Assembly: GCA_028718965.1 (NCBI GenBank)
Contig: JAQUKS010000005.1
Coordinates: 1-42,519 of the forward strand
DNA from: Minisyncoccota bacterium
GTDB taxonomy: Bacteria > Patescibacteriota > Minisyncoccia > Minisyncoccales > CG1-02-41-26
Reading direction: 5' to 3'
DNA length: 42,519 nt
Under the pieces are notes generated by a model. The model saw nothing but the letters and a program-made list of their open reading frames with translations. It searched no databases and was not told the DNA's origin. The position numbers were made by a program, and so were the translations under genes. Positions 1 through 42,519 of this stretch are shown here, piece by piece (position 1 is the first letter of the stretch; each line of letters opens with the position of its first letter).

Positions 1-1613
1 GTCAGGCAGGCAAGCCGCCCGCGGAAATCGCCGCGATTATCGCTGAAAATATTCCCTCGGACGAAACGATAGAAAAGACAACGGCTGCGGGGCCTTATGT
101 CAATTTCAGAATAAAACCGCGGATTTTATTCAACAGCGTGCTGGAAGAAATTATCGCCCGGAAAGGAAATTACGGTTTTTTGGAAAACAATCATCAAAAG
201 CAGAGGGTGATGGTAGAGTATCTCTCGCCCAACACCAATAAGCCCCTGCACCTGGGCCATTTGCGCAACGGCGCTTTGGGCATGGCAACGGCGAATATGC
301 TCGCGGCCGCGGGAGCGAAAATTATCAAGGCAAATTTGGTGAATGACAGGGGAGTGCATATCTGCAAATCAATGCTTGCCTGGCAGAAATGGGCCAACGG
401 CGAGACTCCGGAATCGGCCGGAGAAAAAGGCGACCATTTCGTGGGCAGATGGTACGTGAAATACGCCGTTGAGGCTGAAAAAGACCCGAGTCTGGAGCAG
501 GAAGTGCAAGCAATGCTTAAAAAATGGGAACAGGGCGACCCGGAAATCATCAAACTATGGGAGATGATGAATAACTGGGTTTATGAGGGTTTTAAAGCAA
601 CCTACGAGCGATTCGGCCTGCGATTCGATGTATTCTTTTATGAAAGCCAGACTTATAAACTAGGCAAGAATATCGCGCAAAACGGGCTGAATAAAGCCAT
701 TTTCCAGAAAACCGACAAAGGCAGCATCGTTGTCGAATTACCTCCGGATGAATTCGGGATGGAGCAGGACGGCCAGCTAAAGAAAATCACCCTGCTTCGC
801 GAAGACGGCACCAGCGTGTATATCACCCAGGACCTGGGCACGGCTGTTTTAAAATTCCAGGATTATGATTTGAACCAGTCGATTTACGTGGTAGGCTCGG
901 AGCAGAACTATCATTTTCGGGTGCTTTTCAAGCTTTTGGAAATGCTGGGTTATGCCTGGGCGAAAAATTGCCGCCATCTTTCTTACGGTATGGTGTATTT
1001 GCCCGAAGGCAAAATGAAATCCCGTGAAGGCAAAATAGTTGACGCTGACGATCTGATTGTCCGGATGGAAAATTTGGCCAGAGAAGAGATTGAAAAACGC
1101 CACAAAGAGGAGCCGTTGGGTGAAAAAGAGGTGAGCGAGAGAGCTTTGAAAATCGCTCTTGGGGCGATAAAATTTTACCTTTTGCGCGTGGGCGCGGAGC
1201 AGGATATCCATTTCAATCCGCAGGAGTCACTGTCGTTTGAAGGTTTCACCGGACCATACTGCCAATACGCTTACGCCAGAGCCAGAAGCATATTGAGGTC
1301 AGAGGCGGCTGGGGCCAGGAATAAAATCGACTATTCTCTGCTGGGCAATGAGCAGGAACTTTTGCTGGCGCAGAAACTTATGGCCTTTCCTCAAGTGATC
1401 AAGGCCGGAGCGGAAGCTCTTAATCCTTCAAAAATAGCGGTTTATGTTTACGACTTAGCCAAAGCCTTTAATCAGTTTTATCAAAAGCATTCGGTGCTTA
1501 GCGCCCAAAATCAAGAGACAGTAACGGCTCGTTTGACTCTCGTCTCCGGGGTAGCTATAATTATTAAACAATCACTCGGGCTGCTGGGCATTGATGTTTT
1601 GGAAGAAATGTAA
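1..1613 (+). CDS. argS: Arginyl-tRNA synthetase, 5' end cut off by the window
   Basis: Charges tRNA-Arg with arginine in the cytoplasm (class I aminoacyl-tRNA synthetase). The reading frame is open from base 3 with no start codon inside the window; an in-frame GTG at 138 is internal, because the residues before it (GPYVNFRIKP) belong to the N-terminal ArgRS domain. The HIGH-type motif is HLGH within NKPLHLGHLRNG (about 243-278), and the KMSKS-type loop is KMKSREGK (about 1012-1036). The C-terminal DALR anticodon-binding domain includes SFEGFTGPYCQYAYARARSI and ends with GIDVLEEM. No further gene is seen upstream. The assignment is secure; the true start lies outside the window. Confidence 0.96.
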   Translation, partial: QAGKPPAEIAAIIAENIPSDETIEKTTAAGPYVNFRIKPRILFNSVLEEIIARKGNYGFLENNHQKQRVMVEYLSPNTNKPLHLGHLRNGALGMATANMLAAAGAKIIKANLVNDRGVHICKSMLAWQKWANGETPESAGEKGDHFVGRWYVKYAVEAEKDPSLEQEVQAMLKKWEQGDPEIIKLWEMMNNWVYEGFKATYERFGLRFDVFFYESQTYKLGKNIAQNGLNKAIFQKTDKGSIVVELPPDEFGMEQDGQLKKITLLREDGTSVYITQDLGTAVLKFQDYDLNQSIYVVGSEQNYHFRVLFKLLEMLGYAWAKNCRHLSYGMVYLPEGKMKSREGKIVDADDLIVRMENLAREEIEKRHKEEPLGEKEVSERALKIALGAIKFYLLRVGAEQDIHFNPQESLSFEGFTGPYCQYAYARARSILRSEAAGARNKIDYSLLGNEQELLLAQKLMAFPQVIKAGAEALNPSKIAVYVYDLAKAFNQFYQKHSVLSAQNQETVTARLTLVSGVAIIIKQSLGLLGIDVLEEM

Positions 1614-1651
1614 AGCCCTCCCAGCTCTTCTTGTTTAATATTCAAAGCCAA

Positions 1652-2485
1652 ATGTCAAACCAATCAAAATCCATAAACACTCCCAAACATCAAGCCTTCA
1701 CCCTCATCGAACTCCTTGTCGTAATAGCCATCATCGGCATCTTAGCCTCCATTGTAATCGTGTCCTTTCCCACCGCCACCCAGAAAGCCAGGCTGGCCAA
1801 GACTCTCTCCTGGGCCGGAAGCGTGAGCCACTCCCTGGGATCAAGTGCCGTTGGCATCTGGACCTTTGACAACATCTCCGGAACAACCGTCTATGATGAT
1901 TCGGGCAACGACAACAACGGCACGATCTCGGGAGCCACGGTGGTTGACGGCGTGGTGGACAAGGCCCTCTCCTTTGACGGGGTGAATGATTATGTGAGCA
2001 TTCCCGATCCGGTTCTCGGCGCTACTCAAATGACGGTTTGCGCCTGGGCCAAAAAAAATTCTTACACCGGTTATCAAAGCATAGGCTGCGATTATTCGTC
2101 GGTCGCGCGCAACTGGCTTTTGGGTTATGAAAATCCGGACGAAACAGTACACTTTTACGCCGGAGACGGCACTTCGGCCAGCAGTATTTCCATATCCGGA
2201 TTCACGGCTGACACGTGGCATTTCATTTGCGGCATTTTTGACGGGACAGCGGGCAAATTGACCATTTATCTGGACAATACCAAAAATGAAAGAACAGTTA
2301 CTATAAGTAATATAGGGCCGACTCCGGCCTCGTCGGCTCTACGCCGTATTGGTTGCTATGGCTCTTATTACTTTCATGGTTTGATCGATGATTTTCGTAT
2401 TTTCAGGGAGGCTTTTACCCAGGCCCAGGTCCAACAGCTTTACGCTGAAGGAATAATGACCCACCGGAACCTGGCGACAAAATGA
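1652..2485 (+). CDS. Type IV pilin-like protein fused to a LamG (concanavalin A-like) domain
   Basis: Surface protein of 277 aa. The N-terminus is a class III prepilin signal with the processing and assembly motif FTLIELLVVIAIIGIL, which anchors the protein and allows entry into a pilus or pseudopilus after cleavage by a prepilin peptidase. Residues from about 65 to the end match a LamG/concanavalin A-like fold: GIWTFDN, then DKALSFDGVNDYVSIPD, and the family ending GLIDDFRIF followed by the A-x-V-x-x-LY pattern. LamG domains bind glycans or proteins, so a role in host or surface attachment is inferred. ATG 1652 is preferred to TTG 1631. There is no SD sequence. A hairpin terminator follows, so the gene is probably transcribed alone or as the last gene after argS. 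Confidence 0.85.
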   Translation: MSNQSKSINTPKHQAFTLIELLVVIAIIGILASIVIVSFPTATQKARLAKTLSWAGSVSHSLGSSAVGIWTFDNISGTTVYDDSGNDNNGTISGATVVDGVVDKALSFDGVNDYVSIPDPVLGATQMTVCAWAKKNSYTGYQSIGCDYSSVARNWLLGYENPDETVHFYAGDGTSASSISISGFTADTWHFICGIFDGTAGKLTIYLDNTKNERTVTISNIGPTPASSALRRIGCYGSYYFHGLIDDFRIFREAFTQAQVQQLYAEGIMTHRNLATK

Positions 2486-2525
2486 GCTTCACATACCCCG
2501 GATTGTGTTTTTAACACTCACTCGG

Positions 2526-2556
2526 AAATATACCCCTCCGGGGAATATTTCTTTTA
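2526..2556 (+). terminator. Intrinsic terminator after the LamG pilin
   Basis: An 11-base arm (2526-2536) pairs with 2540-2550 with one mismatch, across a 3-base loop. A T-rich tract follows. Confidence 0.7.
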
Positions 2557-2574
2557 CTTTGTTTGAAATTTTTT

Positions 2575-3243
2575 ATGCGTAAAATCGTTCTGTTAAGACA
2601 TGGCGAAAGCGTCTGGAACCGCGACAATATGTTCGCGGGCTGGGTTGACGTAGAGCTATCGGACAGGGGAGTGCGACAAGCCAAAGAAGCGGCTGTTATT
2701 CTGAAAAAAGAAGGATTCTTATTCGACACTGCTTTTGCCTCAATATTGAAAAGAGCAGTTCATACCCTGGAAATCGTTTTGAAAGAAATGAACTTGTCGG
2801 ATGTAGTAATAATAGAAGATGAGCGTCTCAATGAAAGGCATTACGGTTCTTTGCAAGGCGTTAACAAGAAAGAGGCGGTCAGGAAATTTGGAGAAGAGCA
2901 GGTGCGTAAATGGCGGAGGGGCTACGAGGATCGGCCGCCCGAAGGCGAATCATTGGCGGATGTCGTGGAGCGGGTGGAGCTTTGCTGGCAGGAAAAAATA
3001 ATTCCCGCCATACGAGAAGGGAAAAGCATCCTGATCTCAGCCCACGGCAACAGCTTGAGAGCTTTGGTAAAAATACTCGACCGGCTCTCCGGTAGCGAGG
3101 TGGAGAAATTAAACATTCCCACGGGCATTCCCCTGGTTTACGAACTGAACGAAGCCCTTGAACCGGTAAAACATTATTATTTAGCCGAACCCGGCCAAGC
3201 CGAAGAAGCCATTAAGGCGGTGGCGGAAGAAACGAAAATATAA
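2575..3243 (+). CDS. gpmA: 2,3-bisphosphoglycerate-dependent phosphoglycerate mutase
   Basis: Interconverts 3- and 2-phosphoglycerate in lower glycolysis. At 222 aa it is a little shorter than the usual 230-250. The phosphoacceptor histidine is H9 in LLRHGESVWN, followed by the family motif AGWVDVELSDRG; the second histidine is in SAHGNSLRAL. ERHYGSLQG and the YEDRPPEGES region match the dPGM substrate loop. ATG 2575 is chosen over the upstream TTG 2563 because the fold begins at MRKIVLLRHG. There is no SD sequence; the bases before the ATG are T-rich. GAPDH lies 1.2 kb downstream, so two glycolytic steps are encoded close together. Confidence 0.95.
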   Translation: MRKIVLLRHGESVWNRDNMFAGWVDVELSDRGVRQAKEAAVILKKEGFLFDTAFASILKRAVHTLEIVLKEMNLSDVVIIEDERLNERHYGSLQGVNKKEAVRKFGEEQVRKWRRGYEDRPPEGESLADVVERVELCWQEKIIPAIREGKSILISAHGNSLRALVKILDRLSGSEVEKLNIPTGIPLVYELNEALEPVKHYYLAEPGQAEEAIKAVAEETKI

Positions 3244-3289
3244 GGGGGTATTGCCAAGAAAAAAATCATTTGTTAGAATACAGCCAAAA

Positions 3290-3319
3290 TTAACATTGTA
3301 TTGACTATTACCGTATAAT
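3290..3319 (+). promoter_or_regulatory. Probable sigma-70-type promoter
   Basis: TTAACA (3290-3295), an 18-base spacer, then a perfect TATAAT (3314-3319). It predicts a leader of about 35 bases before the ATG at 3360. The 116-base gap it sits in contains no other gene. Confidence 0.6.
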
Positions 3320-3359
3320 TACGAATTATCCGGCAATAGTTATTCAAAAAATATCAGCT

Positions 3360-4139
3360 ATGCCTAATTTTAGCTTGGAAAAACCACAAAATTTGATTAT
3401 CGCGATTCTTCTGGTCGCGGTTGTTGTCTTGGGTTATATGCAATTCGGACACGGCCTGGCCACGCCAGGCGGTTTATCGCAAAAAGAGGCGGTAGAGGCT
3501 GCAATGGCCTTTATCAACCAGAATATGATAGATGCGTCTTCGCCTGCGGCCGAACTGAGCGGAGAAGCCACCGAAGAAGCCGGCCTTTATAAGTTCAATA
3601 TCAAGGTGCAGGGCCAGGAATTTCCCGTTTATGTTTCCAAAGACGGCAATCTGCTTTTTCCGCAGGGGCCGATCAATATAAAGGAAGTCCAGGCTCAGAA
3701 AACCGCTACCACGACCGATAACGGGCAAAACGGAACATCCGCGCAAGCTACCACTATCGGCAATTTTAACGTAACAACCGAAGATGTCTGCATGGAAGAC
3801 GGCAAGCCAGTGGTTTACTTTTTCGGCTCCGAAGGCTGCCCGCATTGCAAATGGCAGCATCCGGTCGTGCTGGAAGTTATGAAGCGGTTCGAAGGCGTCG
3901 TTGCTTTTCATGACAATATGGATAATGGCGCGGATATGGATATCTTCAACAAATACAGCCAGGGAGGCATTCCGACTTTGGTTTTGGGATGCAAATATTA
4001 CAGAGAGGGTTCGGGCGAAAGGGATGGCGAAGAACAGGATGCCAAGAACATCACCGCTTTGCTTTGCGCGATAACGAATAACCAGCCCGGGGGGGTCTGC
4101 TCGGAAGTGGCTGATTTAGTCGGCCAGATTAAACAGTAA
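3360..4139 (+). CDS. Membrane-anchored thioredoxin-fold protein (CPHC)
   Basis: A 259-aa protein with one N-terminal transmembrane helix (about residues 11-26), a predicted extracytoplasmic domain (about 40-110), a Thr/Gln-rich linker, and a C-terminal thioredoxin fold. The redox motif is C160-P-H-C163, the DsbA-type sequence, in VVYFFGSEGCPHCKWQHP. A cis-proline lies in GGIPTLVLGC. Two further cysteines (LGC and LLC) follow. It probably makes, isomerises or reduces disulfides in exported proteins; the Cys-rich exported protein at 29353 is a possible client (inference). The glutaredoxin-like gene starts 29 bases downstream. The direction of the redox reaction cannot be told from sequence. Confidence 0.8.
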   Translation: MPNFSLEKPQNLIIAILLVAVVVLGYMQFGHGLATPGGLSQKEAVEAAMAFINQNMIDASSPAAELSGEATEEAGLYKFNIKVQGQEFPVYVSKDGNLLFPQGPINIKEVQAQKTATTTDNGQNGTSAQATTIGNFNVTTEDVCMEDGKPVVYFFGSEGCPHCKWQHPVVLEVMKRFEGVVAFHDNMDNGADMDIFNKYSQGGIPTLVLGCKYYREGSGERDGEEQDAKNITALLCAITNNQPGGVCSEVADLVGQIKQ

Positions 4140-4168
4140 TCGGTTAATTTATCACTAATTCTAATTTT

Positions 4169-4405
4169 ATGGTTATTAAGGTTTATAGCACGCAAACCTG
4201 CCCTTACTGCGTTACGTTGAAAGAGTACTTAAAAGCCAATAATATCGCCTTTGAGGACATTGATGTTTCTTTTGACGCGAAATTACAGCAGGAGATGATT
4301 GATAAGTCCGGCCAGATGGGAGTGCCGGTGGTGGACATAGACGGCCAAATCGTGGTAGGTTTCGATAAAGAAAGAATATCCCGGCTTTTGGATATTAAAA
4401 GCTAA
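4169..4405 (+). CDS. Glutaredoxin-like / NrdH-type redoxin
   Basis: A small cytoplasmic thioredoxin-fold protein of 78 aa. The N-terminal strand is followed by the dithiol site C11-P-Y-C14, the classical glutaredoxin motif, and the cis-Pro segment is GVPVVDIDG. Length and the GFDKERIS ending match the glutaredoxin-like YruB/NrdH group. It is expected to shuttle electrons to a reductase client; the partner is not in this window. It follows the membrane CPHC protein, so the two may form a thiol-redox pair. No SD sequence is present before ATG 4169. Confidence 0.85.
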   Translation: MVIKVYSTQTCPYCVTLKEYLKANNIAFEDIDVSFDAKLQQEMIDKSGQMGVPVVDIDGQIVVGFDKERISRLLDIKS

Positions 4406-4429
4406 AATAAATTTTATTTCTTAATGCAT

Positions 4430-5338
4430 ATGGCGAAAGTTGCCATTAATGGTTTCGGTCGTATCGGTATGCTCACGGCAAGAAGGATGTTGGAAAAACA
4501 TCCTTCTTTGCGGTTAGCGGCGATCAATGATCCTGCCAGCAAAGACCCGGGAATCGGGGTAAAGTTTTTCAGCGAAAAAGACCCCGCAAACTTACCCTGG
4601 AAGGATATGGGCATTGATATCGTTTTGGAATGTTCGGGATTTTTTACCGAAATCGAAGGGGCTAAAAAGCATGTTTCAGCGGGCGCGAAAAAAGTAATAA
4701 TCTCCGCTCCGTCCGATTCCGAGGAAATTCCCGTTTATCTGCTCGGAGTCAACGCGGAAGAATACGATCCCGCCAAAGACGACATAATCTCGATGGGCTC
4801 TTGCACCACTAACGCTGTGGCTCCGGTGGCGAAAATATTGGATGAAAAATTCGGCGTTAAAGCGGGCTTTGTAAATACTGTCCACAGCTACACCAATTCG
4901 CAGAATAAAGTTTTCCCCAACTGGCGGACCGACCCGGCCGCCAAATTGAGCATAATTCCCTCAACAACCGGCGCCACCAAAACAGTGGAAAAATGCCTGC
5001 CGCGCCTGAAAGACAGGCTGAACGGCCTTTCTTTGCGCGTGCCGACCGAAACCGTGTCCATTGTCGAATTCGTTTTTCAGTCAAAAAAGAAAGCGACTGC
5101 CGGGCAGGTGAACGAAATTTTGCGCGAAGCGGCCCAGGCCGACGAACTCAAAGACATCCTGAAATTCGAAAACAAAAAAATGATTTCCAATGACCTGAAA
5201 GGCAGCCCGTATTCGGGCATTGTTGATGCGGCTCTCACGCAAACGTTCGGCAAGCTGATTAAAGTTTTAATCTGGTACGATAACGAATTCGGGTATGCTT
5301 GCCGGTTGAGCGAAATGGCCGAATACATAGCGAAGTAA
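4430..5338 (+). CDS. gap: Type I glyceraldehyde-3-phosphate dehydrogenase, shortened
   Basis: Oxidises glyceraldehyde 3-phosphate to 1,3-bisphosphoglycerate with NAD(P). It has 302 aa against the usual 330-340. The Rossmann motif NGFGRIG begins at residue 7. The catalytic cysteine is C125 in SCTTNAVAP and the partner histidine is H152 in VHSYTNSQ, the canonical spacing of 27. IIPSTTGATK, LRVPTETVSIV and WYDNEFGYACRL are conserved. Between AINDP and the SEKDPANLPW strand the protein has about 15 residues where E. coli GapA has about 43, so the KYDSTHG segment of the NAD-binding domain is missing. Start codons at 4424 and 4430 are both possible. No SD sequence. Confidence 0.93.
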   Translation: MAKVAINGFGRIGMLTARRMLEKHPSLRLAAINDPASKDPGIGVKFFSEKDPANLPWKDMGIDIVLECSGFFTEIEGAKKHVSAGAKKVIISAPSDSEEIPVYLLGVNAEEYDPAKDDIISMGSCTTNAVAPVAKILDEKFGVKAGFVNTVHSYTNSQNKVFPNWRTDPAAKLSIIPSTTGATKTVEKCLPRLKDRLNGLSLRVPTETVSIVEFVFQSKKKATAGQVNEILREAAQADELKDILKFENKKMISNDLKGSPYSGIVDAALTQTFGKLIKVLIWYDNEFGYACRLSEMAEYIAK

Positions 5339-5367
5339 ATACCACCCGGGCCGGATATTGGCAGGGG

Positions 5368-5393
5368 CCTGTGGAATTGTCCACAGGTTTTTT
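5368..5393 (+). terminator. Intrinsic terminator after gap
   Basis: CCTGTGGA (5368-5375) pairs perfectly with TCCACAGG (5380-5387) across a 4-base loop, followed by TTTTTT. Confidence 0.85.
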
Positions 5394-5394
5394 A

Positions 5395-5423
5395 TTTCAG
5401 TCGAAAGGATAAAGAGTTATAAT
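5395..5423 (+). promoter_or_regulatory. Promoter of acdB, leaderless geometry
   Basis: Perfect TATAAT at 5418-5423 with a weak -35 (TTTCAG, 5395-5400) and a 17-base spacer. Only eight bases separate the -10 box from the ATG at 5432, so transcription should begin at or next to the start codon. Confidence 0.6.
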
Positions 5424-5431
5424 AAGCAAAT

Positions 5432-6052
5432 ATGCTTTTGGGTTTTGAAAAAACAAAAGAACTGCTGGAAAAATACCATATACCCATGGCAGAGAGCTTG
5501 GTCATTGAAAGCGCGGAGCAGGGGATTGAATTCGCCCGCCGGGTTGGTTTTCCGGTGGTTTTGAAACTGATTTCAAACGACATTCTGCATAAAATCGATA
5601 AAGGCCTGGTAAGGCTGGATATCCGAAATGAAAATGATTTGACCGTTGCCCGAAAGGAGCTTAGCTCCTTTCACGTGAAAGGAGCTAAGCTCCTTTCACA
5701 AAAACAGGTTTCAGGTGTAGAGCTTTTTATCGGTATGAAGCGCGACAAGAGTTTCGGCCCGGTGTTAAGCTTCGGCCTGGGCGGAATATTCGTTGAAATC
5801 CTGCGCGATGTTGTCTTCGGTATTTGCCCGGTTGGTAAAGAGCAGGCGCTAAAAATGATAAAAAGCGTCAAAGGTTATGAAATTTTGCGCGGATATAGAG
5901 GGCAGGCGGCCGTTGATATCGAGAAACTGGCGGAAATATTAGCGAATATTTCCAGTCTCGCAATCGGAAACGCGGATGTCGTGGAGATTGACTTCAATCC
6001 GGTGTTCGCTAATGGCAGCGATATTTTGGTGGCAGATGCAAAAATTATTTAA
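5432..6052 (+). CDS. acdB: Acetyl-CoA synthetase (ADP-forming), beta subunit (ATP-grasp)
   Basis: ATP-grasp subunit (206 aa) of the ADP-forming acyl-CoA synthetase, which converts acyl-CoA, ADP and phosphate to acid, CoA and ATP. Family blocks are visible: GFPVVLKLISNDILHK (nucleotide-binding strand), GVELFIGMKRDKSFGP, FGLGGIFVEIL, and the C-terminal EIDFNPVFANG. It overlaps acdA by 17 bases, giving the usual two-subunit arrangement. Residues about 74-89 are encoded by a perfect 46-base palindrome (separate entry), although the protein keeps roughly normal length across that stretch. In fermenters this enzyme yields ATP from acetyl-CoA; the exact acyl substrate is not certain. Confidence 0.9.
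   Translation: MLLGFEKTKELLEKYHIPMAESLVIESAEQGIEFARRVGFPVVLKLISNDILHKIDKGLVRLDIRNENDLTVARKELSSFHVKGAKLLSQKQVSGVELFIGMKRDKSFGPVLSFGLGGIFVEILRDVVFGICPVGKEQALKMIKSVKGYEILRGYRGQAAVDIEKLAEILANISSLAIGNADVVEIDFNPVFANGSDILVADAKII
5652..5697. repeat. 46-base perfect palindrome inside acdB
   Basis: The segment equals its own reverse complement over 46 bases. It is built from two 19-base units, AAAGGAGCTTAGCTCCTTT and its reverse complement, each nearly palindromic, flanking a central CACGTG. It is read through in frame as ELSSFHVKGAKLLS. It resembles a small palindromic element carried inside a coding region. I found no second copy in the window. Confidence 0.9.
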
Positions 6053-7400
6053 TCCAAAATCAATTGTTTTGATAGGCGCTACCGGCCGGCAAGGTTCGGT
6101 CGGTTTGGGTATTGCGAAAAATTTATTGGCAGGAGCGGGAAAGCGAAGAAAGATATTTTTCGTCAATCCTAACAGCGCGAAAGTTCTAAACCGGAAAACG
6201 TTCGTTTCAATCGGTGACATAAAAGAAAAAATCGACCTGGCGATTATCGCGGTGCCATCGCGCTTCGTGGAGGGCGTGGGGCAGGAGTGCTGCTTGGCGG
6301 GCGTGGGTGCGGCGGTCATAATTTCTTCGGGGTTCGCCGAAACAGGCGTCGAAGGCGAGAAAGCGCAGCAAGCAATCAGCGAAATGTTCGCGCGAAACAA
6401 CATTCCGCTGGTCGGGCCGAATTGCCTCGGGGTCATAAACCCATCAAAGGGGCTTAACGCCTCGTTCGCTCCCGAAACGCCCCAAAAGGGAAATATCGCT
6501 TTTTTGTCGCAGTCGGGCGCCCTGGTTGATTCGATAATCGACAAATCGCTTTCGGAAAACTTCGGATTTTCTTTGATGGTGTCTTATGGCAACGAAGCGG
6601 GCCTTTCGCTAAACGATTTTCTGAAAATCGCCGATGAAGATAAAAATACCGAAGTAATCGTTGTTTACCTGGAAGAAATAAAAAACGGCCGGGAATTTAT
6701 GAAAATCGCTTCGGGAATTACCGGGCGGAAACCGATAGTTATTTTAAAAGGCGGCAAAACCCGGGAAGGCAAAAAAGCGGTTCAAAGCCATACCGCTTCG
6801 CTGGCGGGCGATGAAAAAATCTATTCAGCGGCTTTCGCGCAAGCGGGCATTGTCGAAGCTGAAACCATCGAGGATTTGTTTCTAATTGCCAGGACTCTGT
6901 CGGTTTATCCGAAAGCGGCCGGGCCATGGGCTGTTTTAACCAACGGAGGAGCTGTCGGCGTCTTGACGGCCGACTGGTGCTCGAAGCTGGGCGTGGGACT
7001 GGCCGAAATACCGCAGGCGGTTTTCGATGAAATCGCAAAAAGCGAAAAAGTAAACGCGGCTTTCTCGAGAAATAATCCTTTGGACATTATCGGGGATGCT
7101 TCAAGTCAGGGGTACGAAGCTGCTTTATGGAGCCTGCTGGGACAAAAAGAAATTTCCGGAGTTATTTTCTGTCAGACATTGCAGGCAATGACCGACCCGT
7201 TTCAAAACGCCGAAATCATCATCGAGGCGCGGAAGCGATTTCCCGAAAAGCCGGTTTTACCGTTGTTTTTGGGCGGAAAAACAACAAAAAAGGGGAGTGA
7301 TGCTCTTGTTAAAAAAGGACTTTTCTGCTTTAACGAGCCACGCGACGCGGCTCTGGCGGCCCGCTCTTTACAGGGCGCCGATATTCCCGTAAATTATTAA
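6036..7400 (+). CDS. acdA: Acetyl-CoA synthetase (ADP-forming), alpha subunit
   Basis: CoA-binding and ligase subunit (454 aa) that partners AcdB in substrate-level ATP synthesis. The N-terminal CoA-binding Rossmann domain has SIVLIGATGRQGSVG. Two succinyl-CoA-ligase-like flavodoxin domains follow, with GPNCLGVINP, FLSQSGALVDS and VSYGNEAGLSLNDFL. The phospho-relay histidine is expected in AVQSHTASLAGD. ATG 6036 is chosen because it starts the fold (MQKLFNPKSIVLIG); the frame stays open upstream but there it lies inside acdB. The 17-base overlap with acdB implies translational coupling. Archaeal-type AcdAB is common in Patescibacteria (established knowledge). Confidence 0.92.
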   Translation: MQKLFNPKSIVLIGATGRQGSVGLGIAKNLLAGAGKRRKIFFVNPNSAKVLNRKTFVSIGDIKEKIDLAIIAVPSRFVEGVGQECCLAGVGAAVIISSGFAETGVEGEKAQQAISEMFARNNIPLVGPNCLGVINPSKGLNASFAPETPQKGNIAFLSQSGALVDSIIDKSLSENFGFSLMVSYGNEAGLSLNDFLKIADEDKNTEVIVVYLEEIKNGREFMKIASGITGRKPIVILKGGKTREGKKAVQSHTASLAGDEKIYSAAFAQAGIVEAETIEDLFLIARTLSVYPKAAGPWAVLTNGGAVGVLTADWCSKLGVGLAEIPQAVFDEIAKSEKVNAAFSRNNPLDIIGDASSQGYEAALWSLLGQKEISGVIFCQTLQAMTDPFQNAEIIIEARKRFPEKPVLPLFLGGKTTKKGSDALVKKGLFCFNEPRDAALAARSLQGADIPVNY

Positions 7401-7414
7401 ATATTAACGAACTT

Positions 7415-8674
7415 ATGAACTCCCAATGCGAAGATAAAAACATTTGTCTGAATTGCCGGTCGTGGCTGGACAAATTAAAAGACAAAATTCCGCTTTCCGA
7501 AGGAGAAATGACCCTGCTCAAAAAGCCGAAAAAGGTTTTTACTTTTGCGATTCCCGTGAAAATGGATTCGGGTGAAATAAATTATTTCGACGGCTACCGC
7601 GTGCAATACAGCGACGCTTTGGGACCGACCAAAGGAGGCATCAGATTCCACCATGAAGTGCACTTGGAGGAAGTGAAAATGCTGGCTTTTTTGATGGCCT
7701 TGAAGTGTAGTCTGCTGGGCCTGCCGTTCGGCGGAGCGAAGGGAGGCGTGTGCTGCGATCCGTCAAAACTTTCACAAGGAGAGCTGGAGCGGCTTAGCCG
7801 CGGGTTTATACGGGCAATCCATAGCTTTATCGGCCCGGATATCGACATCCCGGCCCCGGACGTAAATACCAACGAACAGATAATGGCCTGGATGGTTGAT
7901 GAATACTCGCGAATCAAGGGAAAGTTTATTCCCGGGGTCATCACGGGCAAACCCGTGGAGCTGGGCGGGTCTTTGGGCAGAAACATAGCCACGGCTCTGG
8001 GAGGCGCTTTTTTGCTCAAGCGCATGGCCGAGCTGGAAAAGATGAACCCAGAGCAAACAAAAGTCGCCATACAAGGCTTTGGCAACGTCGGGGGCAATAT
8101 GGCGAAAATCCTTAATGATTGGGGGTATAAGATAGTGGCTGTGAGCAATGCCCAGGGAGGAATTTGCAGCCAAAACAGCCTTAACATCAAAGACCTCTCA
8201 ACTGGCCAAAAGGACGGAGATTTGCCCGCTACGGCGCCCGAACAATGCCGGCCGATTCCCAATCACGAGTTACTGGAGCTAGACTGCGATATTTTGATAC
8301 CTGCTGCGGTTTCCCACCAGATAACCAAGGAAAACGCCGCCAAGATAAAAGCCAAAATTGTCCTTGAAATGGCCAATGCGCCCATAACGCCTGAAGCCGA
8401 AGAAATCCTCTTTGAGAAAGGAATCAAAGTGGTGCCCGACATACTGGCCAATGCCGGAGGGGTAGTGGTGAGCTATTTTGAATGGCTGCAAAACTCTTCC
8501 AATGATTACTGGACCGAAGACAAAGCTTTCAGAAAGCTGGAGGAAAAAATGAACGAAGCTTTTGACAGGGTTTGGCGCCTGGCCGGGGAGAAAAACTACG
8601 ACTTGCGTACTGCCAGCCAGATTTTAGCTGTTGAAAGGATAATAAAGGCAGAAAGGCTTCGGGGAAATGTTTGA
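7415..8674 (+). CDS. gdhA: Glutamate dehydrogenase
   Basis: Reversible oxidative deamination of glutamate to 2-oxoglutarate with NAD(P). At 419 aa it has normal length for the hexameric family. The substrate site is in GPTKGGIRFH, with the catalytic lysine K109 in LPFGGAKGGV. The dinucleotide-binding motif is GFGNVGG, and the C-terminal NAGGVVVSYFEW block is typical. The N-terminus carries a small cysteine cluster (C5, C11, C14) not usual in the family. No SD sequence is seen before ATG 7415. With AcdAB upstream it could feed amino-acid carbon to energy metabolism or provide ammonia assimilation. Its stop codon lies inside the promoter of the next unit. Confidence 0.95.
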   Translation: MNSQCEDKNICLNCRSWLDKLKDKIPLSEGEMTLLKKPKKVFTFAIPVKMDSGEINYFDGYRVQYSDALGPTKGGIRFHHEVHLEEVKMLAFLMALKCSLLGLPFGGAKGGVCCDPSKLSQGELERLSRGFIRAIHSFIGPDIDIPAPDVNTNEQIMAWMVDEYSRIKGKFIPGVITGKPVELGGSLGRNIATALGGAFLLKRMAELEKMNPEQTKVAIQGFGNVGGNMAKILNDWGYKIVAVSNAQGGICSQNSLNIKDLSTGQKDGDLPATAPEQCRPIPNHELLELDCDILIPAAVSHQITKENAAKIKAKIVLEMANAPITPEAEEILFEKGIKVVPDILANAGGVVVSYFEWLQNSSNDYWTEDKAFRKLEEKMNEAFDRVWRLAGEKNYDLRTASQILAVERIIKAERLRGNV

Positions 8675-8699
8675 CAAAACACGGCCAGGGCAGTATATT
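8671..8699 (+). promoter_or_regulatory. Strong sigma-70-type promoter
   Basis: A perfect TTGACA (8671-8676) is followed by a 17-base spacer and TATATT (8694-8699). It overlaps the gdhA stop codon. Transcription should begin near 8706 and run into the small-RNA/leader region. Confidence 0.8.
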
Positions 8700-8705
8700 T
8701 AAGAC

Positions 8706-8850
8706 AATATGAAAACATCGGGCGTCAAAATGAATCGTTCGCAACAACAACCGGCTCTCCTTGCGGGAAGAGATTGGTTGTGATGCGTAAAGATAAAGAT
8801 GCATAACACACCCTATCCTTTCCCACAAGGGATTTTTTATTTATTTTATC
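8706..8850 (+). ncRNA. Candidate small RNA or attenuated leader
   Basis: The region runs from the strong promoter at 8671 to an intrinsic terminator at 8815-8848, giving a transcript of about 140 bases. A hairpin with outer arms ACAACC and GGTTGT and inner arms CTCT and AGAG lies at about 8744-8783. A 24-codon ORF begins at ATG 8709 (MKTSGVKMNRSQQQPALLAG...), without an SD sequence. I recognise no known RNA family: no SRP Alu or GGAAGCAGC motif, no RNase P or tmRNA signature. It could be a stand-alone RNA, or a leader that attenuates the 61-aa gene at 8895. Confidence 0.45.
8815..8848 (+). terminator. Intrinsic terminator or attenuator
   Basis: ATCCTTT (8815-8821) pairs with AAGGGAT (8827-8833), including one G-T pair, around CCCAC. 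A long T-rich tail follows. It lies between the promoter at 8671 and the gene at 8895. Confidence 0.7.
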
Positions 8851-8894
8851 GTCGGGAAGGGAAGTTTTTTAACAAAAAAAGGGGGTGTACGTAG

Positions 8895-9080
8895 ATGATA
8901 GCAAGGAGAACAGTAAAATTTTCTCAACTTTCTGTCCATTCTTTCTTTGAAAGAGACGGACAGAAACTTTTGAAAATCTCTTCTTTTGAAGTAAATAGAG
9001 AGGAGAGAAACGCCGTATTAGTGTACGGCGAACAATACGTTTTCGTTCAGGAAGACGAGGACGTATTGATAAGAAAATAG
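8895..9080 (+). CDS. Small protein of unknown function with a strong ribosome-binding site
   Basis: A 61-aa basic protein beginning MIARRTVKFSQLS and ending DVLIRK; I recognise no family and see no signal peptide or membrane helix. The C-terminal half (KISSFEV, AVLVYGEQYVFVQ) suggests short beta strands. It is supported as a real gene by an SD-like AAAGGGGGTG ending at 8887, seven bases before the ATG, and by a perfect terminator whose stem contains the stop codon. The promoter at 8671 and the hairpin at 8815 lie upstream. Together these form a self-contained cassette between gdhA and hisH. Its SD sequence contrasts with neighbouring housekeeping genes, which have none. Confidence 0.65.
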   Translation: MIARRTVKFSQLSVHSFFERDGQKLLKISSFEVNREERNAVLVYGEQYVFVQEDEDVLIRK

Positions 9081-9103
9081 GCAGACCACTCTGCCTATTT
9101 TTT
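9076..9103 (+). terminator. Intrinsic terminator of the 61-aa gene
   Basis: AATAGGCAGA (9076-9085) pairs perfectly with TCTGCCTATT (9090-9099) around CCAC, then T residues. The TAG stop codon lies in the 5' arm. Confidence 0.9.
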
Positions 9104-9139
9104 ATGGATTCTGGTTAAGATTTGAGTTATGATGTTTTT

Positions 9140-9739
9140 ATGATAGCAATAATCGATTACAAGGCGGGCAATGTCGCTTCGGTGAAGAACGCTTTCAACC
9201 GCTTGGGGGTTGAATGTCTGATTACCTCTGATCATGAAACGATTCTTTCGGCTCAAGGAGTGATTTTTCCCGGCCAGGGAAGAGCCGGAACGGCCATGAA
9301 AGAGCTGAAAAGATCGGGCATTGACACAGCCATAAAAAACATAACAAGGCCGTTCTTGGGCATTTGTCTTGGCATGCAGCTGCTTGCCGATTTTTCGCAA
9401 GAGGATGACACCGAGTGTTTATCGATAATCAAAGGCAAATGCCAAAAACTCCCTTCTGTTCTTAAAACCCCGCATCTGGGCTGGAACAAGGTCGAGTTTG
9501 TCGGGAATTCGCCTCTTATCGAAGGCATCAGAGCGAACAGTCCCTATTTTTATTTCGTGCATTCCTATTACTTCTCGCCCCTCAACAACGATTGTCTTGT
9601 CGGCAAAACCCCTTACGGATTCGACTTCGCTTCCATGGTTCAGAAAGACAATTTTTTCGCCACTCAATTCCATCCCGAGAAATCCGGCAAGATCGGAGAA
9701 ACGCTTTTAAGCAACTTTTGCAAACTATGCGGCCGATAA
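9140..9739 (+). CDS. hisH: Imidazole glycerol phosphate synthase, glutaminase subunit
   Basis: Class I glutamine amidotransferase subunit (199 aa) that hydrolyses glutamine and channels ammonia to HisF. The nucleophile is C76 in FLGICLGMQLL; the His-Glu pair is in FHPEKSGKIG. LGWNKVEF and YFVHSYYF are characteristic HisH blocks. ATG 9140 (MIAIIDYKAGNVAS) is chosen over TTG 9122 because it matches the family N-terminus. It overlaps hisF by 13 bases. No other histidine-pathway gene is present, so the pair may serve another pathway or work with unlinked his genes. No SD sequence. Confidence 0.93.
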   Translation: MIAIIDYKAGNVASVKNAFNRLGVECLITSDHETILSAQGVIFPGQGRAGTAMKELKRSGIDTAIKNITRPFLGICLGMQLLADFSQEDDTECLSIIKGKCQKLPSVLKTPHLGWNKVEFVGNSPLIEGIRANSPYFYFVHSYYFSPLNNDCLVGKTPYGFDFASMVQKDNFFATQFHPEKSGKIGETLLSNFCKLCGR

Positions 9740-10509
9740 CACAGCCGAAAAACTGCCTGGCAAAGAGAATCATTCCCTGTCTTGACGTAAAGAACGGGCG
9801 GGTCGTCAAGGGAACGCATTTTCGCGATCTGCGGGACGCGGGCGATCCGGTTGAACTGGGAAAGAAATACTGCGATTTGGGCGCTGACGAGCTTGTTTTC
9901 CTTGACATTACAGCCACCCTGGAAGAGCGCAAGGCATTGCGCGACCTGGTGGGACGCATAGCCCGGGAAATAAACATACCCTTTACCGTCGGAGGAGGCA
10001 TCAGTAGCATCGAAGACGTAAGGAATCTGCTTCTCGCGGGAGCGGACAAGGTTTCGATTTGCTCCGCAGCAGTACGCGATCCAGGGCTGGTAAAGCGGGC
10101 CTCCGAGCATTTTGGCGCCCAGTGCATTGTTATCTCAATTGACGCCAAAAGATCGGCAAGCGGCTGGAATGTCTATATCAAAGGGGGCACCGAATCAACC
10201 GAGGTTGACGCGATTGCCTTTGCCAAAAAGATGGAACAGCTGGGAGCGGGGGAGTTGCTGGTAAACAGTTTGGACAGAGATGGCACCAAGAAAGGTTTTG
10301 ACATTGAACTGCTGGCAAAGATATGCGGCCTGGTCAATATTCCGGTAATCGCTTCAAGCGGAGCGGGTAGTATGCGCGATTTTCTTGACGTTTTTCAAAA
10401 GGCCAAAGTGGATGCCGCCCTGGGCGCGACTATTTTTCACTATCAGGAGATAGACCTAAAAGACCTTAAGCGATTTCTTTCTCAAAACGGCCTGCCCATA
10501 CGCCTCTGA
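9727..10509 (+). CDS. hisF: Imidazole glycerol phosphate synthase, cyclase subunit
   Basis: TIM-barrel cyclase (260 aa) that uses HisH-derived ammonia and PRFAR to make imidazole glycerol phosphate and AICAR. The catalytic aspartates are in IIPCLDVKNGRVVKG and NSLDRDGTKKG. Phosphate-binding loops are GGGISSIED and SSGAGSMRDF. ATG 9727 lies inside the end of hisH and is preferred over an upstream in-frame start at 9592, which would add 45 residues foreign to the family. hisH-hisF pairs away from histidine operons are known to supply ammonia for sugar amidation in some surface-polysaccharide clusters, but no such partner is visible here. Confidence 0.93.
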   Translation: MRPITQPKNCLAKRIIPCLDVKNGRVVKGTHFRDLRDAGDPVELGKKYCDLGADELVFLDITATLEERKALRDLVGRIAREINIPFTVGGGISSIEDVRNLLLAGADKVSICSAAVRDPGLVKRASEHFGAQCIVISIDAKRSASGWNVYIKGGTESTEVDAIAFAKKMEQLGAGELLVNSLDRDGTKKGFDIELLAKICGLVNIPVIASSGAGSMRDFLDVFQKAKVDAALGATIFHYQEIDLKDLKRFLSQNGLPIRL

Positions 10510-10532
10510 AACATTTTGTTTTGCTTGGCCCC

Positions 10533-10599
10533 TTGACTTTTTTTTTCATTGCCGGCTATACTTTGCTTTAATAAAGTGCTTTAATACGATAAAGCAAAG
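10533..10599 (+). promoter_or_regulatory. Promoter and operator-like dyad of the TrpR-like gene
   Basis: TTGACT (10533-10538), an 18-base spacer and TATACT (10557-10562) form a strong promoter. Directly downstream, CTTTGCTTTA (10561-10570) and TAAAGCAAAG (10590-10599) are a perfect 10-base inverted repeat. A second pair of half-sites lies inside it, TAAAGT (10572-10577) and GCTTTA (10578-10583). Four GCTTTA-like half-sites across the predicted start of transcription suggest autorepression by the HTH protein encoded immediately downstream. Confidence 0.65.
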
Positions 10600-10601
10600 A
10601 T

Positions 10602-10919
10602 ATGGCAAAATGGGAAACAGAAACAACCCAAGAATTGATGGAAGCTATCCTGAAGCTGAAAAGCACCCAGGAAGCCAAAAAATTCTTACGCGACCTGCTC
10701 ACCGAGCAGGAGATCTTGGAATTCGGCAAAAGATGGCAGGCGGCGCAAATGCTTTCTCAAAAAATTCCTTATTCGGCCATTGAAAAGAAAACCGGCCTAA
10801 GCTCCACCACCGTGGCCAGAATATCCAAATGGCTCAACAGGGGAATGGGCGGCTACAAACTGATGATTAACCGCTTGAACCATCACAACCCTGCCCCGAA
10901 AGGGAGAGGGTTGAGTTGA
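10602..10919 (+). CDS. TrpR/YerC-family DNA-binding protein
   Basis: A 105-aa helical protein of the Trp-repressor-like YerC/YecD family. LLTEQEILEFGKRWQAAQML and the helix-turn-helix YSAIEKKTGLSSTTVARISKWLNRG are diagnostic. The last nine residues (NPAPKGRGL) are encoded by a GC-rich segment that can itself form a hairpin and look like a late extension. It has its own promoter with operator-like inverted repeats (10561-10599) and its own terminator, so it is probably an autoregulated single gene. Regulatory targets and ligand are unknown; YerC homologues are often near his or trp genes, which fits hisHF just upstream. Confidence 0.88.
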   Translation: MAKWETETTQELMEAILKLKSTQEAKKFLRDLLTEQEILEFGKRWQAAQMLSQKIPYSAIEKKTGLSSTTVARISKWLNRGMGGYKLMINRLNHHNPAPKGRGLS

Positions 10920-10940
10920 AGTGCGATGAAATTTCAAAAT

Positions 10941-10973
10941 AACCCCCTTCCGATCGGGAAGGGGGTTTTGTTT
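10941..10973 (+). terminator. Intrinsic terminator after the TrpR-like gene
   Basis: AACCCCCTTCC (10941-10951) pairs perfectly with GGAAGGGGGTT (10957-10967), followed by TTGTTTTG. Confidence 0.9.
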
Positions 10974-11054
10974 TGCCGGCCCGCTGACCGATCGAGAAGG
11001 ATTTTTATCGTCCGTTAAAACGGCAAAAATAGTTCTTTGAAAAGGAGAGTTAAA

Positions 11055-12167
11055 ATGATAAGAGTTGATTGGCACGGGCCGGCTGATTGGGACAAATCTT
11101 TTGAATCGATCTCACCCACCGAGATGGATATCTATTTCTATCAGTCTAACCGTCGGGGTCGAGACACTTGTCGGCATAAGTGCGAACATTGTTTTTTTCA
11201 GAGGGTTCGGGTATATGAGATTCCTATGAGTTTGGCCTGCGAGATCACTAAGGATTTAGCCGGCAAGGGCTATCGAATCGGCTTAACCCCGGCCGATTCT
11301 CTGGCTCAAGACGTATTATCCAGCGGGGTTGACGGGTCTGCTTATCGTATTTCCGGTTTGGGACACATGGCCTGGACCAGCGGAGCAAAAATGTCTGCTC
11401 CCACATGGAAACAGACGTTGGAAATGGCTTATGGCGCCGGCTACAGAGCCATTATCATGAACGGCCATGGGGCAGCAGGCACCCTGGTGCCTTTTAGGGG
11501 AGTCAGCCGGGCAAGCGCTGTCCAGGCAGCGGTTGACCGGATAAACTGCTGGAATGAAAGCAATCCAGGGCGCCCGTTCGCGCTCGGCATTACTTTCACG
11601 ATTCGCCAGGACCATACTTTCGCTCATTTGGAAAAGATGGTCCGCTGGGCAGACCGAAATAGCGTCAAAGCCCTCCGCTTCAACGCATTCGCGAATTTCA
11701 CTGGCAAGCCGGAGCACCGGCAATACGAACTCTCTATCGCCAAAATAGAGCAATTCTACGGCTGGCTGCCCCGGCTTCATCAGGAGTTAGGAAACAGTCA
11801 GACCAGTTTGTCTGTTTCCGAAGATTTTGGAGATGCGGGGATCCAGCAGATAGAATCTCTGCTTCCTCCGGAATACCGGGGACAGCAGATCGGTCGGTGC
11901 CGCGCCGGCTGGCGGCTGTTTGCCATCATTCAGCTCAACGATGAATTGGTCGTTACCGGTTGCGTAGACCGGTGGTTACCAGTCATGGGTCGTGTCTACC
12001 GGACCGGTTCCGCTGGCTGGGACATTGAGTGGGACCTCGCCGTAATTGCCAGATTGCGGCAGGCCAGGCGCTTCCTCTATGGGTGTTGGGGCGGTGTCGG
12101 CTGGGGTCGCGAGATCGGCTCCGGATTTAACGATCCGGAAGCAGAAAATTTTCTGCTTTACGGATAA
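11055..12167 (+). CDS. Radical SAM enzyme of unknown reaction
   Basis: A 370-aa protein with the radical SAM cluster motif C39-x3-C43-x2-C46 in DTCRHKCEHCFF. The following region, with YRAIIMNGHG, FALGITFTIRQ and VKALRFNAFANF, fits a partial TIM barrel. Later cysteines (GRCRAGW, VTGCVDRW, LYGCWGG) could ligate an extra cluster, but no full SPASM pattern is seen. The C-terminus is rich in Trp and Gly. ATG 11055 is chosen because GGAG stands seven bases before it, an SD sequence unusual for this window; the TTG at 11037 is a poorer start. By eye the gene is more GC-rich than the two genes after it. It opens a cluster with an aminotransferase and an OCD-family reductase, so small-molecule or peptide biosynthesis is inferred. 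Confidence 0.75.
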   Translation: MIRVDWHGPADWDKSFESISPTEMDIYFYQSNRRGRDTCRHKCEHCFFQRVRVYEIPMSLACEITKDLAGKGYRIGLTPADSLAQDVLSSGVDGSAYRISGLGHMAWTSGAKMSAPTWKQTLEMAYGAGYRAIIMNGHGAAGTLVPFRGVSRASAVQAAVDRINCWNESNPGRPFALGITFTIRQDHTFAHLEKMVRWADRNSVKALRFNAFANFTGKPEHRQYELSIAKIEQFYGWLPRLHQELGNSQTSLSVSEDFGDAGIQQIESLLPPEYRGQQIGRCRAGWRLFAIIQLNDELVVTGCVDRWLPVMGRVYRTGSAGWDIEWDLAVIARLRQARRFLYGCWGGVGWGREIGSGFNDPEAENFLLYG

Positions 12168-12192
12168 AGCAGTTAACCCTGAAAAAGGAGAT

Positions 12193-12249
12193 GGGATAGG
12201 AGGATTCTTAATTTGCTGTTGCAAGCCATTGTATGAAACCTCCTATCCC
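12193..12249 (+). promoter_or_regulatory. Inverted repeat enclosing the aminotransferase start, with possible leader peptide
   Basis: GGGATAGGAGG (12193-12203) and CCTCCTATCCC (12239-12249) are perfect 11-base inverted repeats flanking ATG 12233. In mRNA they would hide a strong GGAGG and place the start codon in the loop. Nine bases after GGAGG a TTG opens a seven-codon ORF (MLLQAIV) whose TGA overlaps the ATG of the aminotransferase gene (ATGA). This arrangement suggests translational coupling or a structural switch; function is inferred. Confidence 0.45.
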
Positions 12250-13357
12250 TAATAATAAGTGTTCAAATATGTTGCGAAAAATCAGCTTAAAAATGAATGT
12301 TTTCATCCCGTCTGACGATAATCAGCCGGTTTTGGATTTGAGCGCCGGCGTTTCCGGACGGCTCAATCGAAAAACTGACGGTTTCTTAAACCGTCTCGGG
12401 AAATTCAAGTTACGAGAGCTGGCGGGTTCAGCAGATAGGGGTTTGGAAGAGAAGCTAAAAGTCGAAATCAGAAAGTTTTTGCGAGTAAGCAGGATTGTAA
12501 AAAATAACAATATTGTTTTTGGTTTTGGCAGTTATAGTGTTCTGGAAAGGCTGGCTTGGAAGCTTTTGCCCAAAGGCTTAATTGCGGGAGAGTTTCCTCA
12601 ATTTCGCTTTTTTCCCATGGAGTACATTCTGGCTGGCGGAAGCTATCAAGGACTTTGGTCAAAAAATTTTGTTTTTCCCGTTGAGCAGATATTAAAGGCC
12701 ATTGCGGAAGAAAAAAATTTAAAGGTTATTTATATCAACAATCCCAATAATCCGACGGGGCAGGTGTGTGAGAATGAAGATTTGATACGAATAATCAAAA
12801 AAGCAAGTGGCAGAAAGATTTTTGTGATTATCGATGAGGTCTATGCTGATCTTTTGGCGTCAGAAAAAACTATGGCTGGATTGGTCAATAAATTCGATAA
12901 CCTGATTGTTGTCAGGAGCTTTAGTAAAATTTTTGGCCTTTCAAACATACGGGTGGGCTATATGATAACCGGACAAAAAATAATGAGGGCATATCAAAAC
13001 GTATGCAACTGGAACGAAATCACCAATTGCGGGGCCATAATGGCCACGGAAATTCTGCGAGACAAAGATTATTTCGGCAAACTCAAAAAAGATTGTTTTG
13101 AATTCAAAAAAGAAACAATAAATATTTTGGCGAAGTTCGGTTTTGAGACAGTGCCTACTGATCCGTATGTGCCGATAATCTTTTTCAGAACAAAAAAGAA
13201 GCAAGATATCTGCGAATATTTCCGTTCGAAGAACATAAGGGTCGACAGTGGGAAAAGTTATCAGTTTCTTGGCAATCCTTGTTTTAAAGATTATGCGAGG
13301 ATACGCGTTCCATCGTCAAAAAAGGATTTGCTGACGTTCAAAGAACGCCTATGTTAA
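12233..13357 (+). CDS. PLP-dependent class I/II aminotransferase (HisC/CobD-like)
   Basis: A 374-aa fold-type I PLP enzyme. The segment INNPNNPTG (about 168-176), the aspartate in IIDEVYADLL (D201) and the Schiff-base lysine K232 in VVRSFSKIFGLSNIRVGY are clear. Overall shape recalls histidinol-phosphate aminotransferases and threonine-phosphate decarboxylases, but the N-terminal third is divergent and the substrate is not predictable. The end overlaps the next gene by 7 bases, so the two are one operon. By eye it is more AT-rich than the surrounding housekeeping genes. ATG 12269 is an alternative start. With hisHF nearby a HisC role is possible, but the immediate partners argue for a separate pathway. 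Confidence 0.8.
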   Translation: MKPPIPNNKCSNMLRKISLKMNVFIPSDDNQPVLDLSAGVSGRLNRKTDGFLNRLGKFKLRELAGSADRGLEEKLKVEIRKFLRVSRIVKNNNIVFGFGSYSVLERLAWKLLPKGLIAGEFPQFRFFPMEYILAGGSYQGLWSKNFVFPVEQILKAIAEEKNLKVIYINNPNNPTGQVCENEDLIRIIKKASGRKIFVIIDEVYADLLASEKTMAGLVNKFDNLIVVRSFSKIFGLSNIRVGYMITGQKIMRAYQNVCNWNEITNCGAIMATEILRDKDYFGKLKKDCFEFKKETINILAKFGFETVPTDPYVPIIFFRTKKKQDICEYFRSKNIRVDSGKSYQFLGNPCFKDYARIRVPSSKKDLLTFKERLC

Positions 13358-14316
13358 AAATCAATAAAAAACAACTGCGGGAAATCATTGATCCGTCGAC
13401 AGCCATGGCTGAAATCGAGAAATCGTTTGTGGCGTTTTCGACGGGTAAGGTTATCTTGCCGTTGCCACTTGTTTTCGATTTGCCAAAAAATAACGGCGAA
13501 ATATGCATAAAGACCGCTTTGGTTGAAGGCTTGCCAACTTACACCGTAAAGATTGTCTCTGTTTTTAAAAGTAATGAAAATGTGGGCCTGCCGACACTGA
13601 CAGCCGTTATGAATATTTTTGACAGCGCCACTGGAAAGCTTTTGGCTGTTTTAAACGAGGAAGGGTGGCTCACTGCCTTGAGGACTGCCTGCGCCGGGGT
13701 CTTGGTTGACAGATATTTCAGAAAAAAACTTGTCAGCAACATTGGAGTGGCTGGCTTAGGCGTTCAAGCGAAATTTCTAATTAAGATGATTTTAGAGCAA
13801 AACAAAGGCTATAAAAAAGTTTGCGCCTGGGACATTCGTCAAGAAAAAATTTTGGCTTTTATCAATGAAATGCAAAAACAATTTCCCGAAGTTATTTTTA
13901 GCTCTTGTCCAAACATTGACGAATTAACAGAAGAAAGCGACACGATTCTAACAGCTACTCCGGCCAAAGAGCCGTTTTTGATTTTGAACGGGAGAAGGCC
14001 GGGTCTTACTATTATCGCTATCGGAGCCGATATGCCGGACAAATGTGAGATATCTCCGCAGTCTTATGCCAAGGCTGATAAAATTTTTGTTGATAGCATT
14101 GAAAGCAATCTCGTTTTAGGAGGAATAGCCAAGAGCTTGAAGCAGGGCAAAATATTTGAAAAGAACATAGCGGGGGAAATAGGAGAAGTTTTTTGCGGGG
14201 CAAAGCAAGGAAGAATAAATGACAACGAATTCATCATAGTCAGTTTGGTCGGCGTAGGCGTTCAGGACAGTTTTATCGGAAATTTGGCGTATAAGTCTTT
14301 CCTGGATAGAAAATAA
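13351..14316 (+). CDS. Ornithine cyclodeaminase/mu-crystallin family protein
   Basis: A 321-aa member of the OCD/mu-crystallin/alanine dehydrogenase/SbnB superfamily, which binds NAD(P) and acts on amino or imino acids. The N-terminal substrate domain contains YTVKIVSVFKSN and GLPTLTAVMNIFDSATGKLLAVL, with the family TALRTACAG helix. The Rossmann motif is GVAGLGVQAKF. The loop IGADMPDKCEI replaces the more usual G-x-x-x-P-G-K-x-E-L-D pattern. It overlaps the aminotransferase gene by 7 bases. Members make proline, reduce ketimines, or build diaminopropionate in siderophore pathways; which applies here is unknown. Confidence 0.85.
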   Translation: MLKINKKQLREIIDPSTAMAEIEKSFVAFSTGKVILPLPLVFDLPKNNGEICIKTALVEGLPTYTVKIVSVFKSNENVGLPTLTAVMNIFDSATGKLLAVLNEEGWLTALRTACAGVLVDRYFRKKLVSNIGVAGLGVQAKFLIKMILEQNKGYKKVCAWDIRQEKILAFINEMQKQFPEVIFSSCPNIDELTEESDTILTATPAKEPFLILNGRRPGLTIIAIGADMPDKCEISPQSYAKADKIFVDSIESNLVLGGIAKSLKQGKIFEKNIAGEIGEVFCGAKQGRINDNEFIIVSLVGVGVQDSFIGNLAYKSFLDRK

Positions 14317-14334
14317 ATATTTTGTTTTTCACAG

Positions 14335-14363
14335 TTGCGTTGGGGTCGGTTTTTGGGTATTAT
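14335..14363 (+). promoter_or_regulatory. tyrS promoter, leaderless geometry
   Basis: TTGCGT (14335-14340), a 17-base spacer and TATTAT (14358-14363). Only six bases separate the -10 box from ATG 14370, so the start codon should be at or within a base or two of the 5' end of the mRNA. Confidence 0.7.
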
Positions 14364-14369
14364 GGAAAA

Positions 14370-15581
14370 ATGCCAATAAATACGGGCGCGCGAAAAATCG
14401 AAGAATTGTTGAGCAGGGGAGTGGAGGAGGTGATCGACAGAGGCCACCTGGAGGCGGCTTTGCGTTCGGGCAAGAAATTGCGAATCAAGCTGGGAATCGA
14501 CCCGACAAGCCCGAATATCCACATCGGCCGTTCAATACCTTTGTTCAAATTGCGCGATTTTCAGGAACTTGGCCATCAAATCGTTTTGATAATCGGCGAC
14601 TTCACGGGCATAATAGGGGACACCTCGGACAAGGAAAGCGAGCGGCCCATGCTCACCGAAGAGACGGTGAAGAATAATCTCAAGAATTACATAAAGCAGG
14701 CCGAAAAAGTGGTTGACATCAAAAAATGCGAAGTTTGCTACAACAGCAAGTGGCTGGGCAAGCTTGATTATCACGAGATCGGCCGGCAGGCGAATATTTT
14801 TTCTTTGAACGAGTTCATCTCCAGGGAAAACATCAGAAAAAGGCTGGACGAGGGCAAAAGAATATCGTTAAGAGAGGTGCTTTATCCGTTGATGCAGGGG
14901 TATGATTCGGTGGCTGTTAAAGCTGACGTTGAGGTAGGCGGGACTGATCAGAGATTCAACCTTTTGGCGGGCAGGGAAATGCAAAGGCATTACGGCCAAG
15001 AGCCCCAGGACATCATGACAAATCCCCTTATCGAGGGCCTGGACGGGCGTAAAATGAGCTCAAGCTGGGGCAATACCATCAATCTTTTCGACGAACCGGA
15101 CGATATGTTCGGCAAAGTGATGTCTTTAAAAGATGAGCTTATTATAAGGTATTTCATTCTTACGACCAGAATAAGCCAAAGCGAGATCGAAGAATATAAA
15201 AAAGCGCTGGAGTCCGGGGATAATCCGCGGGATGTCAAAATGAATCTGGCTTTTGAAATAGTGAAGCAGTATCACGGCAAGGAGGCGGCCGCGAGAGCGA
15301 AGGAGGAATTTAAAAATGTTTTTCAAAAAAAGGAACTGCCCTCGGACATTCCCGGATGGCAGGCCTCAAAAGGGGAATATAATATATTGGATCTGTTGTT
15401 TGAGAGCGGGCTTACGCCGTCCAAGGCAGAGGCAAAAAGAATGGTTCTGGGGAGCGCGGTTGAAATAAACGGCCATACGAAAGCCGACTGGCAGGAAACG
15501 ATAAAAATCGAGGATAATATGATAATTCAGGTCGGTAAGAGGAAGTTCATAAAAATTTTAGTTAAAAATCATAGCCAATAA
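14370..15581 (+). CDS. tyrS: Tyrosyl-tRNA synthetase
   Basis: Charges tRNA-Tyr (class I synthetase, 403 aa). The HIGH-type motif is HIGR at residues 51-54 after GIDPTSPNI, and the KMSKS-type loop is KMSSS at 228-232. VGGTDQRFNLLAGRE forms the tyrosine pocket. The last 60 residues form an S4 RNA-binding domain (LLFESGLTPSKAEAKRMVLGSAV). ATG 14370 is chosen because it fits the family N-terminus and follows the promoter -10 box directly; the TTG 48 bases upstream would precede the promoter. It is separated from the accessory cluster by its own promoter. Confidence 0.96.
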   Translation: MPINTGARKIEELLSRGVEEVIDRGHLEAALRSGKKLRIKLGIDPTSPNIHIGRSIPLFKLRDFQELGHQIVLIIGDFTGIIGDTSDKESERPMLTEETVKNNLKNYIKQAEKVVDIKKCEVCYNSKWLGKLDYHEIGRQANIFSLNEFISRENIRKRLDEGKRISLREVLYPLMQGYDSVAVKADVEVGGTDQRFNLLAGREMQRHYGQEPQDIMTNPLIEGLDGRKMSSSWGNTINLFDEPDDMFGKVMSLKDELIIRYFILTTRISQSEIEEYKKALESGDNPRDVKMNLAFEIVKQYHGKEAAARAKEEFKNVFQKKELPSDIPGWQASKGEYNILDLLFESGLTPSKAEAKRMVLGSAVEINGHTKADWQETIKIEDNMIIQVGKRKFIKILVKNHSQ

Positions 15582-15606
15582 TTAATAAATCCGCGTCCTT
15601 CACACT

Positions 15607-15972
15607 ATGCCAAAACTCCTAATTGTCGAAGATGAACCGGTATTAAGAGAAATGTATGCGCAGGTTTTTGCTGAGGAAGGAATAAGCGTGGTGTCAGCGG
15701 AAAGCGCGGAGGAGGGCCTGCTTATGGCAGAGCAGGAAAATCCGGACCTGGTTATGCTGGATATCCTTTTGCCCAATATCGACGGCCTACAAATGCTGGA
15801 GCAATTAAGGCGAAACCCTAAAATAGCCAAAACCAGAGTAGTGGCTTTTTCCAATTATGATGACAAGTCCGCCAGAGAAAAAGCCGCCGGACTGGGAGCG
15901 CTGGATTATCTGATAAAAACCGACTACACGCCCCAGGAAATCGTTGAAAAAATAAAATCTTATATAGTATGA
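15607..15972 (+). CDS. Stand-alone response regulator receiver domain
   Basis: A 121-aa CheY-like receiver. The acidic pocket is EDE near residue 8-10, the phosphoacceptor aspartate is in LVMLDILLPN, the switch threonine/serine position is in VVAFSNYDD, and the conserved lysine is in DYLIKTDYTP. There is no output domain, so it signals by protein contact or to a kinase chain. No histidine kinase is in the window. Its TGA stop overlaps the ATG of the AspRS remnant that follows. No SD sequence. Confidence 0.9.
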   Translation: MPKLLIVEDEPVLREMYAQVFAEEGISVVSAESAEEGLLMAEQENPDLVMLDILLPNIDGLQMLEQLRRNPKIAKTRVVAFSNYDDKSAREKAAGLGALDYLIKTDYTPQEIVEKIKSYIV

Positions 15973-16049
15973 CAAGAACACTTATCAAAGATACTGTTTC
16001 TTCAGCCGGACAGCGTTTCTCAACCTCCAACCAAAAAGACAATGAATAA
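15969..16049 (+). pseudogene. aspS: Vestige of an aspartyl-tRNA synthetase N-terminus
   Basis: A 26-codon ORF starts in an ATGA overlap with the response-regulator stop. Its first 15 residues, MTRTLIKDTVSSAGQ, resemble the start of archaeal-type AspRS/AsnRS (MxRTxIKDTV...GQ-V-xGWV), after which the similarity ends abruptly and the frame stops at TAA just inside dacA. No AspRS body is present. It is most simply a deletion scar: the 5' end of aspS kept after the rest was lost or moved. The similarity is judged from memory and the segment is short. Confidence 0.4.
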
Positions 16050-16968
16050 AATCATTCCTATTTTCATAGCCGCCGTCATAGGCGGGGGAGCGCTTGGATT
16101 GGCTCTTAATAACCTGCAAGGCACAGACGGGGATAGCTTTGCCGCCGGCCAACAGCTCTCAGCGAATATCTCCCAGGTCATGCCTATAAGCTGGAACCAG
16201 ACATCAACCCCGGATGTCCGCGCGACGAGCGCTATTTTGACGGAAATCAACGCCCAGGGCGGGAAAAATGTAATCTGGGCCAAGAACGCCGGTCAGAAAA
16301 GCCCTATTGCCAGCCTTACCAAATTGATGACCGCGGTTATAGCGGTCGAGTTTTACAAACAGGACCAAAATATTATCATTACCAAGCGGGCGGTTGACCA
16401 AATGGACCAGGCGGGTCTTTTAAATCCCGGGGAAAGCTTTGGACTGGAAGGACTCTTGAAGATTATGCTTGTCGAATCAAGCAATGATGCTGCTTTTGCT
16501 TTAACCGAACTTATGGGCGGTCCGGATGGTTTTGTAAGCCTGATGAATCTTAAAGCCTATGACCTGGGCCTGAACAGTACCTATTTTTTCAATCCTAACG
16601 GCCTGGATCCCGAAGATACCGGCAGTCCCGCCGAACAAATCAATTATTCCACCGCCAACGACCTGGTCAATTTGGCGCGTTACATTGTTTCCGAACATCC
16701 GGAGATCGTAGAAATTTCAGGCAAGAAAGAACTGGCTGTTTATTCGGATAACGGACAGTTTCATCACGAGCTTCAAAGCACTAACGAGCTTCTGGGCCGA
16801 ATCCCCGGCATAATCGGCGGTAAAACCGGCACCACTGCCAGAGCCGGAGGCTGCCTGCTCCTGATTATCAAAGGAAAATCGCCTGAAACATATCTGGTGG
16901 CCGTTGTTTTGAATTCACCCGACAAATTCGCTGATATGAAAAGAATCATAGAAAATTATGGCCTCTGA
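16042..16968 (+). CDS. D-alanyl-D-alanine carboxypeptidase (peptidase S11)
   Basis: A penicillin-binding-protein-type peptidase of 308 aa that trims D-Ala from peptidoglycan stem peptides outside the membrane. An N-terminal hydrophobic segment (residues 4-22) serves as signal or anchor. The catalytic motifs are S91-L-T-K94 (SxxK), S146-S-N148 (SxN) and K261-T-G (KTG), in the correct order and spacing. The C-terminal domain of longer DacA proteins is absent. It overlaps mraY by 11 bases, tying it to the wall-synthesis cluster. No SD sequence before ATG 16042. Confidence 0.92.
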   Translation: MNKIIPIFIAAVIGGGALGLALNNLQGTDGDSFAAGQQLSANISQVMPISWNQTSTPDVRATSAILTEINAQGGKNVIWAKNAGQKSPIASLTKLMTAVIAVEFYKQDQNIIITKRAVDQMDQAGLLNPGESFGLEGLLKIMLVESSNDAAFALTELMGGPDGFVSLMNLKAYDLGLNSTYFFNPNGLDPEDTGSPAEQINYSTANDLVNLARYIVSEHPEIVEISGKKELAVYSDNGQFHHELQSTNELLGRIPGIIGGKTGTTARAGGCLLLIIKGKSPETYLVAVVLNSPDKFADMKRIIENYGL

Positions 16969-18016
16969 AAACATCATTAAAATTCTTACTCTCTGCTCCT
17001 TGTCAGCTTTTTTAGCTGTTTCGTGGACCCCGCTCCTTACGCACTTCCTATATAAATACAAGCTTTGGCGCAAGTCAGCCAGAATTAAAGCGATTGACGG
17101 AGGTCCGGCCACTGTTTTTAACCAGCTTCATAAAGACAAAGAAGTATCAACTCCGCGAATGGGAGGGCTTTTAATATGGATAACCACTGCATTCGTAATT
17201 TTTCTTTTTGCCGGGCTTCATAAAATATTTCCAAATCAGTATTGGATCGGCAAACTTGATTTTCTTTCACGCAGCCAAACCTGGCTGCCGTTGGGCATCT
17301 TGATCGCGGGCTCGCTTTTGGGCCTGGGGGACGATATTCTTACAGTCATTGAAAAGGGTAAATATGTCGGAGGGGGCATTCGTTTCACCCGACGTTTCGC
17401 GGTTGTTCTGCTCATCGGCCTGATTGGCGGATTTTGGTTTTATTTCAAACTGGGATGGCACACCATTCACATCCCGGGTAACGGCGACATTGAAATCGGG
17501 CTGCTGTATTTACCCCTGTTCGTGGTAACGGTTTTGGCATGCTGGGCCGGAGGCGTTATCGACGGTCTGGACGGCCTGGCTGGGGGAATATTCAGCATTA
17601 TGTTCGGAGCTTTTTCCATCATCGCTTATGGCAACACTCAATACGATCTGGCAGCCTTATGCGCTGTAATAGCGGGCTCTACAATGGCTTTTCTATGGTT
17701 CAACATACCCCCGGCCCGCTTTTATATGTCAGAAACAGGCTCAATCGGTCTTACCGCTGTCCTGGCGGTGGTTGCCTTTCTTACCGACTCGCTGCTGGTT
17801 TTGCCGATAATCGCCGGGCTTCTGGTGGTGGAAGTAGGCTCGATAATTATTCAGCTTTTTTCCAAAAGATTTCTTCATAAAAAAATTTTCCTTTGCACGC
17901 CCATTCATCATCACTTGGAAGCCAAAGGCTGGAGCAGAGAAAAAATCACCATGCGCTTCTGGCTGATAAATTTGGTTTTGGCCATAATCGGCGTGGCCAT
18001 AAGACTGCTTGGATAA
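16958..18016 (+). CDS. mraY: Phospho-N-acetylmuramoyl-pentapeptide transferase
   Basis: Integral membrane enzyme (352 aa, about 10 helices) that moves phospho-MurNAc-pentapeptide from UDP to undecaprenyl phosphate, forming lipid I. Catalytic and family motifs are visible: STPRMGGLL near residue 65, the Asp pair in LGLGDDIL, GVIDGLDGLAGG, and the histidine motif CTPIHHHLEAKGWSREK. It overlaps the carboxypeptidase gene upstream and abuts murD downstream. Confidence 0.96.
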   Translation: MASENIIKILTLCSLSAFLAVSWTPLLTHFLYKYKLWRKSARIKAIDGGPATVFNQLHKDKEVSTPRMGGLLIWITTAFVIFLFAGLHKIFPNQYWIGKLDFLSRSQTWLPLGILIAGSLLGLGDDILTVIEKGKYVGGGIRFTRRFAVVLLIGLIGGFWFYFKLGWHTIHIPGNGDIEIGLLYLPLFVVTVLACWAGGVIDGLDGLAGGIFSIMFGAFSIIAYGNTQYDLAALCAVIAGSTMAFLWFNIPPARFYMSETGSIGLTAVLAVVAFLTDSLLVLPIIAGLLVVEVGSIIIQLFSKRFLHKKIFLCTPIHHHLEAKGWSREKITMRFWLINLVLAIIGVAIRLLG

Positions 18017-18029
18017 GCAAAACATAAAA

Positions 18030-19403
18030 ATGAAAAATGAAAGCCCACAATTGAAAATTAAAAAAAACCTGAAAAATGAAAAAATATTGATTTTAGGGTT
18101 CGGCAAAGAGGGGACTGACAGCTATGCGGCTTTGCGGAAATTATTTCCAGACAAAGTTTTGGGAATCGCCGATAAAAAAGATTTGGACGATTTTGACGAA
18201 AGAACACGGGCAGTTTTGACAAAGGATAAAAATTTAAAAAAACATTTCGGCCGAAATTACTTGGCCCAAGCAGGGGAGTATGATTTGATTATCAAAACCC
18301 CCGGAATTTCTTCCGCGGAGCTCGGCAAGCTGAAAGCAAAAAGGGCTGGCGCTCCGCGCATAACTTCGCAAACCGAAATATTTTTTGATAATTTTCCGGG
18401 TTTGATTGTCGGGGTAACCGGCACCAAGGGCAAGGGCACTACCTCAAGCCTGGTTTACTCGATTTTAAAAAAAGCCGGATTAGAAGTTTATTTGGGAGGT
18501 AATATCGGCAGGCCGGTTTTTCAGTATCTTCTCAAAAGCAAACCAAGCCATATTTTCGTTTACGAACTCTCAGACCACCAGCTGCAAAATCTGAAAAAAT
18601 CACCGCAAATCGCCGTGTTTCTGAACATCTTTCTTGACCATCAGGATTATTACAGGAATTTTCAGGAATACCAGGCTGCCAAAGCCAATATAGCCCTCCA
18701 TCAGACGAAAAACGACATTTTGGTTTATAACTCCGACGATCCTTTGGTTAAAAAAATCGCTCAAACTGATAAAGCGCAAAAAATCGTTTTTTCTTTAGCG
18801 TCGCCCCTTTCTTGCTTTGAAAAAACTTTAAAAAAACATTATACGCTCAAAGGCGATTTCAATTTTCTTAATTTAAGAGCTGCTGTAAGGGTTGCCGAAC
18901 TGTTCGGTGTTTCTGAAAAAGCTATTACGGAAACGATCAAGGTCTTTAAAGGCTTGCCGCACCGCCTGGAGTTTGCCGGCAAATATAAGGGAATAGAATT
19001 TTACGATAATTCAATGGCGACGATTCCCGAAACGACGATTTTGGACATTAGAACATTCAACGGAAAACCAATTTCTCTTGTCGCAGGAGGATCGGAAAAG
19101 GGGAGTGAATACGCCAGCCTGGCCCGGGAAATTTCCAAATCATCGGTTTTGAATTTGATTGTTCTGGGGCAGGGGACCGGTCAAAAAATAGAAGCATCCC
19201 TGAAACCGCTAAGGAGTCCGCGAATATTTCAAACAAATTCGATGAAGGAGGCGGTTGAAATTTGCTATAAAAAAACGGCAAAAAACGGCGTATGTTTACT
19301 TTCGCCGGCTTCCGCCAGTTTCAATATGTTTAAGGATTACCAGGACAGGGGAGAACAGTTTAAAAAATGGATAAAATTTTATGCCCGCAAAAAAATACCT
19401 TAA
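18030..19403 (+). CDS. murD: UDP-N-acetylmuramoylalanine--D-glutamate ligase
   Basis: Cytoplasmic Mur ligase (457 aa) adding D-Glu to UDP-MurNAc-L-Ala. The Rossmann-like N-domain begins KILILGFGKEGTDS. The ATP P-loop is GVTGTKGKGTTSS. ELSDHQLQNL and FLNIFLDHQDYY match the metal and substrate region; KGLPHRLEFAGKYKGIEFYDNSMATIP joins the C-domain. ATG 18030 is used; a TTG at 18009 in frame overlaps mraY and is less likely. The 3' end overlaps the SEDS gene by 23 bases. Confidence 0.94.
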   Translation: MKNESPQLKIKKNLKNEKILILGFGKEGTDSYAALRKLFPDKVLGIADKKDLDDFDERTRAVLTKDKNLKKHFGRNYLAQAGEYDLIIKTPGISSAELGKLKAKRAGAPRITSQTEIFFDNFPGLIVGVTGTKGKGTTSSLVYSILKKAGLEVYLGGNIGRPVFQYLLKSKPSHIFVYELSDHQLQNLKKSPQIAVFLNIFLDHQDYYRNFQEYQAAKANIALHQTKNDILVYNSDDPLVKKIAQTDKAQKIVFSLASPLSCFEKTLKKHYTLKGDFNFLNLRAAVRVAELFGVSEKAITETIKVFKGLPHRLEFAGKYKGIEFYDNSMATIPETTILDIRTFNGKPISLVAGGSEKGSEYASLAREISKSSVLNLIVLGQGTGQKIEASLKPLRSPRIFQTNSMKEAVEICYKKTAKNGVCLLSPASASFNMFKDYQDRGEQFKKWIKFYARKKIP

Positions 19404-20508
19404 AAAAAAGCTCCCGCCCGACTATTTCCTGTTGGCTATTATTGCCATTTTAACCCTTTGGGGGCTTTTCGCCATGGGTCTGATTTCCTTGCCGCTTTCC
19501 CAGCACAGATTCGGCGACCCCTGGCATTATTTGCAAAACCAGCTTATCAAGCTGGCCATAGGAATCGTTGCGGGCGTTATTTTGTACAAGCTGCCTGTAA
19601 AAATTTTCAAAAAAGCCGCTCCCTGGGTTTTTTTAGCTGTTCTGATTTTGACTCTGGCTGTTTTTGTGCCCGGACTGGGCTTGGAAATCGGCGGGGGCCG
19701 ACGCTGGATCTCTTTGGCCGGCTTTCTGATGCAGCCCTCGGAATTTTTAAAAATCGCTTTTATCGTTTATCTGGCGGCCTGGCTTGATAAAAGCAAGGGA
19801 ATCGCCGATAAGAAAAAATTCAAGGAGATATTTCTGCCGTTTCTGGCAGTGGCTTTGGTGATATTCGCTATTTTGGCGGTCCAGCCCGACTTGAGCACTT
19901 TATGCATTTTACTTGCAGTGTGTCTGGCAATGTATTTCGCGGCCTCAACGCCCCTGAAACACACTCTGGGCTTGATAGGGGCAGGCGTAACGGGCCTCAC
20001 CGCGGCTGCCTTGCTTAAGCCCCATGCCCTGGATCGCTGGCTGGTGTTCTTGAATCCCGAGGCGGACCCGCTGGGCAAGGGCTTCCAGCTACGCCAGTCG
20101 CTTTTATCAATCGGGTCGGGAAAATTTTTCGGAGTTAACGAAGGTTTCGGCTTTGGGTTGGGCGGCCCGCAAATAGAACTCTTACCCACTCCCATTACTG
20201 ACTCGATTTTTGCTATAATAGGCAAAGGCTGGGGCTTTGTCGGAACCGCGAGCGTGGTTATTTTGTTCGTGCTATTATTGTGGAGAATTTTAAACAAAGC
20301 TAAAATACAAGGCCATAACTTCGAAGGGCTCACCCTATTGGGCATCGGCGTTTGGATTGCTTTTCAAACGTTTTTCAACATCGCGGGCATGCTCGGGATG
20401 ATGCCTATGGGCGGGGTGCCGTTGCCTTTTTTCAGCTATGGGGGCTCGCACCTAATCGCCGAAATGATGGCCGCGGGCATTTTGCTTAATTTTTCCAAAA
20501 AAACATGA
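19381..20508 (+). CDS. ftsW: SEDS-family peptidoglycan polymerase (FtsW/RodA)
   Basis: A 375-aa polytopic membrane protein of the SEDS family, which polymerises lipid II glycan strands. Diagnostic parts are GGGRRWISLAGFLMQPSEFLK, the QPDLST segment, the LRQSLLSIGSGKFFG motif, the extracellular loop LPTPITDSIFAIIGKGWGF, and the end MPMGGVPLPFFSYGGSHL. The position between murD and murG favours FtsW over RodA. It overlaps both neighbours (23 and 4 bases), so expression is coupled. Confidence 0.92.
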   Translation: MPAKKYLKKKLPPDYFLLAIIAILTLWGLFAMGLISLPLSQHRFGDPWHYLQNQLIKLAIGIVAGVILYKLPVKIFKKAAPWVFLAVLILTLAVFVPGLGLEIGGGRRWISLAGFLMQPSEFLKIAFIVYLAAWLDKSKGIADKKKFKEIFLPFLAVALVIFAILAVQPDLSTLCILLAVCLAMYFAASTPLKHTLGLIGAGVTGLTAAALLKPHALDRWLVFLNPEADPLGKGFQLRQSLLSIGSGKFFGVNEGFGFGLGGPQIELLPTPITDSIFAIIGKGWGFVGTASVVILFVLLLWRILNKAKIQGHNFEGLTLLGIGVWIAFQTFFNIAGMLGMMPMGGVPLPFFSYGGSHLIAEMMAAGILLNFSKKT

Positions 20509-21641
20509 AAATCGTCTTTACGGGCGGAGGAACCGCCGGACATATATTCCCTATATTGGCCATTATCCGCGAACTGCGAAAAAATTATTCCGACCCTGAT
20601 TTGGATTTATATTACTTCGGGCCTAAAAGCGCTCAAAGCGACGTTTTGCTGTCAATTGAAAAAGTAAAAATAAAGACAATCCCCAGCGGAAAATTAAGGC
20701 GCTATTTTTCGCTACAAAACTTCGTTGATTCTTTTAAAATACCCTGCGGTATCATCAAAGCGGTTTTTCTGCTGTTTTTTTCCGCGCCCGACGTTGTTTT
20801 CAGCAAGGGCGGCTATGGTTCGTTCCCGACTGTTTTCGCGGCTCATCTTTTAAGGGTGCCGATTTTCGTGCACGAATCCGATGCCATAGCCGGGCTTTCG
20901 GTAAAAATGGAAAGCAAATGGGCCGTAGAAGTGTTTACGTCTTTTGAAAAAACAATCAACCTGGCTGTCAATAAAACGGTTTGTGTGGGCAATCCCATAA
21001 GAAGCGAGGTTGCGGGAGGAAGCAGAGAAGAGGCCCTGAAATTTTTCGAAATTCAGACCCAAAAACCCGTGCTTTTCGTTTTAGGGGGTTCACAAGGAGC
21101 TGCGAGCGTTAATAATCTTATTTTAGAAACATTCCCTGAAATCCTCAAGGAATTCGAAATCATCCATCAAACCGGCGAACTCAATTACCGGCAGAATACC
21201 AAGGAAGCGCATGTTTTGATAGCGGACGAACAGTTGAGGAAATCATACCATTCTTTCGGCTTTATGAACGAAACCCAGCTAAAAAACGCTTTCGCGGCCT
21301 CGTCCCTAGTAATTTCCCGGGCCGGAGCAGGGGCAATATTCGAGATCGCCGCCAACAAAAAGCCTGCTATCCTGATTCCCTTGCCCGGAGCGGCGCAGAA
21401 TCATCAGGCCCGCAACGCTTATGCTTTCGAACAATATGGTGCCGCGGAAATATTCGAAGAAGACAACCTGAAGCCGCATTTGTTCCTGGAAAAGCTGCAT
21501 TATCTTTTCGGTCATCCCAATATCCTGCAAGCCATGACCCAGGGTTCGGAAAATTTTTCCCGGCCCAGGGCCGGCCGTATGATTGCCAATTATTTATTGG
21601 AATATCTATACCGCAGCTTCGTGCCTATTGAGGGGCGATAA
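20505..21641 (+). CDS. murG: UDP-GlcNAc:lipid I N-acetylglucosaminyltransferase
   Basis: GT-B enzyme (378 aa) that adds GlcNAc to lipid I to form lipid II at the inner membrane face. The N-terminal G-loop is FTGGGTAGHIFP, GGYGSFPTVFAAHLL and VHESDAIAGL follow, and the C-domain has VLGGSQGAASVN, SRAGAGAIFEIAA and PLPGAAQNHQARNA, all MurG signatures. It starts in an ATGA overlap with ftsW. It is the last enzyme of the wall cluster in this window. Confidence 0.95.
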   Translation: MKIVFTGGGTAGHIFPILAIIRELRKNYSDPDLDLYYFGPKSAQSDVLLSIEKVKIKTIPSGKLRRYFSLQNFVDSFKIPCGIIKAVFLLFFSAPDVVFSKGGYGSFPTVFAAHLLRVPIFVHESDAIAGLSVKMESKWAVEVFTSFEKTINLAVNKTVCVGNPIRSEVAGGSREEALKFFEIQTQKPVLFVLGGSQGAASVNNLILETFPEILKEFEIIHQTGELNYRQNTKEAHVLIADEQLRKSYHSFGFMNETQLKNAFAASSLVISRAGAGAIFEIAANKKPAILIPLPGAAQNHQARNAYAFEQYGAAEIFEEDNLKPHLFLEKLHYLFGHPNILQAMTQGSENFSRPRAGRMIANYLLEYLYRSFVPIEGR

Positions 21642-21659
21642 TAAAAACATTAATAGTGT

Positions 21660-22025
21660 ATGAAAAAACCGTTTCTGATTGTTATTTTTATTGTTCTGCT
21701 TGCCGCGGGTTCGTTTTTTAATTCAGTCGCGGCCCAAACTTCCAGCGAAACCATCGAACCTTCATCAACATTGCAGATAAAGTCTGCCCATAGCATTTTT
21801 CAGAATATCGCAAGCGTCGTAAAAGAAAAGGCGCAAAAAATAACAGGTCTGGATGGGGGAGAGCTGCTTACCCAAATCAAGGCGTGGTTTTCACAGCGCA
21901 AAGAAGCGCTTAAAAACGGATGGCAGGAAGAGCGGGGGGAGTTCAAGGGCGGATTCGCGCGTATATTATCCGATGTCTGGGAAAAGATAAAAGAAACAAC
22001 AAAAAAAGTATTTCATCGCCAATAG
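21660..22025 (+). CDS. Small exported protein of unknown function
   Basis: A 121-aa protein with an N-terminal signal sequence (residues 1-25, ending VAAQT). The mature part is rich in Lys, Glu and Trp and is predicted to be largely helical or coiled coil (SIFQNIASVVKEKAQKITGL; LLTQIKAWFSQRKEALKNGW). I recognise no family. It follows murG by 18 bases and probably ends the cell-wall operon, so an envelope role is a reasonable guess. No SD sequence. Confidence 0.7.
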   Translation: MKKPFLIVIFIVLLAAGSFFNSVAAQTSSETIEPSSTLQIKSAHSIFQNIASVVKEKAQKITGLDGGELLTQIKAWFSQRKEALKNGWQEERGEFKGGFARILSDVWEKIKETTKKVFHRQ

Positions 22026-22300
22026 CAATCACCGGCAGGGGAGCATGATGGAAACGTTTTCTCCTCTTTATTCCAGTATCCACATACTTCGCAGAATACA
22101 AATTTACCGAAGTATACAAGACATCAAATAAGCCCGGTCGCTTCCCTGCTAAAAAATCAAAAAACAGGGGAATGGACTCTTATTTTGATAATTTGAATAA
22201 AAATTTTTGAGAAAAAAATAAATGAATAAGACGTAGCGTATATAAAGATTGAAAAAAAATTTTTGACGCTTCTCTTTTTTCTCTCCCCCGAACAAATTCC
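22026..22300 (+). other. Structured AT-rich intergenic region upstream of the Xer gene
   Basis: This 275-base gap holds several dyads. GCAGGGGAGC (22035-22044) can pair with GCTTCCCTGC (22140-22149) with one G-T pair. CAGGGGAA (22165-22172) competes for the same strand. Inside, ATACTTCG (22084-22091) and CGAAGTAT (22108-22115) are a perfect 8-base inverted repeat across 16 bases. The 28 bases at 22086-22113 have the 11+6+11 layout of a dif site, with the left arm ACTTCGCAGAA close to known dif left arms. The rest is A-rich with no clear promoter. It may be a structured RNA, a dif-like site, or both; neither is proven. Confidence 0.4.
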
Positions 22301-23257
22301 ATGGAAAAAAGCGAAAAACCTATCCCCCGCCATTTTAACGATTTTTTGGATTACCTTGACGTTGAAAAAGGCTTAAGCAGCACTTCCCAGGCCACTTACG
22401 GCAGGCTGCTCAAAAAATTTTTCGACTGGCTTGAGAAAAACAAACTTTCCGGAATAAAACCCGATGAGTTGAACGACCAGATCATCTGGCAATACAGGGT
22501 TTATCTCTCGCGCTCTTTGAGCCGCCAGGACAAACAGCTCAAAAAGAATACCCAAAACCACTATTTGATAGCTTTGAGGAATCTATTGGCTTTTTTCGCC
22601 AATCGGGACATTCTCTGCCTGCCTCCGGAAAAAATAAAGCTGGCCAAACACGCCAAAGAGATCTCGGTCAAATTCCTCACCCTGGATCAGGTGAGGTCGC
22701 TTCTCGCGGCGCCCAATGTCGAAACCATCACCGGATTGAGAGACAGGGCGATCTTGGAGACCTTTTTTTCCACCGGCATGCGGGTGGCTGAACTCACTGC
22801 TTTGAACAGGGATCAGATCAGACTGGGCTCTCCCCTGCTAAAAGACCTTGAAATAGGCATTGTCGGCAAGGGCAACCGTCCCCGCACCGTTTATTTCTCG
22901 CAAAGAGCCTTGGAATGGCTCAAAAAGTATCTGGACAAGCGTGAAGACAAAGAAAAAGCCCTTTTTATCAATTACAAAGGGCCAAAAGACGCGCCCAGGC
23001 GGCTCACTCCCCGCTCGATCGAAACCCTGGTCAAGAAGTATTCCAAACTGGCGGGCATTCCCCTCTCGACAGTTCCCCATACCCTGCGCCACAGCTTTGC
23101 CACTGATCTGCTGGCCAAAGGAGTGGATCTAAGGGCGGTGCAGGAGTTCCTCGGCCACCGCAACATTTCAACAACGCAGATATATACCCATGTTGTTTCA
23201 AAACAGCTTAGGGACATCCACCGCCGTTTCCATAGTGGCGAAGAACTCAAGGAATAA
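22301..23257 (+). CDS. Tyrosine recombinase, XerC/XerD type
   Basis: A 318-aa site-specific recombinase. The N-terminal SAM-like core-binding domain (about residues 8-105) precedes the catalytic domain. The active-site set is visible: Arg in FFSTGMRVAELTAL, a beta-hairpin Lys in GIVGKGNRPRTV, the H-x-x-R of HTLRHSFATDLL, the second His in FLGHRNISTTQIYTHV, and the tyrosine nucleophile in IYTHV. Length and the intact set favour a chromosomal Xer protein that resolves dimers rather than a mobile-element integrase. The dif-like dyad just upstream recalls XerS/difSL and XerH/difH, where site and gene are adjacent. No SD sequence. Confidence 0.88.
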   Translation: MEKSEKPIPRHFNDFLDYLDVEKGLSSTSQATYGRLLKKFFDWLEKNKLSGIKPDELNDQIIWQYRVYLSRSLSRQDKQLKKNTQNHYLIALRNLLAFFANRDILCLPPEKIKLAKHAKEISVKFLTLDQVRSLLAAPNVETITGLRDRAILETFFSTGMRVAELTALNRDQIRLGSPLLKDLEIGIVGKGNRPRTVYFSQRALEWLKKYLDKREDKEKALFINYKGPKDAPRRLTPRSIETLVKKYSKLAGIPLSTVPHTLRHSFATDLLAKGVDLRAVQEFLGHRNISTTQIYTHVVSKQLRDIHRRFHSGEELKE

Positions 23258-23288
23258 TTGTTTTTGCGTCAGATAGCCGAATCAAAAA

Positions 23289-23333
23289 ACAAGGCAATTC
23301 AACCGCTTTCAGGCGAGTTTTTTATTGCCTTGT
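23289..23333 (-). terminator. Terminator of the leftward membrane-protein gene
   Basis: ACAAGGCAAT (23289-23298) and ATTGCCTTGT (23324-23333) are perfect inverted repeats. Read on the minus strand the hairpin ends in TTTTTTG just after the stop of the gene at 23341. Confidence 0.75.
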
Positions 23334-23340
23334 CTAATCG

Positions 23341-23754
23341 TTACCACCAATCTTGTTTTAAACGTTTTTCTATTGCACTTACTCTGCTTAATAGCAGGAA
23401 AACTATGGCGCTAAAACAACATATGGCTATGAGGATACTAACCGATTGTATTAGTACCCTATTCATTAATATAAGGGATATTATCCCCGTAATTAATGGA
23501 ATGAAAATATCATAGCTATTGCCTTTTATTAAGGCAGCAAAGATAATTCCAAGTAGTGAAGCAAGGGAAATCGCGAGAAATACTTTGATCGCTTTGACCA
23601 CCGCTTTACCTGCCGAATCAAGTGCGTCTGCTACCGCTAACCCTGCTGGATCTATCACCTTTTTAAAAATTTCAGATGTACCTAGAATGGCGCACGCGAT
23701 TAGTGCATACATTAATATGCAACCAATTATGATTATCTTGAAAAGGTCTTTCAT
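23341..23754 (-). CDS. Small four-helix membrane protein, unknown function, strong SD
   Basis: A 137-aa hydrophobic protein with about four predicted transmembrane segments (FKIIIIGCILMYALIACAIL near the start; AIKVFLAISLASLLGIIFAAL; two more before the basic end SRVSAIEKRLKQDWW). An amphipathic stretch EIFKKVIDPAGLAVADALDS sits between helices one and two. I recognise no family. ATG 23754 is chosen because AGGAGG stands six bases upstream; the longer frame to 23781 would begin before the SD. It has its own promoter with an operator-like dyad shared with the gene at 23967, and its own terminator. Opposite-strand ORFs here are shadows. Confidence 0.7.
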   Translation of the reverse strand: MKDLFKIIIIGCILMYALIACAILGTSEIFKKVIDPAGLAVADALDSAGKAVVKAIKVFLAISLASLLGIIFAALIKGNSYDIFIPLITGIISLILMNRVLIQSVSILIAICCFSAIVFLLLSRVSAIEKRLKQDWW

Positions 23755-23819
23755 TTTTATCCTCCTATGCAAGAAAAACAAAAATTGTTAAAAAACAATG
23801 AGTAATAAGAGTCATTTAG

Positions 23820-23853
23820 ATAATACATCATATCTGACATCTTATCAAATAGG
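23820..23853 (-). promoter_or_regulatory. Promoter and operator-like site of the 137-aa gene
   Basis: On the minus strand TTGATA (23848-23843), a 17-base spacer and TATTAT (23825-23820). An imperfect dyad at 23829-23853 overlaps the -35 box and spacer and matches the perfect dyad at 24459-24483; the word ATACATCATAT (plus strand) is shared exactly. Confidence 0.7.
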
Positions 23854-23900
23854 ACTTGCAAGGCTGTTGATTTGATAAATAAGTGCGACATAATATAAAT

Positions 23901-23931
23901 AAAAATAAGGCGTTTTGATCACCTTATTTTT
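23901..23931 (-). terminator. Intrinsic terminator of the 141-aa gene
   Basis: AAAAATAAGG and CCTTATTTTT (23901-23910 and 23922-23931) form a 10-base stem. On the minus strand a T-rich tail follows. It lies between the two leftward membrane genes. Confidence 0.75.
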
Positions 23932-23949
23932 TGTTTTTTTCAACACTTT

Positions 23950-23979
23950 TTTCACCATTTCCAATTTCACCATTTCCAA
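23950..23979. repeat. 15-base tandem duplication at a stop codon
   Basis: TTTCACCATTTCCAA occurs twice in direct contact (23950-23964 and 23965-23979). The stop codon of the 141-aa gene lies in the duplicated unit, so the copy beyond it is untranslated in that frame. Replication slippage is the likely origin. Confidence 0.9.
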
Positions 23980-24392
23980 ACTAGTGAATGTGTTGAAATT
24001 GTGGTCGCGAAGCAGCATGTAGCTGCCAACCATCCGGTTTTCGTTAAAACAATGGCATCCACCAGTACCAAGAAGACTATTCCCACTACCAGTGGAATCG
24101 AAATCAATACGATCTTTGTCGGCTTTGACAGGCCATACCTGTCATCCATATATTGGACTATGGACTTGAGGATTCGGCCTATCATGGCTCCGGCCAGAAT
24201 AGCCAACAAGCCGAAAAAGGAATATTCTACTACCTTAGCTATTGCCAATAGCCAAGGTAGTAGAATCCCTATCAGCCATTTTGAAATGACTAATAGGATT
24301 CTTGCCAGGATATACCCGGCAACACCGGCTGCTACTACGCAGCCGACAACGATAATTATAATCCACCCAATTATTTTTAGAAAAGTATCCAC
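23967..24392 (-). CDS. Small membrane protein, unknown function, perfect SD
   Basis: A 141-aa very hydrophobic protein with about four predicted transmembrane segments (IIGWIIIIVVGCVVAAGVAG; WLIGILLPWLLAIAKVV; a Gly/Ala-rich FFGLLAILAGAMIGRIL; IVLISIPLVVGIVFLVLVDA). A polar hinge QYMDDRYGLSKPTK divides the halves. No family recognised. GTG 24392 is chosen because AAAGGAGGTGAT, complementary to a complete canonical 16S tail, ends just upstream with GGAGG eight bases from the GTG; the frame upstream would translate the SD itself. Promoter and operator match those of the 137-aa gene, so the two are probably co-regulated. Confidence 0.7.
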   Translation of the reverse strand: MDTFLKIIGWIIIIVVGCVVAAGVAGYILARILLVISKWLIGILLPWLLAIAKVVEYSFFGLLAILAGAMIGRILKSIVQYMDDRYGLSKPTKIVLISIPLVVGIVFLVLVDAIVLTKTGWLAATCCFATTISTHSLVWKW

Positions 24393-24449
24393 TGTTATCA
24401 CCTCCTTTTGGATCACTTTTTTAACAATTGTTAAAAAACCAATACGTTA

Positions 24450-24483
24450 AGTATACATCATATTTGACAACCGGTCAAATATG
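24450..24483 (-). promoter_or_regulatory. Promoter with perfect dyad, 141-aa membrane gene
   Basis: On the minus strand TTGACC (24478-24473), a 17-base spacer and TATACT (24455-24450). CATATTTGAC (24459-24468) and GTCAAATATG (24474-24483) are a perfect 10-base inverted repeat with a 5-base centre covering the -35 box and spacer, ideally placed for a repressor. A degenerate copy controls the 137-aa gene. Confidence 0.75.
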
Positions 24484-24488
24484 GTTTG

Positions 24489-24665
24489 TTATATTTGAGA
24501 AAAGCTCTGCTGGCCGCTCTCGATTATTTCCAAGGGCCTTTTTTGAGAGTTTGCCTGAAAAATAACTCCCAGACCGAAAGAGAGGAGGCAAAGTAAAAAA
24601 ATAAAAAGCGCCAGGATAAGGCTGTCCTTGCGACGCTTGAAAAATTTGACAATATCTGATAACAT
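24489..24665 (-). CDS. 58-aa single-pass membrane protein
   Basis: A short ORF starting MLSDIVKFFKRRKDS, then one transmembrane helix (LILALFIFLLCLLSFGLGVIF) and a polar tail ending QQSFSQI. The basic segment before the helix predicts N-in orientation. Small proteins of this plan, KRRKD-like head then a helix ending in SFGLG, are frequent in parcubacterial genomes (from memory). It is divergent from rpmA, 29 bases away, and its stop overlaps the region of the 141-aa gene's promoter. No SD sequence. Function unknown. Confidence 0.6.
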   Translation of the reverse strand: MLSDIVKFFKRRKDSLILALFIFLLCLLSFGLGVIFQANSQKRPLEIIESGQQSFSQI

Positions 24666-24681
24666 AAGCCTATCTTCTGAT

Positions 24682-24687
24682 TATAAA
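24682..24687 (+). promoter_or_regulatory. -10 box of rpmA, leaderless geometry
   Basis: TATAAA ends seven bases before ATG 24695. A TTGACA at 24646-24651 is too far for this -10 box but could serve an alternative one at 24671. The nearest -35-like sequence with a 17-base spacer is ATAACA (24659-24664). Confidence 0.45.
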
Positions 24688-24694
24688 CAATTAT

Positions 24695-24967
24695 ATGGCA
24701 CAAACAAAATCAAAAAGCGCTTCAGGTTTGGGCCGCGACTCGCAACCCAAATATTTGGGGCTAAAGCTGGCCGACGGCCAGAAAGCCAAAACCGGCATGG
24801 TAATCATCAGGCAGCGGGGCAGCAAATATCTTCCGGGCAAGAACGTCGGCTGCGGGAGCGACTATACCCTTTACGCCTTGAAAGACGGCGTAGTCAAATT
24901 TCAGACAAAAAACAAAACTACTTTCACGGGTAAAAAAAGAACAGCCAAAGTGGTTCACGTGATATAG
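24695..24967 (+). CDS. rpmA: Large-subunit ribosomal protein bL27
   Basis: A 90-aa ribosomal protein near the peptidyl-transferase centre. GLGRDSQPKYLGLKLADGQ, GMVIIRQRGSKYLPGKNVGCGSDYTLYAL and DGVVKFQ are classic bL27 blocks. The N-terminus is MAQTKSKSAS, without the Firmicutes-type cleavable extension. rplU, its usual partner, is not adjacent. It has a near-zero leader and no SD sequence. Confidence 0.96.
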   Translation: MAQTKSKSASGLGRDSQPKYLGLKLADGQKAKTGMVIIRQRGSKYLPGKNVGCGSDYTLYALKDGVVKFQTKNKTTFTGKKRTAKVVHVI

Positions 24968-24984
24968 AAGAAATCTCGTCTGAT

Positions 24985-25016
24985 AAAAAACGATCCCTTT
25001 AAAGGGATCGTTTTTT
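24985..25016. terminator. Bidirectional terminator between rpmA and pyrG
   Basis: A 32-base perfect palindrome (24985-25016) whose arms carry ACGATCCC and GGGATCGT and whose outer ends are A6 and T6. It can stop transcripts from both sides. The pyrG stop codon lies at its centre, so the last pyrG codons are part of the stem. Confidence 0.85.
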
Positions 25017-26663
25017 ATTGCTCGCCGATACTCTGACGAATTCTTTGAACAAAGGATGAGGGTTTAGCGGCCGTGATTTGAACTCGGGATGAAACTGCGT
25101 GCCCAAAAAGAACGGATGGCCCTGGCTTGACCCGGCCCCAGGTGCGGCCAGCTCAATGATTTCCACTAAATTTCTTTCCGGATTTATGCCGCTGATTATC
25201 AGGCCCTTTTTCTCCAAAACATCGCGAAACGCGTTGTTGAATTCATAGCGATGGCGGTGGCGCTCCATAACCTGGGTGGTTTTTCCATAGGCGCGCCCGG
25301 CCAGTGTTCGGGGCAATATTTTGCAGGGATGATTACCTAAGCGCTGCGTATCGCCGTAGTTTTTATTCTTCAGAAATTCCTCCTGCTCGCTCATCAGGCT
25401 GATGACCGGATGGGCTGTCTTGGGGTTTACTTCGGTGGTATTGGCGTCTTTTAAGCCAGCGACATTGCGGGCGAACTCGATGGTGGCCAGCTGCATGCCG
25501 TAGCATAGCCCTAAAAAAGGAATTCTGTTTTTACGCAGGTATTCAATGGCCAGTATCTTTCCCGGCACTCCCCTGCTGCCGTATCCTCCGGGCACGATGA
25601 CGCCGTCGTAATTTTTCAGTTCGCTCAAATCCTTGGGGTCTTTTTCGTATTTTTCGCTGGCCAACCACTGGATGACCGGCTTAAGATTATTCGCCCAGGC
25701 CGCGTGCTTTACCGCCTCGATAATGGAAATATAGGAATCCTCCAGGGTAAAATCGCCTGTCTGGAAATACTTGCCCACAATGCCTATTTTTACTTCTTCT
25801 TTAACGGTTTTGATGGTATTGACCAGCTTTTTCCATTCCCGCAAATCCTGGGTTCTCGGTTTCAGGTTAAAATGCTTGAGTATCTTTTCGGCGAATTCTT
25901 GTTCGTCGAAAATAAGCGGCACCCCGTAAATGGATGAAATATCCGGATTGGAAATGACATTGTCTTTGGGCACGCTGCAAAAAAGGGAAATTTTTTCTTT
26001 TCTTTTTTCGTCCAGAGGAAGCGCCGCTCTCCCCACCACGAAGTCGGGCTGGATGCCTGCCGCGTTGAGCGTTCTTACCGAGTATTGCACCGGTTTGGTT
26101 TTCATTTCTCCCACTGTCGAAGGGATCGGCAGATAGGAAACGTGGATGTGACAGATGTTCTTGGGGTCTTTCAGCTTCATCATCCGGTTGGCCTCCAGAA
26201 AAAGTACGCCCTGGTATTCCCCCACCGTGCCCCCTAACTCGACGATGACAAATTCCGCTTTTGTTTTTTCGCCCGCCTCTTTTACGCGCCTGATGATTTC
26301 TTCGGGTACGTGGGGCACCACCTCCACATCCTCGCCGTCGTATTCCAGATTTCTTTCACGCGAGATTACCGCCTGATAAATCTGCCCGGTGGTAAGAAAG
26401 TTGGACGAATTCAGGTCTTTGCCCAGGAAACGTTCATAAGAGCCGATGTCCTGGTCGGTTTCAATGCCATCGGCTGTCACAAAAACCTCGCCGTGCTCGG
26501 TGGGCCTGATGGTGCCAGCGTCAATGTTCACGTACATCTCGCATTTGACATTGGTCACTTCGTAACCCTTGGACTGCAAAAGCTTGGCAATCGAGGCCGC
26601 GGTGATTCCCTTGCCTAAGCTGGAAATCACGCCTCCGGAAATAAAAATATATTTGGCGGTCAT
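24999..26663 (-). CDS. pyrG: CTP synthase
   Basis: Makes CTP from UTP, ATP and glutamine (554 aa, full length). The synthetase domain starts with FISGGVISSLGKGITAASIAKLL; DAGTIRPTEHGEVFVTADGIETD binds substrate. The glutaminase domain has the nucleophile in FLGLCYGMQLA and the His-Glu pair in TQFHPEFKSRP. No SD sequence before the ATG at 26663. It lies downstream of rplI but a terminator hairpin separates them. Confidence 0.97.
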   Translation of the reverse strand: MTAKYIFISGGVISSLGKGITAASIAKLLQSKGYEVTNVKCEMYVNIDAGTIRPTEHGEVFVTADGIETDQDIGSYERFLGKDLNSSNFLTTGQIYQAVISRERNLEYDGEDVEVVPHVPEEIIRRVKEAGEKTKAEFVIVELGGTVGEYQGVLFLEANRMMKLKDPKNICHIHVSYLPIPSTVGEMKTKPVQYSVRTLNAAGIQPDFVVGRAALPLDEKRKEKISLFCSVPKDNVISNPDISSIYGVPLIFDEQEFAEKILKHFNLKPRTQDLREWKKLVNTIKTVKEEVKIGIVGKYFQTGDFTLEDSYISIIEAVKHAAWANNLKPVIQWLASEKYEKDPKDLSELKNYDGVIVPGGYGSRGVPGKILAIEYLRKNRIPFLGLCYGMQLATIEFARNVAGLKDANTTEVNPKTAHPVISLMSEQEEFLKNKNYGDTQRLGNHPCKILPRTLAGRAYGKTTQVMERHRHRYEFNNAFRDVLEKKGLIISGINPERNLVEIIELAAPGAGSSQGHPFFLGTQFHPEFKSRPLNPHPLFKEFVRVSASNKKRSL

Positions 26664-26679
26664 AGAGTATTAAATTAAC

Positions 26680-26709
26680 AAAATACAGCCTTTTTTACGG
26701 CTGTATTTT
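26680..26709 (-). terminator. Intrinsic terminator after rplI
   Basis: AAAATACAGCC (26680-26690) and GGCTGTATTTT (26699-26709) are perfect inverted repeats. On the minus strand the stem ends in TATTTTGTT. Confidence 0.75.
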
Positions 26710-26720
26710 GGGATTAAAAA

Positions 26721-27167
26721 TTATTGAGCCGGAGCGACTATTATTTTGATTGGCGCTTCCAAATTATGCTCAAATACTATTTTCGCGTCAAACTCGCCTG
26801 CTTCTTCTATCTTCCGGGAAAGCTCCACCTGCTCCTTGGCGACCTCATAGCCCATTTCCTTCAGGCGAGAAACGATTTTTTGAGGGTTTACTTTTTCGAA
26901 AAGCTGGCCTTTATCCCCTACTTTCACCGTTACTTCGACTTCCAAACCCTCCATTTTTCGCGCCATCTGGCCGATTTTTTCCAGTTCTTGAGCGCTTTCA
27001 GCCGCGACGGTTTCCCTTTGCTTTTTGGCCCATTCCAGGATTTTCCTGTCCGCGATCTTTACCAGGCCGTTGGGAATAAGGTAATTGGCCGCGTAGCCGT
27101 CAGCCACCTCTTTATTGTCATATTTTTTACCCAGGCCCCGTATGTTTTGTAATAAAATAACTTTCAT
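26721..27167 (-). CDS. rplI: Large-subunit ribosomal protein bL9
   Basis: A 148-aa ribosomal protein. The N-terminal domain MKVILLQNIRGLGKKYDNKEVADGYAANYLIPNGLV is diagnostic; a connecting helix and the C-terminal domain (VTVKVGDKGQLFEKV) follow. bL9 is lost in some CPR groups such as Microgenomates but kept in many Parcubacteria, so its presence narrows the taxonomy (established knowledge, applied as inference). Its promoter overlaps the end of ctpA. Confidence 0.96.
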   Translation of the reverse strand: MKVILLQNIRGLGKKYDNKEVADGYAANYLIPNGLVKIADRKILEWAKKQRETVAAESAQELEKIGQMARKMEGLEVEVTVKVGDKGQLFEKVNPQKIVSRLKEMGYEVAKEQVELSRKIEEAGEFDAKIVFEHNLEAPIKIIVAPAQ

Positions 27168-27175
27168 AATATTGT

Positions 27176-27204
27176 ATTCTACGGTAAATCTTTTAAAAGT
27201 TCAA
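27176..27204 (-). promoter_or_regulatory. rplI promoter, leaderless geometry
   Basis: On the minus strand TTGAAC (27204-27199), a 17-base spacer, TAGAAT (27181-27176), then eight bases to ATG 27167. It overlaps the 3' end of ctpA. Confidence 0.5.
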
Positions 27205-28405
27205 TAGCTTTCTGCGTTTGAGCGTCGTAGCCGGACGCGGCTTGTCCGTCCGAATCAGCGGCAACTTCAATGTCCGGCTTCAAGCCGTCTTTGTCAATGG
27301 AATTTCCGTCAGGGGTAAGCCACTTGGCAATCGTTACTTTTAGCGAAGAACTGTCGAATAAATTTATCTGTTCCTGTACCGAGCCCTTGCCGAATGATTT
27401 TTCGCCGATTAGTTTTACGCCAAGCTGGTCCCGCAGGGCTCCGGCCATAATTTCCGAAGCCGAAGCAGAACCGTTGTTGATTAAAACGACAATCTGATAA
27501 TCTTTAAAAGCAGCCGGGCCTTCCGATTTGTAGGCTTTTCTTTCTTTGTCAGAACCCATATCCTGCCAGGTGACCACCTCGCCCTTTGGCAGAAACCAGC
27601 CGGTTACTTCCTGCGCCACTTCCAGAAAGCCGCCGGGATTGTTTCTTAGATCAACCACGATTTTCTTGACATCAGGATGGTTCAATATGTCGTCAGATGC
27701 GTGGCCGAATTCAACAGGCAATATGCGGTTGAACTGATAAATTTTTATAATGGCGATATTGTCGGGGGTGATCTCTTCTTCCAGCGTCGGAATCTTTATG
27801 TTTTCCCTTTTAATAACAAACTCTTTGGGCTCTTTCCACTCCCCTCTTAAAATCAAAAGCCTTACCTCGGTATTGGCCGGGCCTTTGATGATTTTCACCG
27901 CCTCCTCAACGCTTTGGTCTTTGGTAAAAGTATCGTCGATTTTCAAAATCTCGTCTTCGGGCTTCAGGCCGGCTCTGTCGGCCGGGCTGCCTTTGAACGG
28001 CGAAACCACTGTAATCTGGCCGTCCCGGCTGCCTACCACCATGCCAACACCCTCGTATTGGCCCGATAACTCTTCGTTAAAGCTCTCGGTCTGCGACGGG
28101 GTAAAAAACGTGGTATAAGGGTCGCCCAGGCTTTCAACCATGCCCGCTGTCGCTCCGTAAATCATCTTTTGAACATCGATTTTATCCTTGTCTAAAAAAT
28201 TTTGCGTAACCCTGTTCCAGGCTTCCCAAAAAACAGCCATGTCCACGCCTTCGGGCTTGTTTAAAGAGGAATCTGTTATATAAGCGGGCTGCAAAAGCGC
28301 GGCTCTCTCATCACCCACCTGAATACCAACCTGATAACTAAAAAAACCAACGGCCGCGGCCGCCACTAAGAAAAGTCCTGCTTTTAAAATCTTTTTCAGT
28401 ATCAT
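27179..28405 (-). CDS. ctpA: Carboxy-terminal processing protease (peptidase S41, PDZ)
   Basis: An envelope serine protease of 408 aa. Residues 4-26 form a signal anchor. A PDZ domain (about 100-180) contains GVGMVVGSRDGQITVVSPFKGSPADRAGL. The S41 core has VVDLRNNPGG, the catalytic serine in NNGSASASEIMAGAL and the lysine in GEKSFGKGSVQ. It degrades or trims exported proteins. ATG 28405 is chosen over TTG 28423, because the latter overlaps the -10 box. Confidence 0.93.
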   Translation of the reverse strand: MILKKILKAGLFLVAAAAVGFFSYQVGIQVGDERAALLQPAYITDSSLNKPEGVDMAVFWEAWNRVTQNFLDKDKIDVQKMIYGATAGMVESLGDPYTTFFTPSQTESFNEELSGQYEGVGMVVGSRDGQITVVSPFKGSPADRAGLKPEDEILKIDDTFTKDQSVEEAVKIIKGPANTEVRLLILRGEWKEPKEFVIKRENIKIPTLEEEITPDNIAIIKIYQFNRILPVEFGHASDDILNHPDVKKIVVDLRNNPGGFLEVAQEVTGWFLPKGEVVTWQDMGSDKERKAYKSEGPAAFKDYQIVVLINNGSASASEIMAGALRDQLGVKLIGEKSFGKGSVQEQINLFDSSSLKVTIAKWLTPDGNSIDKDGLKPDIEVAADSDGQAASGYDAQTQKAIELLKDLP

Positions 28406-28414
28406 ACAGCAACT

Positions 28415-28443
28415 ATTATACAAAAATTGAGCCCCGCAAGCAA
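28415..28443 (-). promoter_or_regulatory. ctpA promoter, near-leaderless geometry
   Basis: On the minus strand TTGCTT (28443-28438), a 17-base spacer and a perfect TATAAT (28420-28415). Nine bases separate it from ATG 28405. Confidence 0.65.
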
Positions 28444-28459
28444 GCCGCGGGATTTTATT

Positions 28460-29056
28460 TTAATCAAGTCCCGCCAGCGGAAAACTTTGTAAAACAGCAT
28501 ACTCCGGGCCGCTTCTTTTCAGCCGGCTTTCCATAAGCTCGATTGAACGGACGTCGATCTTCAAATCAAGCTCTTTTTCGATTTCCGGGCGCTCCTCCGG
28601 GTCTATTCTTTTCCAGACCCACTCTTTGACGCGTGCCAGGGTTATGTGGCCGAAAAAGTTTTCAGCCGCTCCCCTATCGCCGCAACGGATGTTTGCCTTA
28701 AAAATTTCTTCAGCCAGATCAAGAATCAATTTTTCTAAGATTTCATTTTTCGCTGTTTCAAGCCAAATAAGCTGCGGAGGATTTTTTTTGGCCGGGCCGT
28801 AACTTGTTTTGGTCAACCGCAAAACCAGCGGCGGAGCGTCTTTCAGCGCCGCTCCAACGGCCCTGGTCAAAAAAGATATTTCTTTGTCCCCTACTTCGCC
28901 CAAAAACAACAATGTTATATGCAAATTTTCCGGCGCCACCCATTTGGCGACAGCATCGGAAATTTCCATCGGAAAGCTGTTTTTGATTTCGTTCTGCACA
29001 TCGGCAAGCTCTGTTTTCAGGGCTTGAGGCAAATTTATGGCAAAAAACAACCGCAT
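28460..29056 (-). CDS. thpR: RNA 2',3'-cyclic phosphodiesterase (2H family)
   Basis: A 198-aa 2H phosphoesterase (LigT/ThpR) that opens 2',3'-cyclic phosphates on RNA. The two catalytic H-x-T motifs are in ENLHITLLFLGEV and FFGHITLARVK, and the protein starts MRLFFAINLP as the family does. The physiological role is not settled in bacteria; tRNA end repair is possible. It starts three bases after the semiSWEET stop, so the two form an operon. Confidence 0.92.
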   Translation of the reverse strand: MRLFFAINLPQALKTELADVQNEIKNSFPMEISDAVAKWVAPENLHITLLFLGEVGDKEISFLTRAVGAALKDAPPLVLRLTKTSYGPAKKNPPQLIWLETAKNEILEKLILDLAEEIFKANIRCGDRGAAENFFGHITLARVKEWVWKRIDPEERPEIEKELDLKIDVRSIELMESRLKRSGPEYAVLQSFPLAGLD

Positions 29057-29059
29057 ACA

Positions 29060-29314
29060 CTATCCGTGTTTTATCTTTAAGGTTAGGATGGTTGCGTTCA
29101 GGAGCAGGCTCAAAACATTGGCCGCGATCAAAGGCAAATCGACTATGATCAGGCCGTAAACCAGCCAAAGCGCTATGCCAATGGTGACCAAAACATAGGT
29201 GCCCAGAGAAATATCCTTTGTTTCTTTGGTTTTGATGGCTTTTGCCACCTGGGGCAGAGATGAAAAAGTGGTCAAAGCGCCCGCCAGAAGTCCCAAAAGA
29301 GAGATGTAGTTCAT
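29060..29314 (-). CDS. SemiSWEET-type sugar transporter
   Basis: An 84-aa protein with three transmembrane helices, the half-size unit of SWEET transporters that works as a dimer. LGLLAGALTTFSSLPQVAKAIKTKETKDIS carries the PQ-loop-type motif LPQ, and GIALWLVYGLIIVDLPLIAANVLSL matches helices two and three. It probably facilitates sugar movement across the cytoplasmic membrane, fitting a glycolytic fermenter. No SD sequence at ATG 29314. Confidence 0.9.
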   Translation of the reverse strand: MNYISLLGLLAGALTTFSSLPQVAKAIKTKETKDISLGTYVLVTIGIALWLVYGLIIVDLPLIAANVLSLLLNATILTLKIKHG

Positions 29315-29352
29315 AAAGATTCGTTTTTAAAAAATACCGGCCAGCTCCCTCC

Positions 29353-30303
29353 CTACTGCGCCTTTCTCCATGACTTGACGCCATAGGGAGTCATCACCCT
29401 CACCGGAGAAGCGTTGGGGTCAGTGGTTTCCACAAGATCAGCGGCCGTGTTGGTATCGCCCGTGAACCGGGCCACTTTGATGATACCCTTGAGAGCGGCC
29501 AGGGCGTCAGTGAACGAGATGAGACGGAGCTTGATGATGCCGATGGGGCCCATTACCTTGACATAGCCTATGGCTGTGGGAAGGGGCGGAGGAGAGACTG
29601 GCTGGACATTGCACAAGAGTTCCGTGTCAAAGACCGTGCAGATGCCGCTCATGGAGTTGCGGGCCATACAGCTCACCTTGACGCTTCCGGTCCAGCCTCC
29701 CGAGGCGCAAGGCATGCTCCGGCTCTCATTGTGCCAGTTCGTGTCTCCTATCGCGGTGGTCAAACAGTCCTGGCCTCCGGCATAGCCTCTGTCGGTCTGT
29801 CTGTCAACCATGGGGAGGCCGGGGTCGAGCTTTTTGTAGTCATAGGAGATGGAAAAGTTTTTGCCTGTTTCGCAAGTGGCCGGGCAGACCAGATTACGGA
29901 GGTCGCAGGTGGGTGGTTCGGGGAGAGAAGAACATGACCCTGATGTCAATTGTTTTACCCAGCAAGAACCAGATAGTCCAGATATAGTACAAGCTTCTGT
30001 TTGTGAATAAACAGCACAGAAAGGATTGCAGGTTCTCCCGATCTCGTTATTGTAAGCGTCATAACAAATCGTACAAGAAGCTCCTTCGGCTGGGGTTATT
30101 GGAGAAAAGCCGCTCTGGAAACAGGTCGACGATTCCGTCTCCTCGTTGCTGGTGCAATGATCACATACTGCAAAATTGCAAGAAGGCGCATATATTGTTT
30201 CAGGAGTTCCGGGGAAAATACATGCGGCAATGATTAAAGAGGGAAAGAACAAAAAAAGAAGAAACATTAAAAAAGCTATTTTTTTGCTACTAATAGTTGA
30301 CAT
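29353..30303 (-). CDS. Cysteine-rich exported protein or lipoprotein, unknown family
   Basis: A 316-aa protein with a hydrophobic signal (residues 9-27) ending in IIAAC, which fits a lipobox with C28 as the lipidated residue. About 20 cysteines lie between residues 28 and 232, none in the last 84 residues. Pairs such as CDHC, CTIC and CPATC suggest disulfide-knotted or metal-binding repeats. The tail (TAIGYVKVMGPIGIIKLRL...) is cysteine-free and may be a separate domain. I recognise no family. It is divergent from the lipoprotein gene at 30378, whose -35 box overlaps this start codon, so the two promoters are entwined. The CPHC protein at 3360 is a possible disulfide catalyst. Confidence 0.7.
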   Translation of the reverse strand: MSTISSKKIAFLMFLLFLFFPSLIIAACIFPGTPETIYAPSCNFAVCDHCTSNEETESSTCFQSGFSPITPAEGASCTICYDAYNNEIGRTCNPFCAVYSQTEACTISGLSGSCWVKQLTSGSCSSLPEPPTCDLRNLVCPATCETGKNFSISYDYKKLDPGLPMVDRQTDRGYAGGQDCLTTAIGDTNWHNESRSMPCASGGWTGSVKVSCMARNSMSGICTVFDTELLCNVQPVSPPPLPTAIGYVKVMGPIGIIKLRLISFTDALAALKGIIKVARFTGDTNTAADLVETTDPNASPVRVMTPYGVKSWRKAQ

Positions 30304-30324
30304 TTTATTTTTTTGTGGTATTAT
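30297..30324 (+). promoter_or_regulatory. Promoter of the lipoprotein cassette
   Basis: A perfect TTGACA (30297-30302), a 16-base spacer and TATTAT (30319-30324). The -35 box covers the start codon of the divergent Cys-rich gene. On the opposite strand a TATAAT also occurs in this interval and could serve that gene. Confidence 0.75.
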
Positions 30325-30377
30325 AAAGGTACCTACAGAACCTTATATTGAACCTTGACTCATAAGGAGGGCAACCA

Positions 30378-30926
30378 ATGAAAAAAGCATTTTTCGTCTT
30401 TCTCTTGATTGTCACATTCGCATTTGTTTCAGGATGTAAGACAGAGAACATCCCATCGATGGGAACCGGATCGTTAATTAATTTCAATACCCCAATAATC
30501 AGTATTTCGAAATTTTTAACGGATCCACAGCAAGCAAGCGCAACCTGGTGGACAGAAGGAGGAGTTGTCTTTCTGTCAACAACTTCTCTGATTTCATCCT
30601 GTGATTTTGACTTTCGCGTCTCGGCACTACCGACGGCAATCGTTCCTGGGAATTTTTTTTCCGACAGAACGATTTGTAGTGTGAATTATGACATGAATGG
30701 GGTGGGACATGCCCACATCCATGGGCCTGATTTTTCTACCTCTCTATGCCCCCCTGTCGTCTTGACCTCAAAGACTTTCACGTTTGAAGGTTACGACGTG
30801 TCCATCAAAAAAGGATACGTCATGGCAGAGAAACGAGAAGGAGAAAAAACTTTTTTCCTTTCTCGTCGTGCACCAATAGCCTCCCCCAAAACCACCTGGG
30901 GCGCCATGAAGGACGGCCGCCCATGA
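30378..30926 (+). CDS. Predicted lipoprotein of unknown function, strong SD
   Basis: A 182-aa protein with a signal peptide and lipobox VSGC (C20), so it is probably anchored in the membrane facing outward. The mature part has further cysteines (SSCDF, TICSV, LCPP) and no recognised domain; VGHAHIHGPDFS is notable for clustered histidines. AAGGAGG stands seven bases before the ATG, a near-perfect SD sequence, unlike neighbouring housekeeping genes. It has its own promoter and is followed by stacked terminators, making a self-contained cassette. Its stop codon lies in the loop of a GC-rich hairpin. Confidence 0.75.
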   Translation: MKKAFFVFLLIVTFAFVSGCKTENIPSMGTGSLINFNTPIISISKFLTDPQQASATWWTEGGVVFLSTTSLISSCDFDFRVSALPTAIVPGNFFSDRTICSVNYDMNGVGHAHIHGPDFSTSLCPPVVLTSKTFTFEGYDVSIKKGYVMAEKREGEKTFFLSRRAPIASPKTTWGAMKDGRP

Positions 30927-31020
30927 GGGCCGTCCAAAAGACACAGAGAAAAGATACGCAATGTATCTTAGTACCTGTGTCTTTTCTCGTTTATAAGCCC
31001 CTTTTTGGGTCTTTTTTATT
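30911..31020 (+). terminator. Three consecutive hairpins after the lipoprotein gene
   Basis: First, GGACGGCC (30911-30918) pairs with GGCCGTCC (30928-30935), overlapping the gene end. Second, AAAAGACACAG (30936-30946) pairs with CTGTGTCTTTT (30975-30985) with an inner stem AAGATAC/GTATCTT (30951-30957, 30963-30969). Third, a CCC/GGG stem (30998-31009) is followed by CTTTTTTA. The second and third have terminator character. Confidence 0.75.
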
Positions 31021-31096
31021 TTTGGGAACGAATAACTACAGATTCATTCTACCATATTCCAAAAGCCGAAGAAAACACCATTCATTCAAAGTATGC

Positions 31097-31102
31097 TAAA
31101 AT
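31097..31102 (+). promoter_or_regulatory. Extended -10 box of the AmrS-like gene
   Basis: TGC followed by TAAAAT (31097-31102) is an extended -10. It lies inside the longer reading frame from 31093 and supports ATG 31114 as the start, giving an extremely short leader. Confidence 0.5.
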
Positions 31103-31113
31103 ACATAAAGGGT

Positions 31114-32001
31114 ATGAAAGAGTGTTTAGCGTATAAAAAATTAAGCGAGGGGCGGGTGCAATGCCGAGCGTGCAATCATTATTGCGTCATCGCGAACAAC
31201 AGCACCGGAAAATGCGGCGTAAGGAAGAATCAAAATCACGCGCTTTTTTCCCTCACATACGGCCGGCCTTGCGCGATTGCCGTTGACCCGATAGAGAAAA
31301 AACCGCTTTATCATTTTTTGCCCGGAACAAAGACCTTATCCCTTGCCGCTCTCGGCTGTAATTTCAAATGCCAGGCCTGCCAGAACTGGCAAATTTCCCA
31401 GCTAACAGGGGATGTTCCCTTGCGGGCTTTCAGGGAAACATCGCCTGTGAGCCCAACTGAAATCGTTGAAACAGCCCTGGATCATAAATGCCCGAGCGTT
31501 TCCTATACCTATACCGAGCCAACCGTTTTTTTGGAATACGCTCTGGACACAATGAAACTGGCCAAAGAGCACGGGCTTAAAAATATCTGGGTGAGCAACG
31601 GATTCTTTTCCAAAGAGACTTTTGATTCGATACTCCCCTATTTGCAAGCGGCCAACATTGATTTGAAATCATTTGACGATGATTTTTATCAAAGATACTG
31701 CGGCGGCCGATTGGCTCCGGCGTTGGACAATCTGAAACGCCTTAAGCAAAATAAGATTCATCTGGAAATAACCACTTTGGTCATACCGACCCTCAACGAC
31801 TCCCCTGCCCTGTTTGAAAAGACAGCCGCTTTCATCGTAAAAGAGCTGGGGCCCGAAACCCCGTGGCATATTTCCGGATTTTCACCGCAAATCTCCTGGA
31901 AATTAAAAGGCCTGTCTCCCACCCCTCTCTCCACCCTCAAGGACATCCAAGAAATCGGCCGAAGAGGCGGCCTGAAAAATATTCATTTAGGCAACATTTA
32001 A
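31114..32001 (+). CDS. AmmeMemoRadiSam-system type radical SAM enzyme (AmrS/PflA-like)
   Basis: A 295-aa radical SAM protein similar to pyruvate-formate-lyase-activating enzymes. The cluster motif is C82-x3-C86-x2-C89 in LGCNFKCQACQNWQIS. Before it four cysteines (C17, C20, C24, C34: VQCRACNHYC, GKCGV) form the N-terminal metal-binding region typical of AmrS. SVSYTYTEPTVFLEYA and HLEITTLVIPTLND are family blocks. ATG 31114 (MKECLAYKKL) matches homologous starts better than 31093. The AmmeMemo partner genes are not adjacent, so the substrate is unknown. Confidence 0.85.
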   Translation: MKECLAYKKLSEGRVQCRACNHYCVIANNSTGKCGVRKNQNHALFSLTYGRPCAIAVDPIEKKPLYHFLPGTKTLSLAALGCNFKCQACQNWQISQLTGDVPLRAFRETSPVSPTEIVETALDHKCPSVSYTYTEPTVFLEYALDTMKLAKEHGLKNIWVSNGFFSKETFDSILPYLQAANIDLKSFDDDFYQRYCGGRLAPALDNLKRLKQNKIHLEITTLVIPTLNDSPALFEKTAAFIVKELGPETPWHISGFSPQISWKLKGLSPTPLSTLKDIQEIGRRGGLKNIHLGNI

Positions 32002-32020
32002 TTAACTTCTGCTAAAAAAT

Positions 32021-33058
32021 ATGGACACCCACTATAATATCATTATCATTGGAGCTGGCACGGCTGGATTAGCCGCCGCGACTTTTTTAGCCAAAGCCAA
32101 AAAGAAAGTGCTGGTTTTAGAAAGAAATAAAGCCCTTGGCCTCAAAGTTTGCGCTGGCGGCTTAACCATCAAAGACTTTACAGAATTAAATTTGCCTAAG
32201 AGTATTATAGAAAAAGAATTCAAGCATATTAATCTTCACATCGGCAACCATAAAGCGATAAAGCTTCAATTGGATCAGCCCTGGATTTGGACCTGCAGCA
32301 GAGAAAACCTGGCTCAGTGGCAATTAGACCAGGCCAAATCGGCCGGAGCGGAAATTCGGCTGGGCTCATCAGCCAAAGAAATATACAAGAACCGTATTTT
32401 AACCGATGACAACCTTTCCCTGCATTTTGATTACTTAATCGGCGCTGACGGCAGCGGTTCCTTGGTTAGAAATTTTTTAGGCCTGAAAACCAAAAAAATA
32501 ATGGTGGCTATCCAGTATTGTATTCCGGACAGAAGGTTCAAAGAATTAGAAATATTCTTTGACCTGGAAAAGTTCGGCCCAGTCTATGCCTGGATATTTC
32601 CCCATCAAGACTATGTTTCAGTCGGCACTGGCTGTGATCCAAAATTCATAAAGCCGAACCGGCTAAAAACGAACCTTGACTCCTGGTGCCAAAAGCTTGG
32701 TATTGATAGCGCCGGCCATCAATTGCAAGCCGCGCCAATCAGCTATGATTACAAGGGGGTGGACTTTGGTAATGTCTTTCTGGTTGGCGATGCGGCCGGA
32801 CTAGCCTCTGGTCTAACGGGCGAAGGCATTCACCCCGCAATGGTATCGGGCATAGAGGCAGCCAAAAAGATTATTAATCCCGATTACCGCCTTCCCAAAA
32901 TCAAACAGCTCGTTAAAAATAAAAGATTAGAAGAAACAGCCCTCGGATTCTACAAAACGAATAAAACAATAACCAAGCTAATGTTTGGTCTCGTAGCCAA
33001 TTTATTGAAAAACGAAAAATTCCAAAGGAAAACAACCCATTTCCTAACCGAAAGATAA
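32021..33058 (+). CDS. FAD-dependent oxidoreductase, geranylgeranyl-reductase-like
   Basis: A 345-aa flavoprotein of the GGR/squalene-epoxidase-like family. The N-terminal dinucleotide motif is IIGAGTAGLAAATFLA with ER at the end of the second strand. CAGGLT is the conserved Cys-Gly motif of geranylgeranyl reductases. The FAD GD motif is FLVGDAAGLASGLTGEGIHPAM. Substrates in the family are isoprenoid chains or related lipids; here saturation of a polyprenyl or quinone-like tail is possible. It follows the AmrS-like gene by 19 bases. Lipid synthesis is usually poor in CPR cells, so the substrate may be host-derived (inference). Confidence 0.85.
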   Translation: MDTHYNIIIIGAGTAGLAAATFLAKAKKKVLVLERNKALGLKVCAGGLTIKDFTELNLPKSIIEKEFKHINLHIGNHKAIKLQLDQPWIWTCSRENLAQWQLDQAKSAGAEIRLGSSAKEIYKNRILTDDNLSLHFDYLIGADGSGSLVRNFLGLKTKKIMVAIQYCIPDRRFKELEIFFDLEKFGPVYAWIFPHQDYVSVGTGCDPKFIKPNRLKTNLDSWCQKLGIDSAGHQLQAAPISYDYKGVDFGNVFLVGDAAGLASGLTGEGIHPAMVSGIEAAKKIINPDYRLPKIKQLVKNKRLEETALGFYKTNKTITKLMFGLVANLLKNEKFQRKTTHFLTER

Positions 33059-33066
33059 AAAATCAA

Positions 33067-33771
33067 CTAAAACTCGTCCACGAAGTATTTCCTCTCCGAG
33101 AACGAAATCCCGCCCGCCTCTATCATTTTCAGCTTATCCAAAACATCCGGGAAAAGTTTGGGCAGTTTCCTGATTTCAGCCATAGAAAGCCAGAAATTCT
33201 TCCCGCCCTGGAATTCTTCCGTCATTTTTCCCTTAATCCCGTCGGCTCTGAAAACAAAAAAGAGTTTATCCTCCAGCAATAACCCTTCCTTTGAATAATC
33301 CATCTTGTGATTCACGCCAACGAAAGAGAGCTTGGCGCTCAGGCCCGTCTCCTCCGTAAACTCCCTGCGAGCCCCATCAAGCAAGGTCTCCCCTATCTTC
33401 AGCTTGCCCCCAACCCCTCCATAATAGCCAAAATACGGCTGTTTTAGGCGCTGCTGGAGCAAATATTTCTTCACCCCTCCCTGCTTTTCAACGGCGAAAA
33501 TCAACACCCCTACCTTGGCTTGCTTTTCAACCTGCGGGATATCCTTCTCCGCGTCCATGCGATTGGCAAATTCTTTTCCGACCGCCGTAAGACAATAATT
33601 GCTTTCTCCCTTTACAATCAGCCCCGCCTCCACTAAACTTTTAATATGAAAGGAAAAGTGGTCATTTGAAAGTCCCGACACGTTAAGGTCGCGAAATCTG
33701 GGCTTTGGATTAAAAAGCAAAACTTTAAGAATCTCGGCCTGCCGAGGATGCAAACGCAAATCCTTTTTCAT
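33067..33771 (-). CDS. Nudix hydrolase with N-terminal winged-helix domain
   Basis: A 234-aa two-domain protein. Residues about 1-75 look like an ArsR-type winged helix (HPRQAEILKVLL, FSFHIKSLVEAGLIV, YCLTAVGKEFANRM). Residues 85-200 are a Nudix domain with a complete Nudix box: GGKLKIGETLLDGARREFTEETGL. Such fusions (NrtR type) often couple a nucleotide-sugar or ADP-ribose sensor to DNA binding; here the box is intact so catalysis is possible. It is convergent with the flavoprotein gene and divergent from the gene at 33846. Confidence 0.85.
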   Translation of the reverse strand: MKKDLRLHPRQAEILKVLLFNPKPRFRDLNVSGLSNDHFSFHIKSLVEAGLIVKGESNYCLTAVGKEFANRMDAEKDIPQVEKQAKVGVLIFAVEKQGGVKKYLLQQRLKQPYFGYYGGVGGKLKIGETLLDGARREFTEETGLSAKLSFVGVNHKMDYSKEGLLLEDKLFFVFRADGIKGKMTEEFQGGKNFWLSMAEIRKLPKLFPDVLDKLKMIEAGGISFSERKYFVDEF

Positions 33772-33845
33772 AATATATATTGGTTTTTCTTAATGATAAC
33801 CCCCCTCAAAAGCCAGTCAAGTAAAGTCGGCTTTACCAATCCAAT

Positions 33846-34163
33846 ATGAACTTTATCGTTAAAAACAGCACAGGTGAAAACATCGAAAATCTGATGCGAC
33901 AGATACGCTATCACTCCTGGGGCGCGTCCCAAAAAGACGGAAAACTGCAGTTCATACGGCCCTTTGAAACCGGAGGCGCCTTTCCTAGGTTTCATATCTA
34001 TTTGAGGTATAATAGAACAAACAAAGAGATTGATATTGACCTGCACCTTGACCAGAGAAAAACCGTTTATGAAGGCGCGAAAGCCCACAAAGGCGAGTAC
34101 CAGGGAGAGCTTGTGCAAGAAGAAGCCGAGCGCATCAAAACCTCTATCCAAAAAATCCGATGA
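33846..34163 (+). CDS. Conserved hypothetical protein, CPR-type
   Basis: A 105-aa soluble protein. MRQIRYHSWGASQKDGKLQF and RPFETGGAFPRFHIYLRY look like a conserved core, followed by DIDLHLDQRKTVYEGAKAH. From memory, similar proteins are widespread in Parcubacteria without assigned function. The frame overlaps the next gene by 4 bases (ATGA), implying coupled translation with the HhH protein. No SD sequence. Confidence 0.75.
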   Translation: MNFIVKNSTGENIENLMRQIRYHSWGASQKDGKLQFIRPFETGGAFPRFHIYLRYNRTNKEIDIDLHLDQRKTVYEGAKAHKGEYQGELVQEEAERIKTSIQKIR

Positions 34164-34840
34164 ACCAGGAAATCGCCAAAATTTTCAGACAAATCGCCGA
34201 ATTATTGGAGATAAAGGGCGACAGGGCGAAGGCTAGCCAGTTCAAGATTAAGGCGTATCAAAAGGCTGCTTTGGCTTTGGAAAACCTGCCTCAAGACATC
34301 AGCCAGATTTATCGGGAAAGCGGCCTGAAAGGCCTGGAAAAGCTTCGGGACATCGGCAAGGGCACAGCCCTTAAAATCGAAGAATATTTACAAAAAGGTA
34401 AAATCAAGTATTATGATGAATTAGCCGAAGAAACGGCCATTCAGCAGATTGTCGCGTATTTTTTCGCCAGCAAGGGCCTGGACCTGGCCGACCTGAAGCA
34501 GTCGGCCCGGCGAAAAGAAATCGTTTATTCCAGGTACACCAAGCCCGCCAAACAGCTTTTGGAGCTGGCCGGGTCTCTGGAAAAAGCCAAGCAGGCTATC
34601 GATAAAGTAGCCCAGTGGGCCAATAGCCGCGATCTGGATTATGCCATTGAAACCATTTTCAAAAAGTGGCTGGAGCTTGACCGCCTGAAGCCGAAAGAGG
34701 TGGTTAAAAAACCGTTTTACGAGGGCCAGCCGATGGTCTGGTCCCAAGCCAAAAAGAAATGGTTCGTGATTAACGACAGCGGCGAATGGCTGGAATACGC
34801 GGACAAAGAAAGCAAGATTGAATGGCGGATAGTAAAATAA
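34160..34840 (+). CDS. Protein with a DNA polymerase beta/X-type HhH N-terminal domain
   Basis: A 226-aa protein. The first 90 residues (IAKIFRQIAELLEIKGDRAKASQFKIKAYQKAA...; LRDIGKGTALKIEEYL) are the helix-hairpin-helix 8 kDa domain of family X polymerases, which binds gapped DNA. No polymerase palm or PHP nuclease follows. Instead there is a helical middle part (KQLLELAGSLEKAKQAIDKV) and a Trp-rich end (YEGQPMVWSQAKKKWFVIND). It therefore looks like a DNA-binding protein derived from, or sharing a module with, PolX. It overlaps the upstream gene by 4 bases. Confidence 0.75.
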   Translation: MNQEIAKIFRQIAELLEIKGDRAKASQFKIKAYQKAALALENLPQDISQIYRESGLKGLEKLRDIGKGTALKIEEYLQKGKIKYYDELAEETAIQQIVAYFFASKGLDLADLKQSARRKEIVYSRYTKPAKQLLELAGSLEKAKQAIDKVAQWANSRDLDYAIETIFKKWLELDRLKPKEVVKKPFYEGQPMVWSQAKKKWFVINDSGEWLEYADKESKIEWRIVK

Positions 34841-34882
34841 TTTTAAATTTCAAATATCTAATATTCAAGTTTCATATCAAAT

Positions 34883-35443
34883 ATGCTGAATCATACCGAA
34901 TTGAAAAAAGGAACATTGTTTATTTATAACGACCAGCCCTATATCGTGCTTGATTTCGCTTTGAATTTCCAGGGACGGGGCGGTTCGACCGCGCAGATAA
35001 AAATGAAGAGTTTGATAACCGGCAATGTTTTGTCAAAGGTTTTCCATCCGGGCGACAATTTCGAGGAAGCCGACGTGGACAAAATTCAGTTGAAATTCGT
35101 TTACGCCGGCAAGGGGCAGTATGTTTTTTCCGAAAGCGACAATCCCAACAAGCGCTTGACTCTTGCGGAAGAGCAGGTGGAAGGAGGCCGTTTTTTGAAA
35201 CCCGGCCAGACAATAACCGGCTTATCGTTCGATGATAAGATCATCAGCGCGAACGCGCCCATTAAGGTGCAGCTTCGCGTGAAAGAAGCGGCTGTTTATC
35301 TTAGGGCGGGCCGGGCGGAAGCGGGCACCAAAGAGGTCATTTTGGAAACCGGAGCCAGCATCCAGGCTCCCTCGTTCATAAAAGAGGGTGATATAATAGA
35401 AATAAACACCCAGACCGGCGAATACTCAAGAAGAGTAGAATAA
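34883..35443 (+). CDS. efp: Translation elongation factor P
   Basis: A 186-aa three-domain factor that rescues ribosomes stalled on polyproline. Domain I has the tip loop NFQGRGGSTAQIKMK; the tip residue is R32 rather than the usual lysine. Domains II/III include FVYAGKGQYVFSESDN and the end FIKEGDIIEINTQTGEYSRRVE, the EF-P signature. R32 is characteristic of EF-P rhamnosylated by EarP in some proteobacteria, though there the loop is PGRN. Whether R32 is modified here is unknown. No SD sequence. Confidence 0.95.
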   Translation: MLNHTELKKGTLFIYNDQPYIVLDFALNFQGRGGSTAQIKMKSLITGNVLSKVFHPGDNFEEADVDKIQLKFVYAGKGQYVFSESDNPNKRLTLAEEQVEGGRFLKPGQTITGLSFDDKIISANAPIKVQLRVKEAAVYLRAGRAEAGTKEVILETGASIQAPSFIKEGDIIEINTQTGEYSRRVE

Positions 35444-35479
35444 AAAGTTTTGCAAGCAAGACGCAATTATTAACAAGCT

Positions 35480-35935
35480 ATGTCAGAATACATTACGGCC
35501 GAAGGCCTCGAAAAGCTGAAAAAGGAACTGGATTATCTGAAAAACGTCAAACAGAAAGAAATCGCCGCGCAGCTGCACACTGCCGCGAGTTTTGGCGATT
35601 TGTCGGAAAACGCCGCTTATCACCAGGGTAAAGAGGCCCTGGCTTTTATGAGAGGGCGCGTAGACGAACTGGAAAAAATCATCAAATCAGCCAAAATCAT
35701 TGCGGGCAAATCAAACAGCGGCAAAGTGGAAATCGGCTCGATCGTGGTGGTTGACAGTTGCGGAGAAAAAGAAACCCTTACATTGGTGGCGCCCTCGGAA
35801 AGCGATTTTTTACAGGGCAAAATCTCTTATCAGTCCCCTATCGGCCAGGCGCTTTTGGGGCAGAGCAAAGGCGCTGAAATTGAAATCGAATGTCCGGAGA
35901 AAAAAATAAAATACAAGATTTTGGAAATAAAATAG
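35480..35935 (+). CDS. greA: Transcription elongation factor GreA
   Basis: A 151-aa cleavage factor that releases backtracked RNA polymerase. The N-terminal coiled coil contains ITAEGLEKLKKELDYLK and the acidic tip FGDLSENAAYHQGKEA with D and E residues that coordinate Mg in the polymerase channel. The C-terminal FKBP-like domain has the ISYQSPIGQALLGQSKG block. It lies 36 bases after efp. Two stem-loops follow, one a strong terminator. Confidence 0.95.
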   Translation: MSEYITAEGLEKLKKELDYLKNVKQKEIAAQLHTAASFGDLSENAAYHQGKEALAFMRGRVDELEKIIKSAKIIAGKSNSGKVEIGSIVVVDSCGEKETLTLVAPSESDFLQGKISYQSPIGQALLGQSKGAEIEIECPEKKIKYKILEIK

Positions 35936-36014
35936 TTGATTTTTTAAGAAAAAGAGTTAAGATGATAAAGTTTGTAATTTACTATATTGTAGTCATGAAC
36001 AGAAGCAAAACAAA

Positions 36015-36060
36015 GAAATCGGACAAGACACAATAATAATGTTAATATTCGTCCGATTTC
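36015..36060 (+). other. Stem-loop between greA and its terminator
   Basis: GAAATCGGAC (36015-36024) and GTCCGATTTC (36051-36060) are perfect inverted repeats around 26 bases. A 13-codon ORF (MNRSKTKKSDKTQ, from ATG 35996) ends in the loop. Role unknown; it may be a 3' end stabiliser. Confidence 0.6.
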
Positions 36061-36093
36061 CGCCGACGGCCCAAGGGCTTGTCGGCGGTTTTT
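36060..36093 (+). terminator. Intrinsic terminator after greA
   Basis: CCGCCGAC (36060-36067) pairs with GTCGGCGG (36081-36088), followed by TTTTT. Confidence 0.85.
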
Positions 36094-37312
36094 AATTCTT
36101 CAAATACTTCCTGCCTTTTAGCTTGTCCGGAAAGTACTCCTGCTCTTCCTGGTAATCGAAATTCGGGCTGTATTTGTAATCTTTGCCATAGCCCAGATCT
36201 TTCATCAGCTTGGTCGGAGCGTTGCGGATGTGCAAGGGCACGGGCAAATTGCCATGCTGCTCGACATCCTTCCTGGCCTTGCCGTAAGCCAGATAAAGCT
36301 CGTTGGACTTTTTGCATTTGGCCATATAGACCACTGCCTGGGCCAGAATGACGTTGCACTCGGGCAAACCGATGAAATGGCACGCGTTGTAGGCCGCGAC
36401 CGCCTGCTCTAAGGCCCGCGAGTTGGCCAGGCCGATGTCTTCGGAAGCGAAGCGCACCAGGCGTCGGGCCACATACAAGGGGTCTTCCCCTGCTTCAAGC
36501 ATCCTGGCCAGCCAGTATAAAGCCGCGTCAGCATCCGAGCCGCGCATTGATTTGTGCAAAGCGGAAATTATGTTGTAATGCTCGTCACCGTCCTTGTCAT
36601 AGAGCAAATACGATTTTTGAAAAGCCTCTTTTACAATGGCCGGATTGATCTCGGCGGAGATGGACGAGGCGTATTCCAAAACATTCAAAGCGGTCCTGGG
36701 ATCGCCATTGGACATTGCGGCGATTTTTTGCAAAATGCCCGGCTCTATTTTCAAAGACAAATTGCCCAATCCCCTGTTTTTGTCATTTAAAGCGTTTTCC
36801 AGAATGGCGGTTATCTGCGCGATTGATAATTGTTTCAAAACAAAAACCCGACACCTGGAAAGCAACGCGCCCCGCACTTCAAAGCTCGGGTTTTCGGTGG
36901 TGGCGCCGATTAAAGTAATCAAGCCGTTTTCCACGTGCGGCAGCAAGGCATCCTGCTGAATTTTGTTCCAGCGGTGAATCTCATCGATGAACAAAATGGT
37001 TTTTTTGTTCTGCCAGTCGTCCTGCTTGGCTCTTTTGATTACTTCCCTAAGCTCTTTCAAGCCGCTCGTCACCGCGCTGAATCTTATGAAATCAGCCTGG
37101 CTGGCTTTGGCGATAATCAGGGCCAGGGTGGTCTTACCGCAGCCCGGCGGGCCCCAGAAAATCATCGAGGGCAGCTTGTCCTGCGAGATAGCGGCCCTTA
37201 GCAGCTTGCCTTCGCCCACAATCTCCTCCTGGCCTGAAAACTCATCCAGTGTCTGCGGGCGCATTCTTTCGGCCAACGGCTGATTTTGATTTTTGGCTGA
37301 ATTATCCGTCAT
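36092..37312 (-). CDS. rarA: Replication-associated AAA+ ATPase RarA/MgsA
   Basis: A 406-aa clamp-loader-like AAA+ protein that acts at stalled replication forks. [20 protein letters not shown] is the family start; Walker A is GPPGCGKTT, Walker B is [10 protein letters not shown], and sensor 1 is [12 protein letters not shown]. The C-terminal tetramerisation region includes [23 protein letters not shown] and [22 protein letters not shown] 37312 is chosen over an upstream in-frame start at 37372, which lies beyond the promoter and overlaps the preceding terminator. Confidence 0.95.
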
Positions 37313-37319
37313 TGGTTTC

Positions 37320-37348
37320 AATTTACTCTTTTTCAAACGCAAGGACAA
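37320..37348 (-). promoter_or_regulatory. rarA promoter, leaderless geometry
   Basis: On the minus strand TTGTCC (37348-37343), a 17-base spacer, TAAATT (37325-37320), then seven bases to ATG 37312. Confidence 0.5.
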
Positions 37349-37351
37349 GAA

Positions 37352-37391
37352 CGAATAAAAAGCTCCGGCCAAAGCCGGAGCTTTTTATTCG
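37352..37391 (-). terminator. Intrinsic terminator after the ABC transporter gene
   Basis: An 18-base perfect inverted repeat (37352-37369 and 37374-37391) with core GCTCCGGC/GCCGGAGC and flanking A5/T5. It contains the stop codon of the ABC transporter gene. Confidence 0.9.
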
Positions 37392-39145
37392 ATGAATCCG
37401 CCCGCCTGAAGAGTCCAGAGTTTTTTATAAATGCCGTCCGGATGCTCCAAAAGCTGGCTATGATTGCCTTCTTCGACAATGCGGCCGTCTTGCACCACCA
37501 CGATACGGTCCATTTTGCGGATGGTTGAAAGCCTGTGCGCCACGACAATCACGGTTTTGTCTTTCATCAGTTCATCAATGGCCTCCTGAATCATCTTTTC
37601 GGAGGCGGAATCCAAGCTTGAAGTGGCTTCGTCCAGGACCAAGATAGGCGCGTTTTTCAGAATCGCCCTGGCAATGGCCACTCTTTGGCGTTCCCCTCCC
37701 GACAGCTTGATGCCGCGCTCGCCCACGTATGTGTTATATTTTTCGGGCAATTCGTTGATAAACTCATCACAGCGGGCGCTTTTAGCCGCTTCAATTACTT
37801 CCCGGTCAGTGGCTTGAGGGGCCCCGTAACGGATGTTTTCCATCAGGGTGCGGTGGAATAAAATCGGGTCTTGCGGCACCAGACTGATATTGGCCCTCAA
37901 GCTTTCCTGCTTCACTTTGGAGATGTTTTGCCCGTCAATTAAAATTTCCCCGGCGGCAAGCTCGTGAATCCTCAATAACAGCCTGATAATCGTTGTTTTG
38001 CCCGCGCCCGAAGGCCCGATTAAAGCCACTTTCTCATGACTGGCGATGGTGAGGTTGAAATCTTTCAGCACTGAACGTGTTTGATGATAATAAAAATCCG
38101 CTTTTCTTAATTCAATCATGCCCTTTTTTACTTGCAAATTTTTGGCATTGATGATATCGACGATTCCATGGGGCGTTTGCAGGATAGCGGTCATTTCTTC
38201 CGCGTCCGCGAGATTTTCATAGATATTGCGGATGATTTTGCCGAAATCCCAAACCCGGTCGAAAATATTAATCAGATAAACCTGCAGCAAAACAAAATCC
38301 CCGATCGTCAAAATGCCCTTCTGCCACAATCGAATGGCCAGATAAAAGCCGCCGATCTCCAAAGCGATTACCAGCAACCCCTGGCCGGCTTCGAAAAAAG
38401 CGGTCAAATCCCAGGTGAATTTGCGGATTTTCCTTAATTCTTCGGTGGTTTTGGCGAATCTCTTGACCTCTCTTGCGTAGCCGTTGAAAAGCTGGATGCT
38501 GTGAGCATTGGTAATGGTATCGGCCAGCAAGCCGGTAACTTCGGTTTCTTTGGCTGACCGTCTGATGTCATGCTTGATTTTATATCTGGAAAAAAGCCAA
38601 TTGACGGCTAAAAAAACCGCCAGCCAGACCAGAACAATCATTCCCAGCCAGAAATTGCGGCTGAACAAAACGAATACTATAATGGCGATGTTCACGAAAA
38701 GGGGCAGCAGGTTCCAGGTGATTTTGTCGTGAATCACCTCAAAAGCATTGGAAAACCATTTTATCCTTTTGGTAAGGGAGCCCACGAAATTATTCTCAAA
38801 AAAGTCATAGGAGTGCTTGTGCAAGTAAGTAAAGCAGGTATTGGACAAATCGGCAATTACCCGCGGCTGCAGATAAGTCATGCCGAAATTAGTTACCCGC
38901 CAGCATATCCAGCCAAATAAATCCAGGCCGAGCAAAATCATCAAAACCCCCAGTAGCTGGCCGACGATCTTATCAGGAGAATCCCCGGTAGTCAAAATAT
39001 CGAAAAACTTTTTCAAGAATAACGGAAAAACGGCATTATTGGCCGCCGCGGCCATTACCGCGAAAATAACAAAAAAGAACGACACCTTGTATTTTAAACA
39101 ATGCTGTAAATAGATTCGTAGTGTTTTTTTAGTGTTGTCTTTCAT
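37385..39145 (-). CDS. ABC exporter, fused membrane and ATPase domains (MsbA-like)
   Basis: A 586-aa half-transporter that works as a dimer. The N-terminal six-helix type I exporter domain spans about 15-310; the ATPase domain has Walker A GPSGAGKTT, the signature LSGGERQRVAIARAI, Walker B ILVLDEATSSLD and the switch His in VVAHRLSTI. The substrate (lipid, peptide or drug) is not predictable. ATG 39145 (MKDNTKK) is preferred over 39178 because MRYGIFNPFF looks like leader sequence and a TATATT box lies 16 bases upstream of 39145. Confidence 0.92.
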   Translation of the reverse strand: MKDNTKKTLRIYLQHCLKYKVSFFFVIFAVMAAAANNAVFPLFLKKFFDILTTGDSPDKIVGQLLGVLMILLGLDLFGWICWRVTNFGMTYLQPRVIADLSNTCFTYLHKHSYDFFENNFVGSLTKRIKWFSNAFEVIHDKITWNLLPLFVNIAIIVFVLFSRNFWLGMIVLVWLAVFLAVNWLFSRYKIKHDIRRSAKETEVTGLLADTITNAHSIQLFNGYAREVKRFAKTTEELRKIRKFTWDLTAFFEAGQGLLVIALEIGGFYLAIRLWQKGILTIGDFVLLQVYLINIFDRVWDFGKIIRNIYENLADAEEMTAILQTPHGIVDIINAKNLQVKKGMIELRKADFYYHQTRSVLKDFNLTIASHEKVALIGPSGAGKTTIIRLLLRIHELAAGEILIDGQNISKVKQESLRANISLVPQDPILFHRTLMENIRYGAPQATDREVIEAAKSARCDEFINELPEKYNTYVGERGIKLSGGERQRVAIARAILKNAPILVLDEATSSLDSASEKMIQEAIDELMKDKTVIVVAHRLSTIRKMDRIVVVQDGRIVEEGNHSQLLEHPDGIYKKLWTLQAGGFIE

Positions 39146-39183
39146 ACCAAAAAATGGATTGAATATACCATAGCGCAAAATAA

Positions 39184-40242
39184 TTATCCTGCCAACTCCG
39201 TTATCCGGTATTTTTTTTGGCCCAGGCCAAGCTCGGCGGCCCTGTTAATTTGAATCCGGGGATCCAAGCCCGTAAAGCGCATCAGTTTTACCCCTAATTT
39301 TACCAGCCCCCGGCCCTGCGCCAAATCAAGGCTGGCCTGGTCGACGGCCACGATATCGTTTGAAGCCAGAAGGCCGATGTCCCCCATAACCGGTTCCTGC
39401 CTGTCTCTTACGCAATCACATCGGGCCGTGATACCCAGGAGAACATTTATAAAAAATGACTTCCTGCCCCGCAGGGCGCCCCAGGCATACTCGGCAATCT
39501 TTTCCTGCAACTCCTTTGACGACCCGCCAATCCAGGAGGCGGCGCCGAAATTACATTCGGATATGCATCGGCCGCAATTCAAGCATTTCCGATAATCGAT
39601 AACCGCCTTATTATTTTCCAAAATAATGGCGTGGGCAGGACACTCCATCAAGCAAAGGCCGCAGCCCTGGCATTTGGCCGAATCGATTTTTGCTCCGAAT
39701 GTGCCGGACTGGTGCATCGCCAGTTTGCCCGCCTTGCTGCCCAGGCCCATACCGATATTTTTAATAGCCGCTCCCATGCCCGATGAACCATGGCCGGTAA
39801 AATGGGAAACAGCCAGAATGGCATTATAGTTCTCCAGGGCCCTGCCCAGTTTAATCTCTTTGAAATAGCGCCCGTTTATCGGGACAATCGTTTCTTCGTC
39901 GCCTTTTTCCCCGTCCGCAATCACAATGGGAGCGAAATCAAAACCGTTATCCAGGGCAAGTTTTTTATGCGACGCTCCGAACGACCGCTCTCCTTTGTAT
40001 AAAACATTGCAATCCATTAAAGCCGCGTCCGCGACAACGGGCCGCAATTTAGCGTAAATCCCCTTGACCAGAAACGGGCTTAACCTGGTAGTGCTGGCTC
40101 TTTCGCCGAAATGCAGTTTTACGGCCACTCTGTCGCTGGCACCGAAAAAATCCCCGAAAGTTTGGAAAATTTTCCGGCCTGCCTCCTCTAAAAGGCAATC
40201 GGAGGGCTGGTTTAATTTTAGAAAATATACTTGCGCTGACAT
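39184..40242 (-). CDS. DUF362 protein with two 4Fe-4S clusters
   Basis: A 352-aa protein. The N-terminal DUF362 domain has VAVKLHFGERAS and FTGHGSSGMGAAIKNIGMGLGSKAGK. Two ferredoxin motifs follow: CQGCGLCLMECP and CLNCGRCISEC, each CxxCxxCxxxC. The C-terminal part ends RAAELGLGQKKYRI. Such proteins are common in anaerobes but biochemically uncharacterised; electron transfer is inferred. ATG 40242 (MSAQVYFLKL) fits the family start. A large perfect inverted repeat stands just upstream. Confidence 0.88.
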   Translation of the reverse strand: MSAQVYFLKLNQPSDCLLEEAGRKIFQTFGDFFGASDRVAVKLHFGERASTTRLSPFLVKGIYAKLRPVVADAALMDCNVLYKGERSFGASHKKLALDNGFDFAPIVIADGEKGDEETIVPINGRYFKEIKLGRALENYNAILAVSHFTGHGSSGMGAAIKNIGMGLGSKAGKLAMHQSGTFGAKIDSAKCQGCGLCLMECPAHAIILENNKAVIDYRKCLNCGRCISECNFGAASWIGGSSKELQEKIAEYAWGALRGRKSFFINVLLGITARCDCVRDRQEPVMGDIGLLASNDIVAVDQASLDLAQGRGLVKLGVKLMRFTGLDPRIQINRAAELGLGQKKYRITELAG

Positions 40243-40250
40243 AAAACAAC

Positions 40251-40292
40251 CGAACACCCGATGTCCGCAAATCTTGTAACATCGGGTGTTCG
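40251..40292 (-). promoter_or_regulatory. Large inverted repeat before the DUF362 gene
   Basis: CGAACACCCGATGT (40251-40264) and ACATCGGGTGTTCG (40279-40292) are perfect 14-base inverted repeats with a 14-base loop. On the minus strand the hairpin is followed by GTTGTTTT and then ATG 40242. It can be a terminator of the SIMPL gene or a leader structure for DUF362. Confidence 0.7.
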
Positions 40293-40316
40293 AAAAATTC
40301 AGGATGGTAATTGCTT

Positions 40317-41090
40317 TTACTTAACCCGATAAACCAAAGTAACCGTGGCTTTTACTTCCTGTTCGCCCGCCTGGATGTCCGGCGCGATTGAAGACAGCGA
40401 TTTTACCATCATCTCTCCCCCGCCCACGCCCACGGCCGTCGGATAATTCGCGTACTGGCTGGAATCCTCGTAAACATTGACCAGCTTTTTGATTTTCAGG
40501 CCGCTGTCGCTGGCTATCTTTTTGGCTTTAGTTTTGGCGTTGGCAATGGCATCAGCCAAAGCGGCCGCCTTGGCTGCCGCGGGGTCGTCTACGGTAAACT
40601 GCAAATCGCCAATCGAGTTGGCGCCCAGAGAAGTGGATCTTTCCAAAACATCGCCGATTTTCGTAAAGTCGCGGATTTTTACTCCTATCTGCTGGTTAAG
40701 CAGATATCCCCTGAAAACTCTTTCACCCTTGTCCAAGTAATCATATTGCTGACTTAAGTTGTAACTTAATGTCTGAATATCTTTTTCAGCCACGCCCGCT
40801 GACTTTATCGCGGCCAAGATATCGTTCATTTTTTCATTGTTTTCCTTGACAACGCCCGCCACTTTCATGCCTTCTGTTTTCACTCCCAAGTTTATGACAG
40901 CAACATCGGGAATTAATTTAAAACTTCCTTGAGCCGATATGCTTATCTCCCTGGGGTAATTGTTCCAGATTCCCCATAAATTGCCCAGTGACTGGGCCCC
41001 CCAGTAGCATACCTGCCCGGCCACCAGAATAATGGCCAGGGTTAAAAGGGACTTGGACAAATCGAGCTGTTTCGCTGTTCCGTTTGCCAT
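40317..41090 (-). CDS. SIMPL-domain (DUF541) membrane-anchored protein
   Basis: A 257-aa protein with one N-terminal helix (about 14-36) and an extracytoplasmic SIMPL domain. REISISAQGSFKLIPDVAVINLGVKTEG is the family start; QTLSYNLSQQYDY and GYLLNQQIGVKIRDFTKIGDVL follow, ending VKATVTLVYRVK. SIMPL proteins form oligomeric periplasmic assemblies (BP26 type) and have been linked to stress tolerance; the function here is unknown. A TATAAT lies about 45 bases upstream. Confidence 0.88.
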   Translation of the reverse strand: MANGTAKQLDLSKSLLTLAIILVAGQVCYWGAQSLGNLWGIWNNYPREISISAQGSFKLIPDVAVINLGVKTEGMKVAGVVKENNEKMNDILAAIKSAGVAEKDIQTLSYNLSQQYDYLDKGERVFRGYLLNQQIGVKIRDFTKIGDVLERSTSLGANSIGDLQFTVDDPAAAKAAALADAIANAKTKAKKIASDSGLKIKKLVNVYEDSSQYANYPTAVGVGGGEMMVKSLSSIAPDIQAGEQEVKATVTLVYRVK

Positions 41091-41168
41091 ATGATTTATT
41101 TTTAATTTATATTTTTTACGACAGAATAATTATAACAGAAAAAATAAAAATCAAGAAACTGCTGTGGA

Positions 41169-41208
41169 AAACAAAAAATCCCCCGAAATAAAGAGGGATT
41201 TTTTGTTT
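41169..41208 (-). terminator. Intrinsic terminator after the MscS-like gene
   Basis: AAACAAAAAATCCC (41169-41182) and GGGATTTTTTGTTT (41195-41208) are perfect inverted repeats; on the minus strand the 3' arm is T-rich. Confidence 0.85.
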
Positions 41209-41218
41209 CTTGGAATTT

Positions 41219-41896
41219 TTAATTCCGTAATTTGTTCCTTAACTCTTCGATCATTTCTTTAGCTGTGTCCTTGCCGCCCAAACCGATAGCCAGCCCGCCG
41301 CTGATTACTATCAGGGCCACGAAACCGGTTACCAGAATTTGAATGATATCGCTGCCGATACCCAGCTGGCTCAAAGCCGCCAGAATGGCAAATACCCAAA
41401 TCGACCATCTTACCACCGAACCAATCCAGTTGACGTATTTGACGTCCATCTTGCCAACTACCGCCTTGACTAATTTCTCAAGAATATCCGCGACAATCAC
41501 CGCCACCACGAAAATGGCCGCGGCCACTATCACGTTAGGCAGCCAGGCAACGATGTTTTTCAGGAAATCCGCGAACTGGGCCATGCCCAGAATTTCCACG
41601 GCCGCCAGCAAGAAAACAATCACCAAAATCCATTTTACGAGGCCGCCGGCAAATCCGGACATCGACATCTTCAGCTCGGCCTTGCTCATCGCTTCTTCCC
41701 ATTTCGTTTTTTCAAAAATCCTGTCGAACTTGATTCTCTTTAAAATTTCAGCCACCAACTTGCCTAACCATACCGCGATAAACCAGCCGACGACAAAAAT
41801 GATAAGAGCGCCGATGAGCTTGGGAATAAACCCGGCGAAACCGTACCAAAGGTCGCTTAACGCTCCCAAGGTAACACTTGACCAATCTTGAATCAT
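41219..41896 (-). CDS. MscS-family conserved TM-helix channel-like protein
   Basis: A 225-aa polytopic membrane protein. IPKLIGALIIFVVGWFIAVWLGKLVAEILKRI is the conserved TM-helix repeat of MscS relatives (CmpX type), repeated as WLPNVIVAAAIFVVAVIVADILEKLVKAVV. The end GLAIGLGGKDTAKEMIEELRNKL resembles the pore-lining TM3. It lacks the cytoplasmic beta domain of full MscS. Osmotic or tension response is the likely role. The ATG at 41896 has no SD sequence. Confidence 0.85.
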   Translation of the reverse strand: MIQDWSSVTLGALSDLWYGFAGFIPKLIGALIIFVVGWFIAVWLGKLVAEILKRIKFDRIFEKTKWEEAMSKAELKMSMSGFAGGLVKWILVIVFLLAAVEILGMAQFADFLKNIVAWLPNVIVAAAIFVVAVIVADILEKLVKAVVGKMDVKYVNWIGSVVRWSIWVFAILAALSQLGIGSDIIQILVTGFVALIVISGGLAIGLGGKDTAKEMIEELRNKLRN

Positions 41897-41987
41897 AATT
41901 TTGATTATTATTCGAATTATTATTGATTTAAAAGCCGACCTTTGGGGCTAAAATAATTGAAAATCCGCTTTATAATTCATATTTTCT

Positions 41988-42004
41988 GATTATACCATAA
42001 TCAA
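41988..42004 (-). promoter_or_regulatory. Extended -10 promoter within a dyad
   Basis: On the minus strand TGGTATAAT is an extended -10 box (TATAAT at 41994-41989). TGATTAT and ATAATCA (41988-41994, 41998-42004) form a perfect inverted repeat over it. It could serve the MscS-like gene, leaving a leader of about 85 bases. Confidence 0.5.
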
Positions 42005-42053
42005 GGGCCGGTTGTTGAGTGAAACTGTGGATAACTTCAAAGCAACGTCGCAG

Positions 42054-42126
42054 TGGACCTTACCGGATTCGAACCGGTGACCTCCTCATTGCAAATGAGG
42101 CGCTCTACCAGCTGAGCTAAAGGCCC
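42054..42126 (-). tRNA. tRNA-Ala (TGC)
   Basis: On the minus strand the acceptor arms are GGGCCTT and AAGGTCC (one G-T pair). The D arm has AGCTCAGC, the anticodon stem is CCTCA/TGAGG around TTTGCAA with anticodon TGC, and the T arm is CCGGTTCGAATCCGG. The discriminator is A; CCA is not encoded. Confidence 0.96.
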
Positions 42127-42182
42127 GTAGAGAACACGGAGCGCGGTGTTTTGCTTGCCCGAAAACATAGAAATTCAAACAG

Positions 42183-42254
42183 TGGGCGCGGAAGGAATCG
42201 GACCTTCAACCTCCTTTTTATCAGAAAGGCGTTCTACCACTGAACTACGCGCCC
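42183..42254 (-). tRNA. tRNA-Ile (GAT)
   Basis: On the minus strand the acceptor arms are GGGCGCG and CGCGCCC. The anticodon stem is CCTTT/AAAGG around CTGATAA, anticodon GAT, and the T arm has GAAGG/CCTTC. The discriminator is A; CCA is not encoded. It lies between 16S and tRNA-Ala, the classical rRNA-spacer order. Confidence 0.95.
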
Positions 42255-42480
42255 GATTATCATCATAACAATAACAAAAAACCTGACGGATTTCAAGATA
42301 AAACAAAAACCCTTTTCAGGGTTTCTGTTTCGCTGGTGATTGAAATTTGGTTCCTATAAGCTGTTTCGCCCGAGGCGGCCGCCTTTATGTTACAGCCAAA
42401 ATTTCGGGCTCCTTGGCCAATACCCACAGAGTTAAAACTCGAATTCCAAGCTTCAACTCTTATCAACCAAAATAATAAAT
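42255..42480 (-). other. 16S-to-tRNA-Ile spacer
   Basis: No coding gene is supported here. A stem-loop at 42301-42330 (arms AAACAAAAACCC and GGGTTTCTGTTT, one mismatch) is T-rich on the minus strand and could be a processing or weak termination element. Confidence 0.6.
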
Positions 42481-42519
42481 AGAAATGATCCACCGACAGG
42501 TTCCCCTACCGGTGCCTTG
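42481..42519 (-). rRNA. rrs: 16S rRNA, 3' end only, lacking the anti-SD core
   Basis: The minus strand from 42519 reads through the helix 45 loop GTAGGGGAACCTG and the invariant GGATCA, then TTTCTATTTATT. Helix 45 pairs well (CACCG with CGGTG), so the RNA looks functional. Where most bacteria have GGATCACCTCCTTTCT, this one has GGATCATTTCT, as if CCTCC were cleanly deleted. The exact mature end is not visible from sequence; 42481 is an estimate. The rest of the gene lies beyond the window. Confidence 0.93.

Follow-up and report, generated by a model that had tools for sequence, protein, structure and literature searches.

The stretch of DNA analysed here (the window, 42,519 nt) belongs to the Patescibacteria (CPR), class Paceibacteria, in the order that holds Candidatus Nealsonbacteria and Gribaldobacteria. 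It carries tyrS, rplI, rpmA, rarA and several other genes and breaks off within the 16S rRNA gene. The original prediction held that promoter-like boxes lie directly before a number of these starts, leaving the transcripts leaderless or nearly so, as would be expected if translation does not use SD pairing. The upstream elements concerned are listed below, with the basis of each assignment in brackets.

Promoters and starts in the window

5418–5423, forward strand: TATAAT, 8 nt to ATG 5432 of an acdB-like (ATP-grasp) gene (sequence; promoter score; Pfam PF13549)
11042–11057, forward strand: SD-bearing start of an AmrS-like gene, AAGGAGAGTTAAA-ATG (sequence; SD motif class)
14335–14340, forward strand: TTGCGT, −35 element of tyrS (sequence; TTGC or TTGA at the same place in most family orthologues)
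14358–14363, forward strand: TATTAT, −10 element of tyrS, 6 nt to ATG (sequence and orthologues)
14370–15581, forward strand: tyrS, tyrosyl-tRNA synthetase, predicted leaderless, ATG at 14370 (open reading frame and homologues in the family)
24637–24665, forward strand: TTGAAA-17-TAACAT, the real promoter of rpmA (footprint across family orthologues; Pfam L27)
27176–27181, reverse strand: TAGAAT, 8 nt to ATG 27167 of rplI (sequence; orthologues; Pfam L9)
28415–28420, reverse strand: TATAAT, 9 nt to ATG 28405 of a ctpA-like gene (sequence; Pfam S41 peptidase)
37320–37325, reverse strand: weak TAAATT, 7 nt to ATG 37312 of rarA (sequence; Pfam MgsA_C/AAA)

Upstream of tyrS the order is TTGCGT, a 17-bp spacer, TATTAT, GGAAAA and the ATG, which reproduces the predicted promoter exactly, −35 element and six-base gap included. 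With this gap the usual +1 falls on the A of the ATG; the −10 box thus places the predicted transcription start at the start codon, as in leaderless (TA-led) genes, and does so in six species. A homologue search found tyrS in 20 of 24 family genomes, and we compared the upstream regions of the 15 orthologues with a readable start. The promoter is kept across the family as TTGC or TTGA followed by TATTAT, TATGAT or TTAAAAT. TATTAT or TATGAT lies exactly 6 nt from the ATG in six orthologues (G000, G002, G003, G015, G021 and G022); elsewhere the distance is 9 nt (G016), 18 nt (G011 and G012), 21–24 nt (G009 and G017) or 27 nt (G023). Because the 6-nt spacing is kept in six species, tyrS is very probably leaderless in some genera and leadered in others, as far as promoter position can tell. 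The base at −1 is A in all six orthologues with 6-nt spacing and T in seven of the nine leadered ones.

The remaining boxes fared unevenly. Those of the acdB-like gene, rplI and the ctpA-like gene lie at the predicted eight, eight and nine bases. The acdB-like gene, with T at −1, is a near-leaderless candidate. A leaderless-type start is plausible for rplI, whose TAGAAT is kept within the genus, 8 nt from the ATG here and 26–27 nt in G002 and G003. For rarA the distance of seven bases holds, but the box is weak. The box assigned to rpmA at seven bases was misplaced: the promoter conserved in the family ends 29 nt before ATG 24695 in this genome, not adjacent to the start codon as in a leaderless gene, so rpmA would be leadered, with a leader of about 22 nt. 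Promoters of both rpmA and rplI shift position between orthologues. The AmrS-like gene, also put forward as leaderless, has a well-spaced SD before its start and so is not leaderless by signal.

The 16S rRNA tail and SD motifs

The reverse strand at the end of the window holds part of an rRNA operon, tRNA-Ile and then tRNA-Ala following the 16S end as in the operon spacer:

42053–42126, reverse strand: tRNA-Ala(TGC), 16S–23S spacer (ARAGORN and Rfam)
42182–42254, reverse strand: tRNA-Ile(GAT), 16S–23S spacer (ARAGORN and Rfam)
42478–42519, reverse strand: 3′ end of 16S rRNA, cut by the contig end, ...GGTAGGGGAACCTGTCGGTGGATCA+TTTCTATT (sequence and relatives)

In canonical 16S genes, GGATCA continues as CCTCCTT. 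Here GGATCA is followed by TTTCTATT, and the 3′ end reads GGATCATTTCTATT (in a longer reading ...GTAGGGGAACCTGTCGGTGGATCATTTCTATTTATT; tail form GGAUCAUUUCUAU), the anti-SD CCUCC being absent at 42485–42478 on the minus strand. The fragment is only 42 nt long and lies at the contig edge, and relatives back its reading. Scanning all GTDB species for 16S ends in which GGATCA is not followed by C returned ten contigs, eight of them from CPR: Nealsonbacteria (4), Gribaldobacteria, Paceibacterota, Patescibacteria group UBA6532, and one matching family member G009. The 16S end (GGATCATCTCC...) and the beginning of the spacer are identical in two MAGs labelled Verrucomicrobiaceae and Bacteriovoracaceae (L062 and L063), which means that one or both of these rRNA contigs are misbinned.

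A scan allowing up to one mismatch recovered the tail from 37 genomes of the order. CCTCC is missing from 36 of the 37, and those 36 span 15 families; the exception, G176, possibly reflects misbinning. In the class outside the order, 16 of 24 tails carry CCTCC and 8 are not canonical, and in the phylum outside the class 51 of 52 are canonical. The tails ACATCATT, ACTACATT, ATTTCATT and ATCACATT, for instance, resemble a CCTCC that substitutions have eroded. Outside the order, CCTCC is also absent from the Paceibacteria G247, G287, G302, G418, G555, G275, G319 and G374, with tails including GGATTATAC, GGACCAATTC and GGATAACATT; the pattern of tails suggests several independent losses within the class. 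In relatives, matches to group II intron domains D1–D4 lie in or beside the rRNA operon (L068, 4598–4712; L061, 255–339), and the 16S gene is interrupted in several of their genomes.

We read 856 of the 865 kb of the genome to which the window belongs and called 722 genes with a dicodon caller of our own; atypical genes escape it, and the results were checked on strict, unambiguous starts. Upstream of the called genes, SD motifs do not rise above control: GGAGG precedes 4 of 674 (control 6 of 674) and GGAG 16 of 674 (control 30), and in E. coli, the positive control, the same pipeline found GGAG before 17 versus 4 of 65. The missing CCUCC, here and across the order, and the lack of SDs before called genes bear out the prediction that translation does without SD pairing.

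Strong SDs at functional spacing number 68 in this genome, against about 28 for control motifs, which leaves about 40 extra genes, or about 5%. They often hold the full AAGGAGGTGAT; AGGAGGTGAT was seen 11 times and its reversed sequence, TAGTGGAGGA, never. The −1 base of these genes is mostly A. Many encode atypical small membrane proteins or lipoproteins, and guaA and leuA are also among them. In the window, four genes start behind strong, well-spaced SDs, at 23754(−), 24392(−), 30378(+) and 11055(+), for example AAAAGGAGGTGATAACA-GTG. The SD is retained between species in a few orthologues. We considered a conserved native class and prefer horizontal gain, because guaA (3 of 24 family genomes) and leuA (2 of 24) are sporadic; most simply, they were acquired recently from bacteria that use SDs, and the SD is a relic. 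Given about 40 genes with a good SD, some residual SD use could persist.

These same genes, and the fact that the window contig ends inside 16S, might be taken to mean that the missing anti-SD is an artefact of assembly or binning, or that a second, normal 16S serves the SD-bearing genes. We rate this as the least probable of the alternatives we weighed. The same loss recurs in dozens of independent genomes; the single-contig genomes G213 and G242 of the order have one 16S each; no CCTCC-bearing 16S tail occurs elsewhere in the 856 kb of this genome; and the scattered distribution of guaA and leuA fits horizontal gain. Loss of bS21 was also considered as a cause. The 24 family genomes gave no Pfam match above cut-off and five weak matches, a result uninformative on its own.

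Start-codon context and promoter spacing

Upstream regions in this genome are 70–80% A+T. The region before starts is A-rich and G-poor, with A at about 0.5 from −6 to −3, and ATG triplets are depleted near the start. The base directly before the start codon is T at 66% of 682 starts and at 77% of the 126 unambiguous ones, against 23.5% at internal in-frame ATG (Met codons) and 28% at intergenic ATG. Under a stricter start rule, T(−1) stands at 68% in this genome, 84% in G003, 68% in G022 and 72% in G242, an order member from another family; it is 49% in G302, which lost the anti-SD outside the order, 27% in G392, the single class genome used as an anti-SD-bearing control, and 28% in E. coli. 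Such a strong U(−1) at most starts implies that the −1 base is transcribed in most mRNAs. The anticodon loop of the initiator tRNA is CTCATAA, with A37 present, and A37 may pair with U(−1). Neither fmt (methionyl-tRNA formyltransferase) nor def (peptide deformylase) was found in G000 by tblastn or motif, the genome being 96% complete, so initiation may use unformylated Met.

SD pairing could in principle persist through a tail and an SD that changed together. Such organisms are reported (category iii in the available text of PMC10783764), and the U-rich tail can pair in part with the A-rich motifs, of which AATAA and ATAAA are enriched. The complements of the tail core (ATAGA, TAGAA, AGAAA, GAAAT and AATGA), however, show no enrichment (z from −2 to 0.9), which makes a re-matched SD unlikely; tails vary by family while the A-rich/U(−1) signature stays, and A peaks at −3 to −6, too near the start for SD geometry. 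We therefore hold a co-evolved pair to be highly improbable.

To place transcription starts, sigma70-like promoters were scored by their distance to the ATG, leaving out genes tightly inside operons, against 300 position-specific, dinucleotide-preserving shuffles; the scoring is consensus-based, transcription starts are all deduced from promoter-like sequence, and the genomes are MAGs. This replaced a count of TATAAT-like hexamers alone, whose signal was weak and prone to composition. Sites 5–8 nt before the ATG number 17 against 4.8 expected (sd 2.3; p = 0.003, the lowest value that 300 shuffles allow), and sites at 9–40 nt number 89 against about 24. All distance bins from 5 nt outward are significant, and promoter density is highest at 5–8 nt. 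The leaderless spacing of 5–8 nt accounts for only about one sixth of the detectable (excess) promoters within 40 nt. The excess of −10 boxes expected at leaderless spacing is thus present, but it is not restricted to that distance. Likewise, the leaderless housekeeping genes of the original prediction are, on the evidence of promoter position, real in this genome, with tyrS kept at 6 nt, but they are a minority, since most detectable promoters sit 9–40 nt upstream.

That AT-rich upstream DNA yields such boxes near starts merely by chance is an unlikely account. It draws on the base composition of these regions and on the weak or wrong boxes cited for rarA and rpmA, and it is opposed by the excess over position-specific dinucleotide shuffles, by the tyrS geometry conserved across species, and by the behaviour of U(−1) at exactly 6 nt described below. 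The opposite extreme, a mainly leaderless genome in which scarcity of SDs merely reflects scarcity of leaders, is very unlikely. The excess of 17 over 4.8 at 5–8 nt and the conserved tyrS spacing speak for it; against it, promoters at 9–40 nt outnumber those at 5–8 nt about fivefold, rpmA and most tyrS and rplI orthologues are leadered, and U(−1) stays strong even where a gene is first in its operon (60%), which requires a transcribed −1 base. Leaderless-type spacing, moreover, also occurs in G392, which keeps its anti-SD.

In E. coli, the same pipeline showed no promoter excess at 5–8 nt. In G392 that excess is even cleaner than in this genome. This relative (L137–L147; CCTCC in 16S) has a strong −10 excess 6–8 nt before the ATG, T(−7) in 47% of starts, and leaderless genes seem common in it. 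Leaderlessness therefore does not result from the loss of SD pairing.

Leaderless genes offer a natural control for U(−1). In this genome, T precedes the ATG in 4 of 14 genes whose promoter lies exactly 6 nt away and in 130 of 177 at other distances (p = 0.001), a contrast that was noticed in the data before testing, involves small numbers and comes from this genome; G003 and G022 alone gave 2/4 versus 81/112, which is not significant. At 7–8 nt, where the predicted transcript would begin 5′-(N)UAUG, T(−1) is found in 15 of 16. The loss of U(−1) at 6 nt is as expected if the −1 base is untranscribed there. Start sites of sigma70 favour a pyrimidine at −1, so promoter preference does not account for this loss.

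Start selection and its relation to known systems

We put at roughly 75% the probability that the order has lost its 16S anti-SD and that starts are chosen by local A-rich/U(−1) context, with leader length free to vary and a leaderless minority. With the anti-SD gone, as the 16S sequences show, mRNA–rRNA pairing cannot select starts. The ribosome would instead choose them by the signature observed before starts, an A-rich, G-poor stretch from about −13 to −3 together with U(−1) before the AUG: a 30S subunit already bearing initiator tRNA may land on unstructured A-rich RNA, and the initiator tRNA may read UAUG, with U(−1) paired with A37 beside the anticodon. As pairing with the leader would not be needed, leader length would drift, and orthologous promoters would shift between 0 and about 30 nt upstream of the ATG. 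A minority, including tyrS, would be fully leaderless and transcribed from the A of the ATG; another group would be near-leaderless, beginning 5′-(N)UAUG. More tentatively, and below even odds, we propose that throughout the order SD selection has been replaced by a start signal of four bases, UAUG, which the initiator tRNA reads on A-rich leaders (U(−1) with A37), with leaderless genes alone exempt from U(−1) and any strong SD denoting a horizontally acquired gene.

Parts of this picture have precedents. In the available text of PMC10783764, loss of CCUCC with scarce SDs (category iv) is described for Flavobacteriia, Absconditabacteria SR1, Campbellbacteria, Wolfebacteria, Peribacter and reduced symbionts. 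This genome resembles them in both respects, with a 16S tail without CCUCC and few SD genes, the bulk of genes lacking an SD. That category lists several single CPR genomes, whereas here the loss spans an order of Paceibacteria with 15 families, and the same text does not describe for it the U(−1) signature or the contrast between leaderless and leadered genes. Flavobacterium johnsoniae initiates independently of SDs on A-rich leaders, with mostly leadered transcripts (PMC6847099), and resembles this genome in its lack of SDs, A at −3 and −6 and depletion of AUG near starts. It differs in keeping the anti-SD, a feature of the Bacteroidetes type of SD-independent initiation that is absent here, and in its positive determinants, which are A(−3), A(−6), A(−12) and A(−13) and not U(−1) (PMC6847099). 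E. coli with an altered anti-SD also starts independently of SDs on A-rich sequence (PMC7043885).

Leaderless (TA-led) genes make up about 20% in Actinobacteria and about 40% in Deinococcus-Thermus, and leaderless minorities are widespread (PMC3160421). As in those genes, a −10-like box lies about 6 nt from the start codon in a subset here; the difference is that this minority occurs in a lineage without anti-SD, whereas Actinobacteria and Deinococcus-Thermus are otherwise SD-led. An extended codon–anticodon interaction between U(−1) and A37 of the initiator tRNA was described by Esposito 2003 (as relayed in the available text of PMC9841429). Both systems have a U directly before the AUG and an initiator tRNA with A37; there the interaction is a modulator, whereas here U(−1) is a genome-wide start signature and its pairing with A37 is presumed.

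Loss of CCUCC with scarce SDs, A-rich SD-independent starts and leaderless minorities are thus already known. The literature searched, from which subscription papers were excluded, held no description of order-wide anti-SD loss or a U(−1) signature in CPR, Parcubacteria or Nealsonbacteria. The order-wide loss of CCUCC together with a U(−1) signature is apparently new, although a literature search is no proof of novelty. Work on how bacteria select starts without SDs has drawn mainly on E. coli with mutant ribosomes and on Bacteroidetes, many of which retain the anti-SD. Here the anti-SD itself is gone from a clade, a sharp signature of another kind is present, and leaderless and leadered genes supply a ready contrast, so that comparison can put the question to the test. 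Start predictors that seek SDs would misplace starts in a large uncultured group, and SD motifs in the order could mark foreign genes. Within the tyrS coding sequence, AGGAGGTGATCGA at 14424–14436 of the window has the form of a perfect SD, which this genome, lacking the anti-SD, tolerates.
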